The notes under the pieces are model-generated. The model saw nothing but the letters and a program-made list of their open reading frames with translations, was not told where the DNA came from and searched no databases. Both the position numbers and the translations under genes were made by a program. From Alloyangia mangrovi (GTDB lineage: Bacteria; Pseudomonadota; Alphaproteobacteria; Rhodobacterales; Rhodobacteraceae): a stretch of 42,692 nucleotides of DNA. Where the stretch lies: NCBI RefSeq assembly GCF_002300555.2, contig NZ_NTHN02000048.1, positions 1-42,692 on the forward strand. The letters run 5' to 3'. This document shows, in pieces, positions 1 through 42,692 of this stretch; the stretch's first letter is position 1, and every line of letters starts with the position of its first letter.

Positions 1-98
1 CTGGAACGACGGCCGCCGGGCGAGCGCCGGCCCGCCGGGGCGGGCCAGCGCGTTCCGGGCGGCCTTGCCTTCATTCCAGGCGGATCAGCGCCAGCACC
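1..98. other. Window edge, no supported gene
   Basis: Very GC-rich sequence beyond the end of the leftward metallo-hydrolase gene. A leftward frame opens with ATG at position 74 and stays open to the window edge, but it has no Shine-Dalgarno sequence and only 24 codons are visible. I see nothing here that I can support as a gene. Confidence 0.5.
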
Positions 99-791
99 TC
101 AGAGGGTGATCGGCAGCAGTACCTCGGGCTCGATGACCTGCACGCCGGGCAGACCCTCGGACAGCTTCGCCGCCGATTGCTCCAACGCCGGGAAGGTGCG
201 GTAGTGGCCGGGGATCACCGTGTCGAAGTCGAAGTAGGTCTTCGACGCCCAGGCTGCCTGCTCCATGTCCATGGTGTAGTAGCCGCCGCAGCTCAGGATG
301 CCGATGTCGGGCTTATAGTACTGACCGATCCAGGCCATGTCGGCCATGATCGCGGTGTCGCCCGAGAAGTAGATGGTCTTGCCTTCGCCCTTGATGATGA
401 AGCCCGTCTCCATGCCCGCGTACTTCGGACCCTCGTCGGTGGGCAGCGAGGAGCTGTGCGAGGCGGGCACCATGCTGACGGTAACCTTGCCGAAACTGAT
501 CGTGCCACCCTTGTTGAAGGCATGGCCCTCGACCGCGCCCTTGCCGTGCAGCTGGCCGGCAAGCTCGACCATGCCCGAAACGGGCGCCTTGGTGCGCTGC
601 GAGACCTCGACGGCATTGGCGGTGTGGTCGAAATGGCCGTGGGTGATGAGGATCTGCGTTGCCCCCTCCAGCGCCTCGTCCGCGCGGTCCTCGGGGAAGA
701 CCGGGTTGCCGAAGACCCAGGGGTCGATCAGCAGGACCTGGTCCTCGATCTCGATGCGGAAAGAGCCGTGTCCGAGCCAGATGATGTTCAT
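99..791 (-). CDS. UPF0173-type metal-dependent hydrolase (metallo-beta-lactamase fold)
   Basis: A 230-residue soluble protein of the metallo-beta-lactamase superfamily, of the usual length for UPF0173 (YtkL-like) hydrolases. The metal-binding signature HGHFDH is at residues 51-56. Later ligands are visible as ASHSS, the aspartate of SGDTA and the histidine of PGHY. The N-terminal WLGHGSFRIE strand and the LIDPW motif are typical of the family, which is predicted to bind two zinc ions; the natural substrate is unknown. The start is well supported: AGGAGG lies about 6 nt before ATG. It is transcribed alone, leftwards, away from the aldehyde dehydrogenase gene. The family call is secure; the biological role is not. 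Confidence 0.9.
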   Translation of the reverse strand: MNIIWLGHGSFRIEIEDQVLLIDPWVFGNPVFPEDRADEALEGATQILITHGHFDHTANAVEVSQRTKAPVSGMVELAGQLHGKGAVEGHAFNKGGTISFGKVTVSMVPASHSSSLPTDEGPKYAGMETGFIIKGEGKTIYFSGDTAIMADMAWIGQYYKPDIGILSCGGYYTMDMEQAAWASKTYFDFDTVIPGHYRTFPALEQSAAKLSEGLPGVQVIEPEVLLPITL

Positions 792-897
792 GGGTGCCTC
801 CTGGGCCTTGCGTCAGTCTTGCGTCGAGGCGGAGGGTAGCACGCGGAAAATGACGGACAAGCGATGGCCTGGCGCGGCGCTGGGCGCCGGAAAGGAA

Positions 898-929
898 CTG
901 CCGGCCAGGCGGGAGGGCCTGGCCGGCAG
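898..929 (-). terminator. Probable terminator of the aldehyde dehydrogenase gene
   Basis: A perfect 13-bp inverted repeat (898-910 with 917-929) around a 6-nt loop lies about 75 nt past the stop codon of the leftward aldehyde dehydrogenase gene. On that strand the stem is followed by TTCCTTTCC rather than a clean T-run. It is therefore a strong hairpin but an imperfect intrinsic terminator. Confidence 0.45.
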
Positions 930-1002
930 ACCCCTGATCGACGCGCACGAGGGGTGGGATACGCCGGCGCCGATCAGGTGGCTGGGGATCGGGAAAATCC
1001 GA

Positions 1003-2520
<1,518 letters not shown>

Positions 2521-2621
2521 GTCTGTCCTCCTCAAGGCCCGGTCCTCCACCGGGGATGCGAGGAGTGTGTCCGGCGGCGGAGGCTGCGTCAGCCCGGGGG
2601 AGGACGCGCGGGGGGGCGGAT

Positions 2622-2641
2622 CTGTCTCGGCAGTGAGACAG
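2622..2641. promoter_or_regulatory. Probable operator: CTGTCTC-N6-GAGACAG palindrome
   Basis: A perfect inverted repeat of two 7-nt arms with a 6-nt spacer lies between the regulator stop codon and the aldehyde dehydrogenase start, about 100 nt upstream of the latter. This is where an upstream activating site for a Fis-type (HTH_8) regulator would sit. No sigma-54 -24/-12 element is visible between it and the gene. Assignment to the adjacent regulator is an inference. Confidence 0.5.
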
Positions 2642-2676
2642 GTGCGGGCAGGGAAGATTGCGGGCGGCGGCGCCTG

Positions 2677-3642
2677 CTATGACAAGCCGAGTTTCTTCAT
2701 CCGCCGGTAGAAGGTCGCCCGCCCGACGCCGAGCGTGCGCGCGGCCTCCGAGACATTGCCCCTGGCGCGCGCCAGCGCGCGGACCATGGCAGCCCGCTCG
2801 GCGCGTTCGAAGCCCGAGGGCCCGTCCTCGCGCCCGAAGAGGTCGCTGGCCGGGCGCGCGACCAGAGGCCCGCTGCTCTCCAGCCCGAAGGAGCGCCGCG
2901 CCGCGCGGGTCGCGCCCTGTACCAGGTCGTCGCCGTCCACCGCAAGCAGCACCGAGGCCTCGGCTTCCTCGGCATCGGCGACGATGATCCGCGCCTCGGG
3001 GAAGGCGGCACGGAAGGTGTCGGCCTCGATCTGCCGGGCGGTCTGGGCAACCATGGCGGCGATCAGCCGGTTGAAGGCCTCGGTCTGGTCGGCGCGGGCG
3101 GAGGAGACGTCGAGCGCGCCGATGAGCTCGCCCTCGGGTCCGAAGATCGGCGCGTCCATGCAGCTCATCGCGGTGTTGCGGGCGTGGAAATGCTCGTCGC
3201 GGTGGATCACCACCCGGCGGGCCTCGGCGATGCAGGTGCCGATGCCGTTGGTCCCTTCCGAGGCCTCGGACCAGTCCGAGCCCGGGCAGAGCCCCCAGGC
3301 GCGGAACACCCCGAGGTCACCCGAGCCGGCGCGCAGGTCGAGCACCACCCCCGCGGCATCGGTCAGCAGCACGCCGCAGCCCGAGCTGCCGACCATCTGG
3401 TAGAGCGCATCGAGTTTCGGGGCGGCGATGTGCAGCAGCCGCTCGGCCTGCTCGCGCCGCTCGGAAAGCGCCTGGTCGGTGATCCGGTGCACCCCGTCCT
3501 GCCGGGCCGGGTCGAGCCCGTGGTGTGCCAGCGAGCGCCGCCACGAGGCGGCGAGCCGCGAGCGCGCTGCGGCGGCGGGGTCGGTCGCCGTCTCGACGAC
3601 GCGGGCGGCGTGGCGGTCGGCTGAAGGCCGGGATCGGGTCAT
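2677..3642 (-). CDS. GAF domain transcriptional regulator with Fis-type HTH, lacking the AAA+ domain
   Basis: A 321-residue regulator related to AcoR. Residues of roughly 60-210 form a GAF-like sensor domain, with EGTNGIGTCIAE and FHARNTAMSCMDAPIFGPEGEL typical of AcoR-family proteins. The C-terminus (about 280-321) is a Fis-family helix-turn-helix ending in RGNVSEAARTLGVGRATFYR. The central sigma-54-interacting AAA+ domain of true AcoR (about 240 residues, with GAFTGA) is absent, so this protein cannot activate sigma-54 polymerase in the usual way. The start at 3642 follows a GGAGG motif; a longer upstream frame has no ribosome site. Its position beside the aldehyde dehydrogenase suggests that gene is its target. 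The sensed ligand is unknown. Confidence 0.87.
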   Translation of the reverse strand: MTRSRPSADRHAARVVETATDPAAAARSRLAASWRRSLAHHGLDPARQDGVHRITDQALSERREQAERLLHIAAPKLDALYQMVGSSGCGVLLTDAAGVVLDLRAGSGDLGVFRAWGLCPGSDWSEASEGTNGIGTCIAEARRVVIHRDEHFHARNTAMSCMDAPIFGPEGELIGALDVSSARADQTEAFNRLIAAMVAQTARQIEADTFRAAFPEARIIVADAEEAEASVLLAVDGDDLVQGATRAARRSFGLESSGPLVARPASDLFGREDGPSGFERAERAAMVRALARARGNVSEAARTLGVGRATFYRRMKKLGLS

Positions 3643-3720
3643 GCGGGTCTCCTCCGGCGGGAAACGATACAGCAAACGCCCCCTGCGCCAAGCCACGCGT
3701 TCGTGACAGCCTGCGGAAGA

Positions 3721-3776
3721 GGGGCTCCGCCCCCGCCGCTGCGCGGCTCCCCCGGGATATTTTGACCTAGAAGAAA
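3721..3776 (+). repeat. Dispersed intergenic repeat A, copy 1
   Basis: Contains GGGGCTCCGCCCC, then a GC-rich stretch, then CCCCCGGGATATTTT and CCTAGAAGAA. The same ordered blocks recur at 9827-9866, 20408-20460, 40735-40786 and, inverted, at 40804-40850, always between genes. The block conservation argues for a repeat family rather than chance. The function is unknown. Confidence 0.75.
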
Positions 3777-3804
3777 GGCGGGGCGGCTCCCTCCTCCTCT
3801 TGTT

Positions 3805-3826
3805 CTTCTTCTCTTTCCAAATACGC
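3805..3826 (-). repeat. Dispersed intergenic repeat B, copy 1
   Basis: A 22-nt word, read on the minus strand as GCGTATTTGGAAAGAG plus AAGAAG, is identical to 35364-35385. Both copies are intergenic. Like repeat A it ends in a purine-rich AGAAGAAG-type block. Confidence 0.6.
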
Positions 3827-3829
3827 CCG

Positions 3830-3886
3830 CCGAAGGCCGGCCAGGGGCGGGCGCGCCGGGGTCGGGGCGCCGGGGCCGGCCTTCGG
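3830..3886. repeat. Large inverted repeat upstream of the rpsA promoter
   Basis: Two perfect 13-nt arms (3830-3842 CCGAAGGCCGGCC and 3874-3886) flank a GC-rich 31-nt interior that can itself fold. The right arm ends 2 nt before the proposed rpsA -35 element, so the hairpin would not be in the rpsA transcript. It could be a terminator for read-through transcription or a protein site. No T-run follows it. Confidence 0.5.
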
Positions 3887-3888
3887 TC

Positions 3889-3918
3889 TTGATCTGCGGG
3901 GCAGGGGGGGGCTATATC
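3889..3918 (+). promoter_or_regulatory. Probable rpsA promoter
   Basis: TTGATC (3889-3894) and TATATC (3913-3918) are separated by 18 nt. The same TATATC with an 18-nt spacer is seen at the SRP RNA promoter in this window. Transcription would start near 3925, giving a leader of about 155 nt before the rpsA start codon. Predicted by eye only. Confidence 0.5.
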
Positions 3919-4079
3919 GCGCGCGTCAAGCAAGGCAACCAACGCCGCGGACATCGAGACGGGCAGGGTCGGACAACCGGCCCTCTTTGTCATATGCGGA
4001 GCGCCCGAAAGACCAATCCGAAGACCGGTGGAGACAACCACCCGGCCAGAAAAATCGATGTAAAGGACATATACGCCAC

Positions 4080-5756
4080 ATGGCAAACGCAACCATGGAG
4101 GAGTTCGAAGCCCTCCTCTCCGAAAGCTTCGAAATGGACACCCCCGAAGAGGGGTCCGTAGTTAAAGGCAAGGTCATCGCGATCGAAGCGGGCCAGGCCA
4201 TCATCGACGTCGGCTACAAGATGGAAGGCCGCGTCGAGCTGAAGGAATTCGCAAACCCCGGCGAAGCCCCCGAGATCTCGGTCGGCGACGAAGTCGAGGT
4301 TTACCTGCGCGCAGCAGAAAACGCCCGCGGCGAAGCCGTGATCAGCCGTGAGATGGCCCGCCGCGAAGAGGCATGGGACCGTCTCGAGAAGGCCTATGCC
4401 GACGACGCCCGCGTCGAAGGTGCGATCTTCGGCCGCGTCAAGGGTGGCTTCACCGTCGACCTCGGCGGCGCCGTGGCCTTCCTGCCGGGCTCGCAGGTCG
4501 ATGTGCGCCCCGTGCGCGACGCCGGCCCGCTCATGGGTCTCAAGCAGCCGTTCCAGATCCTCAAGATGGACCGTCGCCGTGGCAACATCGTTGTCTCGCG
4601 CCGTGCGATCCTCGAGGAATCGCGCGCCGAGCAGCGTGCGGAAGTCATCGCCAACCTCACCGAAGGCCAGACGGTCGACGGCGTGGTCAAGAACATCACC
4701 GAATACGGTGCGTTCGTTGACCTGGGCGGCGTCGACGGCCTGCTGCACGTCACCGACATGGCATGGCGCCGTGTGAACCACCCGTCCGAGATCCTGTCGA
4801 TCGGCGAGACCGTCAAGGTCCAGGTCATCAAGATCAACAAGGACACCCACCGTATCAGCCTGGGCATGAAGCAGCTGCAGGAAGATCCGTGGGATCTGGT
4901 GGCCGTGAAGTACCCGCTGAGCTCGGTGCACACCGGCCGCGTGACCAACATCACCGATTACGGCGCCTTCGTGGAGCTGGAGCCGGGCGTCGAAGGCCTG
5001 GTTCACGTGTCGGAAATGTCCTGGACCAAGAAGAACGTCCACCCGGGCAAGATCGTGTCGACCTCGCAGGAAGTCGACGTCATGGTTCTCGAGATCGACC
5101 CCGCGAAGCGTCGCGTGTCGCTCGGCCTCAAGCAGACCATGCGCAACCCGTGGGAAGTGTTCTCCGAGACCCACCCGGAAGGGACCGAGGTCGAGGGCGA
5201 GGTCAAGAACATCACCGAATTCGGTCTGTTCATCGGCCTGCCCGGCGAGATCGACGGCATGGTGCACCTCTCGGATCTCTCGTGGGATCAGCGCGGCGAG
5301 GAAGCCATCCAGGAGTACCGCAAGGGCGACGTGGTCAAGGCCGTTGTCACCGAAGTGGACACCGACAAGGAGCGTATCTCGCTCTCGATCAAGGCTCTCG
5401 GCGGCGACAAGTTCGCTGACGCGGTTGGCGGCGTGAAGCGCGGCTCGATCGTGACCGTCGAAGTCACCGCGATCGAAGACGGCGGCATCGAGGTGGAATA
5501 CGAAGGCATGAAGTCCTTCATCCGCCGCTCCGACCTGTCGCGTGACCGTGCAGACCAGCGCCCCGAGCGCTTCTCGGTCGGTGACAAGCTCGACGTCCGC
5601 GTCACCAACATCGACAGCAAGACCCGTCGTCTGGGCCTGTCGATCAAGGCACGCGAGATCGCCGAAGAGAAGGAAGCCGTGGAACAGTACGGTTCCTCCG
5701 ACTCCGGCGCATCGCTGGGCGACATCCTCGGCGCGGCTCTGAACCGCGGCGAGTAA
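4080..5756 (+). CDS. rpsA: 30S ribosomal protein S1
   Basis: A 558-residue ribosomal protein S1, matching the length of proteobacterial S1 (557 in E. coli). It binds mRNA at the 30S subunit and helps initiation on transcripts with weak Shine-Dalgarno sites. Six S1 (OB-fold) repeats of about 70 residues run from residue 20 to about 520; the last four carry the clear pattern NITxYGAFVxLxxxxxGLVHxSxxSW. Translation is taken to start at the ATG of 4080 (MANATMEEFEALL), preceded by AAAGGA about 10 nt upstream. An ATG at 4095 is an alternative; an upstream in-frame extension to 3987 looks non-coding. A strong terminator follows immediately. Confidence 0.97.
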   Translation: MANATMEEFEALLSESFEMDTPEEGSVVKGKVIAIEAGQAIIDVGYKMEGRVELKEFANPGEAPEISVGDEVEVYLRAAENARGEAVISREMARREEAWDRLEKAYADDARVEGAIFGRVKGGFTVDLGGAVAFLPGSQVDVRPVRDAGPLMGLKQPFQILKMDRRRGNIVVSRRAILEESRAEQRAEVIANLTEGQTVDGVVKNITEYGAFVDLGGVDGLLHVTDMAWRRVNHPSEILSIGETVKVQVIKINKDTHRISLGMKQLQEDPWDLVAVKYPLSSVHTGRVTNITDYGAFVELEPGVEGLVHVSEMSWTKKNVHPGKIVSTSQEVDVMVLEIDPAKRRVSLGLKQTMRNPWEVFSETHPEGTEVEGEVKNITEFGLFIGLPGEIDGMVHLSDLSWDQRGEEAIQEYRKGDVVKAVVTEVDTDKERISLSIKALGGDKFADAVGGVKRGSIVTVEVTAIEDGGIEVEYEGMKSFIRRSDLSRDRADQRPERFSVGDKLDVRVTNIDSKTRRLGLSIKAREIAEEKEAVEQYGSSDSGASLGDILGAALNRGE

Positions 5757-5780
5757 GCCTCGCGCTTGCTGAATTGAGGA

Positions 5781-5811
5781 AGGCCCCGGGAAACCGGGGC
5801 CTTTTTCTTTT
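5781..5811 (+). terminator. Intrinsic terminator of rpsA
   Basis: AGGCCCCGG (5781-5789), loop GAAA, CCGGGGCCT (5794-5802), then a T-rich run to 5811. It starts 24 nt past the rpsA stop codon: a textbook Rho-independent terminator. Confidence 0.92.
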
Positions 5812-5946
5812 GTGCCCGCCGGTTCTGCGCCCGTCCTGCGCCGGTCCTGCGACTGCCCGCTGCCTTGGCAGCCTGCCCCGCAGCAGCGCACAGGGGCATG
5901 TGCAGGATGCCCCGCTCTCTTGCGCAGTCCTGCCCCCAGGGACGAT

Positions 5947-6645
5947 ATGCAGGACATGGATAAAGAGCTTCACCTTACCGAAGAGCACGTGAGCCGGGTG
6001 TTTCGAGACGTCCCTGAGGGCGACGATGCCGCACATTGGGGCTGGACCCGGCTCGACGAGGCCGGCATCGCCGCCAAGGCCCAGGAGATCCTCGCGCAGC
6101 GCCCGGAGGGGCCGATCGAGGTCTTTGCCTATGGCTCGCTGCTGTGGAAGCCGGAATTTCGCCCGGCGGCCTCGCGGCCCGGTCGGGCGATCGGCTGGCA
6201 CCGGGCATTCTGCATCGAGCTGACCTCCTGGCGCGGCACCCCCGAGGCGCCGGGGCTGATGATGGCCCTGATGCCGGGCGGTGACTGCACGGCGCTGTTG
6301 CAGGAGATCGACGAGGCGGAGGTCGTGCCCGCGCTGGAGGCGCTGGTGCGGCGCGAGATGCCCTTTGCCGAGCTGGCCGAGTCCTACGCCTGGATCGAGG
6401 TGGAGGCCGACAAGGGGCCGGTGCAGGCGCTCACCTTCTATGCGCCGCCAAAGGGGCAGGATTTGCGCCGCGATCTTTCGCTCGACCAGACCGCCGCGAT
6501 CATCGCGCGGGCCTGCGGTCACGCCGGCTCAAACGCGGAGTACCTGCACCGCACGGTGACCGCGCTGGCCGCGCAGGGCATCCACGATGCGAATCTCTGG
6601 CGCCTTCAGCAGCTTGTGGCGGCCGAGATCGACGCGCTGGACTAG
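5947..6645 (+). CDS. Gamma-glutamylcyclotransferase, ChaC family
   Basis: A 232-residue protein of the ChaC family, which cleaves glutathione to 5-oxoproline and Cys-Gly in the cytoplasm. The family signature is [12 protein letters not shown] at about residues 60-71 (YGSL binds the gamma-glutamyl group). [10 protein letters not shown] and the C-terminal [11 protein letters not shown] also match the family. ATG at 5947 has AGGGA 5 nt upstream; ATG at 5956 is possible. The gene sits between the rpsA terminator and ihfB, interrupting the common rpsA-ihfB neighbourhood of this order, so it is probably expressed separately. A gene for glutathione synthesis (gshA) lies elsewhere in the window, but there is no sign that the two are co-regulated. 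Confidence 0.9.
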
Positions 6646-6919
6646 CCTCTGGAAGGGCGGCCTACCGGGGGCTAGAAGTCCCGCGAGGCCTCTTTCCGGA
6701 GCCTTTCGGCGGGCGAATCGCGGGGCATGCTTTGGCCTAGCCGCAATGCAGCAATGGCCATCTGTGTGGGGTTCGGAGGGGTCAGACCGGCATGAAGCCG
6801 CGCAATATGCTGCTTTTCATGGGTTTTTCTCTGATTCGCGCGCTTTGTGTTTGGCGCGCCCCCGGCAAAGGTCGTACAACGGGGGAGGCTCTGAAAATGC
6901 GATACAGGGATGGGCGAGG

Positions 6920-7201
6920 ATGATCAGATCGGAATTGATCCAGAAGATCGCGGAGGAGAACCCGCATCTCTACCAGCGGGACGTCGAGAGGATCGTGAAC
7001 ACGATCTTCGAGGAAATCACTTCGGCTATGGCGCATGGCAACCGCGTCGAGCTGCGCGGCTTCGGGGCGTTTTCGGTAAAGCAGCGGGACGCCCGGCAGG
7101 GGCGGAACCCCCGCACCGGCGAAGCGGTTGACGTCGAGGAGAAATGCGTGCCGTTCTTCAAGACCGGCAAACTCCTGCGGGACCGACTGAACGGGAAGTG
7201 A
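6920..7201 (+). CDS. ihfB: Integration host factor subunit beta
   Basis: A 93-residue DNA-bending protein of the HU/IHF family, the beta subunit of IHF, which works as a heterodimer with IhfA in recombination, replication and transcription. It opens with [18 protein letters not shown]. The DNA-minor-groove arm [19 protein letters not shown] and the conserved proline of RNPRTGE are present. The ATG at 6920 has GGGA about 8 nt upstream. A 43-codon reading frame upstream (6792-6923) overlaps the start by ATGA. It is followed after 5 nt by the LapA-domain gene, whose ribosome site overlaps the ihfB end, so the two are very likely co-transcribed. Confidence 0.96.
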
Positions 7202-7206
7202 CTTCG

Positions 7207-7557
7207 ATGAAATACATTCGCTATGCCTTCTGGGCCGTGCTGGCTGTCGTGCTGATCTGCGTTTCGCTGGCCAACCGCGGCCCGGTGACGCTGAACCTGC
7301 TGCCTGCCGAGCTCGCCGAGCTGCTGAACTTCCAGTACTCGGTCACGGTGCCGGTGTTCATCGTCATCCTTGGCGGGATCGTCGCCGGCCTGCTGATCGG
7401 CTTCGTCTGGGAATGGCTGCGCGAGCACAAGCACCGCGCCGTGGCGGCGCAGCGCAAGACCGAGGTGAAGCGCCTGGAGCGCCAGCTCAAGAAGACGCAG
7501 GACGAACGCGACAAGGACAAGGACGAGGTTCTCGCGATCCTCGACCAGAGCGCCTGA
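7207..7557 (+). CDS. LapA-domain (DUF1049) inner membrane protein
   Basis: A 116-residue membrane protein. Two hydrophobic segments (about residues 5-22 and 43-66) enclose a short loop containing [11 protein letters not shown], the DUF1049/LapA pattern. A lysine/arginine-rich helical tail follows (about 75-112, [25 protein letters not shown]) and is probably coiled-coil. In enterobacteria LapA works with LapB in lipopolysaccharide assembly control; whether that holds here is not known and no lapB is adjacent. GGGAAG overlaps the ihfB stop codon and lies 5-10 nt before the ATG. The gene sits between ihfB and trpF, as is usual in Rhodobacterales. Confidence 0.88.
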
Positions 7558-7678
7558 GGGCGGCTCGCCCTACATCGCACGTCTGAAGGGAAGGGGGCCG
7601 CGTGCCCCCTTTCGCTTGCGCTCGCGCCCCCCGGGGATATTTTCGCGCTGGAACCGCAACGCGAGCCGGAGGGCCGAT

Positions 7679-8353
7679 ATGGACATTCAGGTGAAGATTT
7701 GCGGGCTGCGCACGCCCGAGGACGTGGCCGTCGTGGCCGAGGCCGGGGCGCGCTACGCGGGCTTCGTCTTCTTCCCCAAGAGCCCCCGTGCCGTGAGCGT
7801 GGCAGAGGCCCGCGCGCTGGCGCTCTCGGCCCCCGTGGGGCTCGCCAAGGTGGCCCTGGTGGTGGATGCGGACGACGCGCTGCTCGACGAGATCGTCGAT
7901 GAGGTGCCGCTCGACATGCTGCAGCTCCACGGTCACGAGTCGCCCGAGCGCGTGGCGCAGATCCGGGCCCGCCACGGGCTGCCGGTGATGAAGGCGGTGG
8001 GGGTTGCCTCGGAGGTCGACCTGCCGGCGCTGGAGGCCTATGGCAAGGTGGCGGACCAGCTTCTGGTCGATGCCAAGGCGCCGAAGGATTCGGTGCTGCC
8101 GGGCGGCAACGGGCTGGCCTTTGACTGGCGGCTTATCGCCGGTCGCCGCTGGCCGGTGCCCTGGATGTTGGCGGGCGGGCTGACCCCCGAGAACGTGGCC
8201 GAGGCGGTGCGGCTCACCGGGGCACGCCAGATCGACGTATCTTCTGGCGTGGAGCGCGCGCGCGGCGAGAAATCGCCGGAATTGATTCGCGCCTTTGTCC
8301 GCGCCGCGCAGACGGCCGGGGCCGGGGCCGAGTCCGCGGTGCCGCGATTCTGA
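7679..8353 (+). CDS. trpF: N-(5'-phosphoribosyl)anthranilate isomerase
   Basis: A 224-residue TIM-barrel enzyme converting phosphoribosylanthranilate to CdRP, the third step of tryptophan synthesis. The catalytic base Cys8 is in VKICGL, the acid is probably Asp131 in LLVDAK, and the phosphate-binding loops are AGGLTPENV and IDVSSGVE. The start at 7679 is preceded by GGAGGG. The gene is 121 nt downstream of the LapA gene and ends at a strong terminator. In many Rhodobacterales trpB follows trpF; here rpmJ on the opposite strand follows instead, so trpB must lie elsewhere or be absent. Confidence 0.95.
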
Positions 8354-8382
8354 CGACGGGCGCGCCTCGCCCTTCAAACAGG

Positions 8383-8409
8383 AAGGCCCCGCGGTGCGCG
8401 GGGCCTTTT
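8383..8409 (+). terminator. Intrinsic terminator of trpF
   Basis: An 11-bp perfect stem (8383-8393 AAGGCCCCGCG with 8397-8407) around a GTG loop, ending in TTTT. It lies 30 nt after the trpF stop codon. Confidence 0.85.
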
Positions 8410-8454
8410 CCTCGGGGTTGCGGCAGGAGGCCTTGTGGCTGACCGCCAAACAGC

Positions 8455-8479
8455 AAAAAGGCCACCCAATTGGGCGGCC
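8455..8479 (-). terminator. Intrinsic terminator of rpmJ
   Basis: On the minus strand GGCCGCCC-AATT-GGGTGGCC forms an 8-bp stem (one G-T pair) followed by TTTTT. It starts about 28 nt past the rpmJ stop codon and faces the trpF terminator, so the two convergent units are each closed off. Confidence 0.8.
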
Positions 8480-8507
8480 CTCAGCCGGATCAAGTCCTGC
8501 GCTTCGT

Positions 8508-8633
8508 TTAGCCCTGACGGGCCTTGAAACGGCGCTGGGTCTTGTTGATCACGTAGACGCGGCCCTTACGACGCACGACGCGGCAGTCGCGATGGCGCTG
8601 TTTGAGCGAGCGGAGCGAGTTTGCGACTTTCAT
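8508..8633 (-). CDS. rpmJ: 50S ribosomal protein L36
   Basis: A 41-residue ribosomal protein, beginning [14 protein letters not shown] and ending [10 protein letters not shown]. It is the longer L36 form with an inserted segment, as found in alphaproteobacteria (YkgO type). Only one cysteine (Cys17) is left of the zinc-ribbon ligands, so this is the zinc-independent (C-minus) variant. AGGAGAG lies about 7 nt before the ATG at 8633; a longer open frame upstream runs through the tRNA gene and is not real. The gene stands alone with its own terminator. Confidence 0.94.
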
Positions 8634-8713
8634 ATCAAGTCTCTCCTCTTTCGCGGCGCGCGAGCGCCTGGCGTTGCGTTGTGCCCCGGGACATGTCCCG
8701 AAGCGGTGAATAA

Positions 8714-8788
8714 TGGTGGGCGGTACTGGGATCGAACCAGTGGCCACTACGATGTCAACGTAGTGCTCTACCGCTGAGCTAACCGCCC
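8714..8788 (-). tRNA. tRNA-Val (anticodon GAC)
   Basis: A complete cloverleaf on the minus strand: acceptor stem GGGCGGT/ACCGCCC, D arm with AGCTCAGCGGTAGAGC, anticodon stem CTACG/CGTAG around TTGACAT (anticodon GAC, reading GUC/GUU), and T arm with GGTTCGATCC. Discriminator A and a genome-encoded CCA end follow. There is no integrase or direct repeat nearby, so I see no use as an attachment site. Confidence 0.96.
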
Positions 8789-8946
8789 GTATAGCCTGCG
8801 CTTTTCTTTGCTTTCGCGCCGTTTCCCTCTGGTGAGGTCCGCGGTGAGCAGCGCCGGTGGAGGGCTCTATAAAAGGAGTCGGAGGGGGGATCAAGGGCTT
8901 TTGGCAGAAATCGGTTCCGGCTATCTTGTTTTCGCAAGGAGCCCTT

Positions 8947-9807
8947 ATGCCCAAAGTCGCGTATCACCTCGATCTGCCTGAAACGCCCAGTTCGGCGGTG
9001 GTTTTTGCCTCTCCGCATTCGGGCCGGGATTACCCCTGGAGCTTCCTGCGCGGGACCATCCTCGACGAAACCTTGATTCGATCGTCCGAGGACGCTTTCG
9101 TCGATCGCCTGTTCGATTGCGCACCGCAATTCGGCGCGCCCTTGCTTCGGGCCGGGGCGCCGCGCGCCTTTCTCGACCTGAATCGGTCGTCGGACGAACT
9201 CGACCCCGCGCTGATCGAGGGGGTGCGCCGCACCGGCCACAACCCGCGCGTGGCGAGCGGGCTGGGGGTGGTGCCGCGAGTCGTCGCCAACGGCCGGGCG
9301 ATCTACAGCGGCAAGCTGCCGCTGGCCGAGGCGGAACGGCGAATCGGGCTCTACTGGAAGCCCTACCACAGCCGGCTGCAGGCGCTGCTCGACGCCGCCA
9401 AGGGGCAATTCGGCGAATCGATCCTGATCGATTGCCACTCGATGCCGCACGAGGCGGTGGACAGCGTGTTGCGCAGGGGTGCGGCCCGGCCGCAGATCGT
9501 GCTTGGCGACCGTTTCGGGGCCTCTGCGGCGCCGGAGATCGTCGAGCTGGTGGAGCAGGCCTTTTGCCGGGCCGGCCTCGTGGTGGCGCGCAATGCGCCC
9601 TTTGCCGGGGCCTTCACCACGATGCACTACGGGCGCCCCTCGCGGCGCCAGCACGCGATCCAGATCGAGATCGACCGGGCGCTCTACATGGACGAGGTTG
9701 CGATCAAGCCGAACGGCAACTTCCACGCCTTCCGCAGGCTGCTGCGCGGGGTGATCGCCGAGGTCGCCGCGATCGGGCATCGCGAGCAGCGTCTGGCGGC
9801 CGAATGA
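8947..9807 (+). CDS. N-formylglutamate amidohydrolase family protein
   Basis: A 286-residue hydrolase of the N-formylglutamate amidohydrolase family (FGase, HutG-like), zinc-dependent enzymes that release formate from N-formyl-glutamate at the end of one histidine degradation route. Family marks are [13 protein letters not shown] near residue 20, [12 protein letters not shown], the DCHSMP motif with probable metal and catalytic residues, and a late histidine in [25 protein letters not shown] lies about 6 nt before the ATG at 8947. No other hut genes are in the window, so the histidine link is only family knowledge; related proteins act on other N-formyl or N-acyl amino acids. Confidence 0.88.
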
Positions 9808-9826
9808 TCCGGTGCCGCCGGTGCGC

Positions 9827-9866
9827 GGCTTGCGCCTCCGGCGGGGATATTTTTACCTAGAAGAAG
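9827..9866 (+). repeat. Dispersed intergenic repeat A, copy 2
   Basis: CGGGGATATTTTTACCTAGAAG and flanks lie in the 74-nt gap between two convergent genes. It shares the GGATATTT and CCTAGAAGAA blocks with the other copies; the upstream GGGGCTCCGCCCC part is reduced to a short GC-rich remnant. Confidence 0.65.
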
Positions 9867-9881
9867 CGCAGCAGGCTGGGC

Positions 9882-10529
9882 TCAGAAGGGCGCGGGGGCG
9901 CGGAACTTGAGGCCGAGGCCGCCGTCGGGATGGCGCAGGCGCAGTTCTTCGGCGTGCAGCATCATCCGCGGGTAATTCGCCGCAGTTTCGGGCGCGTAGA
10001 AGGGGTCGCCGAGAATCGGGTGGCCCTGCGCCAGCATGTGCACCCGCAGCTGGTGGCTGCGGCCGGTGAGCGGCAAGAGATGCACCCGGCTTTCCTCGTC
10101 GCTGGCCTTGATCACCCGCCAGTCGGTCTGCGCTGGCTTGCCGGTCTCGTGGCAGACCATCTGCTTGGGACGGTTCGGCCAGTCCACGATCAGCGGCAGG
10201 TCGATATGGCCGGTCTTTGGCTCGAGCTTGCCGGCGACGCGGGCGAGGTAGGTCTTCTTGGTGCGGCGATGCTCGAACTGCAGGCCGATGTGGCGCTGCG
10301 CGTGCGGCGTCAGGGCAAAGACCATGACCCCCGAGGTGTCACGGTCGAGCCGGTGCACCAGCAGCACCTGCGGGAAGGCCTGCTTGAGGCGCTCGATCAG
10401 GCAATCGGCCAGTTCCGGGCCCTTGCCGGGCACCGAGAGCAGCCCGGCGGGCTTGTCGACCACGAGGATCTCGTGGTCCGCGTGCAGGATCGGGATCTCG
10501 CCCTGCGGAGGAGTGTAATCAGCGCTCAT
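9882..10529 (-). CDS. RluA-family pseudouridine synthase
   Basis: A 215-residue single-domain pseudouridine synthase. The catalytic aspartate is Asp62 in the HRLDRDTSG motif. VDKPAGLLSVPGKG near residue 24 and the GRSHQLRVHMLAQGHPILGD motif are typical of the RluA branch. There is no S4 RNA-binding domain, and the length agrees with RluA itself (219 in E. coli), which modifies 23S rRNA U746 and tRNA position 32. The substrate here is inferred, since RluA paralogues differ little at this level. The thiolase gene lies 72 nt upstream on the same strand. Confidence 0.9.
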   Translation of the reverse strand: MSADYTPPQGEIPILHADHEILVVDKPAGLLSVPGKGPELADCLIERLKQAFPQVLLVHRLDRDTSGVMVFALTPHAQRHIGLQFEHRRTKKTYLARVAGKLEPKTGHIDLPLIVDWPNRPKQMVCHETGKPAQTDWRVIKASDEESRVHLLPLTGRSHQLRVHMLAQGHPILGDPFYAPETAANYPRMMLHAEELRLRHPDGGLGLKFRAPAPF

Positions 10530-10601
10530 GGGGCCTGCTCATGGCAAAGCTCGGTGCCGGCCGCAAGGGGCTGCACCGCCGCAGGAGGCCGTGCAGGTGG
10601 C

Positions 10602-11774
10602 TTAGAGCCGCTCGATGGCGATGGCCGTGCCCTCGCCGCCGCCGATGCAGATTGCCGCCACGCCGCGCTTCAGGCCGCGGGTTTCCAGCGCGTTCAGCAG
10701 GGTGACCATGATCCGCGCCCCCGAGGCGCCGATCGGGTGGCCGAGCGCGCAGGCGCCGCCGTTGACGTTCACCACGTCGCGCGGCAGGCCCATTTCCTTC
10801 ATGAAGGCCATAGGGACCACGGCGAAGGCCTCGTTCACCTCCCAGAGGTCGACGTCCGAGAGCCTCCAGCCGATGCGCTCGAGCAGCTTGCGGGCGGCGG
10901 GAATCGGCGCGGTGGGAAAGAGCCCCGGGGCCTGCGCGTGGCTGGCGTGGCCGAGAATGCGGGCGCGGGGCAGGGCACCGGTCCTTTCGACACCGGCGAG
11001 GGTGGTGAGCACCAGCGCCGCGGCACCGTCGGAGATCGAGCTGGAGTTGGCCGCGGTCACCGTGCCGCCGGTGCGGAAGGCGGGCTTCAGATGCGGGATC
11101 TTCTCGGGCCGGGCGCGCGCGGGCTGCTCGTCGCGGGTGATCACCTCCTCGCCGGTGCGGGCGTGCACGGTGACCGGGGTGATCTCGGTCTCGAAGGCGC
11201 CGCTGCGCTCGGCGTCGAGCGCATTGGACAGCGAGGCGAGCGCGTATTGGTCCTGCGCGTCGCGGGTGAACTGGAAGGCCTCGGCGCAGTCCTCGGCATA
11301 GGTGCCCATGAGGCGCCCCCGGTCGTAGGCGTCCTCGAGCCCGTCGAGAAACATGTGGTCGACCACCTCGCCGTGACCAAGCCGGGCACCGCCGCGCATC
11401 TTCGGCAGCAGGTAGGGGGCGTTGGTCATGCTCTCCATGCCGCCGGCGACCATCACCTCGACCTGGCCGAGCGCCAGCCGGTCCCAGGCCATCATCGCCG
11501 CCTTCATCCCCGAGCCGCACATCTTGTTGAGCGTGGTGGCGGGGACTTCCTCGCTGAGACCGGCCTTGAAGCCCGCCTGGCGCGCCGGGGCCTGGCCCTG
11601 TCCGGCGGGCAGCACGCAGCCCATCAGCAGTTCGTCGACCGCCGGACGCCCGGCCTCGGCCAGCGCCGCGCGGATCGCCGCGCCGCCGAGCTGCGCGGCG
11701 CTGAGATCGGACAGCATCCCCTGGAACCCGCCCATCGCGGTGCGCGCGGCACCGGTTATCACCACATCCTGCAT
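10602..11774 (-). CDS. Acetyl-CoA acetyltransferase (thiolase)
   Basis: A 390-residue thiolase catalysing reversible condensation of two acetyl-CoA to acetoacetyl-CoA, or cleavage of longer 3-ketoacyl-CoA. The nucleophile is Cys86 in LNKMCGSGMKA. His346 in GHPIGASG and Cys376 in CIGGGEG complete the active site. Glu replaces the more usual Gln of the GGGQG signature. The start is set at 11774, where GGGAGGAGAG precedes the ATG; the upstream frame extension is not needed. Its promoter must lie in the 264-nt region shared with the divergent rbaV-like gene, which contains the 17-bp repeat array. Biosynthetic and degradative thiolases cannot be told apart from sequence alone. Confidence 0.93.
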   Translation of the reverse strand: MQDVVITGAARTAMGGFQGMLSDLSAAQLGGAAIRAALAEAGRPAVDELLMGCVLPAGQGQAPARQAGFKAGLSEEVPATTLNKMCGSGMKAAMMAWDRLALGQVEVMVAGGMESMTNAPYLLPKMRGGARLGHGEVVDHMFLDGLEDAYDRGRLMGTYAEDCAEAFQFTRDAQDQYALASLSNALDAERSGAFETEITPVTVHARTGEEVITRDEQPARARPEKIPHLKPAFRTGGTVTAANSSSISDGAAALVLTTLAGVERTGALPRARILGHASHAQAPGLFPTAPIPAARKLLERIGWRLSDVDLWEVNEAFAVVPMAFMKEMGLPRDVVNVNGGACALGHPIGASGARIMVTLLNALETRGLKRGVAAICIGGGEGTAIAIERL

Positions 11775-11944
11775 GCTCTCTCCTCCCAGGGTCACGGCAC
11801 CTGAATACCGAATGGTAAGGATTGCCGTCTAGCGTGCTGAGAATATGGGCGCTTGCCGGGGTCTCGGCAATGCGTCGGAAATTTTGGCGCTGCTCCGGGT
11901 CCTGGTCCATGTGCGGCTCGGGCCGGTCGTATGCCTGCAGGGAA

Positions 11945-12046
11945 AAGGACGTCCGAGAGACAGGGATGTTCGAGAGACAGGGGTGTCCAAAGGGCAAGGA
12001 CGTCCATGAGGTAAGAACTTCCAGGAGGTAAGGACTTCATGAAGCT
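11945..12046 (+). repeat. Six tandem degenerate 17-bp repeats in the rbaV-like leader
   Basis: Units start at 11945, 11962, 11979, 11996, 12013 and 12030 and keep an exact 17-nt period. Unit 1 is AAGGACGTCCGAGAGAC, unit 2 AGGGATGTTCGAGAGAC, unit 4 AAGGACGTCCATGAGGT, unit 5 AAGAACTTCCAGGAGGT. Units 1 and 4 share the 8-bp palindrome GGACGTCC. Unit 5 supplies the AGGAGG ribosome site and unit 6 contains the start codon of the downstream gene. The array lies between the divergent thiolase and STAS genes. It is not CRISPR-like because there are no spacers. Confidence 0.8.
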
Positions 12047-12404
12047 GACGTGCCGGGGAACGGAGCCGCAGGTCATTTCCGTTGGCGAGCCGCGCATCGA
12101 CGCGGCCGTGGCGATCCAGTTCAAGGACGCCATGCGCGCCATGCTCTCCCCCGAGGCGGAGCGGGTGATCCTCGATTTGTCGCAGGTCGAGTTCATCGAT
12201 TCCAGCGGGCTCGGTGCTGTCGTCGCGGTGAAGAAAGCCATGGGAGCGTCGCAACGACTCGATCTCGCCGGGCTCACGCCGATGGTGGACAAGCTTTTCC
12301 GCCTCACCCGGATGGACACGATCTTTGCGCTCTACCCGACGCTGGTCGAGGCCGAGGCGACGGAGGTCGCACCTCTGCCTCTCGGGGGCGGATCCGGGGG
12401 CTGA
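12039..12404 (+). CDS. rbaV: STAS-domain anti-sigma factor antagonist, RbaV/RsbV-like
   Basis: A 121-residue STAS protein of the SpoIIAA/RsbV type. In this family the unphosphorylated form binds and removes an anti-sigma kinase, and phosphorylation of a conserved serine blocks it. The site here is Ser55 in FIDSSGLGA. VILDLSQVEFID is the typical preceding strand. The start codon lies inside the last unit of a 17-bp repeat array; AGGAGG is 10 nt upstream. Six nucleotides separate its stop from the HATPase gene, which marks a two-gene operon. In Rhodobacter capsulatus the like-ordered pair RbaV/RbaW affects gene transfer agent production; orthology here is likely but rests on arrangement and motifs. 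Confidence 0.85.
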   Translation: MKLTCRGTEPQVISVGEPRIDAAVAIQFKDAMRAMLSPEAERVILDLSQVEFIDSSGLGAVVAVKKAMGASQRLDLAGLTPMVDKLFRLTRMDTIFALYPTLVEAEATEVAPLPLGGGSGG

Positions 12405-12419
12405 AGGGAGATGGCGGCC

Positions 12420-12905
12420 ATGGCGCTTCGCTCGGTCACCGGGGCCGGCGCGCCGGAGCCGGGCTGCGCGGCGCTGGTGCTGGAACTGTCCAGCAGTACC
12501 GCCGAGGTGCGCGCGGCGCTCGGGCAGGTGACGGAGGCGCTTGGCCGCGGCGGGTATTGCGCCCACGCGCGGAACTGCGCCGAGCTGGTGCTGGCCGAGG
12601 CGCTCAACAACATTGTCGAACACGCCTATGCCGGTCAGGGCCCCGGGCGCATTCGGCTGTGGCTGCAGGGGGTGCCCGGGGCGATCCGCCTCGAGCTGCG
12701 CGACCGGGGGCGGCCGATGCCGGACCTGGCCCTGCCCGAGGGACGGCTGAAGCCGCTGGGCCACGACGGCGACCTGCCCGAGGGTGGCTTCGGCTGGTAC
12801 CTGATCCGCCGTCTCGCGGCAGAGGTGAGCTACCGGCGCGTCGGCGGTGAAAATGTCCTGCGGCTCGTTCTGGAGAGCGGACCTGCGGCAGGCGACCGGG
12901 GCTGA
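12420..12905 (+). CDS. rbaW: HATPase anti-sigma serine kinase, RbaW/RsbW-like
   Basis: A 161-residue GHKL ATPase of the RsbW/SpoIIAB type, which binds a sigma factor or other partner and phosphorylates the STAS antagonist. The N box is EALNNIVEHAY at about 60-70, the D-x-G box is DRGRPMP near 95, and the nucleotide lid is GGFGWYLIRRLA near 122. ATG at 12420 is preferred because AAGGGAG lies 9 nt upstream; for the ATG at 12411 the same motif would touch the start codon. No phosphatase partner (RbaY/RsbU type) or sigma factor gene is in the window, so the output must be encoded elsewhere, as in Rhodobacter. Confidence 0.83.
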   Translation: MALRSVTGAGAPEPGCAALVLELSSSTAEVRAALGQVTEALGRGGYCAHARNCAELVLAEALNNIVEHAYAGQGPGRIRLWLQGVPGAIRLELRDRGRPMPDLALPEGRLKPLGHDGDLPEGGFGWYLIRRLAAEVSYRRVGGENVLRLVLESGPAAGDRG

Positions 12906-13452
12906 ACGCGCGCGACTGGTCAAGCCGAGGTCTCAATGGCAGCGCATTCTTGTCCTAGTGTTGACGGGCCAAGGCAGGCGGGCGGCAGCGCGTGCGGCGC
13001 ACCGCTGCGGTGCCCTGTCCCGGTTCAGCGAGGCGCGCCGCGTCGGCGCCGTCGCGCGCAACCCCCGGTAACTCGTGACGCTTCCTTCAATTTCAGCGAA
13101 AATGGGCGACTTTCTGCCGCAACGGAAGAACTCTGGGCGGGCTTTTGCCGATCCGGAACAATCTCTCCGGTCTGCTGCACTATGGTCTCAGAGCGACCTT
13201 AGTCTTGCCTGATTTTGGGGGGATACACGAAGCTGTAGCTGCATATGGCTTCCCTCGGCGCCACGCCGTTTCAGCCCCCACCCAGTGCGTGGCGTCGAGG
13301 ACTCTCAAGCGCAGCGATTTCTCGACATCGACACTTTCGTCACGGCCCGGATCGGCGCTGGACCCCTGCCTTTGCCGACACGCGGGCGGACAGACGCGAA
13401 CCGCCCGGCCTTGCGGACCGGGCGGAGCGGGAACTCGGGGAAAAGGCGGTCC
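12906..13452. other. 547-nt intergenic region between convergent genes
   Basis: No reading frame here has a ribosome site or family resemblance. The stretch 13340-13390 resembles the TGGACCCCTGCCTT-type dispersed repeats found in many alphaproteobacteria, but only one copy is in the window. A GC-rich hairpin near 13401-13425 may end gshA transcription. Otherwise I see nothing. Its length between two convergent operons is unusual for this compact window. Confidence 0.5.
13401..13425 (-). terminator. Possible terminator hairpin of the gshA operon
   Basis: CCGCCCGG (13401-13408) pairs with CCGGGCGG (13418-13425) about 28 nt past the gshA stop codon. There is no T-run on the minus strand, so termination by this element alone is doubtful. 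Confidence 0.35.
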
Positions 13453-14823
13453 TCAGTAGCTGTAGGCGCCGTAGATCTTCGACAGATCGCCGCCCCAGTC
13501 GCCCGCGTAATGCGCGAGCATCTCGTCGGCCTGCACCATGCCGCTCTCGATGCTTTCCTTCAGCGCGTTGAGGAAATGCGTCTCGTCCGGCAGCAGCCCA
13601 CCCGCACCGGGGCGGGCGCGGGACTTGAGCCCGGCCTCGGCGATCTCGAGCACCTGCGCGGCGAGATCGTGCATGCGGATGCCGTTCACCTCGGCCTGCA
13701 GCGCCTGTTCCGAGGCGGCAACGCGCAGCCCTTCGCGGGTCTCGTCGTCCCAGCCCTTCACCAGGTCCCAGGCTGAATCGAGCGCGCTCTGGTCGTAGGT
13801 CAGCCCCACCCAGAAGGCGGGCAGCGCGCAGAGCCGCCGCCACGGGCCGCCGTCGGCGCCGCGCATCTCGATGAACTTCTTCATCCGTGCCTCGGGGAAG
13901 AGCGTGGTCAGGTGGTCGGCCCAATCCGAGAGCGTCGGCTTCTCGCCCGGCAGGGCGGGGAGGCGGCCGGCCATGAAGTCGCGGAAGGACTGGCCGAGCG
14001 CGTCGATGTACTTGCCGTCGCGGTAGACGAAATACATCGGTACATCGAGCGCATACTCCACGTAGCTTTCAAAGCCGAAGCTCTCGTCGAAGACGAAGGG
14101 CAGCATGCCGGTGCGCGCCGCGTCGAGGTGCCGCCAGACGTAAGAGCGGTAGCTCTTGAGACCGTTCGGCTTGCCTTCAAGGAAGGGCGAGTTGGCGAAG
14201 AGCGCGGTGGCGACCGGCTGTAGCGCCAGCGCCACGCGCATCTTCTTGATCATGTCGAGCTCGGAGCCGAAATCGAGGTTCACCTGCACGGTGCAGGTGC
14301 GGCGCATCATGGTGGTGCCGGTGGTGCCGACCTTGCCCATGTAGGCATCCATCAGCTTGTAGCGGCCCTTGGGCATGAGGGGCATTTCCTCGTGTTTCCA
14401 CTCGGGCGCGGCGCCGAGGCCGATGAAGCCGACGCCGATCTCGTCGGCGATGCCCTTCACCTCGCGCAGGTGCTCGTTCACCTCGTCGCAGGTCTGGTGG
14501 ATGGTCTCGAGCGGGGCGCCCGAGAGCTCCAGCGCGCCGCCGGGTTCCAGCGACACGTTCGCGCCGTCCTTGGTCAGGCCGATGAGGTTGCCGCCCTCGG
14601 TGACCTCGGCCCAGCCGTGACGGTCGCGCAAGCCTTCGAGAACCGCCTTGATCGAGCGCTCGCCGTCATAGGGCAGCGGAGCGTGGGTATCGGTCAGGTA
14701 GCCGAACTTCTCGTGCTCGGTGCCGATGCGCCAGTCGTCCTTGGGCTTGATGCCTTCTTCGAGGTACTCGCCAAGCTGCGCGTGATGCTCGATCGGCCCG
14801 CCGCCGGATTGAGGGATGGACAT
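13453..14823 (-). CDS. gshA: Glutamate-cysteine ligase
   Basis: A 456-residue cytoplasmic enzyme catalysing ATP-dependent joining of glutamate and cysteine, the first step of glutathione synthesis. Length and motifs fit the plant/alphaproteobacterial class: DDWRIGTEHEKFGY near residue 29, GGNLIGLTKDGANVSLEPGGALELSG near 77, MRRTCTVQVNLDF, and the C-terminal DETHFLNALKESIESG. The class is quite different from the gammaproteobacterial GshA. The ATG at 14823 begins MSIPQSGGGPIEHHAQL. It is the last gene of a leftward operon with rsmE, an acetyltransferase and a small membrane protein; the gap to the membrane-protein gene is 67 nt. Confidence 0.94.
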   Translation of the reverse strand: MSIPQSGGGPIEHHAQLGEYLEEGIKPKDDWRIGTEHEKFGYLTDTHAPLPYDGERSIKAVLEGLRDRHGWAEVTEGGNLIGLTKDGANVSLEPGGALELSGAPLETIHQTCDEVNEHLREVKGIADEIGVGFIGLGAAPEWKHEEMPLMPKGRYKLMDAYMGKVGTTGTTMMRRTCTVQVNLDFGSELDMIKKMRVALALQPVATALFANSPFLEGKPNGLKSYRSYVWRHLDAARTGMLPFVFDESFGFESYVEYALDVPMYFVYRDGKYIDALGQSFRDFMAGRLPALPGEKPTLSDWADHLTTLFPEARMKKFIEMRGADGGPWRRLCALPAFWVGLTYDQSALDSAWDLVKGWDDETREGLRVAASEQALQAEVNGIRMHDLAAQVLEIAEAGLKSRARPGAGGLLPDETHFLNALKESIESGMVQADEMLAHYAGDWGGDLSKIYGAYSY

Positions 14824-14890
14824 GGCTTGGGCTCCGATCTTGCTCGCCTTGGGTGTCGAGGGTCAGGGATGGGCGGAACCGAAGCCCTTG

Positions 14891-15418
14891 TCAATGCAGA
14901 CGGAGGGTGGGCTTTTGTGCGCTGGCGCGCTGCCAGATGAGCACCGCTGCGGAGCCGCCCGCCTGCATCTTCTGCAGCATCCGTTCGGTCTGCAGTCCGG
15001 GCAGCTGCGCGAAGATGTCGAAGAGCTGTTCCGATCCCTCGGCGGTCAGCGGGATGGCCAGCGTGGTGCCGTCCTCGCTGCGCAGCAGCCAGTGCGGCGG
15101 CTTGGCGGCGGGATCGAGGCTGAGGGCAGTGAGGCTCGACAGATCGGCAAAGCCGCCGGTGAGCGGGCCGAAATAGCTGATCCGCCCCTCGACCACCTGG
15201 ACCATGCCCGGCCCGCCGGTGCCGGTGCGAAAGCGCGCGCGTTGCACCCCGGCAAAGGTGAGTGCCGCGCCAAGGGCCGCCACGGCCCAGCCCAGCAGCG
15301 CCAGAAGCCCGCCGGTGAAGAGCGCCCAGTAGAGGCCGAGCGCCAGGATACCGGCCCCTGCGGCCACTTCGCGCCAGCGCATCAGAGTGGCCTTTGCCTC
15401 GGGACGCAGGAAGCTCAT
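14891..15418 (-). CDS. Conserved membrane protein of unknown function
   Basis: A 175-residue protein with two adjacent hydrophobic helices at about residues 16-55 (AGILALGLYWALFTGGLLAL and GWAVAALGAALTFAG) and a soluble C-terminal part rich in short strands (MVQVVEGRISYFGPLTGGF, WLLRSEDGTTLAIPL). I recognise it only as a small conserved protein of the type often found beside rsmE and gshA in Rhodobacterales. Its ATG overlaps the acetyltransferase stop codon by ATGA, so it is translationally coupled to that gene. The soluble domain resembles PH-like membrane-associated folds in pattern, but this is weak. No function is assigned. Confidence 0.8.
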   Translation of the reverse strand: MSFLRPEAKATLMRWREVAAGAGILALGLYWALFTGGLLALLGWAVAALGAALTFAGVQRARFRTGTGGPGMVQVVEGRISYFGPLTGGFADLSSLTALSLDPAAKPPHWLLRSEDGTTLAIPLTAEGSEQLFDIFAQLPGLQTERMLQKMQAGGSAAVLIWQRASAQKPTLRLH

Positions 15419-16273
15419 GCGGGTGTCCTTGCGGCTTGCGGGCTGTGCAACACCGCGACGCGGTAGCCGCCGACATGCTCGAAGCCGATGGCCTCGTAGG
15501 CCCGCGCCGCCGCCGGGTTGTTGGCAAAGAGCACCGCAGTGCGGATGCCGCGGTTCCGTGCTTCAAGAAGATGGCGCTGCACCACCCGGCGCCCGCGCCC
15601 GCCATCACGAAGGGCACGCGGCACGAAGACCCCGCCGAGCTGAACCAGATCCGCCACCTCGGCATTGAAATCGCTCATCGCAACAGGTTGACCCTGCTCG
15701 ATCAGAAGACGCAGCGAGCCCTTCGCGATGCAATATTCGGCGCGCTCGCGTGCCGCCTGGTGGGCCGCCTGGTTGGCGGCTGTCGCCTGGATGTCGATCC
15801 CGTAGTCGTAGAACCAGTCCGCCAGCAGCGATGCGTCCTCTGGGCCGGGCGGGCGGATGACATCCGCGCGGTCGGGCAGCGTCGCCAGCTCGAGTCGGTA
15901 GAGCGGCTCCACCTGGTTGAGCCTGAAGGCAGCGTCACCATATCCCAGCGCCGCGATGAGCGCAGCCGTCTGCTCGGGGGGGGCCGCTGATCACGGTCAC
16001 GGGCTGGGTGCCGATGAGTTCGGCATAGGCACGAAACGCCTCTGTGGGGGCGCCCTGCGCCTGGCAGATGACGTCGCCGCGCCGTGTTCTGCCGAAGACC
16101 GCGCGGATCGCGTCGCGTTCGGACCAGAGATACACCTCGGTCGCAAAACGGTCGGCGCTCTCGCCAAGGCCCGCGACGGCGATATTGCCGCGCAGGAACA
16201 TCGAGGTCTCGGCGTGCTGCGACAGGAAGGCCTCGAGCGCTGCCGCATCGGCGGGCAGGGCGCGGCGGATCAC
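15415..16273 (-). CDS. GNAT-family N-acetyltransferase, frameshifted (one extra base)
   Basis: Reconstructed length 285 residues. The N-terminal part (MIRRALPADAAALEAFLSQ, SMFLRGNIAVAGLG) and the C-terminal acetyl-CoA-binding GNAT core (GVFVPRALRDGGRGRRVVQRH, NNPAAARAYEAIGFEHVGGY) lie in different frames. They join cleanly if one C is removed from the 8-C run (minus strand) at 15976-15983. The start is a GTG at 16273 that overlaps the rsmE stop codon as GTGA; the gene's own stop overlaps the next start as ATGA. Such tight coupling at both ends argues the gene is functional and the frameshift is a sequencing error. If real, it is a pseudogene. The substrate is unknown. Confidence 0.8.
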
Positions 16274-16999
16274 TTCCAGTCCCCGCAATGCGCCTGCCAG
16301 AGCGTCAGCGCCGCCACCGCCGCGGTGTCGGCGCGCAGGATGCGCGGGCCGAGGGCGATGGAGGTGGCCTGATCCATGCCGTGCAGTTTTTTTCCGCTCG
16401 GCCTCGGAGAATCCACCCTCGGGGCCGATCAGCACGGCCCAGGGGGCGGGATCGCCGGACAGCGCGGCGGCATAGTCGGTGCCGCCCCCGACCGAGGATT
16501 CGTCGCAGAAGAGCAGACGGCGCGAGTCCCATTCGGCGAGCAGCGGCCCCAGCTTCTGCAGCTCGGCGACCTCGGGCACGAAGGTGGCGCCGCATTGCTC
16601 GGCCGCCTCGACCGCATGGGCCTGCAGCCGGTCCTGGCGGATGCGCTCGGAGTTGGTGAAGGCGGTCTGCACCGGCACGATGCGGCGCACGCCCAGCTCC
16701 ACCGCCTTCTCGACGATGAAATCGGTGCGCGCCTTCTTGATCGGCGCAAAGAGCAGCCAGAGGTCGGGCGGCGTGCCCTGGGGGCGGGTCTGCTCAACGC
16801 AGCTCAGCGTGCCGCCCTTCTTGCCGGCCTCGGTAACCTCGGCCAGCCATTCGCCGTCGCGCCCGTTGAACAGGGCGACCGGCGCGCCGACCGGCAGCCG
16901 CATCACGGAAAAGAGATAGTGGGCCTGCTCCCTCTCGAGAGCGACCGGTTGTCCCGCGCCCAGCGGGTCGTCTACATACAGGCGTACCTTAGCAGTCAT
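16270..16999 (-). CDS. rsmE: 16S rRNA m3U1498 methyltransferase RsmE, frameshifted (one extra base)
   Basis: Reconstructed length 242 residues, the normal size for RsmE, the SPOUT-fold enzyme that methylates U1498 of 16S rRNA with SAM. The N-terminal PUA-like part has QAHYLFSVMRLPVGAPVALFNG. The catalytic part has KKARTDFIVEKAVELGVRRIVPV, TERS-like TNSERI and the knot motif LIGPEGGFSEAE. An extra A in the run at 16387-16393 shifts the frame just after SEAERKK; removing it restores LHGMDQATSIALGPRILRAD followed by a stop at 16270. The gene starts 12 nt from the divergent ubiA start and leads the gshA operon. An otherwise intact core housekeeping gene suggests a sequencing error. Confidence 0.87.
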
Positions 17000-17011
17000 G
17001 AGGCGGACCAT

Positions 17012-17980
17012 ATGACCCATCCCGGCGCAGCGCCAGATCCCGAAGGACAGGTTTCCGACGCCGTCCGGGGCAACTGGGTGGATCACCATGCCCCGGCCTG
17101 GAGCCGCCCCTATCTGCGCCTGTCGCGCGCCGACCGCCCGATCGGAACCTGGCTGCTGCTGCTGCCCTGCTGGTGGGGTCTGCTGCTGTCTATGGTAGCA
17201 GACGGTCAGGCGCGCTGGTTCGACTTGTGGATCTTCGTTGGCTGCGGCATCGGTGCCTTCCTGATGCGCGGCGCGGGCTGCACCTGGAACGACATCACCG
17301 ACCGCGACTTCGACGGCTCTGTGGCCCGCACCGCCTCGCGGCCGATCCCCTCGGGACAGGTGAGCGTGAGGCAGGCGCTGGCCTGGGCGGTGATCCAGGC
17401 GCTGGTCTCCTGCGCCATCCTGCTGACCTTCCCGCCGATGGCGATCCTGCTCGGGGTGATCTCGCTGGCGCCGGTGGCGATCTACCCCTTTGCCAAGCGC
17501 TTCACCTGGTGGCCGCAGGTCTTTCTGGGCATCGCCTTCAACTGGGGCGCGCTGCTGGCCTGGACGGCGCACAGCGGCAGTCTCGGCTGGGCCGCCGTGG
17601 CTCTTTACTTCTCGGGCATGGCCTGGACGCTGTTCTACGACACGATCTACGCCCACCAGGACAAGGAAGACGATGCCCTCATCGGGGTGAAATCCACCGC
17701 CCGGCTGTTCGGCGACGAGCGCACCCCGTCGATGCTGGCGCGCTTCCTGGTGATCTCGGTCGCCTTGATGGGGCTTGCCGTGGTCCTGGCGGCGCCGCGC
17801 GGCGAGATCCTGCAGTTGGTGATCGTGATCGCCGGCCCCTGGGCCTTTGGCTGGCACATGCTGTGGCAGATGCGGAAGCTGGATGTGAACGACAATGCCG
17901 TCCTGCTCAAGCTCTTCAGGTCCAACCGCGACGCCGGCCTGCTGCCCGTGCTGTTTTTCGCCGCCGCGCTTTTGGCGTGA
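17012..17980 (+). CDS. ubiA: 4-Hydroxybenzoate polyprenyltransferase
   Basis: A 322-residue integral membrane enzyme that attaches the polyprenyl chain to 4-hydroxybenzoate in ubiquinone synthesis. The first aspartate-rich motif NDITDRDFD is at residues 93-101 and the second is the DTIYAHQDKEDD segment near 210; both bind magnesium and the prenyl diphosphate. Hydrophobic helices alternate through the whole chain (for example TWLLLLPCWWGLLLSM). The ATG at 17012 lies only 12 nt from the divergent rsmE start, so the two promoters must overlap the other gene's beginning. The family also holds other aromatic prenyltransferases, but this length and the motif spacing fit UbiA best. Confidence 0.94.
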   Translation: MTHPGAAPDPEGQVSDAVRGNWVDHHAPAWSRPYLRLSRADRPIGTWLLLLPCWWGLLLSMVADGQARWFDLWIFVGCGIGAFLMRGAGCTWNDITDRDFDGSVARTASRPIPSGQVSVRQALAWAVIQALVSCAILLTFPPMAILLGVISLAPVAIYPFAKRFTWWPQVFLGIAFNWGALLAWTAHSGSLGWAAVALYFSGMAWTLFYDTIYAHQDKEDDALIGVKSTARLFGDERTPSMLARFLVISVALMGLAVVLAAPRGEILQLVIVIAGPWAFGWHMLWQMRKLDVNDNAVLLKLFRSNRDAGLLPVLFFAAALLA

Positions 17981-18042
17981 TTGCGCCGACCCGGGGGCGG
18001 GCGTATCAGAGATGAAAAATTGATCAAGAAAGGGACGCTTTG

Positions 18043-20016
18043 ATGCGCCTTTCCGGCTATCTCCTTCCGGCCACCGCCTTTGCTGCCGCCGCGGCGCTCT
18101 GCGCCGGGACCGCCTATTTCTCGATGCAGATGGTCGAGACCGCCTCGCGGCAGGATGTCGCCGATGCGCTGCTGCGCGATGGGCAGGACTGGGCCGAGGT
18201 CGATGTGAACGGCTTGCAGGTCTTCCTGATCGGCACCGCACCCGACGAGGCGGCGCGTTTCCGGGCGATGACCGTGGCCGGCTCGGCGGTGGATTCGGCG
18301 CGGGTCATAGACCAGATGCTGGTCGCCGATGCCGAGGAAATCGAGGCGCCGCGCTTCTCGATGGAGATCCTGCGCAACGAGTCCGGCATCTCGATCATCG
18401 GGCTGGTGCCCGGCGAGACCGACCGCGAGCGGCTGCTCGGCGTGCTTTCCGAGATGACGGAAGGTGACCAGCAGATAGCCGACCTTCTGGAAGAGGCCGA
18501 TTTCCCCAAGCCCGAAGGCTGGAGTGCCGCTGTGGATTTCGCAGGTCGCGCGCTCGAGGATCTGCCACGCTCGAAGATCTCGGTCTCGGCGGGGCGGGTG
18601 CACATCAAGGCGATGACCGACAGCGAGACCGCCCGCCGCGAGATCGAGCGGAACCTGCGCCGCCGCGTGCCGAAGGGGGTCGAGCTGACGCTCGATCTGT
18701 CCGCGCCGCGACCGGTGATCACCCCCTTCACCCTGCGTTTCCTGATGGACGAGGAAGGACTGCGCTTCGACGCCTGTTCCGCCGACACCGAGGCCGCGCG
18801 CGAGCGTATCCTCAAGGCCGCAAGCGACGCCGGCTTCGAGGGCAATGCCAACTGCCGCCTCGGGCTGGGCGTGCCCTCGCGCCGCTGGGGCGAAGCCGGG
18901 GCCATGGCGATCGCGGCGGTGAAGGAGCTGGGCGGCGGCTCGGTAACCTTCTCCAATGCCGACGTTGCTCTGGTGGCCCTGGAAGGTACCAGCCAGGGGC
19001 TCTTCGACCGGGTGGTGGGCGAGCTCGAGGCCGCGTTGCCGCAGGTCTTCGCCCTGCACGCCACGCTGCCGGAAACGCCGCAGGAGACCGATCAGGGCCC
19101 GCCCGAGTTCACCGCCACACTCTCGCCAGAGGGCTCGGTGCAGCTGCGCGGCCGGATCAACTCGGACCTCGCGCGCGAGACCGCGGACAGCCTGGCCAAG
19201 GCGCTCTTCGGCTCGGAGAGCGTCTATACCGCGGCCCGCGTCGCCGAGGGGCTGCCGAACGGCTGGTCGACCCGCGTGCTGACCGGGCTCGAGGCGCTTG
19301 GGCAACTCAGCAACGGCGCGCTGCGGGTGACCCCCGAGCTGGTGCGGGTCTCGGGCAATACCGGCAACAAGGACGCCAATGCCGAGATCGCCGGGCTGCT
19401 CTCGGACAAGCTGGGCGAGGGGGCCGACTACGAGATCGACGTCACCTACCAGGAAAAGCTTGACCCCGAGCTGGGCATCCCCACCCCCGAGCAATGCGAG
19501 GCGCAGATCGTCGAGATCATCGGCGACCGCAAGATCAGTTTCGAGCCGGGCTCGGCCAATCTCGACGCCTCGGCCAAGGACATAATGGACGAGCTCGCCG
19601 AGTTGTTGAAGCTCTGCGGCGACATCCCGCTCGAGATCCAGGGCCACACCGACAGCCAGGGCCGCGAGTCGATGAACGAGGCACTGAGCCGCGACCGGGC
19701 GCAATCGGTGCTCGATGCGCTGCGCAACCGCCGGGTGCTGACCTCGAGCTATCGCGTGAAAGGCTATGGCGAAACCCTGCCGATTGCGGATAACAGTACC
19801 GAAGAGGGACGCGAGGCGAACCGCCGGATCGAATTCAAGCTGATCCGCCCCGAGCCGACCGAGGAAGAGCCGACCGCGCTCGAGCAGATCGAGCAGGAAG
19901 GCGCCGAGGCAGCCGGTGACCCGGCCGCTCCGGAAGAAAGCGACGCTGCGCAGGACGACGCGGCGCAGGATGAGGCAGGCGCTGGCGAGACAGGCGTGGA
20001 AGGGGCAGAAGAATGA
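18043..20016 (+). CDS. OmpA-family peptidoglycan-associated protein with BON-like repeats
   Basis: A 657-residue envelope protein. An N-terminal hydrophobic segment (residues 4-28) acts as a signal peptide or membrane anchor. Residues of about 30-490 contain repeated BON-like units (VNGLQVFLIGTAPDEAARF, VHIKAMTDSETARREIE, VQLRGRINSDLARETADSL). An OmpA C-terminal domain lies at about 505-601 with LEIQGHTDSQGRESMNEALSRDRAQSV and GYGETLPIADNSTEEGREANRRIE, which binds peptidoglycan. A very acidic, alanine-rich tail (602-657) follows. ATG at 18043 has AAAGGGA 7 nt upstream; the TTG one codon before is less likely. The next gene overlaps by ATGA. No beta-barrel domain is seen, so it is probably anchored in the inner membrane. 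Confidence 0.88.
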   Translation: MRLSGYLLPATAFAAAAALCAGTAYFSMQMVETASRQDVADALLRDGQDWAEVDVNGLQVFLIGTAPDEAARFRAMTVAGSAVDSARVIDQMLVADAEEIEAPRFSMEILRNESGISIIGLVPGETDRERLLGVLSEMTEGDQQIADLLEEADFPKPEGWSAAVDFAGRALEDLPRSKISVSAGRVHIKAMTDSETARREIERNLRRRVPKGVELTLDLSAPRPVITPFTLRFLMDEEGLRFDACSADTEAARERILKAASDAGFEGNANCRLGLGVPSRRWGEAGAMAIAAVKELGGGSVTFSNADVALVALEGTSQGLFDRVVGELEAALPQVFALHATLPETPQETDQGPPEFTATLSPEGSVQLRGRINSDLARETADSLAKALFGSESVYTAARVAEGLPNGWSTRVLTGLEALGQLSNGALRVTPELVRVSGNTGNKDANAEIAGLLSDKLGEGADYEIDVTYQEKLDPELGIPTPEQCEAQIVEIIGDRKISFEPGSANLDASAKDIMDELAELLKLCGDIPLEIQGHTDSQGRESMNEALSRDRAQSVLDALRNRRVLTSSYRVKGYGETLPIADNSTEEGREANRRIEFKLIRPEPTEEEPTALEQIEQEGAEAAGDPAAPEESDAAQDDAAQDEAGAGETGVEGAEE

Positions 20017-20342
20017 ACCGGACGGAATTCGTGATCGCGACGGCGGTCATCCTCTTCGTGGCCTTCTGCATGGGATGGTTCGCCAACTGGCTGGTGCACC
20101 GCTTCAAGCGCGTCGCCCAGGCCGACGTCGACCAGCTCGAGAAGATGAGCCGCGAGCTGCACGAGGCCGAGGAGACCCGCGACCAGGCGATCACCTACCT
20201 GCAGCAGCGCGAGGCCGAGCTGACCAACCAACTGGCGCAGACCGAGGCCGAGCTCTCGGCGGCCATGGAAGGCCTGCGCGAGGCGCGGCACGAGGCCGAG
20301 GAACTGCGCGGGATGCTCGAGCGCAAGAAGGGCATGGCCTGA
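20013..20342 (+). CDS. Small single-pass membrane protein with coiled coil
   Basis: A 109-residue protein with one N-terminal transmembrane helix (about residues 6-28, EFVIATAVILFVAFCMGWFA). A long charged helix follows from residue 35 to 107, rich in Glu, Arg and Ala with heptad spacing (VDQLEKMSRELHEAEETRD, QREAELTNQLAQTEAELSAA). It resembles unnamed small envelope proteins encoded behind OmpA-like genes in Rhodobacterales. Its ATG overlaps the upstream OmpA-like stop codon by ATGA, so the two are made together and may interact, with the coiled coil on the cytoplasmic side. No function is known. Confidence 0.85.
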   Translation: MNRTEFVIATAVILFVAFCMGWFANWLVHRFKRVAQADVDQLEKMSRELHEAEETRDQAITYLQQREAELTNQLAQTEAELSAAMEGLREARHEAEELRGMLERKKGMA

Positions 20343-20368
20343 AGGGCCTTTCTGTCTGAGCGCGCGGC

Positions 20369-20397
20369 AAGGCGGGGCGGGGTCTCGCCTTTTTTTT
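20369..20397 (+). terminator. Probable terminator of the OmpA-like operon
   Basis: AAGGCG (20369-20374) pairs with CGCCTT (20386-20391) around a G-rich loop and runs into eight Ts. The stem is short but the T-run is strong. It begins 26 nt after the stop codon of the coiled-coil gene. Confidence 0.65.
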
Positions 20398-20407
20398 CAT
20401 TCTGGTG

Positions 20408-20460
20408 AGGGCTCCGCCCCCGCCCTGCGGGCTCCCCCGGGATATTTCTGCCTAGAAGAA
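20408..20460 (+). repeat. Dispersed intergenic repeat A, copy 3
   Basis: GGGCTCCGCCCC, then a GC-rich middle, CCCCCGGGATATTT and CCTAGAAGAA, in the same order as copy 1. It lies just after a terminator and upstream of the RTX gene. Confidence 0.75.
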
Positions 20461-20680
20461 CGCGCGGGTGCTGATGGTCAAACCATCGGCATTGCTGACG
20501 ATTTTGAGACAATTCAGCCGCAAGGCGCATGCTGTTTCGCAAGCAGAGCTGCGACAGCGCCCGGCGCCTTAAAGTTGTCGCATCCTGTCCCTATCCAGTC
20601 TTAATTCGGGGCGCAGACCAGCTCCCGTGCGCGATTCCCCGGGTGTTGGGGGTCTAGGTCAGTAAGTCAGGGTGTGTGCG

Positions 20681-23600
20681 ATGACGGTCTACGCGGTGAC
20701 GCAGGAGAACTGGAACGATCCGGCTTTCTGGGCGGCGATCTCCGAAAGCTCCGCGGGGCACACGCTCGACCTCTCGGGTTTGCCGGACGGGGTGGAGGTC
20801 GAATTCGACCAGGCCAACCTCGTGCTCTTCCTCCACCACGACGGCGGCAGCTTCCTGATCGGCGATACCACGGCCCCGGCGGTCTTTGACGCGCAGCTCG
20901 GCGCGGGCACCGACTGGAGCTATTTCTCCCTGCTCACCGGCGGCGCGGGCGACGACACGCTGGGCGGCGGCGAGGGCGATGACACGCTCTGGGGCGGAGC
21001 CGGGGATGACAGCTTCCTCGGCTATGCCGGGGACGACCTGATCTACGGCGGCGACGGCGGCGACACGGTGCATGCGGGCTCCGGGGCCGACACGGTGATC
21101 GGCGGCGCGGGCGACGATTCCCTGTCCGGAAACGAGGGGGACGACTGGCTGGAGGGCGGCGCTGGCAGCGACTCGCTCTACGGACAGGAGGGGGACGATT
21201 ACGTCAGCGGCGGCGAGGGCGACGACACGCTCGAGGGCAACGAGGGCAGCGACACGATCCACGGCGGCGCGGGCAACGACTGGATGCGCGGCTCCTACGG
21301 CAACGATGAGCTCTGGGGCGGCACCGGCGACGACAGTTACTGGGGCGGCTGGGGGGGACGATACCTTCCACATCGAGAACGACTTCGGCAACGACACGGT
21401 GGATGCCGAGGGCGTGGACGAGGTGCTGGGCGACACGCTCGACCTGTCGCTGGTCACCGACGCGCTGCGCATCGATCTGGGCGACATCAACCCCGAGACC
21501 GGCAGCGTCACCGATGGCACGAGCACGCTGATCTACGACGAGGTCGAGCACATCATCCTCGGCGCCGGAGTGGATACGCTGGCGCTGGCGGATGGCGGCG
21601 GACTCGATGCGGTGCAGGGCTTCGCGGCGCCGAGCGATCTTGGTGGCGGGACCTATGCGGGCAATGACCTGCTGGACGTCTCGGGGCTGACCGATGCCGA
21701 GGGCAACCCGGTGGACGTGGGCGACGTCACGGTGAGCGATACGGCCGGCGATGGTACGGGGGATGCGGTGCTGAGCTTTCCCGGGGGCGTGGCGCTGACG
21801 CTGGTGGGCGTGCAGGTTTCCGAGGTCTCCTCGGCGGCGCAGCTCGAGGCGATGGGCATTCCCGCGGCCGGCGAAGAGGCCGCTCCGGTCGATCCAGTGG
21901 AGCCGGTTGATCCGGTTGACCCGACCGATCCTGTTGACCCGGTGGAGACCACCGGCGCGTTGCCGCAGATTGACGGCGCCTTCGAGTTCGAGGCGACGAT
22001 CCGCTTCGATGAACTTTCCGCCGCGCAGGGACAGAGGGTCTTCGAATTCGGCGGCGCGGGCGAGGACCGGCTGACCTTTGGCCAGCTCGGCCCGAGCAAT
22101 GCGGTGCTCTTCGAGATCGTTCAGGATGGGGCAACCTGGCTCATCGTCGCCGAGGATGCCATCACCGAGGGCGAGACCGCGACCTGGACCGTGGGCGTCG
22201 ACGAGACCGGCTTCATGTACATCGAGAAGGACGGCGTGCAGATCGCCGAGGGCGACGGCGTCGTCCCCGCCGACAGCGAGCGGCTGACCAACACGCTTGG
22301 CGGCAGCGGCGAGACGGCGCTGGTCGGCGCGATCTCGGAGGTGTCGATCAGCCAGGCGGCTGGCACCTGGGTCTCGGACGGCAGCGGCGGTGAGGGTGCC
22401 GGCGGCGACGGCGGGGAAACTGAGGGGGAGACCGGCGGCAGCACGGGTCCGACCGATCCCACGGACCCTGCCGATCCGACGGTTCCCGGCGAGACCACCG
22501 ACCCCGATCCGGACAGCGACGGGATCCCGCAGATCGACGGCGCCTTCGAGTTCGAGGCCACGCTGCGCTTCGACGACATCAGCGGCGCGCGCGACCAGCG
22601 GGTCTTCGAGTTCGGCGGCGCTGGCGAGGACCGGATCACCTTTGGCCAGCTTGGCCCGAGCAACGCGGTGCTCTTCGAGATCGTGCAGGACGGGGTCACC
22701 GCGCTCATCGTCGCCGAGGACGCGATCACCGAGGGCGAGACGGCGACCTGGACCGTGGGTGTCGACGAGACCGGCTTCATGTACATTGAGAAGGACGGGG
22801 TGCAGATCGCCGAGGGTGACGGGATCGTGCCCGCGGGAAGCGACCGGCTAGAGAACCTGCTCGGCGGCTCCGGCTCGGCAACGCTGCAGGGCGAGATGAG
22901 CGACGTCAGCCTCGTACAGGGGGACGCGATCTGGACGCCCGAAGCGGGCACGCAGGTCTATGAGCCCGGTGAGACGGAGGAGGACGCCGACGCGAGCACG
23001 TCCGATCCTGTGCTGCCCGAGCTGACCGACGACGACCTGCCGCAGATCGGCGGGGCTTTCGAATTCGAGGCCGAGCTGCGCTTCGACGATCTCGACGATG
23101 CGCGCGACCAGCAGGTCTTCGAGTTCGGCGGCGCGGGGGAGGACCGGATCGCCTTTGGCCAGCTCGGGCCGAGCGATGCCGTGGTCTTCTCGGTCAGCCA
23201 GGGCGGCTACACGCATTACATCGTGGCCGAGGATGCGCTCACCGAAGGCGAGACGGCGAGCTGGACCGTGGGCGTGGATGAAACCGGCTTCATGTACGTC
23301 GAGAAGGACGGCGTGCAGATCGCCGAGGGCGACGGCGTGGTGCCCAATGGCAGCGCCCGGCTGACCAACCTGCTCGGCGGCAGCGGCAACAGCGCGCTGC
23401 GAGGGCAGATCAGCGACGTCAGCATCACCCAGGAGGGCAGTCACTGGTGGCTCGACGAGGCGGGCGAGGCGCATCTCGAGCTTCATGGCACCGAGGAGGA
23501 CGAGCTGCTTGAGGGCGGGGACGGCGACGACACGCTCTGGGGTGGGGGCGGTGACGACACGCTGACCGGTGGCGACGGCGATGACACCTTCGGTGTCAGC

Positions 23601-23813
23601 GCGGCGGCGGGGGATGTGACCATCACCGATTTCGCCGGCGCCGACCGCATCGACCTGACGCAGCTCGGGCAATGGGCGGATGGCGAGGCGCTGATGGCGG
23701 CGCTGACCCAGGACGACGGCACGGCCAGCCTCAGCTTCGACATTGACGGCGCGGCGCAGACCCTTCTGGTCCACGCCGACGAGGAGCTGACCGAGGACGA
23801 CTTCCTACTCTGA
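20681..23813 (+). CDS. Secreted RTX calcium-binding protein with three LamG-like domains, frameshifted (one extra base)
   Basis: Reconstructed length about 1043 residues. After a unique N-terminus, residues of about 87-230 hold a long block of RTX nonapeptides (GGxGDDxLx), which bind calcium outside the cell. Three near-identical domains follow, starting near residues 427, 615 and 786 (DNA 21960, 22524, 23037). Each has GAFEFEATIRFD-like starts, FGGAGEDR, GQLGPS and VGVDETGFMY-VEKDGVQIAEGDG, the pattern of LamG/concanavalin-like folds. They are joined by PVDP/TDP-rich linkers. A short RTX block and a DFAGADRIDL tail end the protein, as in type I secretion substrates. One extra G in 21351-21357 breaks the frame; removing it restores GGWGDDTF. 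No exporter gene is nearby. Confidence 0.87.
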
Positions 23814-23899
23814 TCCGGCCCTCTCGGCCAACCGCTTGGCAAGGGGCGGGGCGCATGGTTCACTCTGCGAACCCCGACTGCCCCCCGCAAAGGACCGCC

Positions 23900-24826
23900 A
23901 TGCCCGGACTGCCCCATCTGCGTGCCATGCAGGCCTTCGAGGCCGTGGGCCGCTGCGGCTCGGTGCGCCGCGCCGCCGAGGAGCTTGGCGTCTCTTCAGG
24001 CGCGATCAGCCAGCAGGTGCGGCGGATCGAGGAGCACCTGGGGGTCGCCCTGCTGGAGCGGCGCGGGCGGCAGCTCGAGCTGACCAGCTGGGGCCGGGTC
24101 TACCACGCCGAGTTGAGCAAGGGCTTTGCCCAGCTCGCCCATGCGGGCGAGGTGCTGGCGCGGGCGCGCAACAGCCGGGGGTTCGTCATCAGCTCGCTCA
24201 CCACGGTGACCAACAAGTGGCTGGGGCCGCGGCTCTTCGAATGGACCGCCGAGCACCCCGGCGCGCCGGTGCGGCTGGTGGGCACCGAGATCGAGCCGGA
24301 TCTGACCCGCGACAACGTCGATTTCCGTCTCTACTTCGACGATGCGCCGCGGCATGGCCATTACGCCGAGCTCTTCACCGATTGCATCCTGCCCGCCTGC
24401 GCGCCGTCGCTGCTGCAGGGGCGGGAGCTGACACGGCCCGAGGAGATCTTCGACTACCCGCTGCTGCAGATCTCGTGGATGGAGAGCTTTGCCGCGCATC
24501 AGGTGCCGGGCTGGGCGGAGTGGGCGTCGCATTGCGGCGTGGTGCCGCCGCCGGACCCCGGCGGCTCGGCGCTCAGCTTCGCGCTCTCCTCCAGCGCCAT
24601 AGACGCAGCGGTGGCGGGCCGGGGATTCGTGCTCGGTCAGCTCGCGATGATCGGCGAGGAGCTGGCGAGCGGGCGGCTGGTGGTGCCCTTCGATCTGCGC
24701 ATGCCGCTCTCGGTGCCCTACGGGCTGGCCTGGGACCGCGCGAGCCTCGAGAAACCCATGGGCCGGGCGCTGCGCGACTGGCTGGTGGCGCAGGGGCGGC
24801 GGCAGGCGGCGCTCTGCACCCGCTGA
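23900..24826 (+). CDS. LysR-family transcriptional regulator, GcvA-like
   Basis: A 308-residue LysR regulator. The N-terminal winged helix-turn-helix (about residues 6-65) has AFEAVGRCGSVRRAAEELGVSSGAISQQVRRIEEHLGVALLERR. The rest is a two-lobed ligand-binding domain with VISSLTTVTNKWLGPRL and a GFVLGQLAMIGEELASGRLVVPF segment typical of the GcvA/AmpR branch. The ATG at 23900 has AAAGGA 5 nt upstream. It ends 9 nt from the convergent glycosyltransferase gene, with both stop codons in one hairpin. LysR proteins usually regulate a divergent neighbour, but the gene upstream here (RTX) runs in the same direction, so its target is not evident. Confidence 0.92.
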   Translation: MPGLPHLRAMQAFEAVGRCGSVRRAAEELGVSSGAISQQVRRIEEHLGVALLERRGRQLELTSWGRVYHAELSKGFAQLAHAGEVLARARNSRGFVISSLTTVTNKWLGPRLFEWTAEHPGAPVRLVGTEIEPDLTRDNVDFRLYFDDAPRHGHYAELFTDCILPACAPSLLQGRELTRPEEIFDYPLLQISWMESFAAHQVPGWAEWASHCGVVPPPDPGGSALSFALSSSAIDAAVAGRGFVLGQLAMIGEELASGRLVVPFDLRMPLSVPYGLAWDRASLEKPMGRALRDWLVAQGRRQAALCTR

Positions 24827-24839
24827 CAGGCGCTGTCAG
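24823..24839. repeat. Hairpin containing both stop codons of convergent genes
   Basis: CTGACAG-GCG-CTGTCAG is a perfect 7-bp stem with a 3-nt loop. The left arm holds the LysR stop TGA and the right arm the stop (TCA read from this strand) of the leftward glycosyltransferase gene. There is no T-run on either side. It could act as a small bidirectional 3' end. Confidence 0.6.
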
Positions 24840-25837
24840 ATCGCCGCGAGGGTGGAGCGTCCAGCGGTCTTGCGGCTGGTGAGCCGGCCGAGGAGCGCCT
24901 GCCATCCCTGCACCGTGGGCTCATAGGCGCCGGTGACCGAGATGCGCGGAACGGCGGCGCTCTCTGCCAGCACGTCGCTGAGCGCCCGGCTCCAGGCGGC
25001 GACCGAGAGGTCGGCCACGGTCACCAGTCCCGGCCCCTGCAGCTCGGAAAGGCTGTCGCGGCCCGAGTGCAGGACCCGGCGCCCGGCAGCCTGCGCCTCT
25101 TGCGCGGCCAGCGCGGAGGCTTGCCAGCGGGCGGGAATGGCGATGGCCTCGGCGCTGCGCAGCGCCGCCAGCCGGGTGGTGTTGCCATGCACGCGGATGC
25201 GCAGGTCGTGGCGGGCGAGGGCGCGTAGTTCGGCGCGCTGCGGCCCGTCGCCGAAGATGTCGAGCCGCGCCTCCGGGTCGGAGACGACGCCGAAGGCCTC
25301 GATCAGCATGTCGAAGCCGCTTTGCCGGTGCAGGCGGCCGATCGCGCCGATGTGCCGGACCGGACCCTGCGGGTCGGGCAGGGCGGCAAAGGGCGCGAGA
25401 TCGGCGCAGGCCGGAATCACCGTGAGCTGCCCCGTGGCGACCAGCGCGTGGCGGCGCATCCAGTGTGCCTGCGAGGCGCTCAGCGCGACGACGTGGTTGA
25501 ACAGCGCATAGCCGGTGCGCAGCATGGCGCGCTGCCGGCCTCGGTTTCGCGTCGCCGCCGCCGAGCCTTCGCAATGGTGGTGCTCGACGTGGATCAGTGT
25601 CGCGCGCGGGTGTCGGGCGCGCAGGGCCATGAGGCCCGGCAGGCACTGCAGGCGCATCGGCAGGTGCGAGACGATCACCTCGGCCTCGAGGGCAGTCGCC
25701 CCCGCGGCAAAGCGCGACACGCTCACCGCGCGGTGCTCGGCGGTGGCGCCAAGCGCGGCATCGCGGCTCAGAAATGCAAGATAGCGGGCGAGGTCGCCCG
25801 CGGTCCGGTCGTCGTGAAGATGGGCTATGCGCAGCAT
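24836..25837 (-). CDS. Glycosyltransferase family 4 (GT-B fold), variant active-site motif
   Basis: A 333-residue GT-B glycosyltransferase that would transfer a sugar from a nucleotide donor during polysaccharide or lipopolysaccharide assembly. The C-terminal donor domain has IGAIGRLHRQSGFDMLIEAF near residue 163 and FGDGPQRAELRAL near 195. In the usual E-x7-E motif the first Glu is replaced by Gln239, with Glu247 kept, in ARWQASALAAQEAQAAGRRV. A short N-terminal acceptor domain includes HVEHHHCEG. The start is at 25837, with GGAG about 11 nt upstream. It is the third gene of a leftward operon of three glycosyltransferases, 23 nt after the second. The sugar and product are unknown. Confidence 0.85.
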   Translation of the reverse strand: MLRIAHLHDDRTAGDLARYLAFLSRDAALGATAEHRAVSVSRFAAGATALEAEVIVSHLPMRLQCLPGLMALRARHPRATLIHVEHHHCEGSAAATRNRGRQRAMLRTGYALFNHVVALSASQAHWMRRHALVATGQLTVIPACADLAPFAALPDPQGPVRHIGAIGRLHRQSGFDMLIEAFGVVSDPEARLDIFGDGPQRAELRALARHDLRIRVHGNTTRLAALRSAEAIAIPARWQASALAAQEAQAAGRRVLHSGRDSLSELQGPGLVTVADLSVAAWSRALSDVLAESAAVPRISVTGAYEPTVQGWQALLGRLTSRKTAGRSTLAAI

Positions 25838-25860
25838 TGGCTAAATCTCCATGCGAGGGG

Positions 25861-26832
25861 TCACGCCGAGCGGCCGCGCCGGCGGGAGAACCGGCTCAGC
25901 AGCGGGATGCTGGTCAGGGACAGAAAGAGGCTGGACGCGCAGAGCGCCAGCGTCCGGCCGGGGTCTTCGGCCAGCGGCTTCGGCGAGGTGACCAGCGAGC
26001 CCCGCAGCAACTGGGCGGCGCCGGGCGCATCGCCGGCGGCGATGGCGCAGCGCGCGAGATGGCGCAGGTGGTAGGCGCGGGCGGCGGCGGTGTGCCGGCC
26101 GAAGAAATGCCGGTCCTGCGCCGAGAGCTTGGTCACCATGCGCTCCCATGCGGCGAGCTGCTTGCCCACCGAGGCGGCGGGCTCGGCGTCGCGGCAGCTG
26201 CAGAGGGTGCGGGGAATCCCGGTGATCTCCCAGTCGCTGACCAGGGCGAAACGCAGCCAGAGCTCCAGCGCCTCACCCTGCCGGAAGGTCTCGTCGAACC
26301 ACCAGTCGCGCTCGGTCTCCTGCGGTGGGCGGAAGGCGATGCGCTGCAGGGCCGAGCGGCGGAACAGCGCCGTGGAGACAGGGCCGATGGGGTTGCGCTT
26401 GAAGATTGCGGCCGCGCCGAAGCGGCGCTTCCGGGGTGTCTTCCACAGGCGGGAGCGGCCGCCATCCTCGCCGAGAATCTCGGAGCCTGAAAAGCTCAGG
26501 CCGACGCTCGGTGCGGCCTGCATCAGTGCCACGTGTTCGGCCAGCTTGCCCGGCGCCCAGAGATCTCCCGCGTCGCAAAAGCCGACCAGGCTTCCGCGCG
26601 CGGCGGCAATGCCGGTGTTGCGCGCGGCAGCAAGCCCGCGGGTGCGTTGGCGCAGCACGCGGACGCGCAGGTCGCCGGAGGCCTCCGCCAGTTCGGCGCT
26701 GCCATCGGAGGAGCCGTCATCGACCACGATGATCTCGAAATCGGGAAAGCTCTGCGCGCAGAGGCTCTGCAGGGTGTCCTGCAGGTGCTGTGCGGAATTG
26801 TGTGTCGCGACGATGATCGAGGCGCGCGGCAT
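25861..26832 (-). CDS. Glycosyltransferase family 2 with C-terminal hydrophobic tail
   Basis: A 323-residue GT-A enzyme. The nucleotide-binding start is ASIIVATHNSAQHLQDTLQSL, followed by IIVVDDGSSDGSAE, RGLAAARNTGI and the metal-binding segment FCDAGDLW at 86-92, in place of the common DADD. A hydrophobic stretch near residues 290-312 (LALCASSLFLSLTSIPLL) before a basic end (SRFSRRRGRSA) could anchor it to the inner membrane. The ATG at 26832 follows GAGGAG by about 9 nt; the longer frame from 26901 is not supported. It is the second gene of the glycosyltransferase operon, 19 nt after the first. Acceptor and sugar are unknown. Confidence 0.9.
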   Translation of the reverse strand: MPRASIIVATHNSAQHLQDTLQSLCAQSFPDFEIIVVDDGSSDGSAELAEASGDLRVRVLRQRTRGLAAARNTGIAAARGSLVGFCDAGDLWAPGKLAEHVALMQAAPSVGLSFSGSEILGEDGGRSRLWKTPRKRRFGAAAIFKRNPIGPVSTALFRRSALQRIAFRPPQETERDWWFDETFRQGEALELWLRFALVSDWEITGIPRTLCSCRDAEPAASVGKQLAAWERMVTKLSAQDRHFFGRHTAAARAYHLRHLARCAIAAGDAPGAAQLLRGSLVTSPKPLAEDPGRTLALCASSLFLSLTSIPLLSRFSRRRGRSA

Positions 26833-26851
26833 GGATGGAGCTCCTCGGGGT

Positions 26852-27709
26852 TCAGCGCGAGAAGAGCGCGTTGCGCAACGGGCGGGGCAGCAGAGAGGCA
26901 AGCAGCGCCGCGCTCAGCACGCGGCTGCCATTGCGCGGATTCGAGACCCAGCGTCGGGGGCTGGTGGCGAAGCCGGCGAGCGCGCGAAGAGGCGCGGTCT
27001 CGCTGCGGGCGGTGCCGCTGAAGCCGTAGCGGGCGGCGCTGACCAGCGCCATGGCGCGGCCGGCCTTCATGCCTTCGAGGTCGGAAGAGAGGCCGCGGTC
27101 GGAGATGCGGTAGGTGACCAGCGGGGCGTCGATGCCGACCACCCTGGCGCCATCGCCAATCAGGCGGACCAGCCACTCGAGGTCGGCATTATGGGTGATG
27201 TCGGTGTTGAAGCCGCCGCTGGCAAGGAAGCTCTCGAGGCGGATCGCGAGGTTCGACATGGTGCAGACCGGGTTCTCGGAGAGCAGCGCATCCAGCGTCA
27301 GCGTGCCCTCGAAGGGGCCGGTGGGGGTGCCGACGGTGCGGCCATTCGAGAGGGTGACGCGGCCGAAGCAGGCATCGGCTCTTTCCTCCTCGAAGAAGGC
27401 GTCGAGCCTCTCGAGCTTTTCGGGGTGCCAGGTGTCATCGGCGTCGAGGAAGGCGATGATCTCGCCATCGGCTTCCGAGAGCGCCATGTTGCGCGCCGCG
27501 CTGGGGCCGATGCCGTTGCTCTTCATCAGGCGGAAGCGCATGTCGATCCCGGCCATCGAGGCGGCGATCAGCCGGGTGTCGTCGCTGGAGCCATCGTCGA
27601 TGATCAGCACTTCCCAGTCCTGTTCGGTCTGCGCCAGCAGGCTCTCGATGGTCTCGGCGAGGGTGTCCTCGGCGTTGAAGCAGGGGATGACGACGGAAAA
27701 GCGGGGCAT
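26852..27709 (-). CDS. Glycosyltransferase family 2
   Basis: A 285-residue GT-A glycosyltransferase. FSVVIPCFNAEDTLAETIESLL starts the Rossmann-like domain. VLIIDDGSSDDT, GPSAARNMALSEADGEIIAFLDADDTWHP (with the metal-binding DADD) and a mid-protein NADLEWLVRLI segment are all present. The ATG at 27709 follows AAAAGGA by about 8 nt; an open frame extends upstream to 27949 but has no ribosome site and crosses the palindrome at 27857. It is the first gene of the three-gene operon, so the 294-nt region upstream, behind the histidine kinase gene, should contain the promoter. It probably builds a surface polysaccharide; the exact product is unknown. Confidence 0.92.
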   Translation of the reverse strand: MPRFSVVIPCFNAEDTLAETIESLLAQTEQDWEVLIIDDGSSDDTRLIAASMAGIDMRFRLMKSNGIGPSAARNMALSEADGEIIAFLDADDTWHPEKLERLDAFFEEERADACFGRVTLSNGRTVGTPTGPFEGTLTLDALLSENPVCTMSNLAIRLESFLASGGFNTDITHNADLEWLVRLIGDGARVVGIDAPLVTYRISDRGLSSDLEGMKAGRAMALVSAARYGFSGTARSETAPLRALAGFATSPRRWVSNPRNGSRVLSAALLASLLPRPLRNALFSR

Positions 27710-27856
27710 CTTCGGGCATCCTTTTCTGCCGGGGACAGGGTCGAGGAACGAGGGAACGGGATCGGCGCTTGGCGTCCGATGCACCATGTGTACCTGCGCT
27801 TCCGCTTTCCTGTCGCCCGCACCAGAGGGGAGTCGGATGGGGCAAGCGGCGAGAGA

Positions 27857-27874
27857 CCTATCCAGTCGGATAGG
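27857..27874. promoter_or_regulatory. Palindrome CCTATCC-N4-GGATAGG upstream of the glycosyltransferase operon
   Basis: A perfect 7-nt inverted repeat with 4-nt spacer, 148 nt upstream of the first glycosyltransferase start. A related site with one arm change (GGGTAGG) is at 31254-31271, upstream of the kinase operon, and an 11-nt half match is at 20590. It is probably an operator for a dimeric regulator. Assignment to the adjacent LuxR-type response regulator is a guess. Confidence 0.5.
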
Positions 27875-28003
27875 CGCGCTAATCCGCGCCCGGGAAGAGC
27901 GCGGCAAGACTGTGACGAAGCGGGGCGGGAAAGCGGCGCGCAGGCCCAAAGTGGGCTGCGGCAGGGCCGTGGCGACTCGGCTTTCAGAGGGTGGTCGAGG
28001 CGG

Positions 28004-30631
28004 TCAGGCCGCCTCGAGTCGGCTCTCCAGCGCGCTGCGGCTCTGCTGCCAGAGATCGGCCAGCGCGGCGAGTTCGGCCCTGGAGGGCTGGTCGCCGCGT
28101 TTCACCTGCGTCTCGATACGTCCGAGCGCACGGCGCAGCGCCTCGACGCCGAAGGGGCCGCAGGAGCCGGCGCATTGGTGCGCGACCGGGCCGAGATCGG
28201 GATCGTCGGGCGCGGTTTCCGCGAGCGCGGCGATATTGCGATCCATCTCGGCGTAGAATCGCTCCAGCAACTTGTCGACCGTGGGGCGCGGCACCTCCGA
28301 CAGGAAGGCGCCGAGGCGCTCCTCGTCGAGCAGTTCCGTCTCCGGCGCGGCCGGGACCTCCTGCTGCGGCTGGACCACAGTCAGGAGGGGGGCGGCGGCA
28401 GGGGCAACGCCGGGCTCCGGCGGAAGCGCCGGGACGTCGCCCGAGGTCACCTCGGCCAGCGTGCGCAGCAGCAGCGGGCGCTCGATCGGCTTCGTCAGGC
28501 AGGCAGTCATCCCGACCTTGCGGAAGCGCTCGCGTTCTTCGGGCAGCGCATGGGCGGTGAGGGCGATAATCGGCACCGCCGCGCAGGCGCCGGTGCCGCC
28601 GCGGATGTGACCCGATGCGGTGGTGCCGTCCATCACCGGCATGGAGATGTCCATGAGGATCACGTCGTAGCGGTGCAGCGCGGCGGCATCCACCCCGGCT
28701 TGACCGTTCTCGGCGATGGTAACCTTGTGTCCCTCGCCTTCGAGCATCTCGCGGACGATGAAGCGGTTGATCTCGTTGTCCTCGACAAGCAGCACATCGA
28801 GCGGGCGTTGCGGCGCGTCGGGGTGGTCGCGGGGCTCTTCCGGAGCCGCGGCGACCGCCTCGACGGGGGTCAGGGGCACGCGGATCCAGAACAGGCTGCC
28901 TTCGCCAGGCTCGCTCTCGGCGCCGATCTCGCCGCCCATCAGGCGCATGAAGCGCCGGGCGATGCCGAGCCCGAGGCCGGTGCCGCCCGCCTCGCGCGCA
29001 TAGGAGGAATCGAGCGTCTCGAAGTCCTGGAAAATTCGCGCGAGGTCCTTCTCGGCGATGCCGATGCCATTGTCGATGACGCGGAACTCGACCTCGGTCC
29101 GTGCAGCATCCAGATATTCGACCTCGACCTCGACGCTACCGTCGCGGGTGAATTTCAGCGCGTTGCCGACGAGGTTCAACAGCACCTGCCGTAGCCGGCG
29201 GGCATCGCCGATGGCGCCGTCGCCCTCGGGGCCGGACCAGCGCCAGTTGAGCTCGTTGCCATAGGTCTGCGCCAGCGGTTGCGCGGTCTCGACCAGCCCG
29301 TCGAGCAGGCGGTTGATCGAGAAGGGGGCCTCTTCGGCCTTCATCTTGCCCGCCTCGAACTTGGCGAGATCGAGCACGTCGTTGACCAACTCCAGCAGAA
29401 GCCGGCCCGAGCTCTGCATGCGGTCGAGCAGGTCGCCCTGCCGTTCGGTCAGGCTGTGGTCGCGCATCAGCTGCATGGCGCCGAGAAGCCCGTTCAGCGG
29501 GGTGCGCATCTCGTGGCTCATCACCGCGAGGAACTCGGACTTTGTGCGCTCGCCGGCCAGCGCGCGGTCGCGGGCCTCGGTGAGCTGCTCCTCTGCCTCT
29601 TTCCAGTTCGAGATGTCGCGGATGTAGAAGACGTAGAGCGGGTTGTCGGCCTCGGCGCGGTCGGCCGAGATCTCGGCCGGGAAGAGATGCAGGTCGCGGG
29701 TCTGCAGGGTGATCTCGAAATGCTGCTCCTCGGGGCGCGGTCGGCGATGCTCGTCGAGAAAGGCGAGCGCGCCGAACTGGTGCCGGCCGAGGGTTTCCGC
29801 CGGGACCATGAGCTCGAGCGCCAGGCGGCCCACGGCCTCGGCGCGGGTGAATCCGAAGAGCGCCTCGGCGGCGGTGTTGAACTCGCGCACCACGCCCACC
29901 TCGTCGGTCACGACGATGGCGTTTGGCGAGGTCTGCACGATGGTCTTCATCCGGGTGCTGGCAAATTGCAGAGCGTCAGCGCGCTTTTGCGCCAGGCGGA
30001 ACAGCCGGAACATCGCGTAGGCCAGCAGGGTCAGGCCGATGAACAGCGCCAGAAGCACCGCGGCGATGTAGATCATCAGCTCGGTGATGCCCTCGCGGCG
30101 GGAATCCGAGACTTCGGCAAAGGCGGCCAGCGCCGCCAGCGAGAAGGAGCGGACGTCGGCGGTGACCTGTTCGGACTGCTGCAGCAGCGAAGGCAGTTCG
30201 GCGAGGAACTCTTGGTCCGGCCCATCGATCAGCGGGACGGTCTTCTCGAGGAAGTCGAGCACCCGCATGCGCGGCGCGGAGGATTGCACCGACTCGCGCA
30301 GGGCGTGGAAAACCCGCCCGCTGCTCATCGTCACCATGCGGCTGTAGAAGATGTCGAACCGCCGGCGGACGTCTTCCATTGCGGCGGGGTTGTCCTGCGC
30401 GTCCTTCATCGCCAGCCGGAACTGCAGGAACTCCACGTCGGCCTGGGCGAGGCTCCACTGGAGGTTGTCGGAGTTGGCGACGGAGAAGTCGTCGATCTCT
30501 CTCAGAACCAACCAGCCGAGCCAGACAACAAGGCCCACGCAGAGCAGGAGCGCGGAGGCGGCGCCCCCGGTCTGCACCAGTGTGGCTCGGCTATGAGTTG
30601 AATTTTCGTCAGGCAGGTTCAAATTGATCAT
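28004..30631 (-). CDS. Hybrid sensor histidine kinase (sensor-PAS-HisKA-HATPase-REC-Hpt)
   Basis: An 875-residue inner membrane kinase. Transmembrane helices at about 22-44 and 184-208 enclose a helical periplasmic sensor. A PAS domain (about 222-345) follows, then HisKA with the phospho-His373 (MSHEMRTPLNG). The ATPase domain has N490, DNGIGI at 520 and GTGLGLGI at 550. A receiver has Asp661 (ILMDISMPVMDG) and Lys714, and a C-terminal Hpt has His818 (VAHQCAGSCGPFG). This is a full internal phosphorelay whose natural acceptor is probably the LuxR-type regulator encoded divergently at 31534. The gene starts 26 nt after the cysteine-free molybdopterin-fold gene, which shares its operon. The signal is unknown. 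Confidence 0.95.
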   Translation of the reverse strand: MINLNLPDENSTHSRATLVQTGGAASALLLCVGLVVWLGWLVLREIDDFSVANSDNLQWSLAQADVEFLQFRLAMKDAQDNPAAMEDVRRRFDIFYSRMVTMSSGRVFHALRESVQSSAPRMRVLDFLEKTVPLIDGPDQEFLAELPSLLQQSEQVTADVRSFSLAALAAFAEVSDSRREGITELMIYIAAVLLALFIGLTLLAYAMFRLFRLAQKRADALQFASTRMKTIVQTSPNAIVVTDEVGVVREFNTAAEALFGFTRAEAVGRLALELMVPAETLGRHQFGALAFLDEHRRPRPEEQHFEITLQTRDLHLFPAEISADRAEADNPLYVFYIRDISNWKEAEEQLTEARDRALAGERTKSEFLAVMSHEMRTPLNGLLGAMQLMRDHSLTERQGDLLDRMQSSGRLLLELVNDVLDLAKFEAGKMKAEEAPFSINRLLDGLVETAQPLAQTYGNELNWRWSGPEGDGAIGDARRLRQVLLNLVGNALKFTRDGSVEVEVEYLDAARTEVEFRVIDNGIGIAEKDLARIFQDFETLDSSYAREAGGTGLGLGIARRFMRLMGGEIGAESEPGEGSLFWIRVPLTPVEAVAAAPEEPRDHPDAPQRPLDVLLVEDNEINRFIVREMLEGEGHKVTIAENGQAGVDAAALHRYDVILMDISMPVMDGTTASGHIRGGTGACAAVPIIALTAHALPEERERFRKVGMTACLTKPIERPLLLRTLAEVTSGDVPALPPEPGVAPAAAPLLTVVQPQQEVPAAPETELLDEERLGAFLSEVPRPTVDKLLERFYAEMDRNIAALAETAPDDPDLGPVAHQCAGSCGPFGVEALRRALGRIETQVKRGDQPSRAELAALADLWQQSRSALESRLEAA

Positions 30632-30657
30632 GCTTCCAAGGGCATGAAGCGCGCGGC

Positions 30658-31176
30658 CTAGTCAAGCACGATGATGCGGTCCAACTGCCAGATCGCACGG
30701 GAATAAATCTGCTCGGTCTGGTACTCGGGCCTCTGGTCGAAGGGGTAGACGATCCACAGCGGACCCTTGTTGCGTACGGGCATCTTCTCGCCGTGGTTGA
30801 GGAAGGCGACGATCGGCCCGCCGTCCACCCAATCCTCGCGCGGGATGTTCACCGCGTAGTCGTTGATCGCCGTCGCCTTGATCTCGTTGCCGGTCGCCCC
30901 CACCAGCTCCATCAGATCGCTCAGTTGCACGCCGGTGAAGGTCTGCTCGCCGTCGGTCCAGATGGTCTTGGTGGTGAAGGTCACCGTGTCCAGCCCCTCG
31001 AGCATGTCGAAGTCGAAGGAGGCGGTGCCGTCCAGATTGGTGTTCGAGATCGCGCCGCTGACCACCAGCAGGGGTTGTTCCTCGGGCTTCGGCAGATCCT
31101 TGGCCGCCGCCGCTGCCACGGGCGCAACGAGAAGTGCGAGGGCGATGAGGGTGCGCAGGGAGGGAAGACCGAGCAT
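30658..31176 (-). CDS. Periplasmic molybdopterin-oxidoreductase-fold protein lacking cysteine
   Basis: A 172-residue exported protein. The signal peptide is residues 1-25 (LRTLIALALLVAPVAAAAA). The mature part resembles the molybdopterin-binding domain of sulfite-oxidase-like proteins (GVQLSDLMELVGA, ATAINDYAVNIPREDW, GPLWIVYPFDQ). The whole protein has no cysteine, so the residue that ligates molybdenum in true enzymes is missing and redox catalysis of that kind is unlikely. ATG at 31176 has AAGGAG 9 nt upstream; an in-frame ATG at 31206 is less likely. It is the first gene of an operon with the hybrid kinase, which suggests a role in sensing beside the kinase. That role is inferred from position. 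Confidence 0.82.
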   Translation of the reverse strand: MLGLPSLRTLIALALLVAPVAAAAAKDLPKPEEQPLLVVSGAISNTNLDGTASFDFDMLEGLDTVTFTTKTIWTDGEQTFTGVQLSDLMELVGATGNEIKATAINDYAVNIPREDWVDGGPIVAFLNHGEKMPVRNKGPLWIVYPFDQRPEYQTEQIYSRAIWQLDRIIVLD

Positions 31177-31533
31177 GTGAAGCGACTCCTTGGTGTCTGA
31201 ACGCATAGTGTCACATACGCGACAAAAGCGATATCGGGGCAATCGGAGGGGCCCCTATCCGTCCGGGTAGGGACGGATCTGCCGCCTGAATAGGCGGGAA
31301 TTGCCGCGTGTGCAGCCTTGCCGTTGCGCGATCCGGGATGCGATAAGCAAAGTAAGGCGAGCATTGGCCGCGCTGATGCCCGCAAAACGAGAGAACTAAC
31401 GTGCGGTCAGTATGTGCAAGCGGGCCACAGGCCCTGTTTTGTCCATAATTTAACCGCAATCCGCCGATAATTTTGCTATTTGTTTAGAAAATGATGTTCG
31501 GCGATTCGCCGAGAGGTTGCAGGGAGACGGACG
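31177..31533. other. Divergent promoter region of the kinase operon and response regulator
   Basis: A 357-nt region between divergent starts. It holds the palindrome at 31254-31271 and an AT-rich stretch at 31432-31500 with a TTAACC word, which is a CtrA half-site-like sequence but has no proper partner. No gene is supported. Both transcription units are expected to start here. Confidence 0.6.
31254..31271. promoter_or_regulatory. Palindrome CCTATCC-N4-GGGTAGG upstream of the kinase operon
   Basis: The sequence matches the site at 27857 at 14 of 18 positions, including the whole left arm. It lies 78 nt upstream of the molybdopterin-fold gene start and about 260 nt upstream of the response regulator. 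A shared regulator is plausible; autoregulation by the adjacent response regulator is an inference. Confidence 0.45.
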
Positions 31534-32196
31534 ATGATGGCACAGCAGGCGGCACAGATGGTAACCAGACCGGCCAATATGCTCCGCGTTTTGATCGCTG
31601 ACGACCACGACCTGCTTCGCGACACGCTCCAGATCTTCCTTGAAGGTGAAGGCACCTTCGAGACGGTCTGTGTCGCAAGCTACTCCGAAGCCGAGGCGCT
31701 GGTGAAGGCGGGCGAGCAGTTCGACCTCGTGCTTCTCGACTATTCGATGCCCGGCATGAACGCGCTCGAGGGGTTCAACAAGATGCGCGCGCTCGAGGGT
31801 TCGCACCGCGTTGCGATCATCTCCGGCACCGCGAACCGCGACGTCGCCGAGCAGGTGCTCGAGGCCGGTGCCGCAGGGTTCCTGCCCAAGACGCTCTCGG
31901 CCAAGTCGCTGGTCAACGCCGTGCGCTTCATGGCGATGGGCGAGCAATACGCGCCGCTGGACTTCATGCGCCAGGAAGAGGCCACGCCGAGCCACCCGAT
32001 GGCCGAGCGCCTGTCGCCGCGCGAGCTCGAGGTGCTCGAGGGGCTGACACAGGGCAAGTCGAACAAGGAGATCGCCCGCGATCTCGACATTCGCGAACCG
32101 ACGGTCAAGCTGCACGTTAAGACGCTCTACCGCAAGATCGGCGCCTCGAACCGCACACAGGCGGCACTGCTGGCCAAGGAAGCCGGCCTGTTCTGA
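31534..32196 (+). CDS. LuxR/NarL-family response regulator
   Basis: A 220-residue regulator with a receiver domain at residues 17-135 and a LuxR-type helix-turn-helix at about 158-218. Receiver residues are Asp23/Asp24 (IADDHD), phospho-acceptor Asp69 (LLDYSMPGM) and Lys119 (FLPKT). The DNA-binding domain has LSPRELEVLEGLTQGKSNKEIARDL and VKLHVKTLYRKIGASNRTQA. GGGAG lies about 9 nt before the ATG at 31534. The gene diverges from the molybdopterin-fold/kinase operon; the kinase carries its own Hpt domain and so can pass phosphate to this receiver. It ends at a strong terminator. Its target sites may be the palindromes at 31254 and 27857, which is untested. Confidence 0.94.
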   Translation: MMAQQAAQMVTRPANMLRVLIADDHDLLRDTLQIFLEGEGTFETVCVASYSEAEALVKAGEQFDLVLLDYSMPGMNALEGFNKMRALEGSHRVAIISGTANRDVAEQVLEAGAAGFLPKTLSAKSLVNAVRFMAMGEQYAPLDFMRQEEATPSHPMAERLSPRELEVLEGLTQGKSNKEIARDLDIREPTVKLHVKTLYRKIGASNRTQAALLAKEAGLF

Positions 32197-32229
32197 GCGG
32201 CCCCCGCCATATTTGAATTCCGCTAGAGG

Positions 32230-32259
32230 CGCGCCGGGCTTTCCGGCGCGTTTTTTTTT
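32230..32259 (+). terminator. Intrinsic terminator of the response regulator gene
   Basis: CGCGCCGG (32230-32237) pairs with CCGGCGCG (32243-32250) and is followed by nine Ts. It begins 34 nt after the stop codon. Confidence 0.92.
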
Positions 32260-32454
32260 GGCCAAAAGGGATGATCAGAGTACCCGCCAACCGGCTTTAT
32301 TCCGGTGCGCCGTCGCGCTGCACCCGGGCGTGTGGCCGAAATTGGGGTGCATTTATGGCAAAGACGGCATATGATCGACTCGCAAGACCTTGAAAAGGTG
32401 GGTATTGAGCCGCCTTCATTTTGTGCGATGCATTTTTTTTTAAGGAATATTGAT

Positions 32455-32844
32455 ATGAGTCTTAAGATTATTGCCTTTGGGCTTGTAACGAGTATTGCAA
32501 TTTCTGGTTGTGCAAAGAAATCCCAAGACATCCCAGCGCAATATGTTTCCCCAATGCAGTTCCAATCCTACTCCTGTAGCCAGATCACCGAGGAAGCGCA
32601 GCGCGTGTCCGAGTACTCGGCTCGTGCGGTGCGTGTTCAGAACAAGACGGCAAGCACCGACGCTGTCGCGACCGGCGTCGCGATCGTGCTCTTCTGGCCT
32701 GCGGCCTTCTTCGTGAGCGGCAACGGCGAGAACGCCAATGAACTTGCGCGTCTCAAGGGACAGATGGATGCGCTGAAGAGTGCCAGCGACCTGAAGCAAT
32801 GCGGGCTCGAGTTCCGGAGGGCGCCTTTGCCCGAGGCCAGCTGA
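32455..32844 (+). CDS. Small lipoprotein with AT-rich 5' end
   Basis: A 129-residue predicted lipoprotein. The signal peptide ends in the lipobox IAISGC with Cys19 as the lipidation site. The mature part has a conserved SCSQITEEAQRVSEYSARAVRVQ helix, then a hydrophobic AVATGVAIVLFWPAAFFVSG hairpin segment and NELARLKGQMDAL. It resembles short lipoproteins of unknown function often found in accessory regions of alphaproteobacteria. AAGGA lies about 8 nt before the ATG at 32455. The first third of the gene and its leader (about 32390-32560) are clearly AT-richer than everything around, while the rest has normal GC content. This suggests a mosaic origin. It is monocistronic and ends at a hairpin terminator. 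Confidence 0.78.
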   Translation: MSLKIIAFGLVTSIAISGCAKKSQDIPAQYVSPMQFQSYSCSQITEEAQRVSEYSARAVRVQNKTASTDAVATGVAIVLFWPAAFFVSGNGENANELARLKGQMDALKSASDLKQCGLEFRRAPLPEAS

Positions 32845-32879
32845 GCACCGGCCACGTCCTGACCAGATATCCTGCATCT

Positions 32880-32911
32880 ACCCGGGTCCCTCAGGCGGGG
32901 ATCCGGGTTTT
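32880..32911 (+). terminator. Probable terminator of the lipoprotein gene
   Basis: An 11-bp stem (32880-32890 with 32898-32908, one G-T pair) with a 7-nt loop, followed by TTTT, GC and a second T-run. It starts 36 nt after the lipoprotein stop codon. Confidence 0.7.
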
Positions 32912-33077
32912 GCTATTTTTCGGCAATTGGGAGGTCGGGGAAGCGTTTTACGCGCCGCGGCCATTCTGACGCTTTGGCAGCCGTCCAGGCGCCGGCCCTG
33001 CAGTGGGGCGTCAAAGGGTCACGCGCACCCAGCGACGGTGCGCGGGCGCGGTGCGTGGTGATCTTGTAGGGAGATAG

Positions 33078-33174
33078 GTGAGAGGCTGGACAACGACCCA
33101 AGCGGGGCTCGTTACGGCTGCTTCCTTCCGGACCTGACCGGGTTGGCGAGGCGCTCGCCCGCGCCAACCTCTCG
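33078..33174 (-). ncRNA. ffs: Signal recognition particle RNA (bacterial small type)
   Basis: The minus strand carries the universal SRP core GGTCAGGTCCGGAAGGAAG followed by CAGCC, identical in its key bases to E. coli 4.5S RNA (GGAA tetraloop and asymmetric loop that bind Ffh). The flanks pair into a long hairpin: GAGAGGTTGG at the 5' end with CCAGCCTCTC at the 3' end. The ends are set from this pairing and from the promoter 7 nt upstream. It works with Ffh in membrane targeting of nascent proteins. It stands alone between the lipoprotein and ATPase genes. Confidence 0.95.
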
Positions 33175-33180
33175 AGGGGT

Positions 33181-33210
33181 GATATAGGCTGCCCCGTGGC
33201 AGGACTGCAA
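33181..33210 (-). promoter_or_regulatory. Promoter of the SRP RNA gene
   Basis: On the minus strand TTGCAG (33210-33205) and TATATC (33186-33181) are separated by 18 nt. The -10 element lies 7 nt before the predicted RNA 5' end near 33173. The same spacer and -10 word are found upstream of rpsA. Confidence 0.7.
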
Positions 33211-33385
33211 GGGGGGCAGGGCAGAGATTTTTTGACCGCAGTCTCTCAGAGTTTTCCCAAAGTTTACCTTGGTCGGTATAAAGTCGGCATATGGCCGGGC
33301 CTTGCCTCGGAGCATCCGCACTCTACCTTGCTTTATCGGCGTAACTATAAAGATGCTGCCAAACCCACGCACGGGAGATCCACAG

Positions 33386-34537
33386 ATGACCGACAGCAGC
33401 AACCGCGGCGCCTTCTACGTCCCGCGCAGGGAGTTGGCAGAGGTCATTGCCGGGCGGCTGTCGCTCGATCCGTTGATGGGCAGCCCTTCGGGGCTGATGC
33501 TGGCTGCGCCGCGGCGGACCGGCAAGAGCACCTTCCTGCGGCGCGATCTTCTGCCGGTGCTCAAGGCCCGCGGCGATCACCCGGTGCTGGTCGACCTCTG
33601 GTCCGACCGCAAGGCCGACCCCGGCCAGCTCATCGCCGACGCCTTGGCGGCAGAGATCGCCGCCATGCCCAGCCCGATCGAGCGGGCAGCACGCGCGCTG
33701 CCGATTCGGTCGATCAGCATTGGTGGGCTGAGTGCGGAGATCGGAGGAGTCGCCGAGGGGCGCAACCTCACCCTCACCGATGCGCTGCTCGAGATCGGCG
33801 ACCGGGCGAAGGCGGATGTGGTCTTCATCATCGACGAGGCGCAACAGGCGGTGACGTCCGAGGCCGGGCTGGACGCAATGTTCGCGCTCAAGGCGGCGCG
33901 CGACGCGATGAACCAGCGCCCCGAGGGCGCGCGGCTCTTCGTGCTCTGCACCGGGTCCAACCGCGACGGTCTTGCCGGGCTGCTGTCAACCAACCAGCAG
34001 CCTTTCTACGGTGCACGGGTCGAGGATTTCCCGACCCTCGGGCGGCCCTATGTCGAGGCGCTGGTGGCGGCGATCAATCCGCGGCTGGCCGAGGACAACA
34101 AGCTCGACCCCGAGGATGTGGCGCAGGCCTTCCGCCTGCTGGGGCACCGACCCGAGAAACTGGTGGAGGTGGTGCAGCAACACGCCGCCTGGTTGCCGGG
34201 CAGCGCCGGGCTGAAGCGCACCTTGCAGGAACGGGCGGACGAGCTGCGGGCGCGGGTCTGGGACCAGTACGGCTCGGATTTCGACGGGCTGACGGTGCTG
34301 CAGCGCGCGGTGCTCGAGGTGCTGATCCGCGACGGCTCGGACTTCGCGCCGTTCCACGAGAAGACGGTACAACGCATCGCTGGCATCGCCGGGCGCAAGA
34401 CCTCGGCGCAGGCGGTGCAGAAGGCGCTGGACGCGCTGCGCGACAGGCAGCTGGTCTGGCGCCCGGGGCGCGGGCGCTACGCGCTCGAGGACCCCGATAT
34501 GCGGGACTGGCTGCTGGCGCGGATGGAGAAGGGCTGA
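33386..34537 (+). CDS. Orphan P-loop ATPase with C-terminal winged-helix-like region
   Basis: A 383-residue AAA/STAND-like ATP-binding protein. Walker A is APRRTGKST at 41-49, Walker B is VVFIIDEAQQ at 145-154, and a sensor-like LFVLCTGSNRDGL strand lies near 190. The C-terminal 110 residues look like a winged helix (GLTVLQRAVLEVLIRDG, SAQAVQKALDALRDRQLVWRPGRGRYALEDPDMRDWLL). The architecture is like archaeal-type ATPases and Orc/Cdc6-like STAND proteins: an ATPase with a DNA- or protein-binding tail. The ATG at 33386 has GGGAG about 9 nt upstream. There is no partner gene: the SRP RNA lies upstream on the other strand and the ABC permease gene converges on it. Its function is unknown; a stress or defence role is possible but unsupported. 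Confidence 0.85.
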   Translation: MTDSSNRGAFYVPRRELAEVIAGRLSLDPLMGSPSGLMLAAPRRTGKSTFLRRDLLPVLKARGDHPVLVDLWSDRKADPGQLIADALAAEIAAMPSPIERAARALPIRSISIGGLSAEIGGVAEGRNLTLTDALLEIGDRAKADVVFIIDEAQQAVTSEAGLDAMFALKAARDAMNQRPEGARLFVLCTGSNRDGLAGLLSTNQQPFYGARVEDFPTLGRPYVEALVAAINPRLAEDNKLDPEDVAQAFRLLGHRPEKLVEVVQQHAAWLPGSAGLKRTLQERADELRARVWDQYGSDFDGLTVLQRAVLEVLIRDGSDFAPFHEKTVQRIAGIAGRKTSAQAVQKALDALRDRQLVWRPGRGRYALEDPDMRDWLLARMEKG

Positions 34538-34544
34538 ACCCGGT

Positions 34545-35306
34545 TCAGCCCTGCGGGCGTTCGGCCCAGCCGGCGAAAACCTTCTCGAGCGCGACCACCA
34601 CGTAGTAGAGCACGATGCCGAGGAAGGCCAAGGCGATCAGCACCGCGAACATCAGCGGGTAGTCGGAGTTGGTCTTGCCGCTGTCGAACAGCGCGCCGAG
34701 GCCGCGGCCGTGCGGGCTGACGATCTCCATCAGGTTGGTGCCGATGAAGGCCAGCGTCACCGCCACCTTCAGCGCACCGAAGAACTCCGGCAGGGTCTTG
34801 GGCAGGGCGATCTTCCAGAAGATTGTCGACTGGCTGGCCCCGAGCGAGCGCAGGATGTCGCGGTACTCGGGCTCCAGCGTCGACAGGCCGATCGAGACCG
34901 AGACGGCAATCGGGAAGAAGGAGATCATGAAGGCGATGAGCACGGTGTTGAAATCGTGCATGCCGACGAACATCAGCGCCACGATCGGCACGACGGTGGC
35001 CTTGGGGATGGCGTTGAACCCCACCAGCAGCGGGTAGAGCGCATCGCGCATGGTGCGCGAAAAGCCCATCACCATGCCGAGCGCGGTGCCAAAGATGACG
35101 GCGATCAAGAGCCCCACCACGGTGCGCCAGAGCGTCTGCCAGCCCATGGTGAGGAACAGGCTCCAGTAGCGCTCGTAGGCGGGCACAAGGTCCGAGGGCG
35201 AAGCCATCTTGTAGTTGGGCCAGCCCATCACCCAGACCAGCGCTTCCCAAAGCGCGAGGAAGATCACGATGGCAAGGCAGGGGACGGCGATCTGGCGGAA
35301 GGTCAT
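34545..35306 (-). CDS. ABC transporter permease (nitrate/sulfonate/thiamine-precursor type)
   Basis: A 253-residue inner membrane permease of the BPD_transp_1 family with about six hydrophobic helices. The cytoplasmic EAA loop that contacts the ATPase is RSLGASQSTIFWKIALPKTLPEFF. It belongs with the SsuC/TauC/ThiX group that imports small organic molecules. ATG at 35306 has GCGGAG about 8 nt upstream; the longer frame back to 35438 is not supported. It is the last gene of the operon: solute-binding protein, ATPase, permease. The convergent orphan ATPase gene ends 7 nt away. Confidence 0.93.
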   Translation of the reverse strand: MTFRQIAVPCLAIVIFLALWEALVWVMGWPNYKMASPSDLVPAYERYWSLFLTMGWQTLWRTVVGLLIAVIFGTALGMVMGFSRTMRDALYPLLVGFNAIPKATVVPIVALMFVGMHDFNTVLIAFMISFFPIAVSVSIGLSTLEPEYRDILRSLGASQSTIFWKIALPKTLPEFFGALKVAVTLAFIGTNLMEIVSPHGRGLGALFDSGKTNSDYPLMFAVLIALAFLGIVLYYVVVALEKVFAGWAERPQG

Positions 35307-35363
35307 CTCGGGCTCCGCTGGGCGGCCTGACCGGCGGGGGCACGGGTCGAGGCGGCGGGATAT

Positions 35364-35385
35364 GCGTATTTGGAAAGAGAAGAAG
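35364..35385 (+). repeat. Dispersed intergenic repeat B, copy 2
   Basis: 22 nt beginning GCGTATTTGGAAAGAG, identical to the reverse complement of 3805-3826. It lies in the 91-nt gap between the ABC ATPase and permease genes, within an operon, so any transcript would contain it. Confidence 0.6.
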
Positions 35386-35397
35386 CGGGGAGGGGCA

Positions 35398-36195
35398 TCA
35401 GGCGGGCGCCACCTCGGCGGGGGCGCGGCCCTGGGCAATCTCGATCTGGTGGCGCAGCGTGGCCAGCATCTCGGCGGCCTGCGGGGTGTAGAGGTGTTCG
35501 ATATCGCGGGCGCCGGTGATCCCGGTGTCGAGGGTGAACCGGGTGCGGGCCGGGCGGCCCGAGAGCACCACCACCTGGTCGGCGAGGTAGATCGACTCGC
35601 GCAGATCGTGGGTGATCAGCACGCCGGTGAAGGGCTCCTTCTCCTTCACCTGGTGCATGATCTGCCACAGGTCCTCGCGGGTAAAGGCGTCGAGCGCGCC
35701 GAAAGGCTCGTCAAGGATCAGCACCTCGGGGGAATGTACGAGCGCGCGGCAGAGCGAGGCGCGCTGGCGCATGCCACCCGAGAGCTCTGAAGGGCGCTTG
35801 TCCTCGAAGCCCTCGAGGCCGACGAGGGCGAGCAGATAGCGGGCGCGCTCCTCCTGCTGCTTCCTGCTGAGCTTGGTGGGCACGATCTCGAGCGGCAGCA
35901 TGACGTTCTTCAGGATCGTTCGCCATTCCAGCATCACCGGGTTCTGGAAGGCCATTCCGACGGTCGAACGCGGGCTCTTCACCTTTTCGCCGTGCAGCCA
36001 GACCTCGCCCTCGTCGGGTTTCAGCAGTCCGGCGACCAGCTTGGTCAGCGTGGACTTGCCGCAGCCGGAGGGGCCCACGACGGCGACGAAGCCGCCCTCG
36101 GGCACCGAAAGCTCGAGCCCGTCCAGCACCGGCAGCGGGCCGCGGGCGGTCTTGTAGGCGTGGCGCACGCCCCTGATCTCGATGAGGTTTGTCAT
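35398..36195 (-). CDS. ABC transporter ATP-binding protein (NrtD/SsuB/ThiZ-like)
   Basis: A 265-residue ATPase subunit. Walker A is VVGPSGCGKST near residue 39. The Q-loop is MAFQNPVML, the ABC signature LSGGMRQRASLCRAL, Walker B LILDEPFGALD, and the switch histidine VLITHDLRES. It energises import of the substrate bound by the neighbouring periplasmic protein. It starts at 36195, 66 nt after the binding-protein gene; the permease gene follows after a 91-nt gap that contains repeat B. The subgroup covers nitrate, sulfonate, taurine and hydroxymethylpyrimidine importers, and the partner binding protein decides between them. Confidence 0.94.
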   Translation of the reverse strand: MTNLIEIRGVRHAYKTARGPLPVLDGLELSVPEGGFVAVVGPSGCGKSTLTKLVAGLLKPDEGEVWLHGEKVKSPRSTVGMAFQNPVMLEWRTILKNVMLPLEIVPTKLSRKQQEERARYLLALVGLEGFEDKRPSELSGGMRQRASLCRALVHSPEVLILDEPFGALDAFTREDLWQIMHQVKEKEPFTGVLITHDLRESIYLADQVVVLSGRPARTRFTLDTGITGARDIEHLYTPQAAEMLATLRHQIEIAQGRAPAEVAPA

Positions 36196-36261
36196 GTCTT
36201 GCCTTGATTGGGTGCGCGGGGGCGGGCGCGGCCGCCCCCGGCTGCCGTGTTGGCCTGCGGA

Positions 36262-37266
36262 TCACTCGAGCGGGAAGCCGCCCTCGGGCAGGTAGGCGCC
36301 GGTGAAATAAAGCGCGGCGTCGGGCTCGTGCTGGAACTCGTAGGTCAGCTTGATCTGCTCGAGCGAATTGGCCATGCGGGCATCGTCGATCGGGCCGAAG
36401 CCGTTGGTCCTGGTCCAGTCGGTGACCACGTTGGCATCGAGCGCCAGCTCGAGTCGGCGGGTCTCCAGCTCGGCATCCGAGGCGGGGTTGCGCGACATCA
36501 GGCTCTCCACCGCACCGGCGGGATCGGCGGCGGCATCCTTCCAGCCCGCGGCAACGGCGGCGAGGAAACCCTTCAGCAGGTCCGCGTTGGCGGCCGCCCA
36601 ATCGGTGTTGACGATGATCGCGTTGCCGTAGAGATCGACGCCGTAATCGGCCATGAGGATGGTCGAGATGTCGGCCTCATCCACGCCGAGACGCGCGGTG
36701 TTGAGGTAGGAGGTGAAGCTGAAACCGGTGACGGCGGCCACCTTGCCTTCGGCCAGCATCGGCTCGCGGGTCGGGAAGCCGACCGGCTCGATGGTGATCT
36801 TCGAGGTGTCGAGATCGTTCTCGGCGGCGAAGATCGGGAATTGTGCCCAGGCACCATCGGGCGGCGGCGCGCCGAGCACCTTGCCCTCGAGATCCTTCGG
36901 CGCCTCGACGCCCAGCGACTTGCGGCCGATGATGGCGAAGGGCGGCTTGTCGTAGATCATCATCACCCCGGTGACTGGCGCGCCGGGGTTCTGGTCGAGG
37001 AACTTGATCAGAGAGTTGATGTCGGCAAAGCCCACGGGGAAGGCGCCTGTGGCGACCTTGGGGATGGCGTCGAGCGAGCCGGAGCCCGCGGTCACCTCGA
37101 CGTCGAGGCCGGCGTCGGCGAAGTACCCCTTGTCGATCGCGACGAAATAGGGCGCCGAGGGGCCCTCGAATTTCCAGTCGAGCGCGAAGGGCAGGGCGGT
37201 TTCGGCCTGGGCAGCGGTGGTGGCGGCCATGAGGCTGGCGGCCAGCGCGAGGGCGCGGGGATACAT
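36262..37266 (-). CDS. ABC transporter substrate-binding protein, NMT1/THI5-like
   Basis: A 334-residue periplasmic binding protein. A cleavable signal peptide (residues 1-21, ending AAQA) is followed by FALDWKFEGPSAPYFVAIDKGYFADAGLDVEV, the opening pattern of NMT1/THI5 proteins. GSGSLDAIPKVATG and an AAENDLDTSKI segment also fit. Relatives bind pyrimidine-like thiamine precursors (ThiY), riboflavin, sulfonates or nitrate. A RutR-like pyrimidine operator upstream hints at a pyrimidine compound. The start at 37266 has GGAGGA about 6 nt upstream; a start 19 codons earlier has no such site and would spoil the signal peptide. It is the first gene of the transporter operon. Confidence 0.9.
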   Translation of the reverse strand: MYPRALALAASLMAATTAAQAETALPFALDWKFEGPSAPYFVAIDKGYFADAGLDVEVTAGSGSLDAIPKVATGAFPVGFADINSLIKFLDQNPGAPVTGVMMIYDKPPFAIIGRKSLGVEAPKDLEGKVLGAPPPDGAWAQFPIFAAENDLDTSKITIEPVGFPTREPMLAEGKVAAVTGFSFTSYLNTARLGVDEADISTILMADYGVDLYGNAIIVNTDWAAANADLLKGFLAAVAAGWKDAAADPAGAVESLMSRNPASDAELETRRLELALDANVVTDWTRTNGFGPIDDARMANSLEQIKLTYEFQHEPDAALYFTGAYLPEGGFPLE

Positions 37267-37402
37267 GGGTCTTCCTCCGTGTTGTGGCGGCCTTGCCGCC
37301 AAGATTTCCGGCGTGTTGCTCACGTCTTGCGGCGAGCTTGACCGGAAATACGGCGGTGGGAAGACCTGATCGGAAGAAGCCGCGCGCCAGCCCTGCTACA
37401 TT

Positions 37403-37418
37403 TTGACCGATTGATCAA
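37403..37418. promoter_or_regulatory. RutR-like operator upstream of the ABC transporter operon
   Basis: TTGACCGATTGATCAA closely follows the RutR binding consensus TTGACCAnnTGGTCAA (14 of 16 positions, counting the two free ones). Outer bases extend the symmetry (TTTTGA / TCAAAA). It lies about 137 nt upstream of the binding-protein start and just past the stop codon of the HAD gene. RutR is a TetR-family regulator of pyrimidine use. The identity of the regulator here is inferred. Confidence 0.55.
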
Positions 37419-37421
37419 AAT

Positions 37422-38105
37422 TTAGGCGGAGGAGTCCTCGGCGCTCTTGCGCAGGGGCAGGCCGGCGGCCAGCGCGCCCTCGATCAGCGAGGTCGCGAGG
37501 TGGTGCGCATGGGCCCCGTCGCTGGGCAGCATGTCGGGCACCTGCACCACGCGCATGCCCGCGGCGCGGGCGCTGGCGGCGCCGGTGTCGCTGTCCTCGA
37601 AGGCAAGGCAGAGCTCCGGCGCATGACCAAGCGCCTCGGCGGCCAGGAGGTAGGGATCGGGTGCGGGCTTGGGGTTCTCGACGTGGTCGAAGGCGATCAC
37701 CGCGGTGAAATGTGCGCGCAGCCCGGCAAGGGTGAGCTTGCGCTCGGCTTCCTCGACACCCGAGCTGGTGGCCACCGCCATGGGCAGGCCGAGCGCGGCA
37801 ATCTCCTCGATGAGCAGCACCACGCCGGGCTTCAGCGGCAGGCCGCGGGCCTCGCGCAGCGCGATGCTTTCCTCGCGGATCGCCTGCAGCAGCATCGGTT
37901 GGTCGAGATGCCCGTAAGTGTCGCGCAGGGCGTGTGCCACGGCGTTGCGATCGCGGCCGATCAGCCCCTCGAGAAACCCCGGCGCGACAGTCTCGCCGAA
38001 GCGCAGGAAGGCGCGCCGGCCGGCCTCGAGCGCCACCCGCTCACTGTCCACGAGCGTGCCGTCGAGATCGAAGATGACGGCGGAGAAGGGGAGCGAAGTG
38101 ATCAT
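37422..38105 (-). CDS. HAD-superfamily hydrolase, subfamily IA (phosphoglucomutase-like phosphatase)
   Basis: A 227-residue HAD phosphatase. Motif I is IFDLDGTLVDSE with the nucleophile Asp and acid/base Asp. Motif II is MAVATSSG, motif III the Lys of ENPKPAPDPY, motif IV CLAFEDSDTGAASARAAGM. The four-helix cap after motif I resembles beta-phosphoglucomutase and sugar phosphatases. The start is at 38105, where AAAGG lies 6 nt upstream; a longer frame adds an unsupported 13 residues. It runs the same way as the transporter operon but is separated by 155 nt that contain an operator, so it is probably expressed separately. The substrate is unknown. Confidence 0.92.
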   Translation of the reverse strand: MITSLPFSAVIFDLDGTLVDSERVALEAGRRAFLRFGETVAPGFLEGLIGRDRNAVAHALRDTYGHLDQPMLLQAIREESIALREARGLPLKPGVVLLIEEIAALGLPMAVATSSGVEEAERKLTLAGLRAHFTAVIAFDHVENPKPAPDPYLLAAEALGHAPELCLAFEDSDTGAASARAAGMRVVQVPDMLPSDGAHAHHLATSLIEGALAAGLPLRKSAEDSSA

Positions 38106-38243
38106 GGCGGGCCTTTCTGCATCGGGCGCGGCCATGTGACCCATCGCGTGGGGGAATGTCGAGGCCGCGGTTTCGTGCTATGCTGTCTGCCCCTGAGGCA
38201 GGCGGGCGCCCCGGAAACCTCGCGTATCAAGGAGGGTGGTTCG

Positions 38244-38564
38244 ATGATCATGCGCGTCTTCCAGGTCGTGACCCGGCCAGGCAAGGAAGAGGAATTTTCC
38301 GAGTTCTTCCACAAGATCGCGATCCCGCTGCTGCGGCGCACCGAGGGGATCGTCGAGGTGCTGCCGGGAGCGGCGCGGCCCGAGAGCCCGCGCGAGTTCT
38401 CGGTGGTCATGATCTGGCGCGATCTCGCCTCGCTCAAGGCTTTCGCCGACGAGGATTACACCCGACCGCACGTCGACCCGGCGGAGGAGGATCTGGTCGA
38501 GAGCCGGCTGATCCGCCACTACGAGCTGGTCGAAGACGGGGTGATCCGGCGCTCAGGCGGTTAA
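38244..38564 (+). CDS. ABM-domain (antibiotic biosynthesis monooxygenase-like) protein
   Basis: A 106-residue protein with a dimeric alpha-beta barrel fold of the ABM type: MRVFQVVTRPGKEEEFSEFF, then a helix-strand repeat with FSVVMIWRDLASLKAF and a TRPHVDPAEEDLV segment near residue 73. ABM proteins include small cofactor-free monooxygenases and haem-degrading or quinone-modifying enzymes, but many have no known reaction. AAGGAGG lies about 9 nt before the ATG at 38244. It is transcribed alone, divergently from the HAD gene, and ends at a hairpin shared with the convergent cyclic-nucleotide phosphodiesterase gene. Confidence 0.85.
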   Translation: MIMRVFQVVTRPGKEEEFSEFFHKIAIPLLRRTEGIVEVLPGAARPESPREFSVVMIWRDLASLKAFADEDYTRPHVDPAEEDLVESRLIRHYELVEDGVIRRSGG

Positions 38565-38589
38565 AAAGGGGGCGCCCCGAGGCGCCCCC
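38563..38589 (-). terminator. Terminator of cpdB, shared hairpin with the ABM gene
   Basis: GGGGGCGCC (38568-38576), loop CCGA, GGCGCCCCC (38581-38589). On the minus strand a TTTTT run follows, so it ends cpdB transcription. On the plus strand it starts 3 nt after the ABM stop codon but has no T-run. Confidence 0.8.
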
Positions 38590-38609
38590 ATGGGTCTCTG
38601 GCTCGGCCG

Positions 38610-40583
38610 TCAGAGCTTGATGCGGAACTGCGCGTAGCCGTCCGCGTTGTCGCCCGCGTCCTCGATGTCGAGCGCCACGCTGTCCATGTAGTCACGCGCC
38701 TTGGGGCCGGTCTCGAAGAGCACCGTGGTGCCCTCCATCGGCGCAAAGCTCCAGTTGTCGTCGGCGCTCGGGTTGATGGTGCCCTGCTCGATGATATAGC
38801 GCACGATGACGTCGCGGTTGGTGTCCGGTGCCTCGAAGACGATGGTATCGCCGGTGCCCGGGAAGCTGCCGCCACCCGAGGCGCGGTAGTTGTTCGTGGC
38901 GATGATGAACTCGGCCGTGGGGTCGATCGGCTTGCCCTCGTAGGCCAAGTTGACGATCCGGTTGGTGCCTTCGTTCACCACGTTGCCGTCGCGGTCGAAC
39001 ATCGCCGGCTGCGACAGGTCGATCTGGTAAGTCACCCCGTCGATCACGTCGAAGTTGTAGCTCGGGAAGTCGGGGTTGAGCAGCGGCGCATCGGCGCTCC
39101 CGGGCTCGATCTGGTTGAACATGCCCGCCGAGCGCTCCAGCCAGCCCTTGATTTGCGCGCCGGTCACCTTCACCGCGCGCACCGTGTTGGGATAGAGGTA
39201 GAGGTCGGCGACATTCTTGATCGCCACCGGGCCCGCGGGCACGTCGGTATAATACTCCGGACCGCCGCGGCCGCCGGCCTTGAAGGGCGCCGCCGCCGAG
39301 AGGATCGGCAGCCCCTCGTACTCGGTGCCCTTCATCATCTGTTCGATGTACCAGCTCTGCGCGATCGAGACGATCTGCACCGAAGGATCATCGGCCACCA
39401 GCGCGAAGTAGGAATAGAGCGGCGCCGAGGTTTCGCCCACGGCGCGGCGCACGTAGTCCAGCGTTGCCTCGTGCTCGGGGCGGATCGAGTCGAGCACCTC
39501 CGCGTCGTCCTCGACCAGCGCGGTGACCTTGCGGTCCTCGCCGCGCTGGTAGATCGGGCGCGCCTCGGAGGTCGTCGAGACCACCTTCCATTCATTGCCG
39601 TCGCGCTCGAGCAGAAGGTCGATGAGACCCATGTGCGAGCCCCAGAAGCCGCCCATGACCGCGGGCTTGCCGTGGATCGTGCCGGCGGTCAGGTCGATGG
39701 CGTCGCGCCCGTCGTAATCGGCGGAGGGGAAGACGAGGTGGCTGTGACCGGTCATCAGCGCGTCGATGCCATCCACTGCGGCGAGCGGCACCGAGGCGTT
39801 CTCCATCCCGTCCTCGTGCTGCGCCGCGCCGATGCCGGAGTGCGACAGCGCGATGATGATCTCGGCGCCCTCTTCCTTCATCTGCGGCACCCAGGCCTCG
39901 GCGGTGGTGACGATGTCGCGCGCCTCGACGTTGCCCTCGAGGTGCTTGCGGTCCCAGTTCATCACCTGCGGCGGGGTGAAGCCGATGATGCCGACGCGGA
40001 TCGGATGGGTGGTGCCGGCGCCGTCGGTGATCTCGCGGTCGAGGATCACGTAGGGCTTGAACAGCGTCTCGTCTTCGCGCGGGTTTGCGCCCTGCTTCTT
40101 GGCGATATTGGCCAGCACGATCGGGAAGTTCGCGCCCGCGGCGGATTTCTCGAGGAAACCGAGCCCGTAGTTGAACTCGTGGTTGCCGATGGTGCCGGCG
40201 TCGTAGCCAAGCGTGTTCATCGCGGTGATGACGGGGTGCATGTCACCGTCCTTCATGCCGCGTTCGTAGGCGATGTAATCTCCCAGAGGGTTGCCCTGCA
40301 GGAAGTCGCCATTGTCGACGAGCAGCGTGTTGGTGGCCTCGGCGCGGATGCCCTCGATGATCGAGGCGGTGCGCGCAAGGCCGACGGTGTCGACCGGCTT
40401 GTCGGCATAATAGTCGTAGGGGAAGACGTGCACGTGCAGGTCGGTGGTTTCCATGATGCGCAGGTGCGCCTGGTTGGCCGCGGCCCGGGCTGAATAGGGG
40501 TGCAGCGCGATCAGCGCGCCGGTTGCGGCGCTGCCGGCGAGAAAGCCTCGGCGGCTGATCGGGGGTTGGGGAAGATTGCGCAT
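38610..40583 (-). CDS. cpdB: 2',3'-Cyclic-nucleotide 2'-phosphodiesterase / 3'-nucleotidase, Tat-exported
   Basis: A 657-residue periplasmic enzyme that opens 2',3'-cyclic nucleotides and dephosphorylates 3'-nucleotides, letting cells use RNA fragments as a phosphate and nucleoside source. A Tat signal (SRRGFLAGS near residue 10) leads. The metallophosphoesterase part has TTDLHVHVFPYDYY, VDNGDFLQGNP, TIGNHEFNYGL and ALMTGHSHLVFP as metal ligands. The 5'-nucleotidase C-terminal domain has ADLYLYPNTVRAVKVTGAQIKGWLE and ATNNYRASGGGSFPG. The length fits CpdB (647 in E. coli). ATG at 40583 has AAGGAG 6 nt upstream; a much longer frame upstream is non-coding. E. coli CpdB uses Sec; a twin-arginine signal is a notable difference. 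Confidence 0.94.
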   Translation of the reverse strand: MRNLPQPPISRRGFLAGSAATGALIALHPYSARAAANQAHLRIMETTDLHVHVFPYDYYADKPVDTVGLARTASIIEGIRAEATNTLLVDNGDFLQGNPLGDYIAYERGMKDGDMHPVITAMNTLGYDAGTIGNHEFNYGLGFLEKSAAGANFPIVLANIAKKQGANPREDETLFKPYVILDREITDGAGTTHPIRVGIIGFTPPQVMNWDRKHLEGNVEARDIVTTAEAWVPQMKEEGAEIIIALSHSGIGAAQHEDGMENASVPLAAVDGIDALMTGHSHLVFPSADYDGRDAIDLTAGTIHGKPAVMGGFWGSHMGLIDLLLERDGNEWKVVSTTSEARPIYQRGEDRKVTALVEDDAEVLDSIRPEHEATLDYVRRAVGETSAPLYSYFALVADDPSVQIVSIAQSWYIEQMMKGTEYEGLPILSAAAPFKAGGRGGPEYYTDVPAGPVAIKNVADLYLYPNTVRAVKVTGAQIKGWLERSAGMFNQIEPGSADAPLLNPDFPSYNFDVIDGVTYQIDLSQPAMFDRDGNVVNEGTNRIVNLAYEGKPIDPTAEFIIATNNYRASGGGSFPGTGDTIVFEAPDTNRDVIVRYIIEQGTINPSADDNWSFAPMEGTTVLFETGPKARDYMDSVALDIEDAGDNADGYAQFRIKL

Positions 40584-40734
40584 CTTGCTCTCCTTCGAGT
40601 GTCGTCGCTGCGGGAATAGTGCAGCTTCAAGACGGTCTTGCAACGCTTGCCTGTCGGAGGGCCGGGCAGCGGCGGATGACGTTGCGCCATGCGCCGCAGC
40701 TCTGTGCGGGCGGGGAGGGACCATGGGGCTCTGC

Positions 40735-40786
40735 CCCCGCGCGGCCCGCGGGCCGCGCTCCCCCGGGATATTTCCACCTAGAAGAA
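40735..40786 (+). repeat. Dispersed intergenic repeat A, copy 4
   Basis: GGGGCTCTGCCCC, then a GC-rich palindromic middle (GCGGCCCGCGGGCCGC), CCCCCGGGATATTT and CCTAGAAGAA. It faces an inverted copy 17 nt away. Confidence 0.75.
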
Positions 40787-40803
40787 ACCAGGGCCCGCCG
40801 CCC

Positions 40804-40850
40804 TTTCTTCTAGGGTCAAATATCCCGGGGAGCGCGAGGGGCAGCGCCCC
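40804..40850 (-). repeat. Dispersed intergenic repeat A, copy 5 (inverted)
   Basis: Read on the minus strand: GGGGCGCTGCCCC, then a GC-rich middle, CCCCGGGATATTTGACCC and TAGAAGAAA. Together with copy 4 it forms an imperfect inverted repeat with arms of about 29 nt. Confidence 0.75.
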
Positions 40851-40920
40851 TCGCCGGCGCATCGGTTGCCACTCTGGCCGCGCCGTGCCATCCCTTGCCG
40901 GGTCCAGCAGGAGGCACGGC

Positions 40921-41895
40921 ATGCGGCAGGCGGAAGAGGTGACATTCGGCGGATCGGGGCTCGACCGGGCGGCGGAGCTGCGCGGCGACATCCCGGGGCT
41001 TGCGGCGCTGATGCAGCGCCCCGGCGCGCGCGGCGTGGCGTTCTGGCGGGGCAAGCCTCTCATTGCCGATGACGCGGCGCGTGGCGAGACCTGCGCCGGG
41101 CTGCTGCGGCTGCCGCTCGATCACCCGCTGCTTGGCGCGGCACGGGCGCGGCCGGTGCTGCTCGGACGCGAGGACGGCGAGGTGGTGCTGGCCTATGACA
41201 TCTCTGCCTGGGAGCCCGATGCGCCGCAGGAAGAGGGGTTTGTAGACCCGAGCGTGCAGGTCCACCCCGATGCGCCCGCGGGCGCGCGCTTCGTCGAGCT
41301 GCGGACGCTGCTCATGGCGCTCACCCCGCGCGACGCCGAGCTGGCCGCGACCGCCAAAGCCATTCTCGGCTGGCATGACACGCATGGGTTCTGCTCGCGC
41401 TGCGGCGTCGCTTCGGACGTGACGCAGGCGGGCTGGCAGCGGGTCTGCCGGTCCTGCGGCGGGCAGCATTTCCCGCGCACCGACCCGGTGGTCATCATGC
41501 TGATCACCCGCGGCAATGCCTGCCTGCTCGGGCGCTCGCCGGGCTGGCCCGAGGGGATGTATTCCTGCCTTGCCGGCTTCATCGAGCCCGGCGAGACGGT
41601 CGAGGCGGCGGTGCGGCGCGAGGTGATGGAGGAGACCGGGGTCGAGGTCGGCCGCGTGGCGCTGCTCACCAGCCAGCCCTGGCCCTGGCCGTCCTCGCTT
41701 ATGCTCGGCTGCAGCGGTGAGGCGCTGAGCGAAGAGATCACCATCGACCCGGTCGAGATCGAGCATGCGCAATGGGTCAGCCGCGAGCGGCTTGCAGACG
41801 CCTTTGCCGGGCTCGAGCCGGGCATCCTGCCGGCGCGGCGCGGCTCGATTGCCAACCACCTGCTGCGCAACTGGCTTGCGGACCGCCTCGATTAG
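40921..41895 (+). CDS. nudC: NAD+ diphosphatase / NADH pyrophosphatase (also RNA NAD-decapping)
   Basis: A 324-residue Nudix enzyme hydrolysing NADH/NAD+ to NMN(H) and AMP; in E. coli NudC also removes NAD caps from RNA. A zinc ribbon is formed by Cys158, Cys161, Cys176 and Cys179 (FCSRCG, CRSCGG). The Nudix box GFIEPGETVEAAVRREVMEETG is at 219-240, and SQPWPWPSSLM at 251-261 is the family-specific motif that selects NADH pyrophosphatases. The N-terminal domain is about 130 residues. The ATG at 40921 has AGGAGG about 8 nt upstream. It is followed 47 nt later by the SRPBCC-protein gene in the same direction. Confidence 0.95.
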   Translation: MRQAEEVTFGGSGLDRAAELRGDIPGLAALMQRPGARGVAFWRGKPLIADDAARGETCAGLLRLPLDHPLLGAARARPVLLGREDGEVVLAYDISAWEPDAPQEEGFVDPSVQVHPDAPAGARFVELRTLLMALTPRDAELAATAKAILGWHDTHGFCSRCGVASDVTQAGWQRVCRSCGGQHFPRTDPVVIMLITRGNACLLGRSPGWPEGMYSCLAGFIEPGETVEAAVRREVMEETGVEVGRVALLTSQPWPWPSSLMLGCSGEALSEEITIDPVEIEHAQWVSRERLADAFAGLEPGILPARRGSIANHLLRNWLADRLD

Positions 41896-41942
41896 GCCAA
41901 GATGCGGCGGCAACGAGTAAGAACGGGGTAACGAGGCAGGTC

Positions 41943-42401
41943 ATGGACATCTCCACCAAGGAAGACATCGCGGTTCCGGTCGAGCGGGTCTACGCGGAGG
42001 CGACGAATTTCGAGCATCTCGAGCGGCAGATCATGCGGCGCGGGATCGAGCTGCGGCGGGTGAACCCGCAGGGGGCAGGCAGCCATGCCTGGCATGCGGT
42101 GTTCAACTTCCGCGGCAAGGCACGCTCGGCCGATATCACGTTGGTCGAGGAGGATGCGCCGAACCTGCTGGTCTACCGCAGCGTGACCGACGGGCTCGAG
42201 GTGATGACACGGATAGAGTTCGTGGCTCTCTCGCGCAGTCGCACGCGGGTGGCGATGGACCTCGAGCTGAAGCCCAAGACGCTCTCGGCCCGGCTCATGG
42301 TGCAATCGCTGAAACTGGCTCGGGCCAACCTCGAGAAGAAGTTCCGGGTGCGCATGGCAGACTACGCGCAGGCGATCGAGGACCGGCTGAAGCGCGCCTG
42401 A
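41943..42401 (+). CDS. SRPBCC-family protein
   Basis: A 152-residue protein with the START-like SRPBCC fold, a helix-grip barrel with a hydrophobic cavity. The pattern DIAVPVERVYAEATNFEHLERQI at the start, a middle series of strands (SHAWHAVFNFRGKARSADITLVEE, LLVYRSVTDGLEVMTRIEFVAL, RTRVAMDLELKPKTLSARLM) and a long C-terminal helix (RANLEKKFRVRMADYAQAIEDRL) support this. The ligand is unknown. The GAGGCAGG ribosome site is about 3 nt before the ATG at 41943. It probably shares a transcript with nudC. Its stop codon abuts the stop codon of the convergent kinase gene with no base between them. Confidence 0.88.
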   Translation: MDISTKEDIAVPVERVYAEATNFEHLERQIMRRGIELRRVNPQGAGSHAWHAVFNFRGKARSADITLVEEDAPNLLVYRSVTDGLEVMTRIEFVALSRSRTRVAMDLELKPKTLSARLMVQSLKLARANLEKKFRVRMADYAQAIEDRLKRA

Positions 42402-42692
42402 TCAGCGCGGGGCCGCGAGCGGCTTCAGCGCGCGGTAGAGCGCGCGCCAGGTTTCCAGACGATCCTGCAGCGCCGCCGAGGCGCGGGGGGCTGAAGACCT
42501 CGCGCGCCTCGGGGCGACGGGCCAGGTCGCTGCGCGACAGCGTGCCGGTGGCCAGCGCGGCCAGCTTTGCCGCGCCAAGAGAGGGGCCGCTGGTGGCGCC
42601 CTCGGGGCGGAAGAGGCTCAGCCCGCTGGCGTCGGCGACGCTTTGCAGCAGCAGATCGCTCTGTGCGCCGCCGCCGAGCGCGGGCAGCGGCG
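42402..42692 (-). CDS. xylB: Xylulokinase-like FGGY sugar kinase, 3' end only, frameshifted (one extra base)
   Basis: Only the C-terminal 96 or so residues are inside the window. GGGAQSDLLLQSVADASGLSLFRP and GPSLGAAKLAALATG are the ATP-binding C-terminal motifs of the FGGY carbohydrate kinase family, and the short tail with a WRALYRALKPL end fits xylulokinase. The frame is broken by one extra C (minus strand) in the run at 42485-42490; removing it joins REVFSP to RASAALQDRLETW and the stop at 42402. The other FGGY members (glycerol, gluconate, ribulose kinases) cannot be fully ruled out from this piece. The 5' part lies beyond the window edge. Confidence 0.7.

Follow-up and report, generated by a model that had tools for sequence, protein, structure and literature searches.

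Genomic context of the array

The window, by which we mean the whole analysed stretch of 42,692 nt of Alloyangia mangrovi DNA, carries a tandem repeat array at 11945..12046 (plus strand) between two divergent genes, an arrangement already described in an earlier note made from the letters alone. Upstream of the array lies a thiolase gene on the minus strand (10602-11795), and on its other side lies an rbaV-like gene for a STAS anti-sigma antagonist on the plus strand (12039..12404), which matched PF01740 (5.1e-14) and TIGR00377 (56.2 bits; cut-off 53.45). The latter is followed on the same strand by an RsbW-like gene with a HATPase_c_2 domain (12411..12905; PF13581, 4.6e-23), here called rbaW-like, which the RsbW models of NCBIfam matched below their cut-offs. 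With a STAS domain scoring over its curated cut-off and an adjacent HATPase_c_2 gene, the first gene of this pair is a putative member of the rsbV/rbaV class (predicted antagonist). The rbaV-like protein was matched in 68 of 101 genomes (that of the window and 100 relatives) and in all 20 genomes examined of the genus. In three loci of genus members (L019, L020, and L025), an apparent long insertion was seen close to the N-terminus of RbaV; the ATG of these loci nonetheless keeps a distance of 65–66 nt from the conserved element described below.

The gene name was taken from Rhodobacter capsulatus, for which a RbaV/RbaW partner-switching system has been described (PMC3999984, available excerpts). 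According to these excerpts, rbaV and rbaW occur together and encode STAS and HATPase domains there as they do here, whereas a repeat array such as the one found here goes unmentioned in them (PMC3999984).

Structure of the repeat array

Tandem Repeats Finder (TRF), unit alignment, and lag identity with shuffles were used to describe the array. It consists of six 17-nt units in exact register with zero indels, starting at 11945, 11962, 11979, 11996, 12013, and 12030. The lag-17 identity was 61/85, the highest in the window among lags 5–59 and followed by a value of 60 for a repeat at 20938; the best lag fraction was 0.72, a value that 2000 mononucleotide shuffles of the array never approached (highest 0.48). 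The exact 17-nt period over six units that the earlier note had claimed was thereby confirmed. TRF itself resolved only two sub-arrays, 11954-11986 and 12003-12042, with a score of 59 each. Elsewhere in the window, 27/54-nt repeats were observed at 20938-21349 and 23513-23587, the unit of which presumably resembles RTX-type coding repeats.

Neighbouring units were identical at 10–14 of 17 positions, with units 1-2 and 4-5 being the most similar pairs (14/17 each). Over all pairs the range was 7–14, so that the earlier figure of 10–14 shared positions is valid for neighbours only. The non-adjacent units 1 and 4 shared 13/17 positions, and both contained the palindrome GGACGTCC, as had been reported. 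The statement that the last two units supply the Shine-Dalgarno (SD) sequence and the start codon also held, the SD AGGAGGT (12023-12029) being located in unit 5 and the ATG (12039-12041) in unit 6.

The array against its genome background

As a background, 40 stretches of 20 kb were sampled, amounting to 800 kb of the 5.53-Mb genome that carries the array. Since 22 of the 343 TRF rows in this sample scored at least 59, the array is unexceptional by TRF score alone. A lag scan of the same 800 kb (periods 8–60) gave six rows that reached 56/85, two of which (64 and 63) surpassed the array's 61; their periods (15, 15, 57, 18, 15, and 33) were all multiples of three, as expected of coding repeats. 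Among arrays comparable to it, the 800-kb sample contained none whose period was not a multiple of three. Within its genome the array is thus a genuine and uncommon feature, distinguished by its exact register across six units combined with a period that is no multiple of three.

The search for single units across the genome, which the earlier note had proposed, revealed no enrichment: the 17-mer pattern with up to three mismatches occurred 53 times, three of these inside the array, vs. 70 times for the reversed control. The whole-array query gave seven genome matches, and below an E-value of 0.9 the array matched only itself. On these grounds a dispersed regulon operator was rejected. A known RNA family was also dropped as the identity of the region, as Rfam covariance models gave no matches in 11700-12500 at E-values up to 1.

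A conserved upstream element and a long leader in one clade

A 41-nt element was found upstream of rbaV and of the array (11801..11841, plus strand), described by a weight matrix built from 34 sites and with a consensus of roughly yTGmATACCGAATGGTAAGGAwTGCCGTCTAGCsT. It contains the inverted repeat TACC-N4-GGTA, followed at its right end by a -10-like TAnnnT hexamer, because of which the element is the putative promoter (or operator) of rbaV; the array would then be located between this promoter and the rbaV start codon. With a matrix trained on the same loci and without a null, the best element site had a positive score in 61 of the 67 loci; of the 13 loci in which no divergent thiolase was detected, four had an element score above 30. 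Loci L033-L035, which duplicate genomes G005, G015, and G013, were excluded from this scoring as well as from the unit-removal and further-loci survey described below.

All 13 other genus members had a distance of 65–71 nt from the element start to the ATG; the start codons were chosen by the analyst, and the element of one member (L013) was weak (−1.8). In seven species (L001-L007), that of the window included, this distance was 167–521 nt. For 14 of the 20 genomes of the genus, a tree was built on the DNA of the thiolase gene and the rbaV-rbaW pair; G003, G007, G008, G016, G018, and G019, all of which have the short spacing, were left out. In this 14-species tree the seven long-leader species formed one clade (support 100/100), in which the window species and G009 were sisters (100/99) and G015 was next to them (98/98).

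The leaders of the clade were compared using one genome per species and loci taken from the best 30 places, with orientation corrected. Past a block common to all seven, which ends in ATGGGCGCTTG (11845..11855, plus strand; ATGGGC[AG]CTTG across the clade) and contains an ATG, they were mostly unalignable. Only four of 21 leader pairs had a best local match that was reached by at most 4/200 shuffles; three of these four involved the window, with the match before the array in each. The stretch 5′ of the array in the window (11842..11944, plus strand; the 5′ end being a putative one) is mostly species-specific, and its best local matches to relatives were short (16 nt in L002, 22 nt in L004, and 19 nt in L003) and all before the array. 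All seven leaders were G-rich (0.36–0.46 G).

The repeats near the rbaV start differed from species to species within the clade. TRF rows were obtained in five of the seven leaders, with periods of 17 in the window, 10 in G009, 17 with 11 and 33 in G015, 12 or 6 in G010, and 14 in G005, and each leader's best TRF score was reached in 0–6 of 300 dinucleotide shuffles; the leaders of G014 and G013 gave no TRF rows. The sister G009 carries GAACTTCAGGAGGCAAGGACGTAATG, a single counterpart of units 5-6 without the 17-nt repeat. G015 has a different 17-nt array that also runs into the rbaV start codon (lag-17 identity 48/81; fraction 0.59 vs. a shuffle maximum of 0.49). A common origin of these two arrays was considered and found unsupported, since the best local match between the leaders, taken as the best match only, lies upstream of both.

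Outside the clade, no 17-nt array before rbaV was found in 23 relatives (L008-L030) or in 37 further loci (L036-L072; best 29/51), some of the latter possibly being the same species as loci among the former. Two-copy 17-nt rows in L018 and L019 were not counted as leader arrays because they precede the element, towards the thiolase. The earlier note had named missing periodicity upstream of rbaV in relatives as a result that would speak against its reading. This result was obtained in part, with 0/23 and 0/37 loci, but two of the seven species of the window's own clade do have a 17-nt array.

Predicted folding and ribosome-site accessibility

A hairpin was predicted at 12005..12041 (plus strand), formed by pairing of CATGAGGT with ACTTCATG; within it, the SD word GAGGT is paired to ACTTC. 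This hairpin of units 4-6 would cover both SD and AUG. In the fold of 11996-12046 it was not exceptional (z −1.28; 21/200 shuffles as good), and it was also present, one pair shorter, in the fold of the whole array. The whole array folded better than dinucleotide shuffles (z −2.67; 3/200), and the 265-nt leader was not unusual (z −1.24; 22/200). The GGACGTCC of unit 1 is also predicted to be able to pair with that of unit 4. A two-codon mini-ORF (ATG AGG TAA) was observed at 12006-12014, in the frame of rbaV and inside units 4-5.

The SD of unit 5 (12023..12029, plus strand) showed the strongest anti-SD pairing in 11900-12060 (9-mer at 12022, −11.6 kcal/mol), calculated with what we take to be the tail of the 16S rRNA. 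In the full leader, removal of unit 1, 2, or 3 gave a predicted AUG accessibility of 0.12–0.28 vs. 0.22 for the intact leader, whereas removal of unit 4 raised it from 0.22 to 0.43 and removal of the SD-bearing unit 5 left a predicted SD accessibility of 0.01. With short suffixes, unit 5 plus the tail gave a predicted AUG accessibility of 0.56, which fell to 0.00 once unit 4 was added. These predictions suggest a possible role of units 4 and 5 at the ribosome-binding site (RBS) and little effect of units 1-3.

Two known modes of regulation were considered and dropped. Between 20 and 45°C the SD accessibility stayed at 0.42–0.44 and that of the AUG at 0.06–0.25 with no clear rise, and this flat in silico prediction argues against an RNA thermometer. 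Binding of CsrA to the GGA words of the units was dropped because no match to a CsrA gene (PF02599) was found in the array-bearing genome (a 99.35% complete draft), control matches being obtained in 3/14 genomes.

Origin of the array and alternative explanations

We consider the array to be probably a young minisatellite, specific to its lineage, that belongs to the 5′ leader of the rbaV-rbaW messenger and arose around the RBS through slippage, and assign this reading a probability of roughly 0.6. In the ancestor of the seven Alloyangia/Salipiger-type species, the distance between element and start codon would have expanded from 65–71 to 167–521 nt, and the added stretch would have become weakly constrained. 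Short tandem arrays may then have been produced by slipped-strand duplication, independently from one species to another. In the species of the window the duplicated segment would have been the RBS neighbourhood, so that the upstream units would be decaying copies of its purine-rich word, the last two units still acting as a working SD and start; any effect on translation would be passive or small. The spacing, the clade in the tree, the poor alignability of the leaders, the single counterpart in G009, and the differing periods were counted in favour of this reading, as were the greater likeness of neighbours 1-2 and 4-5 and the lack of a genome-wide excess of the unit. Counted against it was the same period of 17 in two of the seven species, with both arrays reaching the start codon, which would be a mildly surprising coincidence. 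Likewise counted against it were the 13/17 identity of the non-neighbouring units 1 and 4 (not a prediction of simple stepwise slippage), the whole-array fold, the loss of AUG accessibility on addition of unit 4, and the G-richness of the seven leaders, which could have been selected.

The earlier note had also suggested a site whose copy number tunes the switch, competing ribosome-binding decoys, or an operator array. We regard as rather unlikely a translational leader tuned by copy number, in which the units would either serve as SD-like standby or decoy sites or occlude the RBS by pairing among themselves, so that unit gain or loss would set the RbaV dosage. SD-like words do recur in the units, the pairing of unit 1 with unit 4 and the hairpin over SD and AUG provide candidate structures, and the predicted shifts upon removal of units 4 and 5 or addition of unit 4 also speak for it. 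Set against this, the values for RBS accessibility did not fall outside those of 21 other loci, most of which lack arrays, loss of unit 1, 2, or 3 hardly altered that of the AUG, and neither the hairpin alone nor the 265-nt leader folded unusually well. Decoys found weak support: there were 33 SD-like 9-mers vs. a shuffle mean of 20.5, yet 11/200 shuffles had as many. A broader version, according to which the rbaV leader of this clade would be a hypermutable dosage control, with new purine-rich arrays arising again and again at the RBS, in two cases with a 17-nt period, and unit gain and loss tuning the antagonist and through it the partner switch, seems improbable to us. If it were true, such a leader would be a contingency locus of the minisatellite type with a global regulator, and not a surface protein, as its target, and the partner-switching regulator would become a contingency locus if the unit number varied between strains.

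The two remaining alternatives appear less probable still. The clade-conserved ATG at 11845 might start an upstream ORF, or else extend RbaV at its N-terminus in some species, which would place the array in a coding or overlap region. The block ATATGGGC[AG]CTTG was present in 7/7 clade species, and the ATG frame had four stops in 526 codons vs. 8/523 and 9/521 in the two others (mean of mononucleotide shuffles 11.5 stops, P 0.008). In G015 and G005 no stop interrupts the frame before it joins rbaV in phase, and the frame of G013 ends at a stop that overlaps the ATG of rbaV. However, a third-position GC bias was absent from this frame, the peptides diverge beyond about nine residues, and the frame stops after 54 codons in the window (11845-12009), 39 in G009, and 16 in G014. 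Formed post hoc, once the frames had been inspected, this putative coding leader is a weak rival and a decidedly improbable one. We give the least credence of all to the idea of a tandem operator, bound by a protein that would control rbaV, the divergent thiolase, or both. The palindrome in two units and the divergent flanking genes would suit such an operator, but the palindrome is confined to units 1 and 4, the closest sister lacks such an array, and the array lies downstream of the conserved 41-nt element. The genome-wide results (53 occurrences vs. 70 in the control, with the array its own only match below E 0.9) did not support it either.

Any function of the array is less well supported than the long rbaV leader specific to one clade. 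The array itself looks like a ribosome site that was naturally duplicated to form a minisatellite, and related species have other repeats there.

Comparison with known leader repeats

The array consists of head-to-tail copies with above-chance periodicity, one of the features by which leader VNTRs and phase-variable repeats are recognised, and no comparable array was recognised in a search of open-licence PMC papers, covered as partial texts. Among leaders with repeats, that of cssA in the meningococcus contains a tandem repeat, and the AGAT repeat of Moraxella catarrhalis belongs to a gene that we take to be uspA2. The G tract of UspA1 and the AGAT repeat of M. catarrhalis are given, in the excerpts available, as the two repeats between promoter and start codon that were studied by experiment (PMC4679880). 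The array would have a similar position, between its putative promoter and the start codon; the M. catarrhalis units are of 1 and 4 nt and strain-dependent in number, whereas the units here are of 17 nt, degenerate, and known from one genome. In marine Beggiatoaceae, a single genome contains 169 sets of direct repeats of the heptamer TAACTGA, and they resemble the array as short direct repeats just 5′ of start codons that overlap the expected RBS (PMC4679880, same excerpts). They differ from it in that a canonical RBS is rare beside them, while the array occupies a single locus and holds a strong SD within the repeat (PMC4679880). Meningococcal fHbp and cssA are thermosensors, and fHbp, like the array, has copies of a repeat able to pair with the RBS, namely two copies of 6 bp (PMC4999090, available excerpts). 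The fHbp repeats lie within the ORF (PMC4999090), and the predicted RBS accessibility of the array is unchanged between 20 and 45°C.
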